DNA of 64,000 bases from Sulfurimicrobium lacus (GTDB taxonomy: Bacteria > Pseudomonadota > Gammaproteobacteria > Burkholderiales > Sulfuricellaceae), in contig NZ_AP022853.1 of NCBI RefSeq assembly GCF_011764585.1, positions 1,037,501-1,101,500 on the forward strand, written 5' to 3'. Position numbers and translations under genes: made by a program. The stretch's first letter is position 1. Each line of letters begins with the position of its first letter. The notes beneath the pieces are model-generated. The model was given only the letters and a program-made list of their open reading frames with translations, was not told the DNA's origin and made no database searches. This document shows positions 1-64,000 of the stretch, piece after piece.

Positions 1-621
1 CCGGGCGCGTTGGATGAATGCCTCGCCGCCAAGGAAAATCTGCCCTTCCAGCTTATCCCATATGCTGGGCAAGCCCACGCCGACCCGCACGAAATCCCGA
101 TAACCGAGACGAGCCTGATCCCGTTGCCGGGAAAATTGCCCAAGTATCCAGCCAGTCTGCAACCAGGGTGGTGCGGGTACCGCTCCGACCATCGCCGGAT
201 AGCTGCTCCACGACCATTCTCCCGCATCACTGACCATCCCGGCACGCACCGGGTTGAGCACCACATAGCGCGCCAGTTCCAGGAGATAGCTGTCCTTCTC
301 CACGAGTATGGCCTTGTACCTGCCCTGGAAAACATGGCCGATCCGCCGATGGGTGCGGTTTATCCACTGCGTGTAGACCCCGTTGAGCTGGCGCATACCT
401 TGCGCGAGATTGCCTTCGGGCGTCTCGACGACCACATGGTAGTGGTTGGTCATCAGGCAATAAGCGTGGCAAATCCAGTTGAAACGCCTGCAGACCTCGC
501 CAAACAGCGTCAGCCAAGCCTCGCGGTCACTATCGGAAAAATAAATATCCTCGCGCCGGTCACCACGGGAAGTTACGTGGTACAGGCCGCCGGACAGTTC
601 AATGCGTAGGGGTCTCGCCAT
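1..621 (-). CDS. REP-associated tyrosine transposase (RAYT, Y1_Tnp family), 3' end outside the window
   Basis: The frame opens at ATG 621 and stays open to base 1, giving 207 residues without a stop. Residues 1-20 (MARPLRIE, then GGLYHVTSRGD) are the usual RAYT start. HYH at residues 60-62 is the HUH metal-binding motif and Y119 in ARYVVLNPVR is the expected catalytic tyrosine. The middle (GMRQLNGVYTQ, HVFQGRYKAILV) also matches the family. RAYTs are single-strand DNA transposases linked to dispersed REP palindromes; they are usually domesticated single copies. The gene lies just beyond the distal end of the integron array and on the same strand as the cassettes, but no complete attC joins it to them. 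The visible part is intact. The C-terminus cannot be judged. Confidence 0.9.
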   Translation of the reverse strand, partial: MARPLRIELSGGLYHVTSRGDRREDIYFSDSDREAWLTLFGEVCRRFNWICHAYCLMTNHYHVVVETPEGNLAQGMRQLNGVYTQWINRTHRRIGHVFQGRYKAILVEKDSYLLELARYVVLNPVRAGMVSDAGEWSWSSYPAMVGAVPAPPWLQTGWILGQFSRQRDQARLGYRDFVRVGVGLPSIWDKLEGQIFLGGEAFIQRAR

Positions 622-708
622 GAGGCAAGTATGAGGGGGTGTGTGTGATTTTGCAAGACCTGACCCCGTTGCCTGTTGGCGCATTTTGGGGGAGTCCATA
701 TACGAGAT
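622..708. other. Junction between RAYT gene and truncated cassette array
   Basis: This gap carries the RAYT upstream region and, on the cassette side, sequence that should have been the rest of the last attC site but cannot fold back onto the half core at 709-715. The string gcaagacctgacccc at 654-668 resembles sequence often found beside such transposase genes (recollection, not checked). No gene is seen. Confidence 0.4.
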
Positions 709-715
709 GTTAGGC
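709..715 (-). other. Half core of a truncated attC (attC5)
   Basis: On the minus strand the bases read GCCTAAC, the exact complement of the GTTAGGC core that opens cassette 5 at 1198-1192. This is therefore the first half of the cassette 5 recombination site. No partner GTTRRRY core or folding arm follows within 90 bases, so the site is cut short. Confidence 0.7.
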
Positions 716-1183
716 CCCGATTGCGATTGCATATGGTGATTCGCCAGGATTGTCGTGACGAGACCGGAAATACACACGGTAATTGCGGGACTCCAATTGT
801 CTATGGACAAATGCCCCATCCGTCATGATGCGGTAGCTTGCCGACTCAAGGAGCCTTATGCCTTGGGCCTTCGCAATATCTAGTATTGAACGCCAAGTCG
901 TCGCGCCAGGCGCCAATAGTAGTTCTTGAGGTGGCTCTCCAACCGCATCATCATCGTTATCGACGTCAAACGCGAATGCGCGCTTCAGGGCACCAATAGA
1001 CGGCGCCCAAATCACCAGAGTGATGATCGGCTCTTTGGCAGGGGAGAGGTCTTGAAAGTGATGTGCCGTCATCAAGTAGGCGCCCTGCACCTGATAGATG
1101 TTTTCGGTAACCGAAGTGGCTTCTTCCAAGAGGCTACTCAGCGGCTTCCCAATATGCGATCGCAGTTCGCGCCAAGCCGTCAT
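710..1183 (-). CDS. Integron cassette 5 gene, unknown function
   Basis: It encodes 157 residues with no signal peptide or membrane segment, so it is probably cytosolic. I do not recognise the family. Visible features are an N-terminal helical stretch (ELRSHIGKPLSSLLEEA), an acidic DVDNDDDA patch near residue 75 and an Arg/Tyr-rich C-terminal third (RIMTDGAF, RNYRVYFRSRH). The gene fills its cassette almost completely. Its ATG lies 8 nt after the attC4 core and its TAA stop is part of the next half core (709-715). No Shine-Dalgarno sequence fits in the 8 nt leader, so translation may rely on the upstream attC region or be leaderless-like. The strand is that of the other cassettes. It is a real cassette by structure, but its function is open. 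Confidence 0.75.
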   Translation of the reverse strand: MTAWRELRSHIGKPLSSLLEEATSVTENIYQVQGAYLMTAHHFQDLSPAKEPIITLVIWAPSIGALKRAFAFDVDNDDDAVGEPPQELLLAPGATTWRSILDIAKAQGIRLLESASYRIMTDGAFVHRQLESRNYRVYFRSRHDNPGESPYAIAIGA

Positions 1184-1191
1184 AGGTCGGG

Positions 1192-1278
1192 GCCTAACGT
1201 AGAGCTAACCGGCGCTGCGCGGCTTTATCGTGCAGCGTCCAGCGACCAAAGGGAGCGCGGTTGAGCGCCGGGTTAGGT
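1192..1278 (-). other. attC site of integron cassette 4 (attC4)
   Basis: This 87 bp imperfect palindrome has ACCTAAC at one end (1278-1272, minus strand) and GTTAGGC at the other (1198-1192). Between them the strand folds through the arms GGCGCTCAACC and GGTTAGCTC. It is nearly identical to the sites at 4135-4221 and 4688-4774, differing at about five positions. The ACCTAAC half matches the GTTAGGT core that starts cassette 4 at 1745-1739. Confidence 0.88.
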
Positions 1279-1281
1279 ATG

Positions 1282-1704
1282 TCATCGCAGGAACCATGCC
1301 ACGGCAGTAGCTGCAATTGTGTTTAGCACGAGATAGCAGACCGCTGCATTGAGCAAGCCGATAATTAGCGACAACGGAAGCCTCGCTTGCAGAACAGTTT
1401 TGATTGCAAGGACTCCCGCGGCGAGGGCGAATATTGGAAAAACCACGAACAGCGTTGGAGATGAGCGTGCTAGCACTTGGAAAGAAAACACGACGACAAG
1501 CCCCATTGCTATCAAAGACGACACACTGACTTTAATAGACTCCGCGATAGATGCGGGTCGTGAAGCGAACGCGCATACAAGCTTTGTTGTCATGGTAGTT
1601 GATATGGTAATTGCCGTCACCGCCGTAAAGAAAATGCTTCCGAGTGCTGCCGGCATGGGCAGTACCACAGCCAATAGCATTCCGACAAAAATCATGTAGA
1701 TCAC
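1282..1704 (-). CDS. Integron cassette 4 gene, small membrane protein of unknown function
   Basis: It encodes about 140 residues and is strongly hydrophobic, with four likely membrane segments: an N-terminal one, then around residues 45-65, 75-95 and 110-135. Loops carry few charges (TTKLVCAFASRP, KTVLQARLP). I chose GTG 1704 because AAAGGAAG lies 6 nt upstream; TTG 1719 and ATG 1695 are alternatives in the same frame. The cassette begins at the core 1745-1739 and ends at attC4. The IS element inserted in attC3 now sits just upstream, so read-through from the integron promoter is probably blocked and the gene may depend on the IS for transcription. No family was recognised. Confidence 0.7.
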   Translation of the reverse strand: MIYMIFVGMLLAVVLPMPAALGSIFFTAVTAITISTTMTTKLVCAFASRPASIAESIKVSVSSLIAMGLVVVFSFQVLARSSPTLFVVFPIFALAAGVLAIKTVLQARLPLSLIIGLLNAAVCYLVLNTIAATAVAWFLR

Positions 1705-1738
1705 AAATCTTCCTTTCAACAGTTCAAAATGGACGAAT

Positions 1739-1745
1739 ACCTAAC
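1739..1745 (-). other. Distal half core of attC3, split off by the IS element
   Basis: GTTAGGT on the minus strand is the R' core of cassette 3's attC. The remainder of that site is at 3535-3608, on the other side of the insertion sequence. The last three bases on the IS side (AAC, 1743-1745) are repeated at 3535-3537. Confidence 0.8.
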
Positions 1746-3534
1746 GACGCTGTAGAAAAAGTATCATCCCCGCATCTTGCCTCAACTGGCCGGGTGCATC
1801 AATATCCATCCATCATGACTTGCCGGATGCACAGGATGGCCCGCTACAAACACATCGACACCAGCCCGCGATTTCTCGCCGTTGACCTGCAACGGCAACT
1901 GAACCCCGGCACCTTCGAACACGCCCTGAATCACCTGCTCGATCACGAACTCGACCTGAGCGGCTTCGACAGCCGCTTCTGCAACGACCGCACCGGCGCA
2001 GCCGCCTATCCCCCCGCCATGCTGCTCAAAGTAGTCCTCTTCGCCTACAGCCGCGGCATCGTCAGCAGCCGGGCCATCGAAAGGGCATGCCGCGAACAGA
2101 TCACTTTCATTGCCCTGTCCGGCGACAGCCAGCCGCACTTCACCACCCTCGCCGAATTTGTCTCATCGCTGGGCGACGACATCGCACGCCTCTTCGCCCA
2201 GATCCTCTACATCTGCGACCGACAAGGCCTGATCGGCCGGGAGATGTTCGCCATCGACGGCGTCAAGCTGCCCAGCAACGCCTCCAAAGCCAAAAGCGGC
2301 ACCCGCGCCGACTTCGAACACCAAGCCGCCAAACTGGAAAGCGCCGCCACGGCCATGCTCGAACGGCATCGCCAGGAAGACCTGCGCACCATCGAGCCCG
2401 ACCTCAACGAGAAAGAAACCCAGCGCATCGCACGCCTGCAAACCGACGCCGCGCAAATCCGGCAGTGGCTCGCCGAGCACCCGGACGACCGCAAAGGAAG
2501 CAAAGGCACAACCCGCAAAAGCAACCGCAGCGACAACGAATCCGCCAAGATGGCGACCTCCAAAGGCGTGATACAAGGCTATACCGGCGTCGCCGCCGTC
2601 GATGCCCGGCATCAGATCATCGTCGAAGCGCAAGCCCACGGCACGGGCAGCGAGCAGGAACTGCTCATGCCGGTGGTCAAGGCGATGAAGGACATTCTGA
2701 CAGAGGACACCCTCATCACCGCCGATGCCGGCTACCACAGCGAAGCCAACCTCAAGGCACTGGCCAAGCTGGAAATCGACGCCCTCATCGCCGACAACGG
2801 CATGCGGCAGCGCGATGAACGCTTCCAGGGCCAGGGTAAGCACAAACAGCAACCCGACCCCCTCTACGATAAAGCGCACCCGAAGAAGAAAGCCAAGCAC
2901 TATCGACCGGCGGACTTCACCTACGACGCAGAAACAGGCACTTGCATTTGCCCGGCGGACAAGACGCTCTACCAGAACGGCGCACACTGCATATACAACG
3001 GCTACACGGCAGTGAAATTCCAGGGCGCGCAGCGCGACTGTGTTCCGTGCCTCCACCGAGACAAATGTTTACGCACCCCGGACAAGACCAAGACGCGGCA
3101 AGTCGCGTTCTTCCAAGGCAAAGCCCCTGGTACGCCCGAGACGTACACCGACAAGATGAAGCAACGGATTGACAGCCCTGAAGGGAAAAGCCGGTATGGC
3201 AGACGCTTTGCCACGGTGGAACCGGTGTTCGGCAACCTGCGGCACAACAAACAGCTCAACCGCTTTACGCTCAGAGGGCAAAAGAAGGTGGACGCGCAGT
3301 GGAAGCTCTACTGCCTGGTGCACAACATCGAGAAGCTGGCGCATCATGGGTATGCGCAGTAAAAAAGGGGTGGCAGAACCCCCTAACGCCTACTGCTGCG
3401 TGCCCTGATTGGGTCAGGGCCTCACGCCAACCTTAGTAAAAATACAACCGACTTGCTTATGCTGAAACGGAAACGTTTCAGATAGGGAAAATTTGCCCTG
3501 AAAATGATGGGAAAAAGGGTTTTTCTACAGCGTC
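1746..3534 (+). mobile_element. IS1182-like insertion sequence inserted in an integron attC core
   Basis: The element is 1789 bp with perfect 15 bp terminal inverted repeats (GACGCTGTAGAAAAA at 1746-1760 and its complement at 3520-3534). It is flanked by a 3 bp direct repeat AAC (1743-1745 and 3535-3537). Removing the element and one AAC rebuilds a clean attC end, CCTAACGTCGAAG, which supports these exact borders. It contains one intact transposase gene. Near the right end is a hairpin with 8 bp arms and a GAAA loop (3462-3481). The transposase runs opposite to the cassettes. The family is assigned from the transposase only. Confidence 0.88.
1836..3362 (+). CDS. Transposase, IS1182-like DDE family
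   Basis: It encodes 508 residues from ATG 1836 (MARYKHIDTSPRFL), a start typical of the family; in-frame ATGs at 1815 and 1827 are alternatives. The N-terminal domain (to about residue 115) carries the DUF772-like signature YPPAMLLKVVLFAYSRGI and SSRAIERACRE. Likely DDE residues are D in FAIDGVKLPSN, D in ITADAGYHS and E in VEPVFGNLRHN. A long, charged, helical insertion lies between the first two acidic residues (about 160-240). Before the last one is a Cys-rich patch (CICPADK, CVPCLHRDKCL) that may bind zinc. The gene is uninterrupted and probably functional. Confidence 0.93.
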   Translation: MARYKHIDTSPRFLAVDLQRQLNPGTFEHALNHLLDHELDLSGFDSRFCNDRTGAAAYPPAMLLKVVLFAYSRGIVSSRAIERACREQITFIALSGDSQPHFTTLAEFVSSLGDDIARLFAQILYICDRQGLIGREMFAIDGVKLPSNASKAKSGTRADFEHQAAKLESAATAMLERHRQEDLRTIEPDLNEKETQRIARLQTDAAQIRQWLAEHPDDRKGSKGTTRKSNRSDNESAKMATSKGVIQGYTGVAAVDARHQIIVEAQAHGTGSEQELLMPVVKAMKDILTEDTLITADAGYHSEANLKALAKLEIDALIADNGMRQRDERFQGQGKHKQQPDPLYDKAHPKKKAKHYRPADFTYDAETGTCICPADKTLYQNGAHCIYNGYTAVKFQGAQRDCVPCLHRDKCLRTPDKTKTRQVAFFQGKAPGTPETYTDKMKQRIDSPEGKSRYGRRFATVEPVFGNLRHNKQLNRFTLRGQKKVDAQWKLYCLVHNIEKLAHHGYAQ

Positions 3535-3608
3535 AACGTCGAAGTTCAGGGGCAACCGGAAGCAAGCGAAGCTTGCTGTAGGGCGTCTCCTGGAACGCAT
3601 TGTTGGGC
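3535..3608 (-). other. attC site of integron cassette 3 (attC3), interrupted
   Basis: On the minus strand the site starts with GCCCAAC at 3608-3602, folds through a loop containing the self-complementary AGCAAGCTTCGCTTGCT, and runs up to the IS border. The missing end is 1739-1745. Rebuilt, it is 78 bp. It differs in sequence from the three 87 bp attC sites, so cassette 3 came from another attC lineage. Its GCCCAAC half matches the GTTGGGC core that starts cassette 3 at 4141-4135. Confidence 0.8.
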
Positions 3609-3614
3609 ATCTGT

Positions 3615-4121
3615 TTAGTCACGCCATATACCCTCTACGAGGTCACCTGTTTCGAGAGGATGACCGGCCTTTTTGGCGGCAGCTTTCCACTCTGCCGGTG
3701 AGGGGGCGATAGACTTTGGTTCTAAACCTCCCCATAAGCCAACTTTGATAGCGAATACAACGACACCGCCCGATACGGCAACGGGAGGAACTGATCTCGC
3801 GGCTGTTAGAACTGTTGTCGTAGTCTGGGGATTAAGCATGGGTTTGAAGTCTAGCCAGACATTCGATTTTTGGCCGGGCTTAACAGCCACGACAATAAAA
3901 CCGCCTGTGGGTGGAAAATGAGGCTTGGCTTGAAGAGCTCCTGAAACGGAGCTCTCAATTTCCTTTATGTATGTGGAGAGAGCTGTGACGTCTTGCACGC
4001 GCTCTTGAAGGACAAAGTCTGGTTGAAGCAAAACAATGTTGAAGGTGTGGAGAGCTTCCTCCGCGTAGGCGCCGCTAGCGGAACATGCGAGAGCGAAATA
4101 CAGCACCACCTTTCGAAGCAT
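3615..4121 (-). CDS. Integron cassette 3 gene, exported protein of unknown function
   Basis: It encodes 168 residues from ATG 4121, preceded by AGGAGG 4 nt upstream; longer in-frame starts would run into attC2 and are unlikely. Residues 1-20 (MLRKVVLYFALACSASGAYA) form a Sec signal peptide with cleavage likely after AYA. The mature part has a helical region (DVTALSTYIKEIE) followed by a Gly/Val/Thr-rich, beta-like region (GGFIVVAVKPGQKS, VSGGVVVFAIKVG). A periplasmic or outer-envelope location is likely. No known domain was recognised. It is the last cassette before the IS insertion. Confidence 0.75.
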   Translation of the reverse strand: MLRKVVLYFALACSASGAYAEEALHTFNIVLLQPDFVLQERVQDVTALSTYIKEIESSVSGALQAKPHFPPTGGFIVVAVKPGQKSNVWLDFKPMLNPQTTTTVLTAARSVPPVAVSGGVVVFAIKVGLWGGLEPKSIAPSPAEWKAAAKKAGHPLETGDLVEGIWRD

Positions 4122-4134
4122 GCGCCCTCCTGAT

Positions 4135-4221
4135 GCCCAACGTGGAGCTAACCGGCGCTGCGCGGCTTTATCGCGCAGCGTCCAGCGACTGAAAGGAGCG
4201 AGGTTGAGCGCCGGGTTAGAA
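4135..4221 (-). other. attC site of integron cassette 2 (attC2)
   Basis: This 87 bp site reads TTCTAAC at 4221-4215 and GTTGGGC at 4141-4135 on the minus strand. Outside the cores it differs from attC1 at a single base. The stop codon of cassette 2 lies inside its first core. The TTCTAAC half is the complement of GTTAGAA at the start of cassette 2. Confidence 0.9.
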
Positions 4222-4680
4222 GCGTTCTGTGCCCGCACTTTTTGATTCCTTTCTCGGATTATGTGGCCCGCAGTAGCTGTACCCGGAAACAGTATGATTT
4301 TTCTTCATGTCGTCTGCAATGTTCACCACGAGCTTGAATAGACTACCCCACGTTGCAATTAGAATGTGTTTTCCGGAAGGGTGCTCAGGCTTGAAATCAA
4401 GCTCGATGGTCGCGGAGGCTAACCAGTTTTCCGGAATGCCCTTCGCAGAAAGATGCTTTTTCAGGATTGAGCTGTAGCCGGAAACCAGTTTTGAAAGTTC
4501 TGAACTTGCTGGGATTATTGATTTCGCAAGGAGATCAAGGCGAACTATTTGCACGCCACTCTGTTGCGCAAGAAGACAAAGTTTTCCAATACCCCAATAG
4601 CCACCTACATCGTTGTTGCGGCTTATGAACGAACCATATAACCCGGATGCGATGTTTTTGAGTTCCTTCCGTCGTGCCAT
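4216..4680 (-). CDS. Integron cassette 2 gene, unknown function
   Basis: It encodes 154 residues with no signal peptide or membrane segment. The N-terminus is basic (MARRKELKNIASGLYGSF) and followed by NNDVGGYWGIGKLC. The middle is helical (SSELSKLVSGYSSILKKHL), and a later segment (SGKHILIATWGSLFKLVVN) looks like strands of a small alpha/beta fold. I do not recognise it, although it looks like a conserved cassette-only protein. The ATG is 8 nt from the attC1 core and the TAA stop is part of the attC2 core, so the gene fills the cassette and has no ribosome-binding site of its own. Confidence 0.75.
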   Translation of the reverse strand: MARRKELKNIASGLYGSFISRNNDVGGYWGIGKLCLLAQQSGVQIVRLDLLAKSIIPASSELSKLVSGYSSILKKHLSAKGIPENWLASATIELDFKPEHPSGKHILIATWGSLFKLVVNIADDMKKNHTVSGYSYCGPHNPRKESKSAGTERF

Positions 4681-4687
4681 GGCGAGC

Positions 4688-4774
4688 TTCTAACGTAGAG
4701 CTAACCGGCGCTGCGCGGCTTTATCGCGCAGCGTCCAGCGACTGAAAGGAGCGAGGTTGAGCGCCGGGTTGGGC
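4688..4774 (-). other. attC site of integron cassette 1 (attC1)
   Basis: This 87 bp site reads GCCCAAC at 4774-4768 and GTTAGAA at 4694-4688 on the minus strand. The inner arms pair as in attC2 and attC4. The GCCCAAC half is the complement of the GTTGGGC attI-junction core at 5210-5204, so cassette 1 is a complete excisable unit. Confidence 0.9.
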
Positions 4775-4775
4775 A

Positions 4776-5180
4776 TCACTTCAGCGATGCTTGGCAATCG
4801 GGGGATGTGCGGTAAATATTCCCCGTTCTTGGGGAGATGAATACGCCGTAATCTCGATCGTAGTTCTTTGGGTGGGCATGACCGGGAACCACGGCTACAC
4901 AGCCAAAATATAGAACGGCATACAACTCGCTATTGATATTCGAGTTATGGAAGCCAACTGTTGTGTCAGAACCGCCGACATCCTTAATCCCTATTTGAAG
5001 CGCCTTCCCGAATTTATATGTGCAATAGCGCCCGTTGTTGGGAGTTTCCTCGCACTTCGTTGCCTCAATTGCACGTTGAACCAAACGGTCTTGAAGCGAC
5101 TGTTGTGCGGAGACTGATCCGGTAGCAAGGAGCAATGCTAGTGCAGGGGTAATAACGCGCAGGATGATTTTGATGTGCAT
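4776..5180 (-). CDS. Integron cassette 1 gene, exported Cys-containing protein of unknown function
   Basis: It encodes 134 residues. Residues 1-25 (MHIKIILRV, then PALALLLATGSVSA) form a Sec signal peptide with cleavage likely after VSA. The mature part has four cysteines (KCEE, RYCTYK, FGCVAV, PDCQAS), which could form two disulphides in the periplasm. Aromatic and Gly-rich segments such as DYGVFISPRTGNIYR suggest beta structure. It is the first cassette, 24 nt from the attI core, so it should be the best expressed from an integron promoter. The Shine-Dalgarno is weak (CAGGTCTCGCAA before ATG). No family was recognised. Confidence 0.75.
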   Translation of the reverse strand: MHIKIILRVITPALALLLATGSVSAQQSLQDRLVQRAIEATKCEETPNNGRYCTYKFGKALQIGIKDVGGSDTTVGFHNSNINSELYAVLYFGCVAVVPGHAHPKNYDRDYGVFISPRTGNIYRTSPDCQASLK

Positions 5181-5203
5181 TTGCGAGACCTGTTTATTGA
5201 GAT

Positions 5204-5308
5204 GCCCAACGTAAAGTAGACACCCTAAAAAGCGCCGGTAAAGGCACCTTCGAGGTGTACAATCTGGAATCTTTCCTGCAATGCCTTGTTTTTATTCGAG
5301 GTGAAATT
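5204..5308 (-). other. attI recombination site and intI/cassette promoter region
   Basis: The minus strand reads TACGTTGGGC, a GTTRRRY core, at 5204-5210, just where cassette 1 begins and on the integrase side. The 98 bases between this core and the intI start hold no gene and should contain the rest of attI and the divergent promoters. TACAAT near 5258 could be a -10 for intI and TTGCAG at 5282-5277 (minus) a weak -35 for the cassettes. Neither has a good partner, so the core is well supported and the promoters are only suggestions. Confidence 0.7.
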
Positions 5309-6307
5309 ATGGCGCACCCTAATTTTCCAGATAAAAGCACCACGATAAATCCTCCCAAATTACTCGATCAAGTCCGCGATAAGTTGCGTGTGAAGCACTA
5401 CAGCATTCGTACGGAACAAACTTATGTTGACTGGATTAAACGTTATATTTTCTTTCATGGCAAGCGCCACCCGAAAGATATGGGGGCGCACGATGTTGAG
5501 GCGTTTCTAACCCATTTGGCGGTAAACGGCAAGGTTGCCGCTTCAACACAAAATCAAGCGAAGAGCGCGTTGCTGTTCCTTTACCGCGAAGTGTTGGAAA
5601 TTCAATTGCCATGGCTGGACAACGTCACGCAGGCAAAAGCACCAAAGCGTTTGCCTGTGGTGTTGACGATGAGCGAGGTGCAGTCTGTGTTGTCGCGTTT
5701 GAGAGGCACACATGCGCTGATTGCTTCCTTGTTGTATGGAGGGGGAATGCGCTTGATGGAGGCGGTGCGGTTACGGGTGAAGGACGTGGAGTTTGCGCGG
5801 CACGAGATCGTGGTGCGTGAGGGCAAGGGGTTCAAGGATCGGGTGACGATGTTGCCTGAGGCAATGGTTGTGCCGCTCAAAGCGTATTTGGCTAGAGTGA
5901 AGGCCATGCACGATGAGGATTTGGCGCAGGGTTTCGGCGAGGTGTATCTGCCTTTTGCGTTGGACAAGAAATATCCAAATGCTGGACGTGAATGGGGCTG
6001 GCAATATGTTTTTCCTTCCGGAAATTTGTCAGTCGATCCGCTTTCCGGCAAGACCCGCCGACATCATATTGATGAGAAAGGCGTGCAGCGCGCGGTGAAG
6101 CAGGCGGTGCGCGATGTGGGCTTGGTCAAACCGGCCACGCCGCACACGTTTCGCCATTCCTTTGCGACACATTTATTGCAAAGCGGCTACGATATACGCA
6201 CTGTGCAGGAATTGCTGGGGCATTCGGATGTCAGCACGACAATGATCTACACCCATGTTCTTAACCGCGGCGGAAAGGGTGTGCAAAGCCCGCTGGATTC
6301 CCTGTGA
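5309..6307 (+). CDS. intI: Integron integrase IntI (tyrosine recombinase)
   Basis: It encodes 332 residues from ATG 5309, preceded by GAGGTGAAATT; an upstream in-frame ATG at 5255 lacks a better site. The N-terminal SAM-like DNA-binding domain spans about 15-100 ([22 protein letters not shown]). Catalytic residues are R148, H279, R282, H305 and Y314. The IntI-specific insert that separates integron integrases from XerC/D is present at about 215-250 ([16 protein letters not shown], then KTRRHH). The C-terminus ([17 protein letters not shown]) is complete. The enzyme would recombine attC with attI and attC with attC. It is transcribed away from the cassettes, as in known integrons. Its TGA overlaps the GTG of sdhE, which is unusual. 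Base use is less GC-rich than in the genes to its right. Confidence 0.97.
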
Positions 6308-6549
6308 TCGGGGAAGACGCATCTCTCCTTAACCGCCTGCGCTGGCACTGCCGGCGCGGGATGCTGGAACTTGATCTGGTGCTGGCGCGCTTTCTGGAGG
6401 AAAATTACGCTGGATTGACGGCGCAGCAGCGGCAGGAGTTCGAAAATCTGCTGCAACTGGAAGACCACGAGTTGTGGCAACGGGTTCGCGGCGAGGCGAG
6501 CACGGCATCAGTGGTGGAGCGGCTGTTGCGCGGCTGTCACGATAACTGA
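6304..6549 (+). CDS. sdhE: FAD assembly factor SdhE
   Basis: It encodes 81 residues from GTG 6304, which overlaps the stop of the integrase (GTGA). The family core is present: [20 protein letters not shown] contains the RGxxELD motif needed for covalent flavinylation of succinate dehydrogenase SdhA. In betaproteobacteria this gene normally follows sdhCDAB and precedes gltA; here gltA follows, but the integron lies where sdhB is expected. The length is normal, so the gene is intact. Expression may depend on transcripts entering from intI. Confidence 0.9.
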
Positions 6550-6570
6550 GTAAAGAATTTGGAGAAATAT

Positions 6571-7866
6571 ATGGCAGAGCAGCGCAAGGCTTATCTCGAT
6601 CTGGGCGATGGCCGTGGGCCGATAGAGTTACCGGTCTATTCCGGCACCGCTGGTCCGGATGTGGTGGATATCCGCAGCCTGGCCAAACTTGGCGTGTTTA
6701 CCTACGACCCCGGCTTCATGTCGACGGCGAGCTGCAATTCCGGCATTACCTACATCGACGGGGATGCCGGAATTTTGCTCTACCGCGGCTATCCCATCGA
6801 GCAACTGGCCGAGCACGCCGATTTCATCGAGGTCTGCCATCTGCTGTATTACGGCGAACTGCCGGACGCGGCGCAGAAAGAGTCGTTCGACACGATCATC
6901 CGCACCCACACCATGGTGCACGACCAGATCAACAACTTCTTCCGCGGTTTCCGCCGCGACGCGCACCCCATGGCGGTGATGGTGGGGGTGGTGGGCGCCT
7001 TGTCGGCGTTTTACCAGGATTCGGCCAACGTGGGCGACCCGCGGCACCGCGAAATTTCCGCGCACCGCCTGATCGCCAAGGTGCCGACCATCGCGGCCAT
7101 GAGCTACAAGTACAACATGGGCCAGCCGTTCGCCTACCCGCGCAACCGCTTGAGCTACGCGGCGAATTTCCTGCACATGATGTTCTCCACGCCGTGCGAG
7201 GAATACGAGCCCAACCCGGTGCTGGTGAAGGCGCTGGACCGCATCCTGATCCTGCACGCCGACCACGAGCAGAACGCTTCCACCTCCACGGTGCGTCTGG
7301 CCGGATCGAGCGGGGCCAACCCCTTCGCCTGCGTGGCGGCGGGCATCGCCTCCCTGTGGGGACCGGCTCACGGCGGCGCCAACGAGGCGGTGCTGAAAAT
7401 GCTGGAAGAAATCGAGGATGTTTCCAACATCCCCAAATTCATCGCGCGCGCCAAGGACAAGAGCAATCCCTTCCGCCTCATGGGCTTCGGCCACCGCGTC
7501 TACAAGAACTTCGACCCGCGCGCCCGGCTCATGCGCCAGACCTGCCACGAAGTGCTCAACGAACTGGGCATCTACGACGACCGCCTGTTCAAGATCGCAC
7601 TCGAACTGGAGCGGATTGCGCTGGAAGACGAGTATTTCATCGAGAAAAAGCTCTACCCCAACGTGGATTTCTACTCCGGCATCATCCTGCGCGCCATGAA
7701 CATCCCGACCAACATGTTCACCGCGATTTTCGCCATCGCGCGCACCATCGGCTGGATCTCGCAGTGGGACGAAATGATCACCGACCCGGAACAGAAAATC
7801 GGCCGTCCGCGCCAGCTCTACCGCGGCGCGGCGCAGCGCGAGTTGGTGCCGCTGAGTAAGCGGTGA
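6571..7866 (+). CDS. gltA: Citrate synthase
   Basis: It encodes 431 residues from ATG 6571, with GGAG 6 nt upstream; TTG 6559 is less likely. It condenses acetyl-CoA with oxaloacetate. The sequence is of the type II, E. coli-like hexameric kind: an N-terminal beta extension, [29 protein letters not shown] with one catalytic His, [11 protein letters not shown], and [15 protein letters not shown] with a second His. The C-terminal part ([11 protein letters not shown]) is complete. It sits 21 bp behind sdhE and ahead of sucA, giving a TCA-cycle operon. Confidence 0.97.
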
Positions 7867-7869
7867 GCG

Positions 7870-7926
7870 GTGAGCAGTGAGCAGTGAGCAGTGCGCGCAG
7901 TTCACTGCTTACAGCTCGCTGCTCAC
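7870..7926. repeat. Inverted repeat of GTGAGCA units between gltA and sucA
   Basis: The left arm (7870-7893) is a tandem of GTGAGCA-type heptamers. The right arm (7903-7926) is its complement with about 20 of 24 bases pairing, around a 9 base loop. It starts 4 bases after the gltA stop and ends 20 bases before the sucA start. It could slow RNA decay or reduce read-through; there is no T run. Confidence 0.7.
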
Positions 7927-7946
7927 CCATTTCAGAAAGGACGCAC

Positions 7947-10781
7947 ATGACCGTCATGCAGGCCTTCCTCGATAATTCCTACCTCTACGGCGGCAATGCC
8001 GAGTTCGTCGAGGGCCTGTACGAGTCCTGGCTGGGCAATCCGGAGAGCGTGGGCGAGGAATGGCGGCGCTATTTCGAGCGCCTGCAGCAGAGCGACAGCG
8101 GCCAGACGCGCGACATCCCCCATGCGCCGATTCGCGAATCCTTCATCCAGTGCACCCGCGATCCCGCCGCGGCGAACCACTTGCTGGTGTGTTCTCCTTT
8201 CCTCGAACTGGAGCGCAAGCAGGTCAAGGTGCTGCAGCTCATCAACGCCTACCGTTTCCTCGGGGTGCGCCACGCCAACGTCGATCCCATCAAGCGCTTC
8301 GAGCGCCCCCGTGTGCCGCAACTGGAACTGGCCTACTACGGTCTGGGCGAAGCCGACCTGGCGACGCTGTTCGACACCGGTTCGCTGGTGGGGCTGGACC
8401 GGGCCAGCTTGGCGGAAATTCTGGCGATGCTGCAGGAAACCTACTGCGGTACGTTCGGCGCGGAATACATGTACATCAGTGATATCGCGCAGAAAAGATG
8501 GCTGCAGGCGCAGATCGAAGGTTGCCGCGCGCGCCCGAACCTGCCCCCGGCGCAGAAAAAACACGTGCTGGGCCGCGTCACGGCGGCGGAGACGCTGGAA
8601 AAATACCTGCATACCCGCTTTGTCGGGCAGAAGCGTTTTTCGCTGGAGGGCAGCGAAAGCCTGATCCCCTTGCTCGATCACCTGGTCGAACTGTCCGGCG
8701 CTCGCGGGGTGCAGGAAGTCGTGCTCGGCATGGCCCATCGCGGGCGCCTCAACGTGCTGGTCAACATCATCGGCAAAATGCCGCGCGACCTGTTCAACGA
8801 GTTCGAGGGCATCCACAGCCACCACGACCACATCACCACCGGCGACGTGAAATACCACCAGGGATTTTCCTCCGATGTCGCCACGTCGGGCGGGCCGGTG
8901 CACGTCACCCTGGCCTTCAACCCCTCGCACCTGGAAATCATCAACCCTGTGGTGGAGGGCTCGGTGCGCGCGCGCCAGCACCGCCGCGGCGACCTCCTCG
9001 GCGAGCAGGTGATCCCGGTGCTGATCCACGGCGACGCCGCCTTCGCCGGCCAGGGCGTGGTGATGGAAACGCTCAACATGTCGCAGACGCGCGGCTTCGG
9101 GACGGGCGGCACGGTGCACGTGGTGGTCAACAACCAGATCGGCTTCACCACCTCGGATGCGCGCGATACGCGCTCCAGCCTGTATTGCACCGACGTGGCG
9201 AAAATGGTCGAGGCGCCGGTGTTCCACGTCAACGGTGACGACCCGGAGGCGGTGTTGCTGGCCGCCCAGATCGCCTTCGATTTCCGCATGACCTTCAAGA
9301 AGGATGTGGTGATCGACATGATGTGCATGCGCCGCCTCGGCCACAACGAGCAGGACGAGCCGGCGGTGACGCAGCCGCTGATGTACAAGAAAATCGCCCA
9401 GCATCCCGGTACGCGGCGCATCTACGCGGAACGTCTGGCGGCGGAGGGGGTGGTCTCGGCGGAAGAAGCACAGCAGATGATCGTCGATCACACCGAGACG
9501 CTGGATGCAGGCGAACAGCTCCGCTGCAAGCCGGTGCTGAGCAACTTCAAGCGTGCGTTTGCCACCGACTGGAAAAAGTTCACCAACGCAAACTGGAACC
9601 AGCCCGCCCATACCGCGGTGCCGGTGCCCGACCTGCAACGCCTGGCGGAAAAATTGACCACGGTGCCGGACAATTTCAAGCTCCACCCGCGGGTGGAAAA
9701 GATCCTCGCCGACCGCAGGCTGATGGGCGAAGGCAAGCTGCCGCTCGACTGGGGCATGGCGGAAAACCTGGCCTACGCCGCCCTGCTGGAAAACGGCTAC
9801 GGCGTGCGCATTTCCGGGCAGGACAGCGGGCGCGGCACGTTTTTCCACCGCCATGCCGTGCTGCACGACCAGAAGCGCGAAAAATGGGACGCCGGCGAGT
9901 ACGTGCCGCTGCAGCATATCGCCGACAAGCAGCCGCCCTTCCTGGTGATCGACTCGGTGCTGTCGGAGGCGGCGGTGCTGGGGTTCGAATACGGCTACTC
10001 GACCGCCGAGCCGGAACAGTTGGTGATCTGGGAAGGCCAGTTCGGCGATTTCGCCAACGGCGCCCAGGTAGTGATCGACCAGTTCATCTGCGCCGGCGAA
10101 ACCAAGTGGGGACGCCTGTGCGGCCTGGTCATGATGCTGCCGCACGGCTACGAGGGCCAGGGGCCGGAGCATTCCTCGGCGCGCCTGGAGCGCTACCTGC
10201 AACTGTGCGCCGAATACAACATGCAGGTGTGCGTGCCCTCCACCCCGGCGCAGATGTTCCACATGCTGCGGCGCCAGATGCTGCGCCCCTATCGCAAGCC
10301 ACTCATCATCATGAGTCCGAAGAGCATGTTGCGCCGCAAGGAGTCGGTATCGAGCCTGGATGATCTCGCCAACGGCGTATTCCAGCCGCTGATTCCCGAG
10401 CAGGAAAAACTCAATCCCAAGGCGGTGCGGCGCGTCATCGCCTGCTCCGGCAAGGTCTACTACGACCTGCTCGCGGCGCGGAGCGCGCGTGACATCAAGG
10501 ACATCGCCATTCTGCGCGTGGAGCAGATTTATCCTTTCCCGCACGAGGAATTTGCGGCCGAGATGAAGCGCTACGCCAAGGCACAGGAAATCATGTGGGT
10601 ACAGGAAGAGCCGAAAAACCAGGGCGCGTGGTACACCATCGAACACTACCTGCGCCAGCACATGAAGCCGGGCCAGACGCTGAGCTACTCCAGCCGGAAA
10701 TCCTCGGCCGCGCCGGCGGTTGGCTACATGGCGGAGCACGTGGAACAGCAGGAAGCGCTGGTGGACGCGGCGCTGGGGTAA
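7947..10781 (+). CDS. sucA: 2-oxoglutarate dehydrogenase E1 component
   Basis: It encodes 944 residues from ATG 7947 with AGAAAGGA upstream. The enzyme is the thiamine-diphosphate-dependent decarboxylase of the 2-oxoglutarate dehydrogenase complex. The N-terminal SucB-binding segment (MQAFLDNSYLYGGNAEFVEGLYESW) is present. Hallmarks follow: GMAHRGRLNVLVNIIGK, GDVKYHQGFSSD, HGDAAFAGQGVVMETLN and VVNNQIGFTTS in the ThDP domain, then the transketolase-like part (GYEGQGPEHSSARLERYL) and the C-terminal domain (VQEEPKNQGAWY). Length is normal for the family. It is followed by sucB after a 123 bp gap with a palindrome. Confidence 0.97.
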   Translation: MTVMQAFLDNSYLYGGNAEFVEGLYESWLGNPESVGEEWRRYFERLQQSDSGQTRDIPHAPIRESFIQCTRDPAAANHLLVCSPFLELERKQVKVLQLINAYRFLGVRHANVDPIKRFERPRVPQLELAYYGLGEADLATLFDTGSLVGLDRASLAEILAMLQETYCGTFGAEYMYISDIAQKRWLQAQIEGCRARPNLPPAQKKHVLGRVTAAETLEKYLHTRFVGQKRFSLEGSESLIPLLDHLVELSGARGVQEVVLGMAHRGRLNVLVNIIGKMPRDLFNEFEGIHSHHDHITTGDVKYHQGFSSDVATSGGPVHVTLAFNPSHLEIINPVVEGSVRARQHRRGDLLGEQVIPVLIHGDAAFAGQGVVMETLNMSQTRGFGTGGTVHVVVNNQIGFTTSDARDTRSSLYCTDVAKMVEAPVFHVNGDDPEAVLLAAQIAFDFRMTFKKDVVIDMMCMRRLGHNEQDEPAVTQPLMYKKIAQHPGTRRIYAERLAAEGVVSAEEAQQMIVDHTETLDAGEQLRCKPVLSNFKRAFATDWKKFTNANWNQPAHTAVPVPDLQRLAEKLTTVPDNFKLHPRVEKILADRRLMGEGKLPLDWGMAENLAYAALLENGYGVRISGQDSGRGTFFHRHAVLHDQKREKWDAGEYVPLQHIADKQPPFLVIDSVLSEAAVLGFEYGYSTAEPEQLVIWEGQFGDFANGAQVVIDQFICAGETKWGRLCGLVMMLPHGYEGQGPEHSSARLERYLQLCAEYNMQVCVPSTPAQMFHMLRRQMLRPYRKPLIIMSPKSMLRRKESVSSLDDLANGVFQPLIPEQEKLNPKAVRRVIACSGKVYYDLLAARSARDIKDIAILRVEQIYPFPHEEFAAEMKRYAKAQEIMWVQEEPKNQGAWYTIEHYLRQHMKPGQTLSYSSRKSSAAPAVGYMAEHVEQQEALVDAALG

Positions 10782-10788
10782 ATTTCAG

Positions 10789-10838
10789 CCACAGAGATCA
10801 CAGAGGACACAGAGAAGAACGCTCTGTGATCTCTGTGG
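10789..10838. repeat. Perfect 17 bp inverted repeat between sucA and sucB
   Basis: CCACAGAGATCACAGAG (10789-10805) is matched exactly by its complement at 10822-10838 around a 16 base loop, and the left side also contains CACAGAG direct repeats. It resembles intergenic palindromes dispersed in many proteobacterial genomes (recollection). It may tune E1 versus E2 expression within the operon. Confidence 0.8.
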
Positions 10839-10904
10839 CAATAAATTTTGTGAATAGAAGTTGGTAGGGTGGCGGCTCACCCTACGGGCCTTGTGGAGAC
10901 ATCA

Positions 10905-12065
10905 ATGCAAATCGAAATCAAAGTTCCAGCCCTGTCGGAATCGGTTACAGAAGGCACCCTTTTGACGTGGCACAAGCAGGAAGGCGATGCCGTGGCTCAG
11001 GGCGAGAACCTGATCGACCTGGAAACGGACAAGGTGGTGCTGGAACTCCCCGCGCCGCAGGCCGGAGTATTGAGCCGCATCGTCAGGCAGAACGGCGAGG
11101 TGGTTCGTCCCGGCGATGTGCTGGCCATGCTCGACACCGAAGCAAGGGTGGCGCCTCCGGTGACCAAGGCGGCGCTCGAACCGGCTCTCAGCCCGTCAGT
11201 GCGCAAGCTGGTGGCGGAACACGATCTCGACGCGGCACAGATCGCTGGCAGCGGTCGCGGCGGGCGGGTGACCAAGGAAGATGTGCTGGCGCAAGTGGAA
11301 AAATCCGCCCAGCCGACCTTCGCCAGCGCTCCCGTGCAAATCCCGGCGCCGGCGTTGAACGGCGAGCGTCCCGAGCAGCGCGTGCCCATGACCCGCCTGC
11401 GCGCCCGGGTGGCGGAACGACTGGTGCAGGCGCAGCAGACTGCCGCCATTCTCACCACCTTCAACGAAGTCAACATGCAGCCGGTGATGGAGCTGCGCAA
11501 TCGGCACAAGGATAAGTTCGAGAAGGAGCACGGCGTCAAGCTGGGTTTCATGTCCTTCTTCGTCAAGGCGGCGGTCGCGGCGCTGAAGAAATTCCCGGCG
11601 GTAAACGCCTCCATCGACGGCGGCGACATCATTTACCACGGCTACTTCGATATCGGCATCGCGGTGGGATCGCCGCGCGGCCTGGTGGTCCCGGTGGTGC
11701 GCGACGCGGACGCGCTGTCCTTCGCCGACATCGAGAAGAAAATCGCCGATTTCGGCGCGCGCGCGCGCGACGGCAAGCTCACCATCGAAGAACTCACTGG
11801 CGGCACCTTCACGATTTCCAACGGCGGCGTGTTCGGCTCCATGATGTCCACCCCCATCCTCAATCCGCCGCAAAGCGGCATCCTCGGCATGCACAAGACC
11901 TACGACCGCCCGGTGGCCGAAAACGGCCAGGTGGTGATTCGTCCCATGATGTATCTTGCGCTGTCCTACGATCACCGCATCGTCGACGGCCGCGAGGCGG
12001 TGCTGTTCCTGGTGGCGATCAGGGAGGCGCTGGAAGACCCCGCGCGTTTGTTGTTGGGGGTTTGA
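10905..12065 (+). CDS. sucB: Dihydrolipoamide succinyltransferase (2-oxoglutarate dehydrogenase E2)
   Basis: It encodes 386 residues from ATG 10905 with GGAG upstream; the GTG at 10869 lies too far upstream of the conserved start [14 protein letters not shown]. Domains in order: a lipoyl domain (1-75) with the lipoylated Lys in [12 protein letters not shown], a peripheral-subunit-binding domain (about 95-135, [20 protein letters not shown]), then the catalytic core with [15 protein letters not shown] near the end. It forms the complex with sucA. The E3 gene (lpdA), often next in related operons, is absent here; zapE follows with overlapping codons. Confidence 0.97.
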
Positions 12066-13165
12066 GCGCGGCAGTGAGCACCGAGATACTCGCCTGCCTG
12101 CAAAGCCGGGCGGATGAGCGCGGGGTGGTCCTGGATGCCCCGCAGCGCTCTGCTGCCTGCCAGCTGCAACGGCTCCATGACGATCTGGTTCAGCCTTCGG
12201 CAATCCTGGATTCCCGGCTGCTGCGCCACGTCCTCAAGCCCCGTCCGGTGCTGGGGCTCTACCTGTGGGGAGCGGTAGGGCGCGGCAAGAGTTTTTTGAT
12301 GGATGCGTTTTTTTCCTGCGTGCCGCTGAAACACAAGCGCCGCATGCATTTCCATCACTTCATGCAGGAAGTGCACGACCGTCTTGCCGCCATGAAAGGG
12401 CAGTCCGATCCGCTGACTCGCCTGGCGCGGGAATTTTCCCGGCAGGTGCGTCTGCTGTGCCTCGACGAGTTTCACATCAACGACATCACCGATGCCATGC
12501 TGATGCGCGGCCTGCTCCAGGGGCTGCTCGATCGCGGCGTGGCGTTGGTGGTCACGAGCAATGCCGAGCCGGACTCACTGTACCGCAACGGCCTGCAACG
12601 GGGGCAATTCCTGCCGACCATCGCCTTGATCAAGCAACGCATGGAAGTAGTGCGCCTCGATGGCGGCGCGGATTATCGTCTCGGTGCGCTGGAACAGGCA
12701 GGCATCTACCACACGCCGCTGGATGAACGGGCGGATCAGGCGCTGGAGGCTATTTTCCTGGAGCAGGCCGGCAGCGAAGGGGAGAAAGGCTCCAGGCTGG
12801 AGGTCGCCGGGCGGATGATCAAGTCTCGGCGGCAAGGCGGGGGGGTGGCGTGGTTCGAGTTCGCCGAGTTATGCGGCGGACCGCGCAGCAAAGCCGACTA
12901 TATCGAGCTGGCGGGGTGTTTCCATACCCTGCTTCTCTCGGGTGTGCCGCAGTTCGACAGCCAATCACTGGCGCAGGCGAGGCGCTTCCTGTGGCTGGTG
13001 GACGAGTTTTACGACCGCCGGGTCAAACTGGTGCTCTCCGCTGCGGTACCGCTGGGGAGACTCGGCCCGTCAAGCCTGTTCGACGGCGAATTCGAGCGCG
13101 CTTTAAGCCGCCTCGCAGAGATGCAGTCGCACGCCTACCTGGCAAATATCCATCAGCCGAGCTGA
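12062..13165 (+). CDS. zapE: Cell division ATPase ZapE (AFG1-like)
   Basis: It encodes 367 residues if started at TTG 12062, overlapping the sucB stop; GTG 12074 is an alternative. Walker A is [11 protein letters not shown] and Walker B is [11 protein letters not shown]. The family elements [32 protein letters not shown] and FLPTIALIK follow in the usual order. ZapE is an AAA+-like P-loop ATPase that acts on the Z-ring late in division; mitochondrial AFG1 is a relative. Its 3' end overlaps the convergent hydrolase gene by 13 bp. Confidence 0.93.
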
Positions 13166-14040
13166 GCGGCGAGAAACTTTTCCATATCGGCATTCATGAT
13201 TTGAGCGATGGCCTGCGGCTTCTGGAACGGCAGGGCATGGTCGGCGCCGGGGATCAGGTGGCAAGTCCAGTCCATGCGTCGGCGGGAAATATCCTGGCAG
13301 AAATCGAATATCTCCCCGCTGGAGCGCTCTCCGACGAAGCTGCTGACGTGTTCCTGGGCAGCGATCAGCTGCGCCCGGTCAAGCTGTCGTGCTGCGCGGA
13401 TCACCGCTTCGAGTATGGAGGCCAGCCCCTTGGGGCGATGCGCGAGCCGCGTACGGACGATTTCCTCGTTGCGCGAATTGCGGGTGCGCTGAGGTGAAAC
13501 GGCGTCGAGGAAAGTTTCCAGCCCGAATTCCAGCTCCTCGTCGACGCGCAGTTTTTGCGCGGCCTGCAGCAGGATCTCGCGTCGGCTGTGCGATTCTTCC
13601 TCGGTGCCGCCATTCAGCAAGCCGGGTTCGAACAGGTAGGTCTTCTCCACGGCAACGGGGCGCGCCGCCTTGAGCTGCATCGCGACCAAGCCGCCGTAGG
13701 AATAGCCGGCGAGGTCGAATTTGTCCCACTGCAGGGAATCGAGCAGGGCAGATAGGTCGGCCACGACTTCGACGGTTTCGAAAGGGTGTTCCGTGCGGTC
13801 GGGGAAATGGGTCTTGCCGGTGCCGCGCAGGTCGGGTATCAGGATTTCCGACCAGTGCAGCAAGTGGCCGACGATGGCCTCCCAGGTGAGCTGGCCATCC
13901 ACCCCGGCGCCGTGGAGCAGCAGCAGACGCCGGTCGGCGAATGCGCTGCAGCGGTAGTGCCGGTAATAAACTGCCTGCTGAGGCAGGTTGAGGTAGCCTT
14001 CGGTGTCGGGCTTGAGAAGGATGGAAGTGGCGCAGGCCAC
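13153..14040 (-). CDS. Alpha/beta hydrolase, substrate unknown
   Basis: It encodes 295 residues. LLLLHGAGVDG is the oxyanion-hole loop, GYSYGG the nucleophile elbow with the catalytic Ser, and IPGADHALPFQKPQ supplies the catalytic His; the acid is probably in the preceding C-terminal strand region. A lid-like helical insertion (RREILLQAAQKLRVDEELEFG) lies between core strands. The fold class is clear but the substrate is not; esterase or peptidase-like roles are possible. It is the last gene of the leftward chemotaxis operon, 5 bp behind the EAL-HDOD gene. Confidence 0.85.
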   Translation of the reverse strand: MACATSILLKPDTEGYLNLPQQAVYYRHYRCSAFADRRLLLLHGAGVDGQLTWEAIVGHLLHWSEILIPDLRGTGKTHFPDRTEHPFETVEVVADLSALLDSLQWDKFDLAGYSYGGLVAMQLKAARPVAVEKTYLFEPGLLNGGTEEESHSRREILLQAAQKLRVDEELEFGLETFLDAVSPQRTRNSRNEEIVRTRLAHRPKGLASILEAVIRAARQLDRAQLIAAQEHVSSFVGERSSGEIFDFCQDISRRRMDWTCHLIPGADHALPFQKPQAIAQIMNADMEKFLAAQLG

Positions 14041-14045
14041 TAGGG

Positions 14046-15263
14046 TTAACCGATACCCAGCTGTTCAACCCAGGCCAGTGCTTCCATATGCGCCTTGTTG
14101 ACCATGTCAGGGTCCATGGCCATGGAGTCGGCCAGTTCCTCGATGCGTTTGGGATCGGAATTTTCACACGCTTCGCTCAGAGCGAGGAAAGGGCCGTATA
14201 CGCCCTGCCGTGTGAGCAGCGCATCGCAGATGGTGTCGGGCAGATAGAGCTTTTCCAGGATATCGGCCATGGGCATTTCCAGCATGGCGTCGAGGAGCGA
14301 GAAGATGCCGACGATGAAGAGGTTGTCGCGGTCGCTCTTTTCCAGATAGCTCTGGCCCAACAGTTCGGTGAGGCGGCCGCGGGTGATGGCGGTCTTCATT
14401 AGGGCCGGCGGTGTGGAGTCGTTGCCGGCGGTGGCGAGCAGCAGGGTGAGCCAGCGGTACAGTTGCTGATAGCCGAGGATGGCCAAGGCATGACGTATCG
14501 ACTGAATCTCGCATGACAGTCCGAAACCCACCGAATTGATGTAGCGCAGCAGCTTGAAAGAGAGCGCAACGTCGGCCTTGAAGCCGTTCTCTATTTCCTT
14601 CACATCTTCATTGTTGCGCACCTTGTTGAGCAGGGTCAGTACGGTGGCGTGGGCCGGGTTGATGATCTTGGCGCTGAGCGTTTCGGGATGGGCGAAGTAA
14701 TAGCCCTGGAAATAATGAAAGCCCAATTCCTTGCAGAATTTGTGTTCGGTGCGGGTTTCCACTTTTTCCGCGATAAGTTTTGCGGAGACGCCCTGTAATG
14801 AACGCACCAGCGTGGCGGTTCGGTCCAGACCGAGCTCGTGAATATCCACCTTGATGAAATCGGCGATCGGCAACAGATCCGTATTGATCGGGCGATGGTC
14901 GAAGTCGTCGAGCGCGAAGCGGAAGCCCAGTTGACGCAGGCTCTGGATGCGCGCGATCAACTCCGGGGTCGCTTCCACGGTTTCGATCAATTCCAGCACG
15001 ACGCGTTTGGCGGGCAGCAACTCGAGGAAATCGCTCTCCAGCATGGGGGCGGCGATATTGATGAAAGCCAGTTTGTCGCCCAGCAGCCAGTTGGCGTCCA
15101 TGTTGCTGAACGTGTTGACCAGGACATTGGTACCCGCGGACAGGTCATCCGTGATCTGGGCGGTGGAAGCATCGGCGCTATGGCGGAACAGCAGCTCATA
15201 GGCAATGATCTTTTGCTGTAGGTCGACAATTGGCTGGCGACCGATGAATGCGTGGTTCTGCAT
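14046..15263 (-). CDS. EAL-HDOD signalling protein, probably without phosphodiesterase activity
   Basis: It encodes 405 residues. Residues 1-200 form an EAL domain (FIGRQPIVDLQQKIIAYELL), but the signature EALxR is replaced by ELLFR and DDFG by DDFD, so c-di-GMP hydrolysis is unlikely. The motif HYFQGYYF near residue 190 is kept. Residues 205-390 form a HDOD domain (LLNKVRNNEDVKEIE, GLSCEIQSIRHALAILGY, DRDNLFIVGIFSLLDAMLE). Such proteins act as adaptors in motility or c-di-GMP signalling in several bacteria. It follows cheA by 12 bp and should be co-transcribed. Confidence 0.9.
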   Translation of the reverse strand: MQNHAFIGRQPIVDLQQKIIAYELLFRHSADASTAQITDDLSAGTNVLVNTFSNMDANWLLGDKLAFINIAAPMLESDFLELLPAKRVVLELIETVEATPELIARIQSLRQLGFRFALDDFDHRPINTDLLPIADFIKVDIHELGLDRTATLVRSLQGVSAKLIAEKVETRTEHKFCKELGFHYFQGYYFAHPETLSAKIINPAHATVLTLLNKVRNNEDVKEIENGFKADVALSFKLLRYINSVGFGLSCEIQSIRHALAILGYQQLYRWLTLLLATAGNDSTPPALMKTAITRGRLTELLGQSYLEKSDRDNLFIVGIFSLLDAMLEMPMADILEKLYLPDTICDALLTRQGVYGPFLALSEACENSDPKRIEELADSMAMDPDMVNKAHMEALAWVEQLGIG

Positions 15264-15275
15264 GATTAGCTCGGA

Positions 15276-17132
15276 TTAATGAACAGAATGGCTGAAAAGC
15301 GAAGCACGCGTGCTGTCGGGATTCATTCTGAGCAGCTCTTCCATGTCGAGCACCAGGACCACCGAGCCATCTCCGGAAAGCGTGGCGCCGGCAATGCCCT
15401 TGGGCTTGATGTCGAGCAGGGGCTTGATGACGACGTCGTCACGCCCGACGAAGCCGTCGATCGCCAGGACGAAAGTGGTATCCGCGCTCTGCATCAAAAC
15501 ACCGAAGGCGGGCGCGTTGTTCTCCGGCCATCCGATCATGCTCGCCAGGGAACGCACCGGTAACACTTCCTCGCGCACCACCATGGTGGCGCGGCCCGAA
15601 ACCTGCTTCACGTCGCGTGGGTCGATCGGGGTGATTTCACGCACCATGGACAAAGGCACCGCGAAAGGCTGCTCGCCAACGCGCACCAGCAGCACCGGCA
15701 GAATGGCCAAGGTGAGCGGCAGGGAGATGGTGATGGTCGTGCCCAGGCCGACCGCGGAACTGATCTCGATGCGGCCATTGAGCTTGCCGATGTTGGTTTT
15801 TACCACGTCCATGCCGACGCCGCGTCCGGAGACGTCGGAAATCTGGTCCTTGGTGGAGAAACCCGGCAGGAAGATGAGCTGCAGGCTTTGCCGGTCATCC
15901 AGGGTGTTGGCTGTTTCCAGGTCGATCAGGCCTTTTTCGACCGCCTTGTGGCGGATCGTGTCCGGGCGCATGCCCCGTCCGTCGTCGGCAATTTCAATAA
16001 TGATGTGATCGCCAACCTGGGATGCGGACAAGCGCACGATGCTCTTCAGCGATTTGCCTGCGGCGGCGCGTTCTTCCGGGCTATCCACGCCGTGGTCGAC
16101 AGCGTTGCGGACCAGGTGGACCAATGGATCGTTGAGGTCTTCGATCATGGTCTTGTCGATTTCGGTGTCTTCTCCGGACAGCAGCAGTTCCACGTCCTTG
16201 CCGAGTTGCCGTGCCAGGTCGCGCGCCAGGCGCGGATACTTCTGGAACAGTCGGCCAATGGGCTGCATGCGGGTTTTCATTACTGCGTTCTGCAGGTCGC
16301 CCACCAGCAGGTCAAGCTGGCTCACGGCTTCATCCAGCGCCTTGAGCGTGCTGGCGTCCTGTTTCCCGGCAAGGATGTCGGCGCGCAGGCTGGTAAGACG
16401 GTTCTTGGTGAGGCCAATTTCGCCCGTGTAGGTCAGCACCTGATCGAGGCGTGTGGTATCGACGCGGATGGTGGTTTCCTTCGCCACCGCGACCTGTTGC
16501 TGTGCCGCTGCGGGCTTGGCGGGCGCGGCGACGGCGGGGTGCTGAATTTCCGGATGCGGTGCGGGTTGTGCCGCAGTAAGGGCTGTAGCCGGCGGTATGT
16601 GGTGGACGGCGGGCGGAGTCTCGCCAAGCAGGGAGTGATACATGCCGTCCCAGTCAGGCCCGTCGCCGCTGCTGGCTGGGGCTGCAGGTGCGGCCGAAGC
16701 GGCCTCTGGCTGTGTCGGGGCGGCGTGCAGGTTGTAATGCCCGCCAGCGATGACGGTATCCAGCGCGTCCAGCAATACTTTCTCGGCTGGAGGCGGTACC
16801 TGTGACTGGGAGAGCTGACCGAACATGTCCCGGACCACGCCAGTGGCAGCCATGATGACGTCCATGATGTCAGGGGTCAGGGTGAGTTCCGCGGTGCGCA
16901 GTTTGTCGAACAGGTTCTCGGTGCGGTGACACAATTCCACCAGTTCGTTGACATTGAGGAAGCCCGCGCCGCCCTTGATGGTGTGGAAACCGCGAAAAAT
17001 GTCGTTGAGCAGGGATTTGTCACCCGGCCGCTTTTCCAGTTCCACCAGCTTGTTGTCCACATCGGACAAGAGCTCCCCGGCTTCCGTGAGGAAATCCTGG
17101 AGCAGTTCTTCCATTCCGGCGAAGTGACTCAT
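15276..17132 (-). CDS. cheA: Chemotaxis histidine kinase CheA
   Basis: It encodes 618 residues. The P1 Hpt domain carries the phosphorylated H50 in FHTIKGGAGF. A Pro/Ala-rich linker (about 135-215) may hold a short P2. P3 dimerisation covers about 220-285, and the P4 ATPase has N343 in HLVRNAVDHG, DDGRGM at 383-388 and GRGVGMD at 436-442. The P5 CheW-like domain ends the protein (about 475-605). All key residues are present. CheA autophosphorylates and passes phosphate to CheY. No cheW, cheR or cheB is in this window; the two CheV could serve as couplers. Confidence 0.97.
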   Translation of the reverse strand: MSHFAGMEELLQDFLTEAGELLSDVDNKLVELEKRPGDKSLLNDIFRGFHTIKGGAGFLNVNELVELCHRTENLFDKLRTAELTLTPDIMDVIMAATGVVRDMFGQLSQSQVPPPAEKVLLDALDTVIAGGHYNLHAAPTQPEAASAAPAAPASSGDGPDWDGMYHSLLGETPPAVHHIPPATALTAAQPAPHPEIQHPAVAAPAKPAAAQQQVAVAKETTIRVDTTRLDQVLTYTGEIGLTKNRLTSLRADILAGKQDASTLKALDEAVSQLDLLVGDLQNAVMKTRMQPIGRLFQKYPRLARDLARQLGKDVELLLSGEDTEIDKTMIEDLNDPLVHLVRNAVDHGVDSPEERAAAGKSLKSIVRLSASQVGDHIIIEIADDGRGMRPDTIRHKAVEKGLIDLETANTLDDRQSLQLIFLPGFSTKDQISDVSGRGVGMDVVKTNIGKLNGRIEISSAVGLGTTITISLPLTLAILPVLLVRVGEQPFAVPLSMVREITPIDPRDVKQVSGRATMVVREEVLPVRSLASMIGWPENNAPAFGVLMQSADTTFVLAIDGFVGRDDVVIKPLLDIKPKGIAGATLSGDGSVVLVLDMEELLRMNPDSTRASLFSHSVH

Positions 17133-17174
17133 GGCTTCTCCCGTTCTTTTTGTCTATGGGTCCGAGTTGGAAAC

Positions 17175-17933
17175 TCAGAATCCCAGGCTGTCCAGCAGGT
17201 CGTCAACCTGCTTCTGGTTGGTAACGATGTCACTTCGGCCCGTGGCGTTGACGACCGGTCCGTTGAGCAAGCCCGTGTTGACCTCGTTACGCTTTTCCGG
17301 CGGGGTGGTTTCTATCAGCAGCTGTAGCAACTGTCTTTCCACCTGTTGCGCCAGATCGATCACTTTCTTGATCACCTGGCCGGTGAGGTCCTGAAAATCC
17401 TGTGCCATCATGATTTCCATCAACTGGGCATTGGTAGCCTTGGTATGGCTGGGTACTTCGCCAAGGTAGGCACGGGTTTCGGTCACCAATTGCTTGAACT
17501 CGTCCATGCTCAATTGCTTGGCGAACATGCGATCCCATTTCCCCGTCAGGCTGATGGCGCCTGCTTCCATTTTTTCCTGCAGCGGCTGCGCCACTTCTGT
17601 TGCGCTGAGGGCACGCTCCGCAGCCTTTTCAGTCATCGCGGCGATGTAGTTGAGGCGGTCCCGGGTGTCGGGAATGGCAGCTACTGCCGTTTCGATCGAT
17701 TTGTCATAACCCAGTTCGCGCAGCGTGTTGTGCAAATTGCGCGTCATATGCCCGAGGGAGGAGAACACGCTGCTGCCGCCTTCTTCCACCGTCGTGCTGG
17801 TCGTGGTCACGTCTGCTGATTCCGACGCCGCTTCAACAGCGGGCGCTGCAGCTTCCTTATTGGCCATTACGATACTGTCAAACAGTGCTTCCAGATCTTC
17901 GGAATCGCCCTGGTCCTGTGACGTGTTGCTCAC
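17175..17933 (-). CDS. cheZ: CheY-P phosphatase CheZ
   Basis: It encodes 252 residues, slightly longer than E. coli CheZ because of an acidic/Thr-rich N-terminus. The catalytic helix motif is intact (AQDFQDLTGQVIKKV, with the catalytic Gln), and the C-terminal CheY-binding tail DDLLDSLGF follows a flexible linker. The long helical hairpin in between carries the dimer. CheZ removes phosphate from CheY-P. It lies between cheY and cheA on the same strand. Confidence 0.95.
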   Translation of the reverse strand: MSNTSQDQGDSEDLEALFDSIVMANKEAAAPAVEAASESADVTTTSTTVEEGGSSVFSSLGHMTRNLHNTLRELGYDKSIETAVAAIPDTRDRLNYIAAMTEKAAERALSATEVAQPLQEKMEAGAISLTGKWDRMFAKQLSMDEFKQLVTETRAYLGEVPSHTKATNAQLMEIMMAQDFQDLTGQVIKKVIDLAQQVERQLLQLLIETTPPEKRNEVNTGLLNGPVVNATGRSDIVTNQKQVDDLLDSLGF

Positions 17934-18043
17934 TCGACACCTCCCCTTACTTGACTATGCTTAATTGATTTCGGCTGTGCTGTGCACTTAATCTGGCTAT
18001 GCCAGTGCGTCCGTACAGCGATGATGTGGGGCAATGAACCCGC

Positions 18044-18436
18044 TCACTTTGCGCCCATCTTTTCAAATACTTTATTGAGTTTCTCTTCAAGAGTGGCTGC
18101 CGTGAATGGCTTGACGACATATCCGCTGGCGCCGGCCTGGGCTGCTTCGATGATGTTTTCCTTCTTCGCTTCGGCGGTTACCATCAAAACCGGCAAATGC
18201 TTGAGTGCAGCGTCCGCACGAATTGCCTTGAGCAGTTCGAGGCCCGTCATGTTGGGCATGTTCCAGTCGCTTACCACGAACTCGAAATTGCCGCCTTTGA
18301 GCTTGCCGAGCGCGGCCACGCCGTCTTCGGCTTCATCCACGTTGGTGAAGCCAAGTTCCTTCAGCAGGTTGCGTACTATTCGTCGCATCGTGGAAAAGTC
18401 GTCCACGACCAGGAACTTCATATTCTTATCTGCCAT
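18044..18436 (-). CDS. cheY: Chemotaxis response regulator CheY
   Basis: It encodes 130 residues, a single receiver domain. D12 and D13 bind the metal, D57 (SDWNMPNM) is the phosphorylation site, T87 and K109 complete the active site. Spacing matches E. coli CheY exactly. CheY-P would bind the FliM N-terminus, which is well conserved in the fliM of this window. It is 107 bp upstream of cheZ. Confidence 0.97.
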
Positions 18437-18474
18437 AGCTACTCCAGATTACAGGTGGTTCCACTACTTTGGTT

Positions 18475-19413
18475 TTATCTCATCAACAACGGACGTAGCG
18501 TTTCCGCCAATACCGTCGGGTCGAATTTTGCCACATACGCATCCACCCCTACCGCTTTGCCCATGCTGCGGTTGGCATCTGAAGACAGGGATGAATGCAT
18601 GACGACCGGAATCCCTTCGAAACGCCGGTCGGATTTGATTTTCTTGGTAAGCACGTAGCCATCCATTTCAGGCATTTCGGCATCGGTCAGAATCAGGCTG
18701 ACCAGGTTTTTTACCGGGATGCCGTCATGCTGGGCGCGCGCGGCAAGATTCTGCAGCTTTTCCCAGCCTTCCTGTCCGTTATTGGCCTGCTGATATGGAA
18801 CGCCCAGCTTGTCGAGGGTCATCATGATTTCCTTGCGGGCGATGGCAGAATCGTCCACGAAGAACAGACTTTGATCCGACGACATTTCCACCGGCACCAG
18901 TTCGGGGATCGGTTCCATGCCCAGCGCGTTGACCAGGATCTGTTCCACGTCGAGGATGGACACCAGGCGGCCATCGGGCAATTCGGTAATCGCGGTGATC
19001 AGCCCTTCGTTGCCGGCCAGCATGGCTTGTGGCGGTTTGATTTTTTCCCAGTCCACACGCACGATCCGATCTACGTCATGCACCAGAAAACCCTGGGTGT
19101 GTTTGCTGTATTCGGTGACGATCATGGTCTGGCCGGTGCCTTCCGGCACGTTGTCGAGCATCATGAAATCCGCCAGTGACAGGACCGGGATGATGTTGCC
19201 GCGCAACGATATCACCCCCAGCACCCCGCCCGGCATGTTCGGCGTCTTGGTGATGAAGGGGGTTTGCGATACCTCGCGCACCTTGAATACATTGATGCCG
19301 AAATATTCTCCTGTTCCCAGCGTGAACAGGAGAATTTCCATTTTGTTGGAGCCGGCCAGCTTGGTGCGGGCATCAACCGATTCGATCAGCGCGGCATGTG
19401 CTTGGGTCGTCAT
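18475..19413 (-). CDS. cheV: Chemotaxis coupling protein CheV (first copy)
   Basis: It encodes 312 residues. An N-terminal CheW-like domain (about 25-165: ILLFTLGTGEYFGINVFKVREV) is followed by a receiver domain (about 180-305) with the phosphorylation Asp in LILTDAEMPEMDGYVL. CheV couples receptors to CheA and its receiver may act in adaptation or as a phosphate sink. It is paired with a second CheV 19 bp upstream; the two share the same layout and many identical segments, consistent with an old tandem duplication. Confidence 0.95.
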   Translation of the reverse strand: MTTQAHAALIESVDARTKLAGSNKMEILLFTLGTGEYFGINVFKVREVSQTPFITKTPNMPGGVLGVISLRGNIIPVLSLADFMMLDNVPEGTGQTMIVTEYSKHTQGFLVHDVDRIVRVDWEKIKPPQAMLAGNEGLITAITELPDGRLVSILDVEQILVNALGMEPIPELVPVEMSSDQSLFFVDDSAIARKEIMMTLDKLGVPYQQANNGQEGWEKLQNLAARAQHDGIPVKNLVSLILTDAEMPEMDGYVLTKKIKSDRRFEGIPVVMHSSLSSDANRSMGKAVGVDAYVAKFDPTVLAETLRPLLMR

Positions 19414-19432
19414 GTTGTCGGTCCTGGGAAAG

Positions 19433-20377
19433 TCAACTCATTAAGCGGCGGGTAAGGATTTCGGACAGCTTGGCAGGTTCGAATTTGGAAACGTATTCGT
19501 CCACGCCAACGGAGCGGCCCAGTTCCTGATTGGACGCGCCGCTCAGGGACGAATGCATGATCACCGGTATGCCGGCGAAGCGGGGGTCGCTCTTGATGTT
19601 CTTGGTGAGGATGTAGCCATCCATTTCGGGCATTTCGACGTCGGTCAGCACCAGCTGGATGAAATTCTTCACCGGCAGCTTGGCGGCATCGGCGCGGGTG
19701 GCGATCTGTTGCAGCTCTTCCCACGCCTGCTTGCCGTTGGTGGCGCTACGGTAACGTATGTGCATGGCGTCCAGCGTGCGCTCGATCTGTTTGCGCGCCA
19801 CCGGCGAATCGTCGGTGAAGAAGATGGTGCGCTCTTCCTGCAGCGGAATCAGGCTGGAGAAAATGATTTCGTGCTGGTCGAAATGTGTGGTTTCGGCAAG
19901 GATCTTCTCCACGTCCATGAGCATGACCAGGCGCCCGTCTTCGAGTTTGGTGACGGCAGTCACCAGTCCGCCCATCTGGGCCATGAGCATGTCGGGCGGC
20001 ACCTTGATTTCGGACCAGTCGAGACGCAGGATGGTGTCCACGCTTTCCACCAGAAAGCCCTGGGTACGAGAGTTGTATTCGGTAACGATCATGATGTCAG
20101 GTTTGATGTCGGTCACGATCCCGGCATATTTGATCAGGTCCACCACCGGTACCAGTACGCCGCGCAGGCTGACCATGCCTTCCACGGTGGGGGGCATGTC
20201 CGGTGCCCGGGTGATTTCAGGCACGCGCATGACTTCACGTACCTTGAAAACATTGATGCCGAATGTTTCCTTGCGTCCGCTATTCTGGTCCGTTCCGAGG
20301 GTAAACAGCAGGATTTCCAGCTTGTTGGTGCCGGCCAGCTTGGTTCGGGCATCAATCCGTTTTAACAGTTCTGACAT
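19433..20377 (-). CDS. cheV: Chemotaxis coupling protein CheV (second copy)
   Basis: It encodes 314 residues with the same CheW-like plus receiver layout. Relative to the neighbour it carries a short insertion before FGINVFKVREVMRV (DQNSGRKET). The receiver Asp is in LVLTDVEMPEMDGYIL and the end is EPAKLSEILTRRLMS. It is the first gene of the leftward run cheV-cheV-cheY-cheZ-cheA-EAL/HDOD-hydrolase; the 439 bp gap upstream should hold the promoter. Confidence 0.95.
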   Translation of the reverse strand: MSELLKRIDARTKLAGTNKLEILLFTLGTDQNSGRKETFGINVFKVREVMRVPEITRAPDMPPTVEGMVSLRGVLVPVVDLIKYAGIVTDIKPDIMIVTEYNSRTQGFLVESVDTILRLDWSEIKVPPDMLMAQMGGLVTAVTKLEDGRLVMLMDVEKILAETTHFDQHEIIFSSLIPLQEERTIFFTDDSPVARKQIERTLDAMHIRYRSATNGKQAWEELQQIATRADAAKLPVKNFIQLVLTDVEMPEMDGYILTKNIKSDPRFAGIPVIMHSSLSGASNQELGRSVGVDEYVSKFEPAKLSEILTRRLMS

Positions 20378-20816
20378 CTTATTAAGGCTCCAGTGGGTTC
20401 CACTATTTGGAGGTTATCCAATATTCTCGTCGCTGCATTATACCTTGCGGCATGTTGACTGTATTTTCCCGATTATATGCCATATTTCTCAATTTCATCG
20501 CGCTTGCGAGCGTTTGTTTTAGTGGCATTCGTGGCGATTTCAGTTGGATAAGCGTTTTTTCTTTGCGGCAGGTTGACGCGATGGATCGTGCTGGATTTCT
20601 CATGACATTGTCCGTCGACGTCCGTTGTGTGCACGCTGTTTTTCTTTCTGGTTTAGTGGCGTGAATACCCCCGAATCGGGCAAGCGGCGGATGGGTGGTA
20701 TACCCATCTTCGGATTGTCGGATTACGAGTTTGAGGGAAGTTAAAGGCAAAAAAGGCTGCGGTCAAGCCTATTTGCAGGCATGCAATGAAGATGAGCCTG
20801 TTCGGCAGTCGCCTGT
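20378..20816. other. Gap between MCP gene and cheV operon
   Basis: This 439 bp stretch holds no convincing gene. The cheV-side half is AT-richer and contains TATAAT on the minus strand (near 20438-20443) without a good -35 partner. The MCP-side end carries a weak terminator (20749-20770). Short open frames on both strands lack ribosome-binding sites. Confidence 0.5.
20749..20770 (-). terminator. Possible terminator of the MCP gene
   Basis: On the minus strand AGGCT pairs with AGCCT around a 7 base loop and is followed by six T. The stem is only 5 bp, so the call is weak. It lies 47 bp after the MCP stop. Confidence 0.4.
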
Positions 20817-22469
20817 TCAGGCTTTGAAGCGTCCGACAATATGGTTCAGTTTGCCGGCAAGTTGTTCCAGGTGATGTGCGGCAGCCGATGTTTCCTTGCT
20901 TGCCAGGCTGTTGGTTTCAGCCATTTGTGCGATTTGTTCCACGTGCTGCGCAATTTCGTTGGCGACGGCGGTTTGTTCCCTGACCGATGAGGTGATGTTG
21001 TCCACGCCATTCGTAGCGCTGGACACCGAGCTGTTGGCTTCCGACAGCACCATTGCCACGTTTTCCAGAAAATCCTGGCTCGAGCGTAGCGCACCCTGAC
21101 CGCGCGCGATGGCGTTTTCGACACCCACCGACTGGGTGTTGAGCGTCTGCGTGACGGCATCGATCTGGCTTGCGGACTTGGCGGATTTCTCGGCCAGCTT
21201 CCTGACTTCGTCGGCCACCACGGCAAAGCCGCGGCCCTGCTCGCCGGCCCGTGCCGCCTCGATTGCGGCATTCAGGGCGAGCAGGTTGGTTTGGTCGGCG
21301 ATATCCCTGACTTGTCTGGTCATGCTGGTGATGGTGTTGGTGCTGTGCATGAATTCTGTCACCGCTCCGGAGATTTCTTCCACCGATGTTTCCACTTCGC
21401 TGATCTCGCCGATCAGTTCGGACAGGCTGAGATTGCCTTTTTGGGTTTCCGCCACGCTGGTCTGGGCCATGTGGCGCACTTCCTCGGCATTTTCCGCCAC
21501 CGAAGCCACGCTCACCGACATTTCCTGCACTGCGGCGGCCGTGCTGGCGGCCGCTTCGCTCTGTTGCAGGGAGCTCTGCGCGACGTTATTCGATGTGGCA
21601 GACAGCTGCGTCGATGCTTCAGCCAGCTGTTCCGCGCTGGCGTGCACATCGACAATAATGTCCTGGAAATTGCCGGCCAGTGCGTTGAAAGCTTGCGCGG
21701 CCTCGGCGATTTCGTCGCTGCCATAAACGGTCGCGCGCCTGGTCAGGTCATTGTCCTGTTGCATTGAGACCATGGTCGCGCGCAATTCGGATATGGAGCA
21801 GGTGATTCCCCTGATAATGAAAAAAGCGACCAGCAGCGCGAGCAGGACGCTGCCTGCAATGCCGGCGACAGTCAGGTTGCGGATGAGCGTATAGCGCTGT
21901 TTTGCGCGCTCGTTTCCGTCTTTTGCGGCATCGACCATCAGTTGGAATAATTCGTTGCGTGTGCCGTTGGCTGCTTCGAACGTGGGGTTGATGGCTTGCA
22001 GGGTCAGGCGTGTCGCATCGTCGAATTTGCCTGCCAGAATGGCGTCGCGCGTCGGGATGAATCCGGTATCCAGGAGTGTTTTGCGTTGTTCGGCATATTT
22101 GTCGGCCAGTTGCGCGGTTTTTCCGTCCCACTGTTTGGCGCGGAACTGCTGCCACAGCTGGTCGATCTCTTGGGCATTCTGCGCCAGCTTGTCGGTGTGC
22201 TTGGTAACAGGGTGGTTATGCAGGCTGCTGTTGGGGTTGCTGGGGTCATGCTGCAGCGCAAGCAGAAGCTGGATGCGGTTGTCGACCATGCGTTGGCCTA
22301 TCTTTACCAGTTGTATGGTCGGTTCCATTTCGTTTTGGTATGAGTCCGACAGCGAGTCCTGGAACATGCTGACGACGAACATGCCTGTCGATCCGCTGCC
22401 GATCAAAATGAGCGACATAACGCAGGAGAGGAAAATAAGGCGGGTGCGTATGGTGAAACGGCTGAGCAT
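20817..22469 (-). CDS. Methyl-accepting chemotaxis protein
   Basis: It encodes 550 residues. Membrane segments are at about 10-32 and 203-225. Between them is a periplasmic four-helix-bundle sensor (about 33-195: [13 protein letters not shown]). HAMP follows (to about 275), then the signalling domain with the conserved tip [20 protein letters not shown] and [12 protein letters not shown]. It has no C-terminal pentapeptide for CheR/CheB docking; it ends NHIVGRFKA. The ligand cannot be predicted. It lies upstream of the che genes but is separated from them by 439 bp. Confidence 0.95.
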
Positions 22470-22608
22470 GGTCTGGAGAGTCCCGAAATAATGATGCGTT
22501 CTTTGGTATGCACTTCTCGAAGGTAAGGGTATGCCTGAGGCAATTGTAGTGGAATCCCCGATGGCTTGGAATGGGTTAGCTTATGAATAGGGAAGTATCC
22601 TTCCGATA

Positions 22609-22614
22609 TATAAT
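22609..22614 (+). promoter_or_regulatory. Candidate -10 element upstream of flrB
   Basis: TATAAT occurs 30 bases before the TTG start of flrB. No good TTGACA-like partner is found 16-18 bases upstream, so this is only a weak candidate for the promoter of the flrBC regulators. Confidence 0.25.
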
Positions 22615-22643
22615 GAAACAATTAAACGATCCGGGATTCAGCC

Positions 22644-23834
22644 TTGTCCGAAGCCGTAAAGTCCGTCAGTCCTCAGGAGTTGGAACAGGCCTTCAGCCTT
22701 TTTAACGAGGCATCGGCGCAACTCACTGGCGCATATCAGGAACTGCAGGGTCAGGTGGAGCATCTGACCGGCGAACTGGCGGTGGCCAACGGCGAATTAC
22801 GCCGCCAGTATCTTGAGAAGGAGGCGCTATCGCAGCGCCTGGCGATGCTATTGGCGGCATTGCCTGCGGGTGTGGTGGTCGTGGATGGCGCGGGCGAGAT
22901 CCGCGAAGCGAATGCAGCGGCCGGCCGCATGCTGGGGGATGGCCTGCTGGGCCGGCAGTGGAGCGAGGTTGTTGCTCGCAGCCTGCGTCAGACAGCAACT
23001 TCTCACGAATGGGAAATGACGGCGGCGGACGAATCGCTGTGCCGGCTGAATATCTCCGTTAGCCAACTGGAAGGGGGGGGCGGCCAGATCGTTCTGCTGC
23101 ACGACGTGACCGAGGCCTATCAGATGGAGCAGGCCCTGCAGCGCCATCAGCGTTTGTCCGCGATGGGGGAAATGGCGGCCGGACTGGCGCACCAGTTGCG
23201 TACGCCGCTGGCGACAGCGCTGCTTTATGTCGCAAACCTGGCCAAGCCCGGATTGGCGGAGCCGGAGCGCATCCGCTTTTCCGAAAAAGCCTTGGCGCGC
23301 CTGCGCCATCTGGAGCAGCTGATCCAGGATATGCTGTCGTTCGTCAGGGGGCAGGGCGGCGAGCGCGAAGCGGTTGCGGTGGCCGATCTGCTGGGCGAGC
23401 TGCGCCAGATCATCGAGCCGCAGATGGCTCAGCGGGAGGTGTGTCTGGGCGTGGAAGACCTTAGCGAAGGCTGCGTTTTGCGCGGCGATCGCAAGGCGCT
23501 GGTTGGTGCCGTGGTGAATTTGCTGGAGAATGCGTTGCTGGCCAGCAGCGCCGGTGGAGAAGTGGTGTTGCGGGCGGAAGCGACGGCTAAAGGCTGGCTG
23601 GCACTGACGGTGCGCGATAACGGGCGAGGCTTCGATGCGGCGCTGGGAGACAGGCTGTTCGAGCCGTTTTTTACGACGCGCATCGAAGGTACCGGGCTCG
23701 GTCTGGCTATCGTGCGCAGCGTGGCCGAGGCGCACGGCGGTACGGTAGAGGCGCATTCCGTGCCGGGAGAGGGGAGCGAGTTCGTGTTGCGTCTGCCGAC
23801 ATGCGTTCCGGATATTGAGTTCCAAGGTTCATAA
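22644..23834 (+). CDS. flrB: Flagellar sensor kinase, FlrB/FleS type
   Basis: It encodes 396 residues from TTG 22644; no ATG is available before conserved sequence, and the ribosome-binding site is weak. An N-terminal coiled coil (about 10-70) is followed by a PAS domain (about 72-160), HisKA with the phospho-His in MAAGLAHQLRTPLA, and a HATPase domain with GTGLGLAIVRSVAEAHGG. No membrane segment is seen, so it is cytosolic as in FleS/FlrB. It partners the sigma-54 activator that starts at its stop codon. Confidence 0.9.
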   Translation: MSEAVKSVSPQELEQAFSLFNEASAQLTGAYQELQGQVEHLTGELAVANGELRRQYLEKEALSQRLAMLLAALPAGVVVVDGAGEIREANAAAGRMLGDGLLGRQWSEVVARSLRQTATSHEWEMTAADESLCRLNISVSQLEGGGGQIVLLHDVTEAYQMEQALQRHQRLSAMGEMAAGLAHQLRTPLATALLYVANLAKPGLAEPERIRFSEKALARLRHLEQLIQDMLSFVRGQGGEREAVAVADLLGELRQIIEPQMAQREVCLGVEDLSEGCVLRGDRKALVGAVVNLLENALLASSAGGEVVLRAEATAKGWLALTVRDNGRGFDAALGDRLFEPFFTTRIEGTGLGLAIVRSVAEAHGGTVEAHSVPGEGSEFVLRLPTCVPDIEFQGS

Positions 23835-25196
23835 GTGAAAACCCTGCCGATTTTAATTGTTGAAGACGACCGCGACCTGCGCGAGGCGCTGTGCGACACG
23901 CTAGCGCTGTCCGGCTACGAGGTCATCGGTGTGGCCGATGGACATGCGGCGCTGACCGAGTTGGAGCGTCGCACGGTGGGGCTGGTGGTAACGGATGTGC
24001 AGATGCAGCCGATGGACGGCCACACCCTGCTGCGCGAAATCAAGTCCGCATACCCCTATTTGCCGGTTTTGCTGATGACCGCCTATGGCGTGATCGACAA
24101 GGCGGTGGAGGCGATGCGTGCCGGCGCATGCAATTACATCACCAAGCCGTTCGAGCCTGACAAGTTGCTGGCCGAGGTGACGCGTTACATGCTGCCTGCG
24201 CCCGCAGAAGAGGCAGGAGAAGCGATTGCCGAGGATTCGCGCTCCCGTGAGCTATTTTCCCTGGCGCAGCGGGTGGCCGGCACGGTTGCCACCGTGATGA
24301 TTACCGGCGAAAGCGGCACTGGCAAGGAAGTGGTGGCGCGCTATATCCATCGCCACTCGCCACGTGCGGGCGGGCCGTTCGTGGCGATCAATTGCGCCGC
24401 CATTCCGGAAAATCTGCTCGAGTCGACGCTGTTCGGTCATGAGAAAGGCGCTTTTACCGGTGCGCAGCAGAGTCAGCCGGGCAAATTCGAACAGGCGCAG
24501 GGCGGTACTTTATTGCTGGACGAAGTGTCGGAGATGCCGCTGGCGCTGCAAGCAAAACTGCTGCGCGTGTTGCAGGAACGCGAGGTGGAGCGGGTCGGCG
24601 GGCGCAAGAGCATTGCGCTCGACGTCCGCGTGCTGGCCACGTCCAACCGCGATCTCGAGGCCGAGGTGAAGCGTGGCGGGTTCCGCGAGGATCTGTATTA
24701 CCGGCTCAACGTGTTTCCGCTCGTGATGCCTGCCCTGCGCGAGCGCAAGGAAGACATCGTGCCGCTGGCGCGGCAATTCATCGGCCGGTTCGCCGCCAGC
24801 TTCGGACGCAGCGGTATTTCCCTGTCCGATGACGCGGTAAGGCAATTGACGCAATATGGCTGGCCGGGTAACATCAGGGAGCTTGAGAACGTCATACAGC
24901 GCGCCTTGATATTGGCGCCGGGCGATACGATAGAGGTTCCTCATCTGCACTTGCCGCAGACGGCAGTGGCTGAACAGAGCCAGGCGGGGAAGATGTTGAA
25001 GGCAGGGGCGGCGGATAGCCGGCCGCTGGACATGAAGTCGCTGGAGCGGGCTCATATTCTGGAGGCGCTGGAGGCGGTGAACGGTTCGCGCAAGCTGGCG
25101 GCACAACGTTTGGGAATGAGCGAGCGCACCTTGCGTTACAAGATGCAGCAGTACCGGGAAGAAGGCACTGTTTCTGGGCAGTTGAAGGATGATTAA
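23835..25196 (+). CDS. flrC: Sigma-54-dependent flagellar regulator, FlrC/FleR type
   Basis: It encodes 453 residues from GTG 23835, directly after the flrB stop. A receiver domain (1-120) has D in VVTDVQMQPMDG. The AAA+ domain (about 135-375) has Walker A GESGTGKE, the sigma-54 contact loop GAFTGA and Walker B GTLLLDEVSEMPL. A Fis-type helix-turn-helix ends the protein (LAAQRLGMSERTLRYKMQQY). It would activate middle flagellar genes at RpoN promoters, probably including the fliE block that follows 55 bp downstream, although I see no clear -24/-12 site there. Confidence 0.95.
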   Translation: MKTLPILIVEDDRDLREALCDTLALSGYEVIGVADGHAALTELERRTVGLVVTDVQMQPMDGHTLLREIKSAYPYLPVLLMTAYGVIDKAVEAMRAGACNYITKPFEPDKLLAEVTRYMLPAPAEEAGEAIAEDSRSRELFSLAQRVAGTVATVMITGESGTGKEVVARYIHRHSPRAGGPFVAINCAAIPENLLESTLFGHEKGAFTGAQQSQPGKFEQAQGGTLLLDEVSEMPLALQAKLLRVLQEREVERVGGRKSIALDVRVLATSNRDLEAEVKRGGFREDLYYRLNVFPLVMPALRERKEDIVPLARQFIGRFAASFGRSGISLSDDAVRQLTQYGWPGNIRELENVIQRALILAPGDTIEVPHLHLPQTAVAEQSQAGKMLKAGAADSRPLDMKSLERAHILEALEAVNGSRKLAAQRLGMSERTLRYKMQQYREEGTVSGQLKDD

Positions 25197-25251
25197 GGTA
25201 TGGTTTTTGCTTCAATTTTGCGCATAAACTGATGCCGGAGAGATTTTAGAC

Positions 25252-25563
25252 ATGAACATACAGGGAATTGACCAACTCCTCAGCCAGATGCAGGCGACCG
25301 CCGCCGCTGCAGGCGGAAGCGCGCCGCCGCCGCAAGGCGGAGCAGATTTTTCCGCATTGCTCCAGTCGTCTATCGACCAGGTCAACAGTGCGCAGCAGGA
25401 ATCGGCCGATATGGCGAAGAATTTCGAACTGGGCAAAACTGACGCCAGCTTGCAGGAAGTCATGATTTCCCTGCAGAAAGCCAACGTTTCCTTCCAGGCC
25501 ATGGTGCAGGTGCGCAACAAACTGGTTTCCGCGTATCAAGAAGTCATGAACATGCAGGTATGA
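25252..25563 (+). CDS. fliE: Flagellar MS-ring/rod junction protein FliE
   Basis: It encodes 103 residues. The conserved C-terminal half is present (DASLQEVMISLQKANVSFQAMVQVRNKLVSAYQEVM in sections), preceded by a variable Ala/Gly/Pro-rich N-terminus. FliE joins the MS ring to the rod and is exported by the flagellar type III system. The ATG follows GGAGAG at a suitable distance. It starts the fliEFGHIJK group. Confidence 0.95.
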   Translation: MNIQGIDQLLSQMQATAAAAGGSAPPPQGGADFSALLQSSIDQVNSAQQESADMAKNFELGKTDASLQEVMISLQKANVSFQAMVQVRNKLVSAYQEVMNMQV

Positions 25564-25604
25564 CGCTTCTGAGCGATCCACAGAGTTTCCATTTTTTTTT
25601 CTCC

Positions 25605-25623
25605 CCCCTGCATGTTGCAGGGG
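25605..25623. repeat. Hairpin between fliE and fliF
   Basis: CCCCTGCA and TGCAGGGG form an 8 bp perfect stem with a 3 base loop, 22 bases before the fliF start. A nine-T tract (25592-25600) precedes rather than follows it on the plus strand, so it is not an intrinsic terminator for the operon; it may mark an RNA processing or pausing point. Confidence 0.5.
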
Positions 25624-25645
25624 TTAATCGACTCAGAGTTCATCA

Positions 25646-27304
25646 ATGGCAGTAGCTGCCCAGGAAAATGCTTTTGGTGGAATGCTGGAGAGACTCGGCC
25701 AGTTAAGCAATCAGCGCAAGCTGGGCCTGATGTTCGGCATTGCGGCCATCATCGCCGTGGTGGCCGGTTCCTGGATGTGGTCCCAGACGCCCGATTACAG
25801 GGTGCTCTACAGCAATCTCTCCGACCGTGACGGTGGTTCGGTCATCGCCTCCCTGCAGCAAATGAACATTCCCTACAAGATGGCGGAAGGCGGTGGGGCC
25901 ATTCTGGTGCCTTCCAATCAGGTTTACGAGATGCGTCTGCGCCTTGCCTCGCAGGGCTTGCCCAAGGGCAGCGTGGTGGGTTTCGAGCTGATGGACGGTC
26001 AGAAACTCGGCATGAGCCAGTTTCAGGAGCAGGTCAACTACCAGCGCGCTCTGGAGGGGGAAATCACCCGTTCCATCCAGTCGCTTTCTGCCGTGCAGGG
26101 GGCGCGCGTGCATCTCGCCATTCCGAAACCCTCGGTATTCGTGCGCGATCAGCAGAAGCCCAGCGCCTCCGTTTTGCTTAGCCTCTACCCGGGTCGAACA
26201 CTCGATGCGGCACAAGTCAGCGGCATCGTTCACCTTATCGCCAGCAGCGTGCCCGAACTGCCGGTGAAGAATGTGACGCTGGTGGACCAGAACGGCAACC
26301 TGCTGGTCGCGGCGGGCGAGGGCGGCGTGGATGCGCATGCCGGGCTGGACCCGACGCAACTGGATTATCTGCACCAGGTGGAGCAGAGCTACGTCAAGCG
26401 TATTGAAGCCATTCTGACGCCGTTAGTGGGGACGGATAACGTCAAGGCGCAGGTGGCGGCAGACCTCGATTTCGCCATGGTCGAGCAAACCGCAGAAACT
26501 TTCAAACCCAATCCGGTGCCTAACGATGCAGCGATCCGCAGTCAGCAGACCAGCGAAACGGTTGGCGATGCCGGGAAGCCGGCGAGTGGCGTCCCCGGCG
26601 CCATGTCGAACCAGCCGCCGGGAGCTGCGAGCGCGCCGATTACGGCAACGGGTTCTCCTGCTGGCGGAGCTGCTGCAGGCGGTGCGGCGAGTGGGGCAGG
26701 TGCGCACAAAGAGTCGACCGTAAACTTTGAGGTGGACAAAACCATCCAGCATGTCCGCCAGCCGGTGGGCGGCATCAAGCGCCTCTCGGTGGCGGTGGTG
26801 GTTAATAACCGCATGGTCGGTGTCGGCAAGAACGCCAAGGCCAAGCCGCTTACCGCAGCGGAACTTGCCCAATTGCAGAACTTGGTCAAGGAGGCCATGG
26901 GCTACAACCAGGCGCGCGGTGATACGCTGAACCTGGTCAATGCCGCATTCACAACCAGCGAGGAGGAAGTCGTTCCTTCCGCGCCGCTGTGGAAGGACCC
27001 GGGTAATATTTCCCTGGCCAAGGAAGTCGCCAAAAACCTGCTGATCGCCGCGTTGCTGTTCTATCTGGTCTTCGGCGTGATTCGTCCGATCCTGCGCGAC
27101 CTTGCGCAACCGGGGCCCGCCCGGCACCATCATGCGGGTGCCGCGGATGAGGAAGTGGCGGAAATCTCGCCGCAGGCCGCAGCCCGTGCGGCGCAGTCGG
27201 CTGGCTATGACGAGAATCTCAAAGCCGCCAGGGAGTTGGCAAAGCAGGATCCGCGCGTCGTTGCGAGCGTGGTCAAGGATTGGGTAGGTGGCGGCAATGA
27301 GTGA
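25646..27304 (+). CDS. fliF: Flagellar MS-ring protein FliF
   Basis: It encodes 552 residues. Membrane segments are near 33-52 and 458-478 with the large periplasmic ring-building part between them (YRVLYSNLSDRDGG, QEQVNYQRALEGEI). A Gly/Ala/Pro-rich loop occupies about 300-355. The C-terminal cytoplasmic tail that binds FliG is present (ENLKAARELAKQDPRVVASVVKDWV). The stop overlaps the fliG start. It is the base of the motor and the export gate. Confidence 0.97.
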   Translation: MAVAAQENAFGGMLERLGQLSNQRKLGLMFGIAAIIAVVAGSWMWSQTPDYRVLYSNLSDRDGGSVIASLQQMNIPYKMAEGGGAILVPSNQVYEMRLRLASQGLPKGSVVGFELMDGQKLGMSQFQEQVNYQRALEGEITRSIQSLSAVQGARVHLAIPKPSVFVRDQQKPSASVLLSLYPGRTLDAAQVSGIVHLIASSVPELPVKNVTLVDQNGNLLVAAGEGGVDAHAGLDPTQLDYLHQVEQSYVKRIEAILTPLVGTDNVKAQVAADLDFAMVEQTAETFKPNPVPNDAAIRSQQTSETVGDAGKPASGVPGAMSNQPPGAASAPITATGSPAGGAAAGGAASGAGAHKESTVNFEVDKTIQHVRQPVGGIKRLSVAVVVNNRMVGVGKNAKAKPLTAAELAQLQNLVKEAMGYNQARGDTLNLVNAAFTTSEEEVVPSAPLWKDPGNISLAKEVAKNLLIAALLFYLVFGVIRPILRDLAQPGPARHHHAGAADEEVAEISPQAAARAAQSAGYDENLKAARELAKQDPRVVASVVKDWVGGGNE

Positions 27305-28292
27305 AGAAGGTCTGCTCAAGAGCGCGATTTTGCTCATGTCATTGGGCGAAGAAGAAGCTTCCGAGGTATTCAAGTTCCTTGGCCCCAAGGAAGTGCAAAA
27401 GATCGGTTCGGCGATGGCGACGCTGAAAAACGTCAAGCGCGATCAGATCGAGGGCGTGCTCTACGATTTTCGCCAGGAAGCGGAAGAAAAGACCACGTTG
27501 GGGATGGCCAACGACGAATATATTCGTTCGGTTCTGACCAAGGCGCTGGGGGGCGAACGCGCGGGACACCTGATCGACCGCATCCTGCAGGGCGGCGATA
27601 CGGCCGGCATCGAAAGCCTGAAGTGGATGGACGGCGCCGCAGTGGCAGAGCTGATCAAGAACGAGCATCCCCAGATCATCGCCACGATCCTGGTGCACCT
27701 GGATCGCGACCAGGCCAGCGAAGTGCTGAGTTTTTTCGTCGAACGTCTGCGCAACGATGTCATCCTGCGCATCGCCACGCTGGACGGTATTCAGCCGACC
27801 GCGCTGAAGGAGCTTAACGACGTGTTGACCAAACTGCTCGCCGGCAATACCAATATCAAGAAAACCGCCATGGGCGGGGTGCGTGCGGCGGCAGAGATAC
27901 TCAACTTCATGGGCACGGTCAACGAAACCTCCGTCATCAACAGCATTCGCGATTACGACCCGGAACTGGCGCAGGGCATCCAGGATGAAATGTTCGTGTT
28001 CGATAACCTGATGGATGTCGACGACCGCTCGATCCAGTTGCTGCTGCGCGAAGTGCAGTCGGAATCCCTGATCCTGGCGCTCAAGGGAGCAACGCCGGAA
28101 CTGCGCGAAAAAATCTTCAAGAACATGTCGTCGCGTGCGGCTGAAATGCTGCGCGACGATCTGGAAGCCAAGGGCCCGGTCCGCCTTTCCGAAGTCGAGG
28201 CCGAACAGAAAGAAATTCTCAAGGTCGTGCGTCGTCTGGCGGACGAAGGTCAAATCGTGCTTGGAGGCAAAGGCGATGAGCAAATGGTCTGA
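27297..28292 (+). CDS. fliG: Flagellar motor switch protein FliG
   Basis: It encodes 331 residues from ATG 27297, overlapping fliF by 8 bp. The N-terminal part (EEEASEVFKFLGPKEVQKIG) binds FliF. The middle carries EHPQIIATILVHLDRDQASEVL. The C-terminal torque helix has the charged series RSIQLLLREVQSESLILALKG that meets MotA. Length is normal. The product forms the C ring with FliM and FliN. Confidence 0.97.
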   Translation: MSEEGLLKSAILLMSLGEEEASEVFKFLGPKEVQKIGSAMATLKNVKRDQIEGVLYDFRQEAEEKTTLGMANDEYIRSVLTKALGGERAGHLIDRILQGGDTAGIESLKWMDGAAVAELIKNEHPQIIATILVHLDRDQASEVLSFFVERLRNDVILRIATLDGIQPTALKELNDVLTKLLAGNTNIKKTAMGGVRAAAEILNFMGTVNETSVINSIRDYDPELAQGIQDEMFVFDNLMDVDDRSIQLLLREVQSESLILALKGATPELREKIFKNMSSRAAEMLRDDLEAKGPVRLSEVEAEQKEILKVVRRLADEGQIVLGGKGDEQMV

Positions 28293-28315
28293 CCCTTCAT
28301 GTCGCTTGAGTGTCC

Positions 28316-28948
28316 ATGTCTAATATCGTCCCCAAGGAACAGCTAAGCGCCTACCAGCGCTGGGAGATGGATGCCTTCGACAAGGCCCATGTCGAGCTTC
28401 CCACTGCCGAATCCATCCAGCAAATTCAACAGCAGGCGCATCAGGAGGGCTATCAGGAAGGGGTGCAGCAGGGGCGAGAACAGGGTTATCGCGAAGGCCG
28501 GGAGCAGGCGCTGCAGGAGGCTCAGCGCATTAGCCGGCTGCTGGTCCAGGTGAATGAAACGCTACAGCGGCTGGATCAGGAGCTGGCGCAGCAAGTACTG
28601 GAACTGGTGCTCGGTTTAGCTCGGCAAATGTTGCGTCAGGCTTTGTCCATACACCCCGAACTGGTTTTGCCTGTCGTGCAGGAAGCCATTAACAGCCTGC
28701 CTCAGGCCAACCAACAGCCGCAACTGATAGTGCATCCACAGGACGCGGCGTTGCTGCGCTCGCATCTTGAGGCGGAACTCGCCCATGGCCACTGGCGCGT
28801 GGTGGAGGACGCTCAGATCACGCCCGGCGGCTGTCGACTTGAAACGGCGCAAAGCGAGATTGATGCCACGCTGGAGAATCGCTGGAAACGCGTGCTGGAG
28901 TCGCTGGGTCAAAGCGGAGACTGGCTTGGTCCGTTAAGCCCGAAATGA
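28316..28948 (+). CDS. fliH: Flagellar assembly protein FliH
   Basis: It encodes 210 residues from ATG 28316; GTG 28310 is an alternative two codons upstream. A Gln/Glu/Gly-rich repeat of the GxxxG kind is seen at about 40-65 ([20 protein letters not shown]), which is typical of FliH, followed by a helical segment and the conserved C-terminal domain ([37 protein letters not shown]). FliH regulates the export ATPase FliI. Its stop overlaps the fliI start. Confidence 0.93.
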
Positions 28949-30342
28949 ACCTGATTCAGAACTGGCAAAGCTATTTGCATGGCTGTCAGGAGGCGGTGGA
29001 ATCGACGCCGCCCTGGGTCGTGACTGGCCGCCTGACGCGAGTCACCGGCCTGGTGATGGAGGCGGTAGGGCTCAAGCTGGCAGTCGGGAGCAGTTGCATC
29101 GTATCTCTGCCCGATGGGCATAACGTCGAGGCGGAAGTGGTAGGGTTCGCTGGCGAACGCTTGCTGCTGATGCCTTCCACCGATGTTTACGGCCTTACGC
29201 CGGGGGCAAAAGTGACTCCGGTACTCGGCAGCGTGCTGCCAGTGCAGGGTGCGAGCAAGGGCTTCGTTCCGCACCGCCGTGCAGAGGACCGTGCCAAACA
29301 TGTCGCCGTGGGCGACAAGCTGCTGGGCCGGGTAATCGATGGAGCCGGGCGCCCGCTCGATGATTTGGGGCCGCTGCTGGCAGATCATGCCATGCCCTTG
29401 CAGAGCCGGCCCATCAATCCCCTGTCGCGTGCGCCGATTCGTCATGTCCTCGATGTCGGCGTGCGCGCCATCAATTCCCTGCTTACGGTCGGTAGGGGGC
29501 AGCGCATGGGCTTGTTTGCCGGCAGCGGTATCGGCAAGAGCGTGCTGCTGGGCATGATGGCGCGTTATACCAGCGCCGACGTGATCGTGGTGGGGCTGAT
29601 CGGTGAACGCGGCCGCGAGGTCAAGGAATTCATCGAAAACATTCTCGGCGCCGAGGGCCTGGCGCGTTCAGTAGTGGTGGCGGCGCCCGCGGATGCGCCG
29701 CCGCTGCTGCGCTTGCATGGCGCAGCTTACGCAACTGCCATCGCGGAGTATTTTCGCGACCAGGGCAAGCATGTCCTGCTGATCATGGATTCGCTCACGC
29801 GCTACGCCATGGCGCAGCGCGAAATCGCGCTGGCGATCGGCGAGCCGCCGGCTACCAAGGGCTACCCGCCATCGGTGTTCGCAAAATTGCCGCAGCTGGT
29901 GGAACGGGCGGGTAACGGCCGCGAACAGGGTGGTTCGATCACCGCGTTTTATACCGTCCTGACCGAAGGCGACGACCAGCAGGACCCGATTGCGGACAGC
30001 GCACGCGCCATTCTCGATGGTCACGTGGTGCTGTCGCGCGCTCTGGCGGATCAGGGGCATTATCCCGCCATAGACATCGAAGCCTCCATCAGCCGCGCCA
30101 TGACCGAGCTGATCAGCCCGCAGCAGCTGGAGTTGGTGCGGCGCTTCAAAATGCTGTATTCCCGTTACCATCGCAGCCGCGACCTGATCAGCGTGGGTGC
30201 TTACGTCAGAGGCGGCGACCCTTTGCTGGATGAGGCGATAGCGATGTATCCGCGCATCGAGGCCTTCCTGCAGCAAAGCATGAAGCAGAAGGTCGATGCA
30301 CAGGAGAGCGTGGTTCAACTGGCTCAATTGCTGGGTCAGTAG
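28945..30342 (+). CDS. fliI: Flagellar export ATPase FliI
   Basis: It encodes 465 residues, starting in an ATGA overlap with fliH. Walker A is [14 protein letters not shown], Walker B is [13 protein letters not shown], and [21 protein letters not shown] is the F1/T3SS ATPase family signature. The N-terminal beta domain (about 20-100) and C-terminal domain ([20 protein letters not shown]) are complete. It powers substrate unfolding and export. A MITE-like element follows directly. Confidence 0.97.
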
Positions 30343-30347
30343 GCTAG

Positions 30348-30663
30348 GGAACCTCTGGTTAAGTCAAACGCGGATCGCGTTACATCGAAAACAGGCTTGA
30401 GCACACCCGCGAGGGGCGTCCCCGCCGAGAGCGGCGGCAAAGCCGCTCGCACTGGCGAGAAGGCGCGCGACGCAGGCCTACGATGCCAAGGAGCGCAACG
30501 CAGGGCAAGCCTGTTTTCGATGTAACCCGAAGGGACGGGGTATTGCGGGCGCCATGCGGCGTCAAGAGTCGCTGGTGCAGAATGACTGCACGGCGCGCCT
30601 CTTTTCTTGCCTTGCATCCCGCAATGCCCCGTCGCGACCGTGTTTGACTTAATCAGAGGTTCC
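30348..30663. mobile_element. MITE-like palindromic element between fliI and fliJ
   Basis: The 316 bp segment begins GGAACCTCTGGTTAAGTC and ends with its near-exact complement (GACTTAATCAGAGGTTCC), about 22 bp on each side with one mismatch. Nested inside is a second inverted pair, TTACATCGAAAACAGGCTTG near 30380 and its complement near 30508-30527, and a third around CGGGGTATTGCGGG and CCCGCAATGCCCCG. It codes for nothing and splits fliI from fliJ, which normally abut. It looks like a non-autonomous transposable element; no clear target duplication is visible. Confidence 0.75.
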
Positions 30664-30673
30664 ATAGGACGAA

Positions 30674-31126
30674 ATGGCGCGCAAATTCCCACTGCAGACC
30701 CTGCTGGACCTCTCCCAGGACCATGCCGATGCAGCAGCAAAAAAACTGCAGACGCTGAAGTTGCGCTGGCACGAGTCCGAGGAAAAACTCAGGCAGCTTT
30801 TCGCTTATCGCGAGAGCTATCGGGACAGGTTGCGCGAAAAAGCGAGCGGTGGAACCTCGGCGACAGCGCTGCGCGATTTCCAGCTCTTCATGGTTAAGCT
30901 GGACACGGCGATCAAGTTGCAGCAGGACGAAGTCGCGCGCTGTCAGGCACGCTGGAACGCCGGGCAGCAGGAATGGTTGCGGCAACGCGGCAAGGTCAAG
31001 GCCTACGAGGCTTTGTCGGCGCGCCACATACGTGCCGAGGAAAAGCGTGAGGAACGCCAGGAGCAGAAGGAACAGGACGAGTTTGCCAATAAGCAGAATC
31101 AGGGGCGCCGCCCTGAGGGCGAGTGA
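30674..31126 (+). CDS. fliJ: Flagellar export chaperone FliJ
   Basis: It encodes 150 residues from ATG 30674 with AGGACG upstream. The protein is almost wholly coiled coil and charged (FPLQTLLDLSQDHADAAAKKL, RHIRAEEKREERQEQKEQ), as expected for FliJ, the central stalk-like partner of FliI. Its position between fliI and fliK supports the call, even though the palindromic element has pushed it away from fliI. Confidence 0.9.
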   Translation: MARKFPLQTLLDLSQDHADAAAKKLQTLKLRWHESEEKLRQLFAYRESYRDRLREKASGGTSATALRDFQLFMVKLDTAIKLQQDEVARCQARWNAGQQEWLRQRGKVKAYEALSARHIRAEEKREERQEQKEQDEFANKQNQGRRPEGE

Positions 31127-31222
31127 ACTCGCTGAAAGTGCCGTTTAGCTTGAAACAGTACACTGGGCATGCATGTTGCTTTAGGATTCGTGAACCGGAA
31201 CCGAACCAAGAAGAGGTGATGC

Positions 31223-32329
31223 ATGCAAGCCGCTGCTGTTGCGAAAATAATGTCAAAGACGCCTGCCGGACCCGGGCAGGCTGCGAGTGTCGCGAACGAT
31301 GCGGCAGCGGCCGATGGAGTTGATTTCGCCGCACTAATGGCGGCGCAAATCCAGGGGGCGGATGGTACTGCGTTGCCCGTCGTGGAAGCTGGCGCCGGAG
31401 ATGCGGCAATACTGCCTGTGGCTGGGGATGGAACTGCAACTGATTTTAAGGCGGATGTCGTGACGGATACCCAGTCCACTGTCCCTGTGGACCCGGCATT
31501 GCAGGCAATGGCGCTGCTGCCGGCTTTTGCACCGGCCGTGCCGGCATTGCAGCAGTCCGTGCCCGCGCAGAAATCGGTGCTCTCTGCTTTCTCGCCCGAC
31601 AAGACATCCGGAGACCAGATGGTTTCCGCGCTTCAGAGTCCGGCCGACGCCGGCTTGGCCTCGATCAGCGATAAAATTCCGGTGCTGGCTAAAGAAGGGG
31701 CGGCAGAATTTGCCGCCAACGGCAACTCGTTGCCGTCGGGCGATTTGAAGGATGGCGGCGCGAAGGTCGAAACATTCAAATTGCCGGTTCCGTCTGTCGA
31801 GGTCCAGCGCATGCCTGATACCATTCCCGTGGCGATGAACGCTAATACAGCGCAAAATGTCGGCGAAATCAAAGCTCCGGTTGGCGGTGTGCAGACGCCG
31901 GTCGGTGCTTCTGGCTGGGGTGATGCATTGGGGCAAAAGGTTGTCTGGATGGCCGGGCAGCACCAGCAGGTGGCTGAATTGCACCTCAATCCTCCGCATC
32001 TTGGGCCCATGGAAGTGCGCCTTACCATCAATAACGATCAGGTGTCCGCCCTTTTTGTTTCGCATCAGCCGGCGGTGCGGGAGGCGATTGAAGCCGCCAT
32101 GCCGCGTCTGCGCGAAATGTTCGCCGATAGCGGGATGATGCTGGGCAATGCCATGGTGAGCTCGGATTCGCTGCCGCAGCAGCAGAATTCCGGGCAGGAG
32201 GGGAGGTCCGGGGCGTCGCAATCACGTTCGGATTTTACGCTTGTGGATGGTTATTCATTGCCGGTGACGGCGCGCGGCGTCATGTCGCTGAATAGCGATG
32301 GTAGAGGGTTGGTTGATTTGTTTGCCTGA
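31223..32329 (+). CDS. fliK: Flagellar hook-length control protein FliK
   Basis: It encodes 368 residues from ATG 31223 preceded by GAGGTGATGC. Residues 1-230 are low complexity, rich in Ala, Val, Pro and Gly, with no recognisable domain, as in other FliK. The C-terminal Flg_hook domain is clear (about 245-330: VAELHLNPPHLGPMEVRLTI, then HQPAVREAIEAAMPRLREMF). It measures hook length and switches export specificity. It is the last gene of the first fli group; a 402 bp gap follows. Confidence 0.93.
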   Translation: MQAAAVAKIMSKTPAGPGQAASVANDAAAADGVDFAALMAAQIQGADGTALPVVEAGAGDAAILPVAGDGTATDFKADVVTDTQSTVPVDPALQAMALLPAFAPAVPALQQSVPAQKSVLSAFSPDKTSGDQMVSALQSPADAGLASISDKIPVLAKEGAAEFAANGNSLPSGDLKDGGAKVETFKLPVPSVEVQRMPDTIPVAMNANTAQNVGEIKAPVGGVQTPVGASGWGDALGQKVVWMAGQHQQVAELHLNPPHLGPMEVRLTINNDQVSALFVSHQPAVREAIEAAMPRLREMFADSGMMLGNAMVSSDSLPQQQNSGQEGRSGASQSRSDFTLVDGYSLPVTARGVMSLNSDGRGLVDLFA

Positions 32330-32731
32330 GTATCTTTTCATTGGCCTGTTCGTGCCGGTGCCTTTTTTCACCTCATCCTGTCAGTACGTTGTTTTTTTGC
32401 AACATGAATAGGGTGGGCGTGTCTGGTTTATTCGCCATTGTGATGCATTGTTTTTCAAGTTTATTTTTGAATTCCACCTTGGGAACGTGCTAATTAATTG
32501 AATATAAATTAATAATTGTCAATCTGGCTGATTGTGCGGATGCACCAATGGTGTTTTTCCAGCTTCTGAAAACCATAGATTGTGATGCCTCGCCCCACTG
32601 CAGTTGTTAAAGCACATAAATTATCAACCGAAACCACTTGTTTTTTATATTATTTCGGTTTATAAGTTCGTCCAAAGCTTGAAAACTCCAGCTTTGCAGG
32701 AGCAGGGGTAAACCGAACAAGAGGTGTGGCA
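32330..32731. other. AT-rich gap between fliK and fliL
   Basis: This 402 bp stretch is markedly more AT-rich than its surroundings and contains no gene. It probably carries the promoter of the fliLMNOPQR-nrdJ group. A sigma-28-like pair is noted at 32608-32634. A GG...GC pair at 32344-32356 resembles a sigma-54 site but has 9 instead of 10 bases between. Confidence 0.55.
32608..32634 (+). promoter_or_regulatory. Candidate sigma-28 (FliA) promoter upstream of fliL
   Basis: TAAA at 32608-32611 and ACCGAAAC at 32627-32634 are exactly 15 bases apart, the spacing of the FliA consensus TAAA-N15-GCCGATAA. The -10 part matches only 5 of 8. It lies about 97 bases before the fliL start. Confidence 0.3.
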
Positions 32732-33235
32732 ATGGCTAAGGACAAAGGCAAACCAGCAGAAGAGGCGGTAGAAGCTGCGCCAAAGAAGGGTAAAGGCAAG
32801 CTGCTGATTATCATCGTCGCTGCGGTGGTTTTGCTCGGAGGGGGCGGCGGGGCTGCCTGGTATTTCCTGCACGGCAAGAAAGCTGGTAATGAGGAACAGG
32901 CCAAACATGCAGAGCCGGCCAAGCCGCCGGTTTTTGTCAAACTTGAGGCATTCACGGTCAATCTCACCGCCGACGGTGAAGATCACTATCTGCAAACTGA
33001 TATCGAGTTGAAAGTGGCCGATGCCAAGGTGTCCGACGTGATCAAGGAGCATATGCCAGAAATCCGCAATAATGTTTTGTTGCTGCTTTCCAGCAAGACC
33101 GCCGGTGCTTTGTCATCCATGGAAGGCAAGCAGAAACTGAGCAATGAGATAAAGGAGCAGGTCAACAAGGTGTTGCATGCCAAGGATGCAGATGGCGTGT
33201 CCGGGGTGTTTTTTACGTCTTTCGTGATTCAGTAG
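32732..33235 (+). CDS. fliL: Flagellar basal body protein FliL
   Basis: It encodes 167 residues from ATG 32732 with GAGGTG upstream; GTG 32726 is possible. A Lys/Glu-rich cytosolic N-terminus is followed by one membrane segment (LLIIIVAAVVLLGGGGGAAW, about 25-45). The periplasmic domain has FVKLEAFTVNL and DIELKVADAKVSDVIKEHMP and ends FFTSFVIQ, all typical. FliL surrounds the stator and affects torque. It starts the second fli group. Confidence 0.93.
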   Translation: MAKDKGKPAEEAVEAAPKKGKGKLLIIIVAAVVLLGGGGGAAWYFLHGKKAGNEEQAKHAEPAKPPVFVKLEAFTVNLTADGEDHYLQTDIELKVADAKVSDVIKEHMPEIRNNVLLLLSSKTAGALSSMEGKQKLSNEIKEQVNKVLHAKDADGVSGVFFTSFVIQ

Positions 33236-33269
33236 CAGGCCGGGCTTAACGTACCGGAATATCGAGAAA

Positions 33270-34271
33270 ATGGCTGACGATATACTCTCACAAGACGAAG
33301 TTGACGCGCTGCTCAAGGGCGTCACGGGCGAGCCCGAAGAGGAAGCCGGGGGCGAGGAGACCGCGGGCGTCCGTCCCTATAACATCGCCAAGCAGGAACG
33401 TATCGTGCGCGGGCGCATGCCCGGCCTGGAACTCATCAACGAGCGATTTGCACGTCTGCTGCGTATCGGGCTGTTCAACTTCGTCAGGCGCACCGCCGAG
33501 ATTTCAGTGGGTCCGGTGCGGGTGATGAAATACAGCGAATTCATCCGCAATCTGGTTGTGCCCACCAACCTCAATCTGGTCCATATAAAACCCCTGCGCG
33601 GGACGTCGCTGTTTATTTTCGATCCCAACCTGGTATTCCTGATCGTGGACAACCTGTTCGGCGGCGACGGACGCTTTCACATGCGGGTCGAAGGGCGCGA
33701 TTTCACACCGACCGAGCAGCGCATCATCCAGAACTTGCTCAACGTGGTTTTCGAAGAGATGCAGAAGTGCTGGCATCCGATCTACCCGGTCGAGTTCGAA
33801 TATGTGCGTTCGGAGATGAATACCCAGTTTGCCAACATTGCCACACCTAGCGAAGTGGTCGTGGTGACGACGTTCAACATCGAACTGGGCTCGGGCGGCG
33901 GCGACTTTCACGTGTGTTTGCCCTATGCTATGATCGAGCCGATCAGGGATCTGCTCTACAGCAGCATGCAGGGTGAGCGTCTCGAGGTGGACGAGCGCTG
34001 GACCAAATTGCTGACCAAACAGATACAGGTGGCCGAAGTGAACCTGGTTGCGAATTTGGGTGAGACGCCCGTGACACTCGGGCAGATTCTGAACATGCAA
34101 GTGGGCGATGTGATCTCCCTCGATATTCCCGAGGCCATCGTGGCTGAAGTGGATGGTGTGCCGGTGCTGGAATGCAAGTACGGCGTGTTAAATGGTCAAT
34201 ATGCCTTGAAAGTGAACAAAATCCTGACTACATCGGAATCCGAATCTTCCCCGGAGCGTCGTAATGGCTGA
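33270..34271 (+). CDS. fliM: Flagellar motor switch protein FliM
   Basis: It encodes 333 residues. The CheY-P-binding N-terminus DILSQDEVDALLKG is perfect. The middle CheC-like domain carries SEFIRNLVVPTNLNLVHIKPL and LVFLIVDNLFGGDGRF, and the C-terminal SpoA domain binds FliN. It is the receiver of the signal made by the CheA/CheY of this window. The stop overlaps the fliN start by 8 bp. Confidence 0.97.
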   Translation: MADDILSQDEVDALLKGVTGEPEEEAGGEETAGVRPYNIAKQERIVRGRMPGLELINERFARLLRIGLFNFVRRTAEISVGPVRVMKYSEFIRNLVVPTNLNLVHIKPLRGTSLFIFDPNLVFLIVDNLFGGDGRFHMRVEGRDFTPTEQRIIQNLLNVVFEEMQKCWHPIYPVEFEYVRSEMNTQFANIATPSEVVVVTTFNIELGSGGGDFHVCLPYAMIEPIRDLLYSSMQGERLEVDERWTKLLTKQIQVAEVNLVANLGETPVTLGQILNMQVGDVISLDIPEAIVAEVDGVPVLECKYGVLNGQYALKVNKILTTSESESSPERRNG

Positions 34272-34740
34272 AGAAGAAGGCCAGGTTAGCGGCGACGACT
34301 GGGCTGCCGCGATGGCCGAGCAGGGCGAAACGTCAGCCTCTTCCGCTGAGGACGACTGGGCCGCCGCGATGGCGGAACAGGGCGATGCCGATGCCGCAGC
34401 GGCGACCGCGCAGGCAAAGACGGTGACGACGCCGGTCTTCGAGCAGTTCTCCGCTTCCGCCGCATTGCCCGGAATGGCCAACAGTCTGGATATGATCCTG
34501 GATATCCCGGTCAATCTGACGGTTGAACTGGGGCGGACCAAGATTGCAATTCGCAGCCTGCTCCAGCTTGCCCAGGGTTCGGTAGTGGAGCTGGATGGTC
34601 TGGCCGGCGAACCGATGAATGTGCTGGTCAACGGCTGCCTGATCGCCCAGGGCGAAGTCGTCGTGGTGAACGACAAATTCGGCATCCGCCTTACCGACAT
34701 TATTTCTCCTGCCGAACGCATCCGTAAGCTCAATCGATGA
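34264..34740 (+). CDS. fliN: Flagellar motor switch protein FliN
   Basis: It encodes 158 residues. The C-terminal SpoA domain (about 75-155) is canonical: DMILDIPVNLTVELGRTK, SVVELDGLAGEPMNVLVN, KFGIRLTDI. The N-terminal extension contains a duplicated block DDWAAAMAEQG at 11-21 and 30-40, separated by an 8-residue spacer. Variable acidic extensions are common in FliN, but the exact duplication is notable. The stop overlaps fliO (ATGA). Confidence 0.96.
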   Translation: MAEEEGQVSGDDWAAAMAEQGETSASSAEDDWAAAMAEQGDADAAAATAQAKTVTTPVFEQFSASAALPGMANSLDMILDIPVNLTVELGRTKIAIRSLLQLAQGSVVELDGLAGEPMNVLVNGCLIAQGEVVVVNDKFGIRLTDIISPAERIRKLNR

Positions 34741-35189
34741 ACGCAATGCGGCTCGTGTCTGCCGGGGCGCTGCTTGTTTTTGTCGCCACCTCCGTTTTTG
34801 CCGCGCCGGCTCAAACTCCTCCTGCCTTACCTGTTTCCCCGGTTTCCATCGGTGGCGTGCTGCAGGTATTGTTCGGCCTTATAGTGGTGCTGGGTACGGT
34901 GGCTGGGGCAGCATGGCTACTGAAGCGCCTTGCGCCCGGGCAGGTCTCTGCCGGAGGAGCCATCAAGCTGATCGGCGGTATCGCAGTCGGCCCCAAGGAG
35001 CGGGTCGTGGTAGTGGAAGTGGGCGATACCTGGCTGGTGGTTGGTGTTGCACCGGGCCAGGTGACTGCATTGCACAACATGCCGCGACTTGACACCTTTC
35101 CGCGTGGCGACAAGCCTGCAGCGGATGATCGATTTGCCACTTGGCTCAAAGACGTCATGAAACGGCGCGGCATGGGGACGGAGAAGTAG
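34737..35189 (+). CDS. fliO: Flagellar export protein FliO
   Basis: It encodes 150 residues. The N-terminus has a signal-like segment ([17 protein letters not shown]), then a membrane helix ([20 protein letters not shown], about 38-60) followed by the conserved RLAPGQ-like start of the cytosolic part and the segment [22 protein letters not shown]. FliO helps assemble the FliP ring. It overlaps fliN and precedes fliP by 2 bp. Confidence 0.9.
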
Positions 35190-35191
35190 CG

Positions 35192-35962
35192 ATGAGCGCC
35201 TTGCATCGCCCCATGCGCAAGTCGTTCTTTGTCGTTGCATGGCTGGCCCTGTCGTTGTTTCCATATGCCGTGTTTGCGGCCGATGCCGGCTTTCCGGCGA
35301 TTACCAGTTCGCCTTCGCCAGGAGGTGGTCAGACCTACACCCTCAGCATCCAGACCCTGCTATTCCTTACTGCGCTGACTTTCCTGCCGGCGATTTTGCT
35401 GATGATGACCGCGTTCACCCGCATCATCATCGTTCTCTCGCTGCTGCGTCAGGCATTGGGAACAATGCAGTCGCCACCCAATCAGGTCGTCGTGGGGATG
35501 TCGCTGTTTCTGACCTTCTTCGTCATGGCGCCGGTGTTCGACAAGATTTATACCGATGCCTACCTGCCGTACGACCAAAAGAAGATCGAGCTCACCACTG
35601 CGCTTGAGAAAGGCGCCGAACCCCTCAAGGCATTCATGCTGCGACAGACGCGGCAGGAAGATCTGGCGCTGTTTGTGAAACTGTCGAACAGCAAGCCGTT
35701 AAGCGGGCCTGAGGCGGTACCTTTGAAAATCCTGGTGCCGGCATATGTCACCAGCGAACTCAAGACTGCCTTCCAGATCGGCTTCATGGTGTTTATTCCA
35801 TTTCTTATCATCGACATGGTGGTGGCGAGCGTACTGATGTCGATGGGTATGATGATGCTGTCGCCGGTGATGATTTCCCTTCCTTTCAAGCTGATGCTGT
35901 TCGTGCTGGTGGACGGCTGGGCGCTCATCATGGCTTCGCTGGTGCAGAGTTTCTATATATGA
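35192..35962 (+). CDS. fliP: Flagellar export gate protein FliP
   Basis: It encodes 256 residues from ATG 35192. A cleavable signal peptide (about 1-30) and four membrane segments are visible. Family signatures include [35 protein letters not shown], and [20 protein letters not shown]. FliP forms the core of the export gate with FliQ and FliR. The stop overlaps the fliQ start. Confidence 0.97.
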
Positions 35963-36228
35963 CCCCTGAAACCGTCATGACTATCGGCCGCCAGGCGCTG
36001 GAGTTGACCGTTCTGGTTTCGGCGCCGATGCTTTTAGCTGCGCTGGCAACCGGTTTGCTGGTGAGCATTTTTCAAGCGGCGACACAAATCAACGAAATGA
36101 CGCTTTCCTTCATTCCCAAGCTGCTGGTGATGTTCCTGGTGATGGTCCTGGCTGGCCCCTGGATGATTAGCATGTTGGTCGATTACATGCGCCAGCTTTT
36201 TACCAGTATCCCCAGCCTGATCAGTTAG
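35959..36228 (+). CDS. fliQ: Flagellar export gate protein FliQ
   Basis: It encodes 89 residues with two membrane helices (about 14-38 and 50-72). [20 protein letters not shown] is the family signature. It overlaps fliP by 4 bp and precedes fliR by 13 bp. The length matches the family. Confidence 0.97.
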
Positions 36229-36241
36229 AGCGGCCCCGGGC

Positions 36242-37036
36242 ATGTTGACCGTTACATCTGCCCAACTCAGCGCCTGGCTGGCCGCTTTCCTGTGGCCCTT
36301 GGTCCGCATCGGTGCGCTGATCGCCAGTTCGCCTGTTCTCGGAAATCCAACTTTTCCGCACCGTGCCAAAATCGGCCTGGCCGTGGCCATTACGCTGGTA
36401 ATTGCGCCGACATTGGGCGACATGCCGCAGGTGGAGCCCGGCTCTGCCGCTGGCCTGCTGATCCTGGCGCAGCAAATAGTGATCGGTGTGGCCATGGGGT
36501 TGACGGTACGGGTTGTTTTTGTTGCCGTGGAGATGGCGGGCAATCTTGTCGGCCTGCAAATGGGCCTCGGATTCGCGACTTTCTTCGATCCGGTAAACTC
36601 GGCCCAGGTGCCGGTAGTGGCGCAGTTTTTAGGGCTGCTTTTTACGCTGGTATTTCTGACGCTGAACGGCCACTTGCTGATGATCGAAATCCTGGCGGAT
36701 AGCTTCAAGGTCTTCCCCCTTTCCGCCCAGCCGCCGTCTGTCCAGGCCTGGAAGATGGTAACGGATTGGGGAAGCGAGATATTCCGCTCGGGTTTGCTGC
36801 TGGCCCTGCCTATGATCGCCGCCTTGCTGATTGCCAACCTTTCGATCGGCATCATGACCCGTGCGGCGCCGCAGCTGAATATTTTTGCCGTTGGTTTCCC
36901 GATTACGCTGGCAGCCGGTTTCATCGTGTTATTCGTCACGCTGCCTTACATGACGCCCTTGTTTGAAAGGCTGACGCACGACAGTCTGCAAATGATGATG
37001 CAGGTGGCGCGGGCGGCGCGCCCTGCGGTTCCTTGA
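36242..37036 (+). CDS. fliR: Flagellar export gate protein FliR
   Basis: It encodes 264 residues with six or more membrane helices. Recognisable segments are LRIGALIASSPVLGN-like (VRIGALIASSPVLGNPTFPH), VAVEMAGNLVGLQMGLGFAT and NIFAVGFPITLAAGF. flhB, flhA and fliA, often nearby, are not in the window. nrdJ begins 6 bp after the stop. Confidence 0.96.
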   Translation: MLTVTSAQLSAWLAAFLWPLVRIGALIASSPVLGNPTFPHRAKIGLAVAITLVIAPTLGDMPQVEPGSAAGLLILAQQIVIGVAMGLTVRVVFVAVEMAGNLVGLQMGLGFATFFDPVNSAQVPVVAQFLGLLFTLVFLTLNGHLLMIEILADSFKVFPLSAQPPSVQAWKMVTDWGSEIFRSGLLLALPMIAALLIANLSIGIMTRAAPQLNIFAVGFPITLAAGFIVLFVTLPYMTPLFERLTHDSLQMMMQVARAARPAVP

Positions 37037-37042
37037 TGCCGT

Positions 37043-38869
37043 ATGACTGAGTACCTGAGCGAGCCCATTGCCAGGAGGGTCTGGGAAGAAAAATACCGTT
37101 ACCGTGCGGACGGGGTGATTCACGATGCCGCCATTGAGGACACCTGGCGCCGTGTCGCCCACGCTTTGGCAACAGTGGAAAAGCCGCAGCACGTCGAGTG
37201 CTGGGAAGAGCAGTTTTACGCGCTGCTGCAGGATTTCAAATTTCTCCCCGGTGGACGTATCCAGGCCGGCGCGGGAACCCGGCATCACATCACCCTGTTC
37301 AACTGCTTCGTGATGGGGGCGATCGAAGATTCCATCGCGGGAATTTTCGAATCGCTCAAGGAGAGCGCACTCACCATGCAACAGGGTGGCGGCATCGGGC
37401 TGGATTTTTCCACCCTGCGGCCGCAGGGGGTGACGGCGCGTGGTGTCGGCGTCGCGGCAAGCGGGCCGCTGTCCTTCATGCATATCTGGGACAGCATGTG
37501 CGCCACTATTCTTTCTACCGGCGCGCGGCGCGGCGCCATGATGGCGACGTTGCGCTGCGATCATCCCGATATCGAAGCATTTATTGAGGCCAAACGTGAT
37601 CCCCTTGCGTTGCGTCACTTCAATTTGTCCGTGCTGGTAAGCGACGATCTGATGGAGGCCGTGGCGCGCGACGCGGAATGGCCGCTGCTCTTCCCTCTGG
37701 GGCAGGACGAGGAAATTTCCGGCGAGATCGTCGTGCGTCGCTGGTCGGGCATGGCAACGCCACAGCCCTGTCGTGTGGTAAGGAAAGTCGGGGCACGCGC
37801 GCTATGGCAGAAAATCACGGCTGCTGCATACGATTGCGTCGAGCCGGGCGTGATTTTCATTGATCGCGTCAACCGCGCCAACAATCTCTGGTACTGCGAA
37901 CACATCAGCGCCACCAATCCCTGCGGCGAAATTCCCCTGCCGGCTTATGGCGCCTGTGACCTGGGGGCGCTCAACCTGACACGCTTCGTGCGCGAGCCAT
38001 TTTCATCACTCGCAGTACTGGATCTGGATGGCGTTGGCGCTGCGGCGAGCATCGCCACGCGCATGCTCGACAACGTCTACGAGGCTTCGGGTTTTCCGTT
38101 GCAAAATCAGGCTGAGGCTGCCCGTGCCTCTCGACGTCTTGGCCTTGGCCTCACCGGCTTGGCCGACGCGTTGATCATGCTGGGCATTCCCTACGGCAGC
38201 GCGGAATCGTTTCGCCTCGCAGGGGAAATAATGGCGCGTATCGCGCATGCTGCCTATCGTGCTTCCATAGAACTGGCGCGAGAAAAGGGCACGTTTCCCC
38301 TGTTCGACAGGGAAAAATATTTGCAGGGCGAATTTGTGCGCTCCCTGCCTGAAGACATCCTGCAAGGTATCAGCCGCCACGGCATACGCAACAGCCATCT
38401 CACCGCCATTGCGCCGACTGGAACGATCAGCCTGCTGGCAGGGAATGTCTCCAGCGGGCTGGAGCCGGTGTATGGCTGGCGCTATAAGCGCAGCATACGA
38501 GCTGCAGACGGCAGCCTTTCCGCGCTCGAAACGCAGGATCATGCTTATGCGCTTTATCGATCCCTCCATGGCGAACAGGCGCCTTTGACACCGGCTTTCG
38601 TGACCGCCGCCGAGCTGCCGCCAGCGGCCCATCTCGGCATGCAGGCGGCACTGCAGGCCCATGTGGATAGCGCCATCTCCAAGACCATTAACGTTGCGGA
38701 AGAATTGAGCTATTCCGACTTCAGCGGGCTATACCGGCGGGCGTACGAGAGCGGCTTGAAGGGGTGTACCGTGTTTCGCCCCAATGCAGTCACGGGGCAA
38801 GTTCTGACGGCCGGTGACGAGCATATGCCGGATCGCCAATGCTGTTCGATCGAACGCGAGGCAGACTAG
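37043..38869 (+). CDS. nrdJ: Adenosylcobalamin-dependent ribonucleotide reductase (class II)
   Basis: It encodes 608 residues. FKFLPGGRIQAGAG, TLFNCFV (an active-site Cys), MQQGGGIGLDFSTLRPQG, STGARRGAMMA, NPCGEIPLPAYGACDLGALNL (the thiyl-radical Cys) and TGTISLLAGNVSSGLEPVY follow the class II order. The C-terminal tail has a Cys pair (RQCCSIE) for re-reduction. There is no N-terminal ATP-cone, so activity control by dATP is doubtful. The enzyme makes deoxynucleotides with coenzyme B12 and without oxygen. It lies 6 bp behind fliR and reads as part of the flagellar transcript, which is unusual. Confidence 0.93.
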   Translation: MTEYLSEPIARRVWEEKYRYRADGVIHDAAIEDTWRRVAHALATVEKPQHVECWEEQFYALLQDFKFLPGGRIQAGAGTRHHITLFNCFVMGAIEDSIAGIFESLKESALTMQQGGGIGLDFSTLRPQGVTARGVGVAASGPLSFMHIWDSMCATILSTGARRGAMMATLRCDHPDIEAFIEAKRDPLALRHFNLSVLVSDDLMEAVARDAEWPLLFPLGQDEEISGEIVVRRWSGMATPQPCRVVRKVGARALWQKITAAAYDCVEPGVIFIDRVNRANNLWYCEHISATNPCGEIPLPAYGACDLGALNLTRFVREPFSSLAVLDLDGVGAAASIATRMLDNVYEASGFPLQNQAEAARASRRLGLGLTGLADALIMLGIPYGSAESFRLAGEIMARIAHAAYRASIELAREKGTFPLFDREKYLQGEFVRSLPEDILQGISRHGIRNSHLTAIAPTGTISLLAGNVSSGLEPVYGWRYKRSIRAADGSLSALETQDHAYALYRSLHGEQAPLTPAFVTAAELPPAAHLGMQAALQAHVDSAISKTINVAEELSYSDFSGLYRRAYESGLKGCTVFRPNAVTGQVLTAGDEHMPDRQCCSIEREAD

Positions 38870-38935
38870 TAGTCGTTCTGTTTCGCAAGCCCCGATAATC
38901 GGTTAAACTGCAGTTTTTTTGCGGGAATTGGCTTC

Positions 38936-39811
38936 ATGCTAAAAGGCAGTCTGGTAGCGATTGTGACGCCCATGCAGGACGATGGCAGCCTGGATCTGGA
39001 ACGCTTGCGCACGCTGATTGATTTCCACGTGGGCGAAGGCACCGATGGCATCGTGATTGTCGGCACTACGGGTGAGTCGCCAACCGTGAACTACGACGAA
39101 CATTGCCAGCTGATCCGTGTGGCAGTAGAGCAGGCGGCGGGGCGCATTCCCGTTATCGCCGGAACCGGCGCCAATTCGACCAGCGAAGCTATCGAGCTGA
39201 CCCGCTGCGCCAAAGAGTCGGGCGCCTCGGCATGCCTGTTGGTCACGCCCTACTACAACAAACCCACCCAGGAGGGCTTGTACCGCCATTTCAAGGCGGT
39301 GGCCGAAGCGGTGGACATCCCCCAGATACTCTACAACGTCCCCGGCCGCACCGCCTGCGATCTGTCCAACGATACGGTACTGCGCTTGGCGCAGATTCCC
39401 AACATCATCGGCATCAAGGATGCGACCGGCAACCTGGAACGGGGAACCGATCTGATCCTGCGTGCTCCGGCTGACTTCGCTCTGTATTCCGGCGACGACG
39501 CCAGCGCCCTGGCTTTCATGCTGCTCGGTGGGCACGGCGTGATTTCGGTCACCGCAAATGTCGCGCCGCGCAAAATGCATGAAATGTGCGTCGCGGCATT
39601 CCGTGGCGATCTGGCTGCGGCGCGCGCCATCAATGCCAAGCTGTTCGGGCTGCACCAGAGACTGTTCGTCGAAGCCAACCCCATTCCGGTGAAATGGGTG
39701 GCGGCTCATATGGGTCTGATCGGTGACGGAATCCGCCTGCCTCTGACCCCCCTTTCCTCCGCATTCCATGACACGCTGAAAGCGGCAATGCATCAAGCTG
39801 AATTAATTTGA
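38936..39811 (+). CDS. dapA: 4-hydroxy-tetrahydrodipicolinate synthase
   Basis: It encodes 291 residues. The enzyme condenses pyruvate with aspartate semialdehyde in lysine and cell-wall precursor synthesis. GTTGESPTV is the substrate loop, [15 protein letters not shown] and LYNVPGRT carry the catalytic Tyr, and [13 protein letters not shown] the Schiff-base Lys. The full TIM barrel is present. bamC follows 14 bp downstream, as in many proteobacteria. Confidence 0.97.
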
Positions 39812-39825
39812 AGGTCTCGAATTCC

Positions 39826-40959
39826 ATGAAGTTTCGCAAACTCGTTCTACCCCTGACCCTGCTGGCACTTTTGGGCGGTTGCGGTTCCATGTCCTTCCTC
39901 GAAGGAAAGAAAATCGATTACAAGTCGGCCGGCAAGGTTCCGCCGCTCGAAGTGCCGCCGGATCTGACTGCTCCTGCAGCGGATAGCAGGTATGTGGTGC
40001 CTGACGTAAGCCCGCAAGGTAGCGCTACCTTCTCTGCCTACAATAGCGAGCGCGTAAATCAGCCCCAGTCGGGTAGCAGCGACCTGCTGCCGGAACAGGC
40101 AAAAGTGAAGGTGGAACGTTCCGGCAACCAGCGCTGGCTGGTCGTGAATGCTACGCCGGAACAGGTTTGGCCGGTGGTCAAGGAGTTTTGGCAAGAGCTG
40201 GGCTTCATCATCAAGGAAGAAAGGCCGGAATCCGGCGTGATGGAAACAGACTGGGCGGAAGACCGCGCCAAAATTCCTCAAGACGCAATCCGAAGCGTCT
40301 TGGGTAAAGTGGTCGATGGCCTGTATTCCACTGCCGAGCGGGACAAATTCCGCACCCGCCTGGAGCGTGGTGCTACTGCCGGCATGACTGAGATTTATAT
40401 CAGCCATCGCGGTATGTATGAAGTCATTCAGGGTGGCGATGGCGGAAAGTCGACGATTTGGGAGCCGCGGCCTGCTGATCCCGAGCTGGAAGCTGAAATG
40501 CTGCGCCGCCTGATGGTGCGCTTCGGCGTTGAGGAATCTCGGGCCAAGACGCTGGTGGCCGATGCCGCTGCTGTGGAACGTGCCAAACTCAGCCGTTCCG
40601 CGGATGGGGTGCAACTGCTGACCGTGCTTGATCCGTTTGATCGTGCCTGGCGCCGGGTGGGTTTGGCACTCGACCGTGTCGGATTTACCGTGGTCGACCG
40701 CGATCGTTCCAAGGGCGAATATTTCGTGCGCTACGTAGACCCGGATAGCGATGGCAAGAAAGCTGAGAAGGGCTGGTTCTCCAAGCTCGCTTTCTGGAGC
40801 AGCGACGATAGCAAGAAAATGCGTCAGGAGCAGTATCGCGTTCTGGTAAAAGAGAGTGGCGATTCCTGCCAGGTTCTGGTGCAAAACAAGGACGGGCAAA
40901 AAGCGTCTGCCGATACTGCTGACAAGATTCTCAAGCTGCTGCATGAACAGCTGAAGTAA
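39826..40959 (+). CDS. bamC: Outer membrane assembly lipoprotein BamC
   Basis: It encodes 377 residues from ATG 39826. A lipoprotein signal ends at LLALLGGC (lipidated Cys at about 20). The unstructured N-terminal lasso (KVPPLEVPPDLTAPA) that contacts BamD is present. Two helix-grip domains follow (about 90-205 and 255-370), e.g. RWLVVNATPEQVWPVVKEFW. It works with the BamA at the far end of this window. The stop overlaps the next ATG by one base (TAATG). Confidence 0.92.
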   Translation: MKFRKLVLPLTLLALLGGCGSMSFLEGKKIDYKSAGKVPPLEVPPDLTAPAADSRYVVPDVSPQGSATFSAYNSERVNQPQSGSSDLLPEQAKVKVERSGNQRWLVVNATPEQVWPVVKEFWQELGFIIKEERPESGVMETDWAEDRAKIPQDAIRSVLGKVVDGLYSTAERDKFRTRLERGATAGMTEIYISHRGMYEVIQGGDGGKSTIWEPRPADPELEAEMLRRLMVRFGVEESRAKTLVADAAAVERAKLSRSADGVQLLTVLDPFDRAWRRVGLALDRVGFTVVDRDRSKGEYFVRYVDPDSDGKKAEKGWFSKLAFWSSDDSKKMRQEQYRVLVKESGDSCQVLVQNKDGQKASADTADKILKLLHEQLK

Positions 40960-41726
40960 TGCGTTTTGCCTCTCTCGGGAGCGGCAGTCGCGGCAACGCG
41001 CTGGTTGTCGAGGCGGGTCAAACGCGAGTCATGCTGGACTGCGGTTTCGCCATACGCGAAACCGTGTTGCGCCTGGCCCGGCTGGACCTGACGCCAGCGC
41101 ATTTGAGCGCAATTGTGGTTACGCACGAACACGCCGACCACATAGGTGGAGTGGTGCCGTTCGCGCGTAAATTCAACATCCCCGTATGGTTAACGCATGG
41201 TACCTACAGCCATGCCGCCGCGATGTTCAAGGACAGCCAGCCGCTTCATCTTTTCGACAGCCATGATCGTTTCGTCATCGGTGATCTGGAAATCGAACCC
41301 TTTCCTGTGCCGCACGATGCCCGCGAGCCGGCGCAGTTCGTATTCGGCGATGGTGCGCGCAGGCTTGGGGTGCTCACGGATGTGGGCAGTTCCACTCCCC
41401 ATATCGAGGCGACTCTGAGTCGCTGCCATGCGCTGGTGCTGGAGTGCAACCACGATGTCGAGATGTTGCGCAACGGACCGTATCCGCCCGGTTTGAAGCA
41501 GAGGGTCGCGGGGCGTTTCGGCCACCTCGATAACGGCGCGGCCGCCGAGTTTTTGAGCAAACTCGATACGACGGTGCTGCAGCACATCGTAGCTGCCCAT
41601 TTGAGCGAGAAAAATAACCTTCCCAGTCTGGCGCAAGAGGCGCTAAGTCGGGTATTGAAGTGCGAAAAAGGGTGGATTGGAATCGCTGAGCAGGAGAAGG
41701 GGTTTGCCTGGCGCCAGATTGCCTGA
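40959..41726 (+). CDS. MBL-fold metallohydrolase, YycJ/WalJ-like
   Basis: It encodes 255 residues. THEHADH near 50-56 is the HxHxDH metal site; GSGSRGNALVVE at the start is typical of YycJ-like proteins. Further metal ligands are in VPHDAREP and the C-terminal AAHLSEKNN. Such enzymes are suspected nucleases or exonucleases; the substrate here is not determined. It is coupled to bamC and followed by a strong terminator. Confidence 0.88.
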   Translation: MRFASLGSGSRGNALVVEAGQTRVMLDCGFAIRETVLRLARLDLTPAHLSAIVVTHEHADHIGGVVPFARKFNIPVWLTHGTYSHAAAMFKDSQPLHLFDSHDRFVIGDLEIEPFPVPHDAREPAQFVFGDGARRLGVLTDVGSSTPHIEATLSRCHALVLECNHDVEMLRNGPYPPGLKQRVAGRFGHLDNGAAAEFLSKLDTTVLQHIVAAHLSEKNNLPSLAQEALSRVLKCEKGWIGIAEQEKGFAWRQIA

Positions 41727-41735
41727 CTGAAGGTG

Positions 41736-41767
41736 AAAAAAAACCGGCCAGATGGCCGGTTTTTTTA
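41736..41767. terminator. Bidirectional intrinsic terminator
   Basis: CCGGCCA and TGGCCGG form a 7 bp GC stem with a 2 base loop, flanked by eight A on one side and seven T on the other. It serves the MBL gene on the plus strand and the lipoprotein gene on the minus strand. Confidence 0.92.
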
Positions 41768-41784
41768 TGCTCTTGAGCCCGGAA

Positions 41785-42033
41785 TTACTTGGCAGCAGGA
41801 GCGGCAGGAGCAGCAGCGTCAGCAGCAGGAGCGGCAGGAGCAGCAGCGTCAGCAGCAGGAGCGGCAGGAGCAGCAGCGTCAGCGGCAGGAGCGGCAGGAG
41901 CAGCAGGTGCTTCAGCAGCAGGAGCGGCAGCAGCAGGAGCTTCAACAGCAGGTGCAGGAGCGGCTTCTTCTTTTTTGCCGCAAGCGGACAGGGACAGGGC
42001 CAACAGAGCAGCGATCAGTACGGAGTGTTTCAT
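41785..42033 (-). CDS. Small Ala/Pro-repeat lipoprotein, unknown function
   Basis: It encodes 82 residues. MKHSVLIAALLALSLSAC is a lipoprotein signal with lipidated Cys at 18, followed by GKKEEAAP. The rest is only Ala, Pro, Glu and Asp, built from a 10-residue unit APAAPAADAA repeated about three to four times. It could be a flexible envelope spacer. The exact DNA repeat makes length variation likely. There are no domain hits to expect. The start has a standard spacing from GGAATTAAT-type sequence. Confidence 0.75.
   Translation of the reverse strand: MKHSVLIAALLALSLSACGKKEEAAPAPAVEAPAAAAPAAEAPAAPAAPAADAAAPAAPAADAAAPAAPAADAAAPAAPAAK
41791..41910. repeat. 30 bp tandem repeat inside the lipoprotein gene
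   Basis: The unit AGCAGCAGGAGCGGCAGGAG plus CAGCAGCGTC occurs at 41791-41820, 41821-41850 and 41851-41880 almost without change, with a degenerate fourth copy to 41910. It preserves the reading frame. Confidence 0.9.
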
Positions 42034-42224
42034 TATTAATTCCTTTTTTGAAAATTTTCAGATAAACAGTAAGAAATCGGTTATTCCAAGTTGGGGCGCC
42101 AACCGACTGCAGCATTCTACCAAGTTTTTTAGACTTTGCTAGCCCTTTACCTTGAAATAACCCATAGTTCGTGTGCGTTGCGATGAGCTATTTACTGCTT
42201 TTATGCCATCGGCTCATAACTTGT

Positions 42225-42728
42225 TTAAAGCCCCAGCGTAGTTGGCGGTGCCGCTGGCTCGGAGGCATCCACAATTTCGTTGAAGCGCCGTATCAGCTCC
42301 AGCGCGCCTTCCTTGTCGTTCAGGGCCAGTGCCGCGCGCGGGTGGTCATAATGAAAACGGTGCAAATAATGTTCATTATCGGCGATGATGAACGGGTCGC
42401 TGACGCCACGTGCTTCGTCGCTGGTCTGGTATACGGCGATAGCATGACTGAAGTGCGTGAGCAAATTCATCATGCGTGGGCATTCCCGCGTCAGGTAGTC
42501 GGTGTCGTGCAATACGATCGTGAGCCGGTTGGCGCGGCTCATGAGGAGGAAATTTTGCAGCGACTCGAATCTGGCAAGGCTGTTGTAACCTTCGTCGCGC
42601 AGGTTGTAGCTGAAGATGCGCAGGTTGTGGCGCGCCTGCCCGACGACGAAATCGATAGCCTGCTCGTAATCCTGTTGACCTTCTATTCTGCGGTGTTCGG
42701 GCGATGGGCTGCTTAAGGTATCCGTCAT
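42225..42728 (-). CDS. Conserved protein of unknown function (DUF7931-like)
   Basis: It encodes 167 residues from ATG 42728, overlapping the roxA stop as ATGA; an upstream in-frame start would lie inside roxA. There is no signal or membrane segment. It has segments reminiscent of half a phospholipase-D fold (VGQARHNLRIFSYNLRDEGY, NRLTIVLHDTDYL, DNEHYLHRFHYDHPRAALAL), but no HKD motif is visible. It is widespread in betaproteobacteria by recollection. Co-transcription with roxA is clear; function is not. Confidence 0.75.
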   Translation of the reverse strand: MTDTLSSPSPEHRRIEGQQDYEQAIDFVVGQARHNLRIFSYNLRDEGYNSLARFESLQNFLLMSRANRLTIVLHDTDYLTRECPRMMNLLTHFSHAIAVYQTSDEARGVSDPFIIADNEHYLHRFHYDHPRAALALNDKEGALELIRRFNEIVDASEPAAPPTTLGL

Positions 42729-43864
42729 GGTGCTTGCTCCAGTACCAGATACCCGGCACGGTACCATTGATAAAAGAGCTTTTCCAGACTCTCGTTCAGT
42801 CGGGTCCCCGCTGCCAAATTGCCGCGGTCGGCGAGCGCGATCAGGGTGGGTAGATCCTCTGCGGTCGCTTCAACGGCTTCGCCGTTGAGATAGACCGTGT
42901 TGTCATGAAACAACATCAGGCTTTTCAGATCGAGGCGAATGCCGCCCTGGGTCAGCTGTTGATGGAACTTCTCAGGGGGCATGGGGCGTGCCGGCGGCTC
43001 GAAATACACGCTGGATTTGGGCTCGGTCAGGTACGTGCCTAGAAAGCGCTGTACCGTATCTTGATCCCAGCGTATTTGACGCAGCATGGCGCCGACCTTG
43101 CGGATCATGGCGGGGCTGATTTCGGCCGGGTGAGATTGGGTTTTCAGTTCCGGGTCCTGGTACATGCCTTCCAGCTTGATTTCGTCCTGGAGATAAACCA
43201 GGAACTGGGTGGCGAGTTCCTGGGTATAGGGCGCCTTGAAGCCGACCGAATAGGTCATGCAGTGGTCCTGGGCGAGGCCGTAATGCCCGCATTGCGGCGG
43301 CAGGTAGAGCAGGTCGCCGGGGCCGGTGATCCATTCCTGTTCCGGCTGGAAATTCTGCAGAATGCGCAGCGGCGCACCCGGCAGAAGGGTCTGGTCGCTC
43401 TGGGTGCTGATCTGCCAGCGACGATGCCCCATGCCCTGGATCAGGAAAACGTCGTATGGATCGAAGTGCGGGCCGACGCTTCCGCCCTTGGGGGCGTAGC
43501 TGACCATCAGGTCATCGAGACGTGAGCGCGGAATGAAATTGAATTGCTCCAGCAGTTGCGCGCCTTCCTGCAGGAACAGGTTGACGCCCTGCACCAGCAG
43601 AGTCCAGCGGGTTTGCGGCAGGCGCTGGAAATCTTCCTCGGCAAAGGGCCCGCGCCGCAACAGCCATTTATCGCCCTTGTTCTGCACTAGGCGTGCTTCC
43701 GCCTCTTCGAGGCAGGCAAGTCCGGCCAGTTCGTCGGGGGTCAGCAGGCCGGTGAAGCCGGGAAACGCGTTGCGCACCAGCAGCGGTTTCTTTTGCCAGT
43801 ATTCGCGCAGGAACTGCTGCGCTGTGAGTCCGCCGAGAAAGGATAATCGCATGCTTGTGGCCAT
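42725..43864 (-). CDS. roxA: JmjC/cupin oxygenase, ribosomal protein L16 arginine hydroxylase type
   Basis: It encodes 379 residues; a start four codons later (MRLSFLGG) is possible. YWQKKPLLVRNAFP at about 20-35 is the family start. The iron-binding HxD lies in GPHFDPYDVFLIQ and the distal His in PPQCGHYGLAQD. A winged C-terminal domain follows. The 2-oxoglutarate/Fe(II) enzyme YcfD/RoxA hydroxylates an Arg of L16. The assignment of substrate is by family only. Confidence 0.88.
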   Translation of the reverse strand: MATSMRLSFLGGLTAQQFLREYWQKKPLLVRNAFPGFTGLLTPDELAGLACLEEAEARLVQNKGDKWLLRRGPFAEEDFQRLPQTRWTLLVQGVNLFLQEGAQLLEQFNFIPRSRLDDLMVSYAPKGGSVGPHFDPYDVFLIQGMGHRRWQISTQSDQTLLPGAPLRILQNFQPEQEWITGPGDLLYLPPQCGHYGLAQDHCMTYSVGFKAPYTQELATQFLVYLQDEIKLEGMYQDPELKTQSHPAEISPAMIRKVGAMLRQIRWDQDTVQRFLGTYLTEPKSSVYFEPPARPMPPEKFHQQLTQGGIRLDLKSLMLFHDNTVYLNGEAVEATAEDLPTLIALADRGNLAAGTRLNESLEKLFYQWYRAGYLVLEQAP

Positions 43865-43984
43865 TCGCTAGTGATGATTCGGGGAGTATAGCAGTTTGCC
43901 GAAATCGGTTAGAATGTGCGGTCTTTTTTCTATCATATCAACGAGGCGTCGCTTCACGCCCCTCGTGCAAACCCTGGAGCAAGC

Positions 43985-44470
43985 ATGAAAATTGCAAAAA
44001 ATACTGTCGTGACCATCAGCTACGAACTGCGCGATAGCGCGGGTGAAGTGCTGGAGCAGAGCGATGAGCCGGTCAGCTATCTGCATGGTGGTTATGACGG
44101 CATTTTCCCGACCGTGGAAGAGGCGCTGCAGGGCAAAGGCGTGGGCGAAACCTGCGAGATGACCCTGGAGCCCGATGACGCCTTCGGCGAGTATGACGCC
44201 GACTTGGTGCGCATCGAGCCGCGCGCCCAGTTTCCCGAAGGGCAGGTGGAAGTCGGGATGCAGTTCGAAGGCGCTGCGGATGGCGACGACGACGAATGGA
44301 TTCTTTACACCGTGACCGACGTGACCGACGACAAGGTTGTCGTCGACGGCAACCATCCCCTGGCCGGTCAGCGCCTGCTGTTCAAATGCACCGTCAGCGA
44401 AGTGCGCCCCGCGACTGACGATGAAATTGCCCACGAGCATGCCCACGGCGCGCACGGGCATCACCACTGA
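43985..44470 (+). CDS. slyD: FKBP-type peptidyl-prolyl isomerase SlyD
   Basis: It encodes 161 residues from ATG 43985 (GGAGCAAGC upstream). The FKBP part (1-70 and 125-150) surrounds the IF chaperone insert (about 75-120). VVTISYELRDSAGEVLEQSD and EVGMQFEG are typical. The end HEHAHGAHGHHH is a short metal-binding His tail. It catalyses prolyl isomerisation and may deliver nickel. Confidence 0.95.
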   Translation: MKIAKNTVVTISYELRDSAGEVLEQSDEPVSYLHGGYDGIFPTVEEALQGKGVGETCEMTLEPDDAFGEYDADLVRIEPRAQFPEGQVEVGMQFEGAADGDDDEWILYTVTDVTDDKVVVDGNHPLAGQRLLFKCTVSEVRPATDDEIAHEHAHGAHGHHH

Positions 44471-44473
44471 GGA

Positions 44474-44567
44474 TGCGTGAGGGGTGAGGCGTTAGGGGGT
44501 GAGGCGTAAAACCGGTCCGGAGCGGGCTTTTTGACTTTCCCCCTAACGCCTCACCCCTCACTCCTCA
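44474..44567. repeat. Long inverted repeat of GTGAGG units between slyD and mutS
   Basis: The left arm (about 44470-44500, with GTGAGGGGTGAGGCGTTAGG) pairs with the right arm (about 44540-44567) over some 25 bases. The loop ends with CTTTTTGACTTTCC. The two genes converge here, so it could stop transcription from both sides. A sequence of the same design lies at 51088-51180 and one arm at 59464-59505. Confidence 0.8.
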
Positions 44568-44578
44568 CCCCTATTTCA

Positions 44579-47149
44579 TTACCCCTCGCTCATCTTCTTC
44601 AGCTGGTAAATCAATTCCAGCGCAGCCTTCGGGCTGAGATCGTCCGGCGTAGTCTGTCGCAGCGCTTCCAGAGCCGGGTGTTCCTCCGCCGCCGCTGCAA
44701 TCGGCGCCGCGAACAAATCGCCTTGCGGGCTTGCCGTCATTCCCTGTTGTTCCAGCTGCAATAGTCTTTTCTTCGCCTGCTGAATCACTGTTGCGGGCAC
44801 ACCCGCCAGCTGAGCCACCTGCAGCCCATAGCTCTGGCTGGCTGGGCCTTCTTCCACGCTATGCAGGAAAACGATGTGGTCGCGGTGCTCCACGGCGTCG
44901 AGGTGCACGTTGACGACCTGCCTGAATTCCTGGGCGAGTTGGGTGAGCTCGAAGTAATGCGTGGCGAACAGGGTGTGGCACTGGGTCTTGGCTATCAGCT
45001 GGCGGGCGATCGCCCAAGCCAGGGCAAGGCCGTCGAAGGTGGACGTGCCGCGTCCGATTTCGTCCAGCAGCACCAAGCTGTTTTCCGTGGCGTTGTGCAG
45101 GATGTTGGCGGTTTCCGTCATCTCCACCATGAAGGTGGAGCGGCCGCCGGCCAGGTCGTCGGATGCGCCGATGCGGGTGAAAATCTGGTCGATCGGGCCG
45201 ATGCGCGCGCTGCTCGCCGGCACGAAGCTGCCGCAGTGGGCCAGCAGCACGATGAGCGCGGTTTGCCGCATGTAGGTGGATTTGCCGCCCATGTTCGGGC
45301 CGGTGATGAGCAGCATCTGGCGCGTGCGCGAGAGACGGGTGTCGTTGGGAATGAAGTTCTCGGTCTGGTTTTCCACCACCGGGTGGCGTCCGCCGCTGAT
45401 CTCGATCGTCGCTTCGCTGCAGAATTCCGGTGCGGTCAGGTTGAGTGCCTGGGCGCGCTCGGCCAGCGTTGCCAGCACGTCCAGTTCGGCCACGGCAGCG
45501 GCGATGGCCTGGAGTGTGGCGATATGCGGCTGGAGAAAATCCAGCAACCCCTCGTACAGCAGCTTTTCGCGCGCCAGCGCACGATCGGAGGCGGACAGCG
45601 CCTTGTCCTCGAAAGCTTTCAGTTCCGGGGTGATATAGCGCTCGGCATTTTTCAGCGTCTGGCGGCGGCGGTAATCGTCCGGCACATTGTCAGCCTGGGC
45701 GCGGCTGACCTCGATGTAGAAGCCGTGCACCCGGTTGTATTCCACTTTCAGGTTGCCGATGCCGCTGCGCTCGCGCTCGCGGGCTTCGAGGGCGAGGAGG
45801 AACTCGCCGCAGTTGTCCTGGATGGCGCGCAGCTCGTCCAGTTCAGCATCGTAACCGGTGGCGATGACGCCGCCTTCGCGCAGCACGGTGCTGGGCTCGG
45901 GCATGAGGGCGCGCTGCAGTTCTCCCGCCATGCCAGCGGGTATGTCCGTCGCCATGTGCAGTTGATTCAGTCGCGGGCTGTCGAGGCCGGCCAGGGCCGC
46001 GTGTACTTGCGGCAGCAGGGCGAGGCTGTCGCGCAGACCGGACAGGTCGCGTGGCCGCGCGCTTCTGAGCGCAATGCGCCCGGTGATGCGCTCGATGTCG
46101 GCGCCCTGTCTGAGAATTTTGTGAACGCCGACAAAGGGCGCGGCACCGCCTGCGCCGAGCAGGGCCGAAATGGCGTCCTGGCGGGCGCGCAGCGTGGCGT
46201 AATCGCGTAGCGGATGATGCAGCCAGTGATGCAGCAGGCGGCTGCCCATGCTGCCGGCGCAGGTGTCGAGCAGGGAGAGCAGGGTGGGCGCCGCTTCGCC
46301 GCGCAGCGTTTCGCTGATTTCGAGATTGCGCCGCGCTGCGGCGTCGAGCAATACCAGCTCGCTTTCATGCTCCACGCGCAGGCTCTGGATGTGGGGCAGT
46401 TTGCCGCATTGCGTGGCCTGGGCGTATTGCAGCAGCGCGCCGGCCGCGGCGATCGCGGCGTGCAGCCCGGCGCAGCCGAAGCCGTCGAGGTCGCGCGTGG
46501 CGAACTGCCCGGTCAGCTTGTGCATGGCTGAGTCATGGTCGAACTGCCACGGCGCAACAGCCTTGGCCGCGCATTTCGCCGCGTCCAGCGCGGGGTGCGT
46601 CCAGCCCTCGGGAAACAGGATTTCCGACGGCTTGATGCGTTCCAGCGTCGCGGCAAGACGCTCCGGTGCCATTTCCGCCACCGTGAATTGACCGCTGACC
46701 AGGTTCAGCCAGGCCAGCCCGAGCAGGTTTTTGTTCGCCGCCACGGCGAGCAGCAGGCTGTCGCGCTTGTCGTCCAGCAGTGCGGCGTCGGTGAGCGTGC
46801 CGGGCGTGATGATGCGCGCGACCTTGCGCTCCACCGGCCCTTTGGAAGTGGCCGGGTCGCCCACCTGTTCGCAGATGGCGACCGCCTCGCCGAGCTTGAC
46901 CAGCTTGGCGAGGTATTGCTCGGCGGCATGGTAGGGTACGCCGGCCATCCTGATCGGCTGGCCGGCAGTGGCGCCGCGCGTGGTGAGGGTGATGCCGAGC
47001 AGCTGCGCAGCACGCTCGGCGTCGTCGAAGAACAGCTCGTAAAAATCCCCCATGCGGTAAAACAGCAGCATGTCGGGGTGCTCGGCCTTGATGCGCAGGT
47101 ATTGCTGCATCATGGGCGTGTGTTTCGCAAAATCCTTGCCTGGTTCCAT
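44579..47149 (-). CDS. mutS: DNA mismatch recognition protein MutS
   Basis: It encodes 856 residues. The mismatch-binding FYE motif is in [14 protein letters not shown] (about 33-45). [15 protein letters not shown] is Walker [18 protein letters not shown] Walker B, and the ABC-type signature precedes it. The C-terminal helix for tetramer formation is present. MutS starts methyl-directed mismatch repair; mutL is not in the window. The gene is complete. Confidence 0.98.
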
Positions 47150-47304
47150 CGCCTGATCGTTCTTGTGGGTTTTTCAGTAAAGGCGGATTTTAACCGCATA
47201 GCTTGGCATGAGGGATGAAAAACGCGCAGCGAGCGGTCTTTGTGCTTTATTCCTTAATCCACCAGCAGGTAGAATGCCGCTTTCTCCCGACCTTTCCTGA
47301 TTTG

Positions 47305-48108
47305 ATGACGCTCATCGATGGCATCCCGGCGGATGTCGTTTCCGCCAATGACCGCGGCCTGCTCTATGGCGACGGCGTGTTCCGCACCCTGAAGCGGGTC
47401 GGGGGCGTTACCCTGTGTTGGGCGCGGCAATACCGCAAGCTGGCTGCGGACTGCGCGGCATTGCGCCTGGGCTGCCCCGCGGCAGCCGATCTGGAAGCCG
47501 ATCTGGCGCGCCTGCCGCGGGATTGCGTGGCCAAGATCATCGTCACGCGCGGCCGCGCCGAGCGGGGCTATGCCGTGGTGCCGGATGCTTCTCCCACCCG
47601 CATCGTCACTTCCAGCCCCCTGCCGACCTATCCGCAAAGCCACGCGGCGCTGGGCGTCAAGGTGCATTTGTGCGGCTTGCGTCTCGCATCTCAGCCGCGC
47701 CTGGCGGGGATCAAACATCTCAACCGGCTGGAGAACGTGCTGGCGCGCATGGAATGGGATGATCCGGCTGTTGCCGAAGGTATACTGCTGGATACGGAGG
47801 GCGGTGTTATCGAAGGAACCATGAGCAATGTGTTCTGCTACCGCGCTGGCGTGCTGCACACCCCCGACTTGAGCGGCTGCGGCGTGGCCGGGGTGCAGCG
47901 CGAGCGCATCCTGGATTTCGCCGCGCAATCGGGCATGGCGATGAAGGTCGGGACGCTGCCGCTGGATGCGCTGATGGAGGCAGAGGAAGTGATGCTGTGC
48001 AACAGCGTGATCGGCCTCTGGCCGGTGCGCGAGTTCAATGGCCGCATTTGGGAAATGGGGGGCGTGGCAGCGCAATTGAGGCAGTTGATGGAAGAGCGAG
48101 ATGATTAA
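47305..48108 (+). CDS. pabC: Aminodeoxychorismate lyase
   Basis: It encodes 267 residues from ATG 47305 (MTLIDGIPADVVSANDRGLL); in-frame starts upstream give non-conserved sequence. It is a class IV PLP enzyme: SANDRGLLYGDGVF, LKRVGG, and GIKHLNRLENVLARMEW with the PLP Lys in IKHLNR. The C-terminal GTMSNVFCY and AEEVMLCNSVIGLWPV are typical. It makes 4-aminobenzoate for folate. mltG overlaps its end, the common pabC-mltG-tmk-holB order. Confidence 0.93.
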   Translation: MTLIDGIPADVVSANDRGLLYGDGVFRTLKRVGGVTLCWARQYRKLAADCAALRLGCPAAADLEADLARLPRDCVAKIIVTRGRAERGYAVVPDASPTRIVTSSPLPTYPQSHAALGVKVHLCGLRLASQPRLAGIKHLNRLENVLARMEWDDPAVAEGILLDTEGGVIEGTMSNVFCYRAGVLHTPDLSGCGVAGVQRERILDFAAQSGMAMKVGTLPLDALMEAEEVMLCNSVIGLWPVREFNGRIWEMGGVAAQLRQLMEERDD

Positions 48109-49087
48109 GACCCTGTGGCGCCTCGCGTTGCTGTCGGCGATCGCGGTCGCCGGCTGGATGGCTTATTTTGCCACCACGCCGCTGCACCTGCCGCAGACGC
48201 CTTACGAGTTCACCCTCAAACACGGCAGCAGTTTGCGTAGCGTGGCGCGCCAGCTGGTGGAAGCGAAGATCCTCTCCGAGCCATGGAGTTTCACGGTTTT
48301 GGTGCGCATAAACGGCAAGGAAGGGGAAATCAAGGCGGGCAATTATTACCTCGAAAAAGATCCCACCCCCCTGCAACTGTTCCGCATGATCACGCGCGGC
48401 GACGTGAGCCAGAGCGAGATCGCCTTCATCGAGGGCTGGAATTTCCGCCGCATGCGCCAGACTCTGGACGAGCATCAGGCGGTGCGGCACGACACGGCGC
48501 AAATGACGGAACGGGAAATCATGGAGAAGATCGGTGCGCCGGAAGCAGCCGCCGAAGGGCTGTTCTTTCCTGACACCTATTACTTCAGCAGCGGTATGAG
48601 CGATCTTTCCATCCTCAAGCGTGCCTACCAGGCCATGCAGACCCACCTCGCCGACGCTTGGGCGGAGCGCGATCCGCTGCTGCCTTACCAGACCCCCTAT
48701 GAAGCCTTGATCATGGCCTCCATCGTCGAGAAGGAAACGGGCCGGGCAAGCGAGCGGCCGCTGATCGCCGGCGTGTTCATCAACCGCCTGCGCATCAACA
48801 TGCGCCTGCAGACCGATCCGACGGTGATCTATGGCCTGGGCGAGAACTTCGACGGCAATCTGCGCCGTGCCGACCTCACCCGCGATACGCCTTATAATAC
48901 CTACACCCGCTCCGGCCTCCCGCCGACGCCGATCGCCATACCGGGTTCGGGCGCGCTGCAGGCGGCCGTGCATCCGGCGGCGACCAAGGCGCTGTATTTC
49001 GTCGGCAAGGGAGATGGCTCGCACAAGTTTTCCGCCAGCCTGGCCGAGCATAATCTGGCCGTGTCGCGTTACCAACTGCATAAATAG
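48101..49087 (+). CDS. mltG: Endolytic murein transglycosylase MltG
   Basis: It encodes 328 residues. One N-terminal membrane helix (about 5-24) anchors it. A LysM-like region (SSLRSVARQLVEAKIL) is followed by the YceG catalytic domain: EGLFFPDTYYF, MASIVEKETGRASERPLIAGVFINRL (catalytic Glu in VEKE) and QTDPTVIYGLG. It ends growing glycan strands at the inner membrane. It overlaps pabC by 8 bp. Confidence 0.96.
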   Translation: MIKTLWRLALLSAIAVAGWMAYFATTPLHLPQTPYEFTLKHGSSLRSVARQLVEAKILSEPWSFTVLVRINGKEGEIKAGNYYLEKDPTPLQLFRMITRGDVSQSEIAFIEGWNFRRMRQTLDEHQAVRHDTAQMTEREIMEKIGAPEAAAEGLFFPDTYYFSSGMSDLSILKRAYQAMQTHLADAWAERDPLLPYQTPYEALIMASIVEKETGRASERPLIAGVFINRLRINMRLQTDPTVIYGLGENFDGNLRRADLTRDTPYNTYTRSGLPPTPIAIPGSGALQAAVHPAATKALYFVGKGDGSHKFSASLAEHNLAVSRYQLHK

Positions 49088-49702
49088 GTGAGAGAAATTA
49101 CAGGCAAATTCATTACGCTAGAAGGTATCGACGGTGCAGGCAAGAGCACCCATCTCGAGTGGCTGCGCGAAACCCTGGTGCAACGCGGCCACGGGGTGGT
49201 CGTGACGCGCGAGCCGGGCGGCACCCCCCTGGGCGAAACGCTGCGCGGGCTCTTGCTCAACCATCACATGCACCTTGAAACCGAAGCCTTGCTGATGTTC
49301 GCCAGCCGGCGCGAGCACCTGGCAGAAGTCATCGTGCCCGCCCTGCAACAGGGAAAATGGGTGATCTCGGACCGTTTCACCGATGCCAGCTTCGCCTACC
49401 AGGGCGGCGGGCGCGGCATAGACGAGGGCCGCCTGCGCATCCTGGAAGACTGGGTGCAGCAGGGGCTGCAGCCCGATCTCACCCTGCTCTTCGATGTGCC
49501 GCTGGAAGTGGCGCGCCAGCGCCTTTCCGCCAATGCGTCGCTGGACCGCTTCGAGCAGGAGCAGCAGGATTTCTTCCAGCGCGTGCGCGACGCTTACCTG
49601 CGCCGCGCCGCGCAATTTCCCTCACGCATCCGGGTGATCGACTCGGCACGTTCGCTCCCGGCGATCCGCGCCGAGCTCGACACCCTCATTGCGGGATTGT
49701 AG
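49088..49702 (+). CDS. tmk: Thymidylate kinase
   Basis: It encodes 204 residues from GTG 49088, right after the mltG stop. [15 protein letters not shown] is the P-loop, [14 protein letters not shown] and [16 protein letters not shown] follow, with the lid region containing [12 protein letters not shown]. It converts dTMP to dTDP. The order with holB is conserved. Confidence 0.97.
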
Positions 49703-49706
49703 GGCG

Positions 49707-50729
49707 ATGACTTTCCTTCCCTGGCAAGCGGAAACTTGGCGTCGACTGATTGCCGCCGGGGAGAATCTGCCCCACGCGCTGCTGCTGCAGGGGCGCAAGG
49801 GGGTGGGGAAACTGGATTTTGCGCGCGCCCTGGCCCAGGGACTGCTGTGTGAAACGCCGCTGCCATCCGGCGTGGGGTGTGGCCGATGCCTCGCCTGCGG
49901 CTGGCTTGCGCAAGGTAACCACCCCGATTTCCGCAGCGTCGAGCCGGAGGCGCTGGCGGACAACGGCGACGAAGGCGAGAGCAAGGGCAAGAAGCCCAGC
50001 CGCCAGATATTGATCGAGCAGGTGCGCGAGCTGGCGGGACTGGTGAACCTGTCCACCCACCGCAACGGCATGCGCGTCGTGCTCATCCACCCCGCCGAAG
50101 CGATGAACGTCAACGCCGCCAACGCGTTGCTGAAAACCTTGGAGGAACCGCCGCCGCACACGCTCATCATTCTCATCAGCCATCACGCGCAATCCTTGCT
50201 GCCCACCGTGCGCAGCCGCTGCCGCAAGATCGACTTCGGGGTGCCGCCGCTCGAGCTGTCCATGAGCTGGCTGCGCGATCACGGGGTGGCAGACCCGGCG
50301 CCGCTGCTGGCGCAGGCGGGTAATGCGCCGCTGGCTGCGCTGGCCCTCGCCGCCGACGAATCGCAGGAGGTGCGGCGCGGCTTCCTGACCCAACTTGCGC
50401 GTCCCCGGGAGCTGGACCCGCTCGGTCTGGCGGAAAAGAACGAGAAGATGGAGTTGGCCAAACTGGTGCGCTGGCTGCAGCAGTGGATGTACGACCTGCT
50501 CGGCTGCCGGCTGGGCGGGCAGATCCGCTACCAGCCGGATTTTGCCGCCGAGATCCGCAATCTTGCGCCGCGCCTCAGACTGCCGCAGGCGCTGGACTAT
50601 CAAAAAGAACTGCTGGAGGCGCAAAAAAATGTGCACCACCCGCTCAATGCCCAGTTGCTCCTCGAGCAATTGTTGCTATCCTATATGCAATCGATGAACC
50701 TGACCGAGCTGGAACATGGCCGAAGCTGA
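49707..50729 (+). CDS. holB: DNA polymerase III delta-prime subunit
   Basis: It encodes 340 residues from ATG 49707. The AAA+ N-terminal domain has GRKGVGKLD, where Leu replaces the Ser/Thr of a true Walker A, as expected for the non-ATPase delta-prime. Zinc cysteines lie in VGCGRCLACGW. VLIHPAEAMNVNAANALLKTLEEP and RSRCRKIDF (sensor/arginine region) are canonical. It is part of the clamp loader. Its end overlaps pilZ by 14 bp. Confidence 0.94.
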   Translation: MTFLPWQAETWRRLIAAGENLPHALLLQGRKGVGKLDFARALAQGLLCETPLPSGVGCGRCLACGWLAQGNHPDFRSVEPEALADNGDEGESKGKKPSRQILIEQVRELAGLVNLSTHRNGMRVVLIHPAEAMNVNAANALLKTLEEPPPHTLIILISHHAQSLLPTVRSRCRKIDFGVPPLELSMSWLRDHGVADPAPLLAQAGNAPLAALALAADESQEVRRGFLTQLARPRELDPLGLAEKNEKMELAKLVRWLQQWMYDLLGCRLGGQIRYQPDFAAEIRNLAPRLRLPQALDYQKELLEAQKNVHHPLNAQLLLEQLLLSYMQSMNLTELEHGRS

Positions 50730-51084
50730 AAAGAAACCCTCCCTCGCGCGCCCCGGGGTCCTGTCCCTGAGCATCAAGGAAAAACCGGCGCTGTACGCCG
50801 CCTATATGCCCTTCATCAAGGGCGGCGGCATTTTCATCCCGACCACCAAATCCTACCGTCTGGGCGACGAGGTGTTCATGCTGCTGACCCTGATGGACGA
50901 TCCCAACAAGCTGCCGGTGGCCGGCAAAGTGGCGTGGATCACCCCGGCCGAAGCGCAGGGCAACAAGTCGCAGGGCATCGGCGTGCAGTTCAGCGACAAC
51001 GAGAGCGGCATCGCCGCGCGCAACAAGATCGAAGGCTTGCTGGGCGGCAATCTGACTTCCACGCGTCCGACTCATACCATGTAA
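50716..51084 (+). CDS. pilZ: PilZ-domain protein, type IV pilus assembly PilZ
   Basis: It encodes 122 residues. The domain lacks the RxxxR c-di-GMP motif and has instead IKEKPALYAAYMPFIKGGGIFIPT, the feature of the founding PilZ. VAGKVAWITPAEAQGNKSQGIGVQF completes the barrel. In relatives PilZ works with PilB/FimX in pilus extension; no other pilus gene is in the window. The neighbours holB and tatD match the usual context. Confidence 0.93.
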   Translation: MAEAEKKPSLARPGVLSLSIKEKPALYAAYMPFIKGGGIFIPTTKSYRLGDEVFMLLTLMDDPNKLPVAGKVAWITPAEAQGNKSQGIGVQFSDNESGIAARNKIEGLLGGNLTSTRPTHTM

Positions 51085-51087
51085 CAG

Positions 51088-51180
51088 GTGAGGAGCGAGG
51101 AGTAAGGAGTAAGGAGTGAATACCTGGTCACTGACGCTTTTGACTTTCCTCTTCACCCCTCACTCCTTACTCCTCACCTG
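51088..51180. repeat. Long inverted repeat of GTGAGGAGTAAGG units between pilZ and tatD
   Basis: The left arm begins CAGGTGAGGAGCGAGGAGTA (51088 on), and the right arm ends with TTACTCCTCACCTG at 51180; about 28 of the bases pair. The centre contains CTTTTGACTTTCC, nearly identical to the centre of the repeat at 44474-44567. Confidence 0.8.
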
Positions 51181-51191
51181 ATTTCGAAACC

Positions 51192-51968
51192 ATGTTCATC
51201 GACTCTCACTGTCACATCAATTTCCCCGATCTGGCCGCGCGTATGCCGGACCTGCTCGAAAACATGCAGCACAACCAGGTCAGCCACGCCCTGTGCGTGA
51301 GCGTGGATTTGCCGGACTTCCCCGCAATCCGCAAGCTGGCGGAGGAACATCGCAACGTGTTCGCCTCGGTCGGCGTGCATCCCGATCATGAGGCCACCGA
51401 AGAGCCCGGCATCGAGCAGCTTGCCGCCCTGGCGCAACATCCCAAAGTCGTCGCCATCGGTGAAACCGGGCTCGACTATTTCCGTCTCCAGGGCGACCTG
51501 GAGTGGCAGCGGGAACGTTTCCGCACCCATATCCGCGCCGCCCTCGCCGTCGGCAAGCCGCTCATCATCCATACCCGTGGCGCGGCGGCGGACACGCTGC
51601 GCATCATGCGCGAGGAGGGTGCGCAGCGCGCCGGCGGGGTGATGCACTGCTTCACCGAAACGGAAGAAGTCGCGGACCAGGCCATGGCGCTGGGTTTCTA
51701 CATTTCCTTCTCCGGCATCGTGACTTTCAAGAAAGCGCTGGAACTGAAGGCAGTGGCCAGGCACGTGCCGCTCGAGCGCATGCTGATCGAGACCGATTCC
51801 CCTTACCTCGCGCCGGTTCCCTATCGCGGCAAGACCAACGAGCCGGCCTATGTGCGTCACGTGGCGGAGGAGATTGCCAGCCTGCGCGGCATCGATGTGG
51901 CGGAAGTGGGTGCGGCGACGACGCGCAATTTCTTCGAGCTGTTCCGGGCGGCGCAGGCATGGAGATAG
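51192..51968 (+). CDS. tatD: TatD-family metal-dependent DNase
   Basis: It encodes 258 residues. FIDSHCHINF, VGVHPD, AIGETGLDYF, IHTRG, MHCFTETEE and IETDSPYLAP supply the metal ligands of the family in order. It is a TIM-barrel nuclease or deoxyribonuclease, here of the YcfH subgroup normally found beside holB/pilZ. The stop overlaps the next gene. Confidence 0.94.
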   Translation: MFIDSHCHINFPDLAARMPDLLENMQHNQVSHALCVSVDLPDFPAIRKLAEEHRNVFASVGVHPDHEATEEPGIEQLAALAQHPKVVAIGETGLDYFRLQGDLEWQRERFRTHIRAALAVGKPLIIHTRGAAADTLRIMREEGAQRAGGVMHCFTETEEVADQAMALGFYISFSGIVTFKKALELKAVARHVPLERMLIETDSPYLAPVPYRGKTNEPAYVRHVAEEIASLRGIDVAEVGAATTRNFFELFRAAQAWR

Positions 51969-52723
51969 TTTTTCTCGGCGTCGGCTCCAGCGCCGGTACG
52001 CCGGTGATCGGCTGCGGCTGCCCGACCTGCCTTTCCGACGACCCGAGGAACCGGCGCACGCGCTGCTCCATCGCCGTCACCATGGAGAACGGCGCGGTAC
52101 TGTTGGTCGATACCGGCCCCGACCTGCGCCATCAGGCCCTGCGCGAGAAAATCGTGCGCGTGGACGGGGTGCTGTACACCCACTACCACGCCGACCATCT
52201 CAACGGTCTGGACGACCTGCGCAGCTTCTGTCATTTGCAGCGCAAGCCGGTCCCGGTCTATGGCAATGAGGTCACCATGCAGGGCATCGTGCAGCGCTTC
52301 GCCTATGCCTTCCCCAGCCACGAGCAGCACCACTGGGACAAGCCGGTGCTGTGTGCCCACCAGGTTGCGGAGCCGTTCGAAATAGCCGGGACCGAAGTTA
52401 TGCCGGTACCGGTCATGCACGGCAAATATGAAATTCTCGGCTACCGCATCGGCAACATGGCTTATCTTACCGACGTGTCGGATATTTCCCCCGCCAGCCT
52501 GGACAAGCTGCAGGGGCTGGATGTGTTGCTGCTGGACTGCTTGCGCTACCGTTTTCACCCCACCCATTTGAGCGTGGAGCAGGCGATAGTCTGGGCGGAA
52601 AAAATCGGCGCGCGGGAAACGTACCTGATCCACATGACCCACGAACTGGAATTCTCTGCGCTGAGCGCCCAGCTTCCCGCCGGAATGCGCGTGGCCTACG
52701 ACGGTTTGCGCCTTCAATGTTGA
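51959..52723 (+). CDS. MBL-fold metallohydrolase, PhnP-like
   Basis: It encodes 254 residues from ATG 51959, overlapping tatD by 10 bp. GVGSSAGTPVIGCGCPTC carries the structural zinc cysteines of the PhnP-like group, and YTHYHADHLNGLDDLR the HxHxDH site. YLTDVSDIS and HMTHELEF add ligands. The family includes cyclic phosphodiesterases; the substrate is not known here. There is no phosphonate operon nearby. Confidence 0.88.
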   Translation: MEIVFLGVGSSAGTPVIGCGCPTCLSDDPRNRRTRCSIAVTMENGAVLLVDTGPDLRHQALREKIVRVDGVLYTHYHADHLNGLDDLRSFCHLQRKPVPVYGNEVTMQGIVQRFAYAFPSHEQHHWDKPVLCAHQVAEPFEIAGTEVMPVPVMHGKYEILGYRIGNMAYLTDVSDISPASLDKLQGLDVLLLDCLRYRFHPTHLSVEQAIVWAEKIGARETYLIHMTHELEFSALSAQLPAGMRVAYDGLRLQC

Positions 52724-53403
52724 ACCCTGAAACGCGCAAGCTCATTGCTTGCTGCCTGCTATTGCCTGGCTTGCTGTTCTCTTCGCTCGCGATCGCCGCC
52801 TTGCCGCAAATGCTGGAAGCCATGTTCAACGACATCAATCTGGGCGACACGGGTTCCGTCGAGGACTTGCTGCAGCACGGGGTGGATCCCGATGTGCAGG
52901 ACGAGCAAGGCTACAGCGCCCTGATGGTCGCCGCGCGCGAGGGTCAGTTGAAAGTGGCCAAGGTGCTGCTGGCCCACGGCGCCAAGGTGTACAAAAGAAA
53001 CCAGTTCGGCGAAACCGCGCTGATGCTCGCCGCCTACAACGGCCATAATGTCCTGATCGACCTGCTCATCGCTCATGGTGCGGACCTCCATGCCAACCGC
53101 AATGGCTGGACGCCTTTGATGTACGCATCCTATGCGGGGCATACTGCAACGGTGAAGCAACTCCTGGCCTATGGCGAGCCGGTCGATGCGCGCACCAGTG
53201 CCGGTCTGACTGCGCTGATGCTGGCTTGCAGGCAGGGTTACATCGAAGTCGTCGAGTTGCTGCTGCGGCTGGGGGCCGACCCCAACCTGAAAAGCAAAAA
53301 CGGTCAAAGCGCGACGCAAATGGCCCTCGCCAACGGCAATACCGACATCGCCGACCTGCTCCTGCAAGCCGGCGCGCAAGAGAAAGACAGTCGTGGAGAT
53401 TGA
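52717..53403 (+). CDS. Exported ankyrin-repeat protein
   Basis: It encodes 228 residues. A signal peptide (LIACCLLLPGLLFSSLAIA, about 9-27) suggests export to the periplasm. Five ankyrin repeats follow from about 40 to 220, with consensus pieces EQGYSALMVAAREGQLKVAKVLL, GETALMLAAYNGHNVLIDLL, GWTPLMYASYAGH and GLTALMLACRQGYIEVVELL. The role is probably protein binding. It overlaps the MBL gene by 7 bp. The rpsB promoter begins within its last codons. Confidence 0.9.
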   Translation: MLNPETRKLIACCLLLPGLLFSSLAIAALPQMLEAMFNDINLGDTGSVEDLLQHGVDPDVQDEQGYSALMVAAREGQLKVAKVLLAHGAKVYKRNQFGETALMLAAYNGHNVLIDLLIAHGADLHANRNGWTPLMYASYAGHTATVKQLLAYGEPVDARTSAGLTALMLACRQGYIEVVELLLRLGADPNLKSKNGQSATQMALANGNTDIADLLLQAGAQEKDSRGD

Positions 53404-53429
53404 ATAGTGCGGCCGGACTGTGCTATCAT
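53400..53429 (+). promoter_or_regulatory. Promoter of rpsB-tsf
   Basis: TTGAAT (53400-53405) and an extended -10 TGCTATCAT (53421-53429) are 18 bases apart. The start would lie near 53436, leaving a 150 base leader ahead of rpsB. The strong extended -10 and the position suit a ribosomal protein operon. Confidence 0.6.
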
Positions 53430-53435
53430 CGCGGC

Positions 53436-53584
53436 CCAATTTGGCTGGTTCTGAACCGGTCGAATCCAGTGCTGCCGAAAGGCGGCGAATACGCACATCT
53501 GTCCCGTTAAGGGTGCTCGACCGGGTTTGTTTCCGGGGAGTCGCAAGCGGACGGATGGAGGCTTAACCCTTAAGGAGTTTTATC
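53436..53584 (+). promoter_or_regulatory. Long 5' leader of rpsB
   Basis: About 150 bases with several short GC-rich stems lie between the likely start and the rpsB ATG. rpsB leaders in other proteobacteria bind S2 to repress their own translation. Whether this leader does so cannot be told from sequence alone. Confidence 0.35.
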
Positions 53585-54331
53585 ATGTCAGTAACTATGC
53601 GCCAGATGCTTGAGGCGGGTGTCCACTTCGGCCACCAGACCCGTTATTGGAACCCCAAGATGGCACCGTTCATCTTCGGCGACCGCAACAAAATTCATAT
53701 CGTGAACCTGGAAAAGACGCTTCCGATGTACGAAGAAGCGATCAAGTTCGTGCGCAAGATGGCGTCCAACAAGGGCACCATCCTGTTCGTCGGCACCAAG
53801 CGCCAGGCACGCGAAATCGTCAAGGAAGAAGCCGCACGCTGCGGCGCGTCCTACGTCGATTACCGCTGGTTGGGCGGTATGCTCACCAACTTCAAGACGG
53901 TGAAGCAGTCCATCAAGCGTCTCAAGGACATGGAAACCATGATGCAGGACGGCAGCATGGAGAAAATTTCCAAGAAGGAAGCGCTGGGCTTTCAGCGTGA
54001 AATGGTCAAGCTCGAGCGCAGCCTGGGCGGCATCAAGGATATGGGCGGCTTGCCTGACGCGATCTTCGTGATCGACGTGGGTTACGAAAGCGGCGCCATT
54101 ACCGAAGCCAACAAACTGCGCATCCCGGTAATCGGTATCGTCGACACCAACAACTCCCCCGCCGGCGTGGATTACGTGGTCCCCGGCAACGATGACTCGA
54201 GCAAGGCGATTCGCCTCTACGCTCAGGGCGTGGCAGACGCCATCCTGGAAGGCCGTAGCCAGGTCGTTTCGGAAATCATCAAGGGTGACGAGTTCGTCGA
54301 GGTCAGCGACGCGGAACAAACAGCGGCTTAA
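53585..54331 (+). CDS. rpsB: 30S ribosomal protein S2
   Basis: It encodes 248 residues. [50 protein letters not shown] and [12 protein letters not shown] are fully canonical pieces. AAGGAG precedes the ATG. It begins the conserved rpsB-tsf-pyrH-frr block. A terminator lies right after the stop. Confidence 0.98.
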
Positions 54332-54341
54332 CTCTCCGCAG

Positions 54342-54365
54342 AAAAGGGGCGGAAGCCCCTTTTTT
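54342..54365 (+). terminator. Terminator or attenuator between rpsB and tsf
   Basis: AAAAGGGGC and GCCCCTTTT pair around GGAA and run into five T. It lies 10 bases after the rpsB stop and would set the ratio of S2 to EF-Ts transcripts. Confidence 0.85.
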
Positions 54366-54387
54366 AACGTAAAACTCGCGCAGCGAG

Positions 54388-54464
54388 CCCGCGTACTCCT
54401 CTCCCGCGAGCGGGGGAGGGCAGGGGTGGGGGAAACGGTCATGGCGAAACTCGCCATGACCGTT
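54388..54464. repeat. Two palindromes between rpsB and tsf
   Basis: The first (about 54398-54425, CTCTCCCGCGAGCGGGGGAG) is of a REP-like kind common in proteobacteria. The second is a perfect 14 bp stem (54434-54447 and 54451-54464, AACGGTCATGGCGA) with a 3 base loop, ending 34 bases before the tsf start. Confidence 0.7.
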
Positions 54465-54498
54465 AGCTTTGGATATTCAGGAAATTTAGGAGTTTGAC

Positions 54499-55377
54499 AT
54501 GGCGGAAATCACCGCAGGTATGGTTAAAGAACTGCGCGAGCTGACAGGCTTGGGCATGATGGAATGCAAGAAGGCGCTGACCGAGACGGCCGGCGACATG
54601 AAGGCGGCGGAAGAACTGCTGCGCATCAAGAGCGGCGCCAAGGCCAACAAGGCCGCCAGCCGCGTGGCTGCAGAAGGTATCGTGGGCAGCTTCATCAGCG
54701 CCGACGGCCACAAGGGCGCACTGGTGGAAATCAACTGCGAAACCGACTTCGTTTCCAAGAACGAAGATTTCGTGGCGTTTGCCAAGGCTGTCGCACAACT
54801 GGTTGCCGAGCAGAACATTCAGGACATCGATGCGCTGTCCGCTGCCAAGCTGCCCTCCGGCCAGTCCGTGGAAGAAGTACGCCAGGCCCTGATCATGAAG
54901 CTGGGCGAAAACATCTCCCCGCGCCGCCTGGTGCGCGCCGAAACTTCCGGCAAGCTGACCACCTACCTGCACGGCACCCGCATAGGCGTGATGGTCGACA
55001 GCACCGGTGGCGACGAGCAGATGGGCAAGGACATCGCCATGCACATCGCTGCCAGCAAGCCGGTCTGCGTGTCCAAGGACCAGGTGCCCGCCGATCTGCT
55101 GGAAAACGAGCGCAAGATCTTCTCCGCCCAGGCAGCCGAATCCGGCAAGCCGGCTGACATCGTCGCGAAGATGGTGGAAGGCCGCATCGCCAAGTACCTG
55201 GCGGAAGTCACCCTGATGGGCCAGCCTTTCGTCAAGGACCCGGACCAGACCGTGGAAAAGCTGCTGGCTTCCAAAAAAGCCAGCGTCAGCGCTTTCACCA
55301 TGTACGTGGTGGGCGAGGGCATCGAGAAGAAAGTGGTGGATTACGCCGCTGAAGTCGCTGCAGCAGCAAAGGTATAA
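54499..55377 (+). CDS. tsf: Elongation factor Ts
   Basis: It encodes 292 residues. [35 protein letters not shown] (with the TDFV motif), and [10 protein letters not shown] match the family. It recycles EF-Tu. The gene follows rpsB after 167 bp with a terminator and palindromes. Confidence 0.98.
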
Positions 55378-55389
55378 GGACCTCAAGCC

Positions 55390-56106
55390 ATGACCGCTCC
55401 CGCCTACAAACGCATCATGCTTAAACTTTCCGGCGAAGCCCTGATGGGCGACGACAGTTACGGCATCAACCGCGCCACCATCGAGCGCATCGTCGCGGAA
55501 GTGGCGGAAGTGGTGCGCATGGGTGTGCAGGTGGGGGTGGTGATCGGCGGCGGTAACATTTTTCGTGGCGTGGCGCCCGGCGCTGTCGGCATGGACCGCG
55601 CCACCGCAGATTACATGGGCATGCTGGCAACGGTGATGAACGCCCTGGCTCTGCAGGATGCCATGCGCTGTATCGGGCTGCAAAGCCGGGTGCAAACCGC
55701 ACTGGCGATCGAGGCGGTGGCCGAACCCTACATCCGGGGCAAGGCGATCCGTTACCTCGAGGAAGGCAAGGTGGTGATTTTCGGTGCCGGCACCGGCAAT
55801 CCGTTCTTCACCACCGATACCGCAGCGGCACTGCGCGGCATGGAAGTGGGCGCCGAGATCGTGCTCAAGGCGACCAAGGTCGACGGCGTTTATACCGACG
55901 ATCCGAAGACCAACCCGGATGCCATGCGTTACCAGCAGCTCAGCTTCGACGAAGCCATCATGCGCAACCTGAAAGTGATGGACGCCACCGCACTGGCCTT
56001 GTGCCGCGATCAGAAGATGCCGCTCGCCGTATTCAGCATTTTCAAGGCGGGCGCGCTCAAGCGCGTCGTGATGGGCGAGGACGAAGGCACCAAGGTTTAT
56101 TGCTAA
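55390..56106 (+). CDS. pyrH: UMP kinase
   Basis: It encodes 238 residues. [45 protein letters not shown] and [12 protein letters not shown] are typical of hexameric bacterial UMP kinase. It phosphorylates UMP to UDP. It is 12 bp behind tsf. Confidence 0.98.
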
Positions 56107-56157
56107 CAACCCCGCCGCCCTCATGCCCGGGGGTTAGGGTTAAAAGGAAGCCAGAAC

Positions 56158-56715
56158 ATGATTGCAGACCTTAAAAAATCCGCCGAACAGAAGATGCAGA
56201 AGTCCCTGGAAGCGCTCAAGGCCGATCTGGCCAAGGTGCGCACCGGGCGGGCCCATACCGGCATTCTGGATCACGTAACGGTCGACTATTACGGCAGTCC
56301 GACGGCGATCAGCCAAGTCGCCAACCTCACGCTTATCGATTCGCGCACCATCGGTGTGGCGCCGTGGGAAAAGAAATTGGTGGGTGCAATCGAAAGGGCT
56401 ATCCGTGATTCCGACCTGGGGCTAAACCCCTCTTCCCAGGGCGACCTGATCCGCGTGCCGATGCCGGCACTGACGGAAGAACGGCGCAAGGAGCTGATCA
56501 AGGTGGTCAAGCACGAAGGCGAGGGCGCCAAGGTGGCGATCCGCAACATTCGCCGCGATGCCAATGCACACCTCAAGGATCTGCTCAAGGACAAGGAGAT
56601 CAGCGAGGATGACGATCGTCGTGCCCAGGACGACATTCAGAAAATCACTGACCGTTACGTGACGGAAGTGGACAAGATGTTGCAGGTCAAAGAAACCGAA
56701 CTGATGGCCATTTGA
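56158..56715 (+). CDS. frr: Ribosome recycling factor
   Basis: It encodes 185 residues, the standard length. [43 protein letters not shown] and [13 protein letters not shown] are canonical. It frees ribosomes after termination. Confidence 0.98.
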
Positions 56716-56725
56716 GCCAGATCTA

Positions 56726-57481
56726 GTGTCCCTGTCAAAAAGTTCGACACGCGAAATTCCTGCCGTGTCGCATATCCCGCGCCACGTCGCCATCATCATG
56801 GACGGCAATGGACGGTGGGCGAAAAAACGTCATTTCCCGCGCGTCATGGGGCACAAGCGCGGCCTCGAAACCGTGCGCGAAATGGTCAAGTCCTGCATCG
56901 AACGCGGCGTCGAATTCCTTACCCTGTTTGCCTTCAGCAGCGAAAACTGGCGCCGGCCGGAGGAAGAGGTTTCCTTCCTCATGCAGCTTTTCGTGCTGGC
57001 GCTGGAAAAGGAAGTCGGCAAGCTGCACCAGAACGAGGTATGCCTTAAAGTCATCGGCGACCTGTCCCGCTTCGAGCCACGCCTGGTCGAACTGGTGCGA
57101 AAATCCGAAGCGCTCACGGCCAGCAATTCCAAACTCACGCTGACCATTGCCGCCAACTACGGGGGGCGCTGGGACATCATGCAGGCCGTGCAGGCCATGC
57201 TGAAAGCACGCCCCGAGCTGGCTGCCGGTTTTGAAGAGGCCGATTTGCAGCCTTACCTTTCCATGCCTTACGCGCCTGAACCCGACCTGTTTATCCGCAC
57301 CGGTGGCGAGGAGCGCATCAGCAACTTCCTGCTGTGGCAGCTGGCTTACAGCGAATTCTATTTTACCGATGTGCTGTGGCCGGATTTCAATACAGCCGAA
57401 CTGGACAAGGCATTTCTTTCCTACCGGCAGCGCGAGCGCCGTTTCGGACGCACCAGCGAGCAATTGAAAAGTCATGCTTAG
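56726..57481 (+). CDS. uppS: Undecaprenyl diphosphate synthase
   Basis: It encodes 251 residues from GTG 56726; GTG 56765 (VSHIPRHV) is an alternative. [16 protein letters not shown] holds the catalytic Asp, [24 protein letters not shown] and [19 protein letters not shown] follow. It makes the C55 carrier for peptidoglycan. It overlaps cdsA by 8 bp. Confidence 0.97.
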
Positions 57482-58265
57482 AACCCGCGTCATCACCGCC
57501 TTCGCCTTGCTGTTCGTCCTGCTGGGCGGATTGTTTTATTTGCCCAGCCTGTTTTGGGGCTGCCTCACCCTTGGCGTGATCGCTATCGGTTCCTGGGAGT
57601 GGGGCGCCTTGGCTCGTTTTCCCAGGCCAGCTCGCTGGGCGTATCTGATGCTGACCATATTATGGGGCACCGCTTTTTTTGTGCTCAATATCAGGGTTGA
57701 GCAGATTTACCTGCTCGCGGTGGTGTTCTGGCTGCTGGTGGCGATACCCTGGTTTTCCTGGGGCTGGCAGGTGCGCAACCCGGTTGGTCTGGCGGCTACC
57801 GGCTGGATGGTGCTGTTTCCCACCTGGTTCGCCCTGATGGACTTGCATGCCATGCGGCCTGCCTTGTTGCTCGGCCTGATCGCCGTGGTGTCGGTGGCCG
57901 ATATCGGCGCCTATTTTGCCGGACGGGCTTTCGGCAAGCATAAACTGGCGCCTTCGGTGAGCCCGGGAAAAACCTGGGAAGGCGTAGCTGGCGGCTTGCT
58001 GGCTGTGGCATGTTATGGCGCCTTGTGGAAAACTTTTGTCGCAACCGTGGGCGTGCCTTTCCCCGGGTTCGTTCTGCTGCTCGCCATGGCGGCATTGAGC
58101 GTGGGAGGGGACTTGTTCGAATCCTGGCTCAAGCGCCAGGCGGGTTTGAAGGATAGCGGCAACATGCTGCCCGGCCATGGCGGCGTGCTGGATCGCATCG
58201 ATGGCATGACGCCCGCGCTGCCGCTGGCTGCGGCTTATTACATTTACGGTTTCCCGGGTTTTTAG
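57474..58265 (+). CDS. cdsA: Phosphatidate cytidylyltransferase
   Basis: It encodes 263 residues with seven to eight membrane helices. The C-terminal signature is present: [15 protein letters not shown], then [20 protein letters not shown] and [14 protein letters not shown]. It makes CDP-diacylglycerol. It overlaps uppS. Confidence 0.96.
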
Positions 58266-58269
58266 AATC

Positions 58270-59508
58270 ATGTCGAATACACAAAATATTACCGTGCTTG
58301 GCTCGACGGGTTCCATCGGCGTTAGCACGCTGGACGTCATCGCACGCCATCCGGAACGCTTTCGTGTAGTGGCGCTGACGGCGAACTCGCAGGTGGACAA
58401 GCTATTCCTGCAGTGCCAGCAGTTCGAGCCGGAGTTCGCCGTGTTGCTGGATGCTGACGCGGCCCAATCATTGCAGCAAAAGATTCGCGCCAGCGGCCTG
58501 GCGACGCGGGTCCTGCATGGGGTCGAGGCGCTGGAACAGGTTTCATCCCTGCCCCAGGTGGACAGCGTGATGGCCGCCATCGTCGGCGCTGCAGGCTTGC
58601 GCCCATCCATGGCTGCCGCGCGGGCCGGCAAGCGCATCCTGCTGGCCAACAAAGAGACCCTGGTGATGTCCGGCAGCATCTTCATGGACGCGGTGCAGGA
58701 TAGCGGTTCCGAACTGCTGCCGATCGACAGCGAGCACAATGCCATTTTCCAGTCCCTGCCGCGCGATTTCGGGCGCGGCCTGGGACAGGTCGGCGTGACG
58801 CGCATTCTGCTCACGGCTTCCGGCGGTCCGTTCCGCACCAAGCCTCTTTCGGCACTGGAAAACATCACGCCCGACCAGGCCTGCGCTCACCCGAACTGGT
58901 CCATGGGGCGCAAGATCTCGGTGGACTCGGCGTCGATGATGAACAAGGGGCTGGAAGTCATCGAGGCGCACTGGCTGTTCGCCGCGTCCGCCGAGCAGAT
59001 CCAGGTGGTGGTGCACCCGCAGAGCGTCATACATTCCATGGTGGAGTACGCCGATGGCTCGGTACTGGCGCAGCTCGGCAACCCCGACATGCGCACCCCG
59101 ATTGCCTACGCGCTGGGTTTTCCGGAGCGCATCGCGGCGGGCGTGTCGCCGCTCGACCTGTTCAAGATTGCCCGACTCGACTTCCAAGAGCCCGACATGC
59201 AGCGCTTCCGCTGCCTCGACCTGGCCTATCAGGCGCTGCGCCAGGGCGGTACCGCGCCGGCCATTCTGAATGCGGCCAACGAAGTGGCGGTGGCCGCCTT
59301 CCTCGATGAACGGCTGCCCTTCCTCGGGATTCCGTCCGTGATCGAGCACGCGCTGGAGCAGATCAGCTCTGTTCCGGTGACACGTCTGGAAGATGTCCAG
59401 CAAGCGGACCAGATGGCGCGAGAAATCGCCATCGAACGCATAGGGCGTGCGGGAGTTGGTGCTTTTGCCCCTCACGCCTCACGCCTCACTCCTCACCAAC
59501 TCACATGA
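58270..59508 (+). CDS. dxr: 1-deoxy-D-xylulose 5-phosphate reductoisomerase
   Basis: It encodes 412 residues. [16 protein letters not shown] is the NADPH site, [13 protein letters not shown] and [18 protein letters not shown] hold the metal and substrate residues, and [12 protein letters not shown] follows. It is the first committed enzyme of the MEP isoprenoid pathway. The last 14 residues ([16 protein letters not shown] region) are encoded by one arm of the GTGAGG-type repeat and are not family sequence, so the native 3' end seems to have been replaced. Its stop overlaps rseP. Confidence 0.97.
59464..59505. repeat. Single arm of a GTGAGG-type repeat forming the 3' end of dxr
   Basis: CTCACGCCTCACGCCTCACT followed by CCTCACCAACTCAC has the unit and direction of the right arms at 44540-44567 and 51152-51180, and is preceded by CTTTTG as those are. 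A short GAGTTGGTG at 59453-59461 pairs with CACCAACTC. Confidence 0.65.
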
Positions 59509-60872
59509 ACCTGCTCTTTACCCTCGCCGCCTTCGCCCTGGCCCTGGGCATCCTGATCGTGGTGCACGAACTGGGACACTTCTGGGTTGCGCGCTGGTGT
59601 GGCGTCAAGGTGCTGCGTTTTTCCATCGGCTTCGGCAAACCTTTGGCCGTCTGGAAATCCGCACCGAACGGGACGGAATGGGTGCTCTCTGCATTCCCTC
59701 TGGGCGGTTACGTGAAAATGCTCGACGAACGCGAGGGCGAAGTCGCGCCGCACGAGCTGCCGCTGGCCTTCAACCGGCAAGCGGTATGGCGGCGCATCCT
59801 CATCGTCGCCGCCGGACCGGTGGCGAATTTTATCCTGGCGATCGCCTTGTACTGGGTGTTGTTCATGCATGGCATGCCGGGCGTGCGGCCCATGGTGGGG
59901 GAAGCCCCATCTTCCAGTCCGGCTGCCGCGGCAGGATTCAAGGCGGGTGAGCTCATGACCAGGATAGGCGGCGAGGACGTGGCGACCTGGCAGGACGTGC
60001 GCTGGCTGTTGTTGAAGAAAATCATGAAAAAGCACGCGGTAGAAATCGAAAGCCGCGGTGCCGGCGGCGAAATACAGTTCCATACGCTGGATACCAGTAG
60101 CCTCGGCCCTGACGATCTGGACAGTGATTTTCTCGGTAAACTGGGATTGACACTTTTTCGCCCCAAATTGCCGCCGGTGATCGGTAAACTGCTGCCGGGC
60201 GGGATTGGAGAGCGGGCTGGGCTGTTGGCAGGGGACGAAATCGTGAGCGTCAACGGCAAGCCGGCTGCGCTATGGGAAGATCTGGTGCAGATGGTGCGCG
60301 ATAACCCTGAACGTCCGTTGCGTCTCGAGGTGAGACGCAATGGCACTTCGCTGGGCTTGACGTTGACACCTGCATCCGAGATGGAGCAAGGCAAGGCTGT
60401 CGGGAAAATCGGAGCCGGTCCGAAGGTGGACGAAGCCTGGATTGACCGTCTCATGGTAGAAGTACGCTACCCGCCGCTGCGTGCCTTGGGCGAGGCGCTC
60501 GATAAAACCTGGGATACGTCGCTGTTCAGTCTGCAGATGCTGGGAAAAATGGTGGTCGGCGAGGTGCCGCTGAAAAATATCAGCGGCCCGATTACCATCG
60601 CCGATTATGCCAGCCAGTCCGCGCATATGGGGTGGGTGCCTTACCTCAGCTTTCTTGCCCTGATCAGCATCAGCCTGGGCGTGCTCAATTTGTTGCCGGT
60701 GCCCTTATTGGATGGCGGTCATTTGATGTATTATATGGCCGAAATCGTGAAGGGAAGCCCGGTTTCGGAACGCGCCATGGAAATCGGCCAGCAGGTCGGC
60801 ATGGCGTTTCTCATGGTGCTGATGGCTTTCGCTTTTTACAACGACATTAACCGCTTGTTGACCGGCCAATAA
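59505..60872 (+). CDS. rseP: Site-2 zinc metalloprotease RseP
   Basis: It encodes 455 residues. [13 protein letters not shown] near 22-34 is the HExxH site; the second site is [16 protein letters not shown]. Two PDZ domains lie in between (about 115-290). Four membrane helices are seen. It cleaves anti-sigma factors such as RseA and remnant signal peptides. Overlaps with dxr and bamA suggest translational coupling. Confidence 0.97.
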
Positions 60873-63166
60873 TGAAAAAACTAATCCCGTTCCTGATTTC
60901 CAGCCTTTATGCGACCACAGCCCTGGCGCTTGATCCCTTTGTCGTAAAAGACATTCGCGTGGAGGGCATTCAGCGCACCGAAGCCGGAACCGTGTTCAGT
61001 TACCTGCCGGTGAAAGTGGGCGAAACCCTGGACGACGAGAAAGCCGCTGCCGCGGTCAAGGCACTTTATGCCACCGGTTTTTTCAAGGACGTACGTCTGG
61101 AAACAGAAAACGGCGTGCTGGTGGTGACAGTGCAGGAGCGGCCGGCGATTGCCCAGGTGGACGTGAGCGGTGCCAAGGAATTCACCAAGGAGCAACTCAA
61201 GGACGGCCTGAAGGCTGCGGGCTTGTCAGAATCCAAGATATTCGACAAGGCGCTGCTGGACCGCGCCGAGCAGGAACTCAAGCGGCAATATTTCAGCCGC
61301 GGTAAATATGCGGTCACCATCACCACTACCGTGACGCCGTTGGAACGCAATCGCGTCGGCATCAACTTCGATATTTCCGAGGGCGAAGTCGCCAAGATCA
61401 AGCAAATCAATATCGTCGGCAACCAAGCCATGTCGGAAAAGGACTTGCTCAGCCAGTTAGTGCTATCCACCTCGGGCTGGATGACCTGGTACAGCAAGAA
61501 TGACCAGTATTCGAAGCAGAAGCTGGCTGCCGACCTGGAATCGCTGCGCTCTTATTACCTGAACAGTGGCTACCTCGAATTCAATATCGAATCCACCCAG
61601 GTTTCGATATCGCCCGACAAGCAGGGTATCTACATCACCATCAACCTCCATGAAGGCCCTAAATACACCATTTCCGACGTCAAACTGGCAGGCGAGATGC
61701 TGTTGCCGGAAGAAGAGCTGCGCAAGCTGGTGAAGGTCAAGCCGGGCGATACGTTCTCGCGCGAGAAGCTGAATGAGTCGAGCAAGGCCATCAGCGACCG
61801 CCTGGGCAACGACGGTTATGCTTTTGCCAACGTCAATGCGGTGCCTGAAATCGACAAGGAAAAGAGCACGGTCGCCTTTACCTTTTTCCTCGATCCCGGC
61901 CGCCGTGTCTACGTGCGCCGCATCAACGTGGCCGGCAACACCAAGACGCGTGACGAAGTACTGCGCCGGGAAATGCGCCAGGCCGAAGGCGCCTGGTACG
62001 CGGCGGACAAAATCAATCGTTCGCGCGAGCGCCTGCAGCGCCTGGGTTACTTCACCGACGTGAACGTGGAGACCCCGGCAGTTCCGGGCACCACCGACCA
62101 GGTCGACCTGAATTACTCGGTAACCGAAAAGCCCACTGGCAGCATCATGGCCGGCGCCGGATTTTCCAGTTCCGAAGGCTTGATCCTGAGCGGTTCCATA
62201 TCGCAGCAGAACGTGTTTGGCAGCGGCAACTTTGTGTCGGCACAGATCAACAGCGGCAGTGTCAACAAGGTCTATTCCCTGTCGTTCACCGATCCCTATT
62301 TCACCGATGACGGGGTGAGCAGGGGCTTCGACGTTTACAAGCGCACGGTGAACACGACGAGTCTCAACACCATTTCGACCTATTCGACTTCGACCCTCGG
62401 CGGCGGTATCCGCTTCGGCATCCCGCTGAACGAGAAGGACAGCGTCAGCCTGGGGCTCGCGCTGGAAAAAACCGATATTTCATTGACCGATAGTGCTTCG
62501 CTGCCCCTGAAAAATTATGTCGCACAGTTCGGCAATTCCGCCAGCACTGCCCGCGCCGATCTGGGCTGGGCGCGCGATTCACGCGACAGCCTGACATACC
62601 CCACCGCCGGCGGCTTGCAGCGGATTTTCGGTGAAGTCGGTCTGCCCGGCATGGATATCCAGTATTACAAGCTATCCTACCAGCAGCAATACCTGCGCAC
62701 CTTTGCCAAGAACTATACCCTCCTGCTCAACGGTGAGGCGGGCATCGCCGCTGGCCTGGGCAACAAGCCACTGCCTTTCTTCAAGAATTTCTACGCCGGC
62801 GGCATTACCTCGGTACGCGGCTATCGCACCAGTTCCCTCGGTCCTCAGGACGTGGATGGTAACTCCCTGGGCGGTTCGAAGCGGCTCGTGGGTTCGGCGG
62901 AATTGATGTTCCCCTTCCCCGGGTTGACTACCGATAAATCGGTTCGTCTGGGCGTATTCGTCGATGGCGGCGCAGTATTCGGTCCGGATGATTATCAAGG
63001 CCGGTATTCGAAAGTGAATTTTACTGATATGAGATTTTCCAGCGGTGTGTCCATAAGTTGGTTCTCCCCCATCGGTCCTTTGAAATTCAGTTTGGCCAAA
63101 CCCCTGAACAAGAAAGAAGGGGACCATACCGAGTCATTCCAGTTCCAGATGGGAACCATGTTTTAG
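60872..63166 (+). CDS. bamA: Outer membrane assembly factor BamA
   Basis: It encodes 764 residues. A signal peptide (1-19, ending ALALD) precedes five POTRA domains (about 22-420: VKDIRVEGIQRTEAGTVFSYLP, RINVAGNTKTRDEVLRREMR), then a 16-strand barrel with the FRGF-like loop VRGYRTSSLGP and a C-terminal Phe. It inserts outer membrane proteins together with BamC of this window. Confidence 0.98.
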   Translation: MKKLIPFLISSLYATTALALDPFVVKDIRVEGIQRTEAGTVFSYLPVKVGETLDDEKAAAAVKALYATGFFKDVRLETENGVLVVTVQERPAIAQVDVSGAKEFTKEQLKDGLKAAGLSESKIFDKALLDRAEQELKRQYFSRGKYAVTITTTVTPLERNRVGINFDISEGEVAKIKQINIVGNQAMSEKDLLSQLVLSTSGWMTWYSKNDQYSKQKLAADLESLRSYYLNSGYLEFNIESTQVSISPDKQGIYITINLHEGPKYTISDVKLAGEMLLPEEELRKLVKVKPGDTFSREKLNESSKAISDRLGNDGYAFANVNAVPEIDKEKSTVAFTFFLDPGRRVYVRRINVAGNTKTRDEVLRREMRQAEGAWYAADKINRSRERLQRLGYFTDVNVETPAVPGTTDQVDLNYSVTEKPTGSIMAGAGFSSSEGLILSGSISQQNVFGSGNFVSAQINSGSVNKVYSLSFTDPYFTDDGVSRGFDVYKRTVNTTSLNTISTYSTSTLGGGIRFGIPLNEKDSVSLGLALEKTDISLTDSASLPLKNYVAQFGNSASTARADLGWARDSRDSLTYPTAGGLQRIFGEVGLPGMDIQYYKLSYQQQYLRTFAKNYTLLLNGEAGIAAGLGNKPLPFFKNFYAGGITSVRGYRTSSLGPQDVDGNSLGGSKRLVGSAELMFPFPGLTTDKSVRLGVFVDGGAVFGPDDYQGRYSKVNFTDMRFSSGVSISWFSPIGPLKFSLAKPLNKKEGDHTESFQFQMGTMF

Positions 63167-63193
63167 AAGATGTTAGAAGTCAGGAGAAATAAA

Positions 63194-63694
63194 TTGAAAA
63201 GATTTGCTCTATCGATCATCGCCATATCCTTGCTGCAGATTTCCGGCATGGCGGCGGCGGCAGAATATAAAATCGGTTTCGTGAACACCGAGCGCGTGTT
63301 CCGCGAGGCGGCGCCGGCGCAGAAAGCGCAGAAGAAACTGGAAAAGGAGTTCGCTGCCCGGGATCAGGACCTGCAGAAAATGGCCAAACAGGCCAAGGAT
63401 CTCCAGGCTTATCTGGAGCGTGAAGGCGTGACTATCAGCGATACCGAACGTCGCAACAAGGAGCGTGACCTGGCTAACCTCAACCGCGACTTCCAGCGCT
63501 TGCAGCGCGAATTCCGCGAAGACCTCAACCTGCGCCGCAACGAGGAGTTGTCCGCAGTGCAGGAACGCGCCAACAAGGCCATCATCGCCATTGCCGAAAG
63601 CGAAAAATTCGACCTGATTCTGCAGGAAGCCGTGTACGCCAGCCATCGCATCGATGTGACCGAAAAGGTGCTGAAAGCGCTGTCCGAGAAATAA
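63194..63694 (+). CDS. skp: Periplasmic chaperone Skp/OmpH
   Basis: It encodes 166 residues from TTG 63194, chosen because AGGAGAAATAAA lies ideally upstream and the start then gives a proper signal peptide (MKRFALSIIAISLLQISG, cleavage after AAA); ATG 63170 in the same frame is an alternative. The mature protein is mainly long helices (KLEKEFAARDQDLQKMAKQ), with IGFVNTERVFREAAPAQKA at the start. It holds unfolded outer membrane proteins. The usual bamA-skp-lpxD order is kept. Confidence 0.93.
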   Translation: MKRFALSIIAISLLQISGMAAAAEYKIGFVNTERVFREAAPAQKAQKKLEKEFAARDQDLQKMAKQAKDLQAYLEREGVTISDTERRNKERDLANLNRDFQRLQREFREDLNLRRNEELSAVQERANKAIIAIAESEKFDLILQEAVYASHRIDVTEKVLKALSEK

Positions 63695-63699
63695 TTTCA

Positions 63700-63723
63700 A
63701 GGCCAGCCGCGCTGGCTTTTTTT
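63700..63723 (+). terminator. Terminator or attenuator after skp
   Basis: GCCAGC and GCTGGC pair around CGC and are followed by seven T. It lies 8 bases after the skp stop and just before lpxD, so lpxD may receive only part of the transcripts. Confidence 0.85.
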
Positions 63724-63736
63724 GCAGGAACAGTAC

Positions 63737-64000
63737 GTGAGCTTCGCTAACGAGCAGACATATACTCTGGGCGACATCGTGGCGCGCTTCGGTGGTGAAG
63801 TATTGGGCGACGCCCAGGTCCGGGTAAGTCAGGTGGCGTCGCTGGAAAATGCACAGGCGTGCCATATCAGCTTCTTTACCGCCAGCCGCTTCCAGAAACA
63901 GCTCGATGCCACTGCCGCAGGCGCCGTGATCGTCGGCGTTGATGCGCGCGATGCGACCCCAAAACCGCGTATCGTCAGCAGCAATCCCTATGCCTATTTC
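63737..64000 (+). CDS. lpxD: UDP-3-O-acylglucosamine N-acyltransferase, 3' end outside the window
   Basis: The frame opens at GTG 63737, preceded by AGGAACAGTAC, and is open for 88 codons to the window end. YTLGDIVARFGGEVLGDAQV, VASLENAQACHISFFTASRF and RIVSSNPYAYF are the N-terminal uridine-binding domain of LpxD. The hexapeptide-repeat part lies beyond the window. It acts in lipid A synthesis and follows skp in the typical order. Confidence 0.93.
   Translation, partial: MSFANEQTYTLGDIVARFGGEVLGDAQVRVSQVASLENAQACHISFFTASRFQKQLDATAAGAVIVGVDARDATPKPRIVSSNPYAYF

Follow-up and report, generated by a model that had tools for sequence, protein, structure and literature searches.

Why should an insertion sequence (IS) sit exactly at the core triplet of a recombination site in a cassette array, and what placed it there? 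The question is raised by a stretch of 64,000 nucleotides from Sulfurimicrobium lacus, hereafter the window. Judged from the sequence, one attC of a sedentary chromosomal integron is very probably occupied here by an IS from a distinct lineage of the IS1182 family that targets attC sites. For this lineage, the name IS1182-attC group is proposed; its habit is like that of the IS1111-attC group, to which it is unrelated.

The integron and its cassettes

The earlier note on this DNA had described a complete integron with five gene cassettes. The features of the locus, in window coordinates, are as follows.

1..621, - strand: REP-associated tyrosine transposase gene (NF047646, 80.5 bits, cut-off 80), in part; it extends beyond the window
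709..715, - strand: attC 5 remnant, by sequence reading the R'' box alone; the remainder is lost at the transposase element
710..1183, - strand: cassette 5 gene, 157 aa, no family above cut-off
1192..1278, - strand: attC 4 (attC model, 45.1 bits)
1282..1719, - strand: cassette 4 gene, 145 aa, membrane-like by eye, no family above cut-off
1746..3534, + strand: IS1182-family element, 1,789 bp, ends GACGCTGTAGAAAAAG and GTTTTTCTACAGCGTC
1836..3362, + strand: transposase gene of this element, 508 aa, DDE motifs intact
3532..3608, - strand: attC 3 (attC model, 28.1 bits), R' box split by the IS; attC body 3535-3608
3615..4121, - strand: cassette 3 gene, 168 aa, signal-peptide-like start judged by eye, no family above cut-off
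4135..4221, - strand: attC 2 (attC model, 41.6 bits)
4216..4680, - strand: cassette 2 gene, 154 aa, related proteins on 13 plasmid records
4688..4774, - strand: attC 1 (attC model, 37.7 bits)
4776..5180, - strand: cassette 1 gene, 134 aa, signal-peptide-like start judged by eye, no family above cut-off
5204..5210, - strand: predicted attI core GTTGGGC, by sequence reading, adjoining intI
5309..6307, + strand: intI, integron integrase, 332 aa, reading frame open from end to end
6304..6549, + strand: sdhE (Sdh5, 75.1 bits), flanking gene of the integron, its start overlapping with the intI stop codon

The integrase scores 491.5 bits against the integron integrase model TIGR02249 (cut-off 265), whereas its scores against XerC (153.6 bits, cut-off 335) and XerD (151.3 bits, cut-off 330) are both under half the cut-off, and identity as a Xer recombinase is thereby rejected. 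Residues 19-331 of 332 can be aligned to PDB 2a3v, an integron integrase, and both the IntI-specific insert (ALxxKYPNA..W.Y.FPS) and the catalytic motifs are in register. The earlier note was right about the catalytic residues and the insert, and also about orientation, with intI on the + strand and the attI core and 5/5 cassette genes on the - strand.

The attC sites were scored with a model built from 42 attC candidates, all from other genomes. These had been picked by eye from the output of a finder with much noise, which placed 116 candidates on the expected strand and 108 on the opposite one. All four sites that the earlier note had proposed were found, with paired R''/R' and L''/L' arms. 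Neither outcome that the note had named as refuting it, an integrase of Xer type or attC models that fail on the four sites, was seen. Its description as complete needs correction at attC 3, which the IS splits, and at attC 5, which is reduced to R''. By its sequence, the locus is a real integron of the sedentary chromosomal type. Its intI immediately precedes sdhE-gltA; 2 further genomes of the genus share this placement and 4 do not. A consensus promoter scan of positions 5000-6700 returned 1 site against 1.2 expected, and Rfam gave no match in the 64-kb window at curated cut-offs. To the left of the window lie the diverged remains of an IS1182 element and a sixth cassette-like gene, the latter with a weak PtuB match only (E 0.022).

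None of the five cassette proteins could be assigned a function, as had been claimed: nothing lies above the curated cut-offs of Pfam and NCBIfam, and nothing reaches E<0.05 against the defence and phage collections PADLOC and PHROGs. Relatives of the cassette 2 protein are hypothetical or unannotated in the 8 plasmid rows listed, and a pattern scan of viral contigs found none. For two cassette proteins, single-sequence structure prediction gave mean pLDDT values of 36.3 and 44.6, too low for a fold search. The lack of matches stands, but the weight earlier placed on the cassette contents was misplaced: passages of a Xanthomonas survey report an assignable function for just 6.8% of cassette proteins (PMC12444791). 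Cassettes without known function are the usual case, and the cassette part of the locus is therefore ordinary. Sedentary chromosomal integrons such as those of Xanthomonas, as these passages present them, share with this locus intI, an attC array and mostly unassigned cassettes; here, in contrast, the array is short and located in the sdh-gltA region of the genus (PMC12444791).

The IS1182-family element in attC 3

The unusual part of the locus is the IS1182-family element in attC 3, which is absent from the earlier note. Its insertion point is exactly the core triplet GTT, present as a 3-bp direct repeat (AAC at 1743-1745 and 3535-3537). The GTT triplet of the attC R' box is also the crossover point of IntI. 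The element has the terminal inverted repeats and DDE motifs of the IS1182 family. The transposase scores 274.6 bits against NF033551 (IS1182), barely over the cut-off of 270; its best families are IS1182 and DDE_Tnp_1_6, and no IS110/IS1111 (DEDD) family is among the Pfam and NCBIfam matches listed. It has no match among PDB sequences, no relative in viral contigs by pattern scan, and one distant relative on plasmids.

Within this genome, all four clear IS left ends at the loci examined adjoin YYAAC, which is what remains of an attC R' box, and a fifth, diverged remnant of uncertain edge lies beside CCAAC. Three of the five clearer attC loci away from intI bear an IS left-end remnant, two of which lie at the attI-proximal edge of the stretch read.

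In the mechanism proposed, the transposase would recognise attC, probably through the core RCGTT in combination with the arms or the folded strand, and would insert the element beside the GTT of the R' box. A 3-bp stagger would then duplicate GTT, giving the order attC body-GTT-IS-GTTRRRY-next cassette. Because many related copies start with GAGGC or GAAGC (GACGC in the window), the attC body retains an R' box that is partly consensus, so that IntI may still use the attC that holds the IS, and the IS may be carried along as the leading portion of the cassette that follows. Control IS1182 copies can also start with GAGGC (L190, L197, L198 and L203), and this start is therefore not an adaptation to attC.

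Relatives and the choice of insertion site

Transposase similarity alone, from a single query, yielded 29 related loci in 23 genomes; extending the search to the 11 genomes surrounding G552 contributed little. Among the 25 copies with both ends readable, 23 have the exact GTT repeat; in the exceptions, L152 and L155, the second GTT is missing. Under default filters, 15 of the 25 have an attC model match whose end coincides with that of the IS, and with filters off a further 4 have a weak one (8.8-13.1 bits, E 0.4-4.3); the other 6 (L144, L149, L159, L165, L169 and L170) have none with filters on or off, and their triplet is GTT as well. The flank of L159 is just 3 bases long. At L149, an arm resembling that of an attC passes into the region of a group II intron, which seemingly lies beside the same attC as the IS. 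A structure test on the joined flanks was weak, with no more than 12 of the 25 copies reaching p<=0.05.

Sampling by DNA pattern gave 32 IS ends, 29 of which abut GTT/AAC (the others are L239, L242 and L245). MITE-like derivatives of 166-223 bp retain the transposase ends, and all seven have the exact repeat, with mostly weak attC matches. In a tree of 27 related and 24 control transposases (leaving out L154, L168, L203, L205, L207 and L211), the related proteins form one branch (100/100); they retain the catalytic D, D and E in 27, 27 and 26 of 27. Beside 28 other IS1182-family loci (30 control loci minus L206, a related copy, and L209, from the same genome as the window), there were 0 attC matches in 117.6 kb, although 23 of these 28 genomes are from another class and attC availability differs, since IntI is present in 19 of 22 related and 5 of 28 control genomes.

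It is improbable that the short core RCGTT alone is recognised, with copies elsewhere lost by selection and survivors remaining in arrays where they do little harm. Such an account would accommodate the GTT triplet in the six copies without a recognised attC and the three pattern-sampled ends that lie elsewhere. Yet RCGTTR occurs 94 times in the window, or some 5,600 times per genome when scaled, against at least 13 attC matches in the genome; the core hexamer thus outnumbers recognised attC sites roughly 400-fold and alone does not explain the placement of the IS. Non-coding RCGTT sites should, moreover, exist outside arrays.

Placement by IntI, with a circular IS carrying GTT at its joined ends recombining with attC R' boxes like an odd cassette, is very unlikely. 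The site is indeed the IntI crossover triplet, GTT on both sides would also be expected, and most of the related genomes have IntI; against this, no IntI was seen in three of them (G397, G470 and G520, two of which are in more than 150 contigs), the MITE-like elements keep the transposase ends, and other IS1182 members, according to passages of PMC4923244 and PMC5678879, reach hairpins by their own transposase. That ISs simply accumulate in cassette arrays and share their exact position by coincidence is scarcely credible: arrays are rich in mobile elements and the related set was picked by similarity to one query, but the fixed triplet compares with an expectation of 1 in 64 per side, and the pattern-sampled ends, the MITE-like elements and the control loci all speak against it. 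Choice of attC by the transposase itself, perhaps involving folding, is the reading preferred here.

Known attC- and hairpin-directed elements

The IS1111-attC group is said to have been described by Tetu and Holmes in 2008 and by Post and Hall in 2009. In integrons, these elements are found at one end of the attC sites, as passages of four sources describe (PMC11187229, PMC12444791, PMC11089894, PMC9229058), a location that they share with the window element. IS1111 elements, however, have DEDD transposases guided by a seekRNA (passages of PMC11187229), whereas the transposase of the window element is of the DDE type and the IS1182 family, and the element itself has terminal inverted repeats and is flanked by a 3-bp direct repeat. 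IS1272 and TnSha1 share the IS1182 family name and target hairpin-forming sequence; in the passages concerned, IS1272 deletes or replaces the hairpin, leaves no repeat and has no primary-sequence preference (PMC4923244, PMC5678879). The window copy, in contrast, keeps the attC body, forms a repeat and has a fixed core triplet, and stem-loop replacement of the IS1272 type is rejected for it.

Group IIC-attC introns are likewise mobile elements associated with attC (PMC9229058, PMC7923331), but are retroelements. The IS1202 family, which targets pdif/dif (PMC10132070), also places ISs at tyrosine recombinase sites; it is a different IS family, and the recombinase is XerC/D. No description of precise insertion into attC was found for the IS1182 family in the literature consulted.

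If true, the proposed targeting would be a second, unrelated route of homing on integron recombination sites, by a DDE transposase. The IS1182 family is known to choose hairpins, and the group would offer a direct test of a transposase reading a folded recombination site. A wider view, speculative and rather doubtful, is that IS1182-attC elements are a lineage of dedicated parasites of integrons: they would recognise attC in its folded form without destroying its competence, be moved by IntI as passengers of cassettes, and take blocks of cassettes with them out of integrons, seeding integrase-free attC clusters. The findings do suggest a possible route for cassette clusters out of integrons. 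Among phyllosphere cassettes, 49% of transposases are of the IS5 family (passages of PMC11089894). Some transposases in cassette surveys, perhaps including this phyllosphere set, may be attC specialists and not chance invaders.

Integron identity, array and genomic setting

The locus is near certain to be an integron, as the earlier note had read it from the sequence. Its integrase, which that note took for IntI rather than XerC or XerD, scores 491.5 bits against the integron-integrase model (cut-off 265); an XerC/XerD identity was rejected, both Xer models scoring less than half of their own cut-offs. Residues 19-331 align to the integron integrase PDB 2a3v and include the catalytic motifs and the IntI-specific insert, bearing out the earlier description. 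On the single 3.83-Mb contig, where the window occupies positions 1037501-1101500, this is the sole full-length match; four other matches are short fragments in two locations and likely represent other tyrosine recombinases. The array points away from intI on the - strand and runs from the attI core through five cassette genes with attC sites.

5309-6307, + strand: intI, integron integrase
5204-5210, - strand: attI core, start of the array
1746-3534, + strand: IS1182-family element between cassettes 3 and 4 (NF033551, 274.6 bits; cut-off 270)

The attC sites were assessed with a model made from integron loci of other genomes, from which window sequence is absent. A simple finder requiring arm pairing gave 116 raw candidates on the expected strand versus 108 on the opposite strand and thus does not discriminate; 42 candidates were therefore picked by eye and aligned. 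In this alignment, 96 cells were changed on both sides, whereas shuffling gave 33.7 on average and none of 500 shuffles reached 96; this signal is partly by construction because rows were selected for pairing. Pairs with both-side change (8 versus 7.4 in shuffles) and further pair types (24 versus 21.6) gave no clear excess. On the window array the model matched the four sites, at 45.1, 41.6, 37.7 and 28.1 bits. The third attC is split by the IS, and the fifth is truncated to its R'' box (709-715), followed by a REP-associated tyrosine transposase element. This last element, in the cassette 5 attC, spans window 1-672 and positions 18733-19680 of the fetched locus L006, with inverted GACCCCGT-type ends. 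Past it lies a sixth cassette-like gene (L006 18058-18531, 158 aa, weak PtuB match at E 0.022), beside which there is no attC match.

The integron's placement and the frequency of IntI are ordinary. intI and the array lie between sdhB-phnA and sdhE-gltA-odhA, and the stop codon of intI and the start of sdhE overlap (6300-6310), as the two genes also do in a second genome of the genus, G001 (L026); given this overlap, the integrase may be expressed together with sdhE-gltA-odhA. Among eight genomes of the genus, intI lies directly 5' of sdhE in three (G000, the genome under study, G001 and G003), and sdhE adjoins sdhB or phnA without an intervening intI in four (G002, G004, G005, G006); the eighth, G007, has no sdhB within the fetched stretch. 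Gain or loss of the integron at this position has therefore occurred within the genus. An IntI match at E<=1e-40 was found in 35 of 61 genomes searched, this one included.

The five cassette proteins, described earlier as lacking an assignable function, remain so: none gave a match above a curated cut-off in profile searches or at E<0.05 in PADLOC or PHROGs. Relatives of cassette 2 occur on 13 plasmid records and weak relatives of cassette 1 (27% identity) on two; no plasmid relatives of the other three were found. By eye, two proteins have signal-peptide-like starts and one other is membrane-like; structure models of two, built without alignment, were too poor for use. This is the usual situation; the available text of PMC12444791 gives an assigned function for 6.8% of Xanthomonas cassette proteins.

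IS1182-family copies at attC sites

The window IS has the ends GACGCTGTAGAAAAAG and GTTTTTCTACAGCGTC and is flanked on both sides by AAC; read on the cassette strand, it interrupts the R' box of attC 3 as CGTT-IS-GTTAGGT. A whole-genome protein search found two more fragments. Five clearer attC loci lie away from intI in this genome (L008 8178-10977, L009 6247-6318, L011 630-695, L012 2093-3008 and G000:C1:2115561), with a weak sixth at C1:2442515. Three of the five carry IS1182 left-end remnants: in a DNA comparison with the fetched loci, L008, L011 and L012 each showed a left end immediately adjoining YYAAC. L006 holds a diverged remnant beside CCAAC (81% over 68 nt) that matches from IS base 12 and whose exact edge is uncertain.

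With the transposase alone as query against 300 genomes of the order and 369 of the class, 12 genomes matched in each set, this one in both, which yielded 29 related loci in 23 genomes (40-100% identity among 27 aligned). All of these 27 retain both catalytic D residues, and 26 retain the catalytic E. Both ends were readable in 25 copies, neither in L154, L158 and L168, and the right end only in L167. GTT (attC strand) flanks both sides in 23 of the 25; L152 and L155 have GTT and GTC. In 15, the IS end is also where an attC match ends (14.4-60.4 bits); with filters off, in 12 loci searched, four further copies gave a weak match precisely there (L160, L163, L164, L171; 8.8-13.1 bits, E 0.4-4.3). 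No such match was found in the remaining six: L144, L149, L159, with a flank of 3 bases only, L165, L169 and L170. In L149 (1823-2404), an attC-like arm beside the IS leads into a group II intron region with two Rfam group-II-D1D4 matches, so this attC may have undergone two invasions. Applied to the joined flanks, a simpler structure test reached significance in 12 of 25 copies. Judged by the GTT strand, the attC body is upstream of the transposase gene in 21 copies and downstream in four (L010, L144, L145, L149), the first three of which cluster at 100/99 in the transposase tree. In L160 (1310-1360, G552), a copy and another IS end stand in tandem with a single AAC/GTT triplet between them, as if the site beside the attC body were reusable for insertion.

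A second sample, overlapping the first (L222, L229, L233 and L234, for example, repeat its copies), came from a DNA pattern search for the IS end GANGCTGTAGAAAAAC in the 369 genomes of the class. The pattern matched in 36 genomes, and the reversed pattern gave two matches in all. Among 32 readable ends in 30 fetched loci, 29 directly follow GTT (11) or AAC (18); one end each in L239, L242 and L245 does not. An attC match lies at the IS end in 5 of 29 loci searched, the own-genome copy L218 omitted (L222, L224, L227, L234, L241); for fetched ends on the side of the next cassette, the attC body may fall outside the locus. Seven MITE-like elements (L247-L253, in five genomes) consist of inward-facing IS-end pairs 166-223 bp apart. 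All seven have an exact GTT or AAC repeat and five an attC-model match at an end, one strong (22.7 bits) and four at E 0.19-0.99.

Control elements and the transposase tree

As controls, 28 loci holding other members of the IS1182 family were taken from 299 genomes of the phylum. The attC model found no match in their 117.6 kb up to E 10, and no GTT repeat was seen among the 26 loci with guessed ends. Several (L182, L183, L185, L188) sit between inverted flanks that by eye are terminator-like and resemble the sites reported for IS1272 and TnSha1 in the available text of PMC4923244 and PMC5678879. IntI was found in 19 of 22 related genomes versus 5 of 28 control genomes, a contrast that is partly taxonomic because 23 of the 28 belong to another class. 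In a transposase tree of 27 related and 24 control rows, a branch supported at 100/100 sets the related sequences apart.

Proposed target recognition and its possible consequences

A target-specific IS1182 lineage is well supported by these comparisons of DNA and protein; the exact IS position, the 3-bp repeat, the attC context, the clade and the MITE-like derivatives are read directly. The transposase would recognise attC and make cuts staggered by 3 bp around GTT. As the main alternatives, IntI would insert IS circles, or the transposase would recognise the bare core. On the latter, the window contains RCGTTR 94 times, scaled to about 5,600 per genome, versus at least 13 attC matches in this genome (150 of 2,516 first-look candidates scored, the window's 28-bit site absent from the list), so the hexamer alone does not account for IS placing. 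Beyond it, a transposase acting at attC would have to read some further feature, plausibly the arms or the folded strand.

Among the open-access papers listed, judged by titles, abstracts and excerpts, no report tying IS1182 elements to attC was found. IS1182 members targeting palindromes are described by Siguier et al., as cited in the available text of PMC5678879. The attC-targeting ISs named in the literature, as far as the text of PMC11187229 was available, are those of the IS1111 group, which use DEDD transposases and a guide RNA, whereas the attC-placed elements described here are of the IS1182 family.

Many copies start with GAGGC or GAAGC, leaving the attC body with GTTGARG, near the consensus GTTRRRY; this need not be adaptation to attC, because some control elements also start with GAGGC. 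The window copy leaves GTTGACG, a less good fit, yet the model still recognises this interrupted site as one entire attC (28.1 bits). An IS-bearing attC may remain usable by IntI, and the next cassette may carry the IS along; speculatively, such elements would act as passengers of cassettes and seed clusters.
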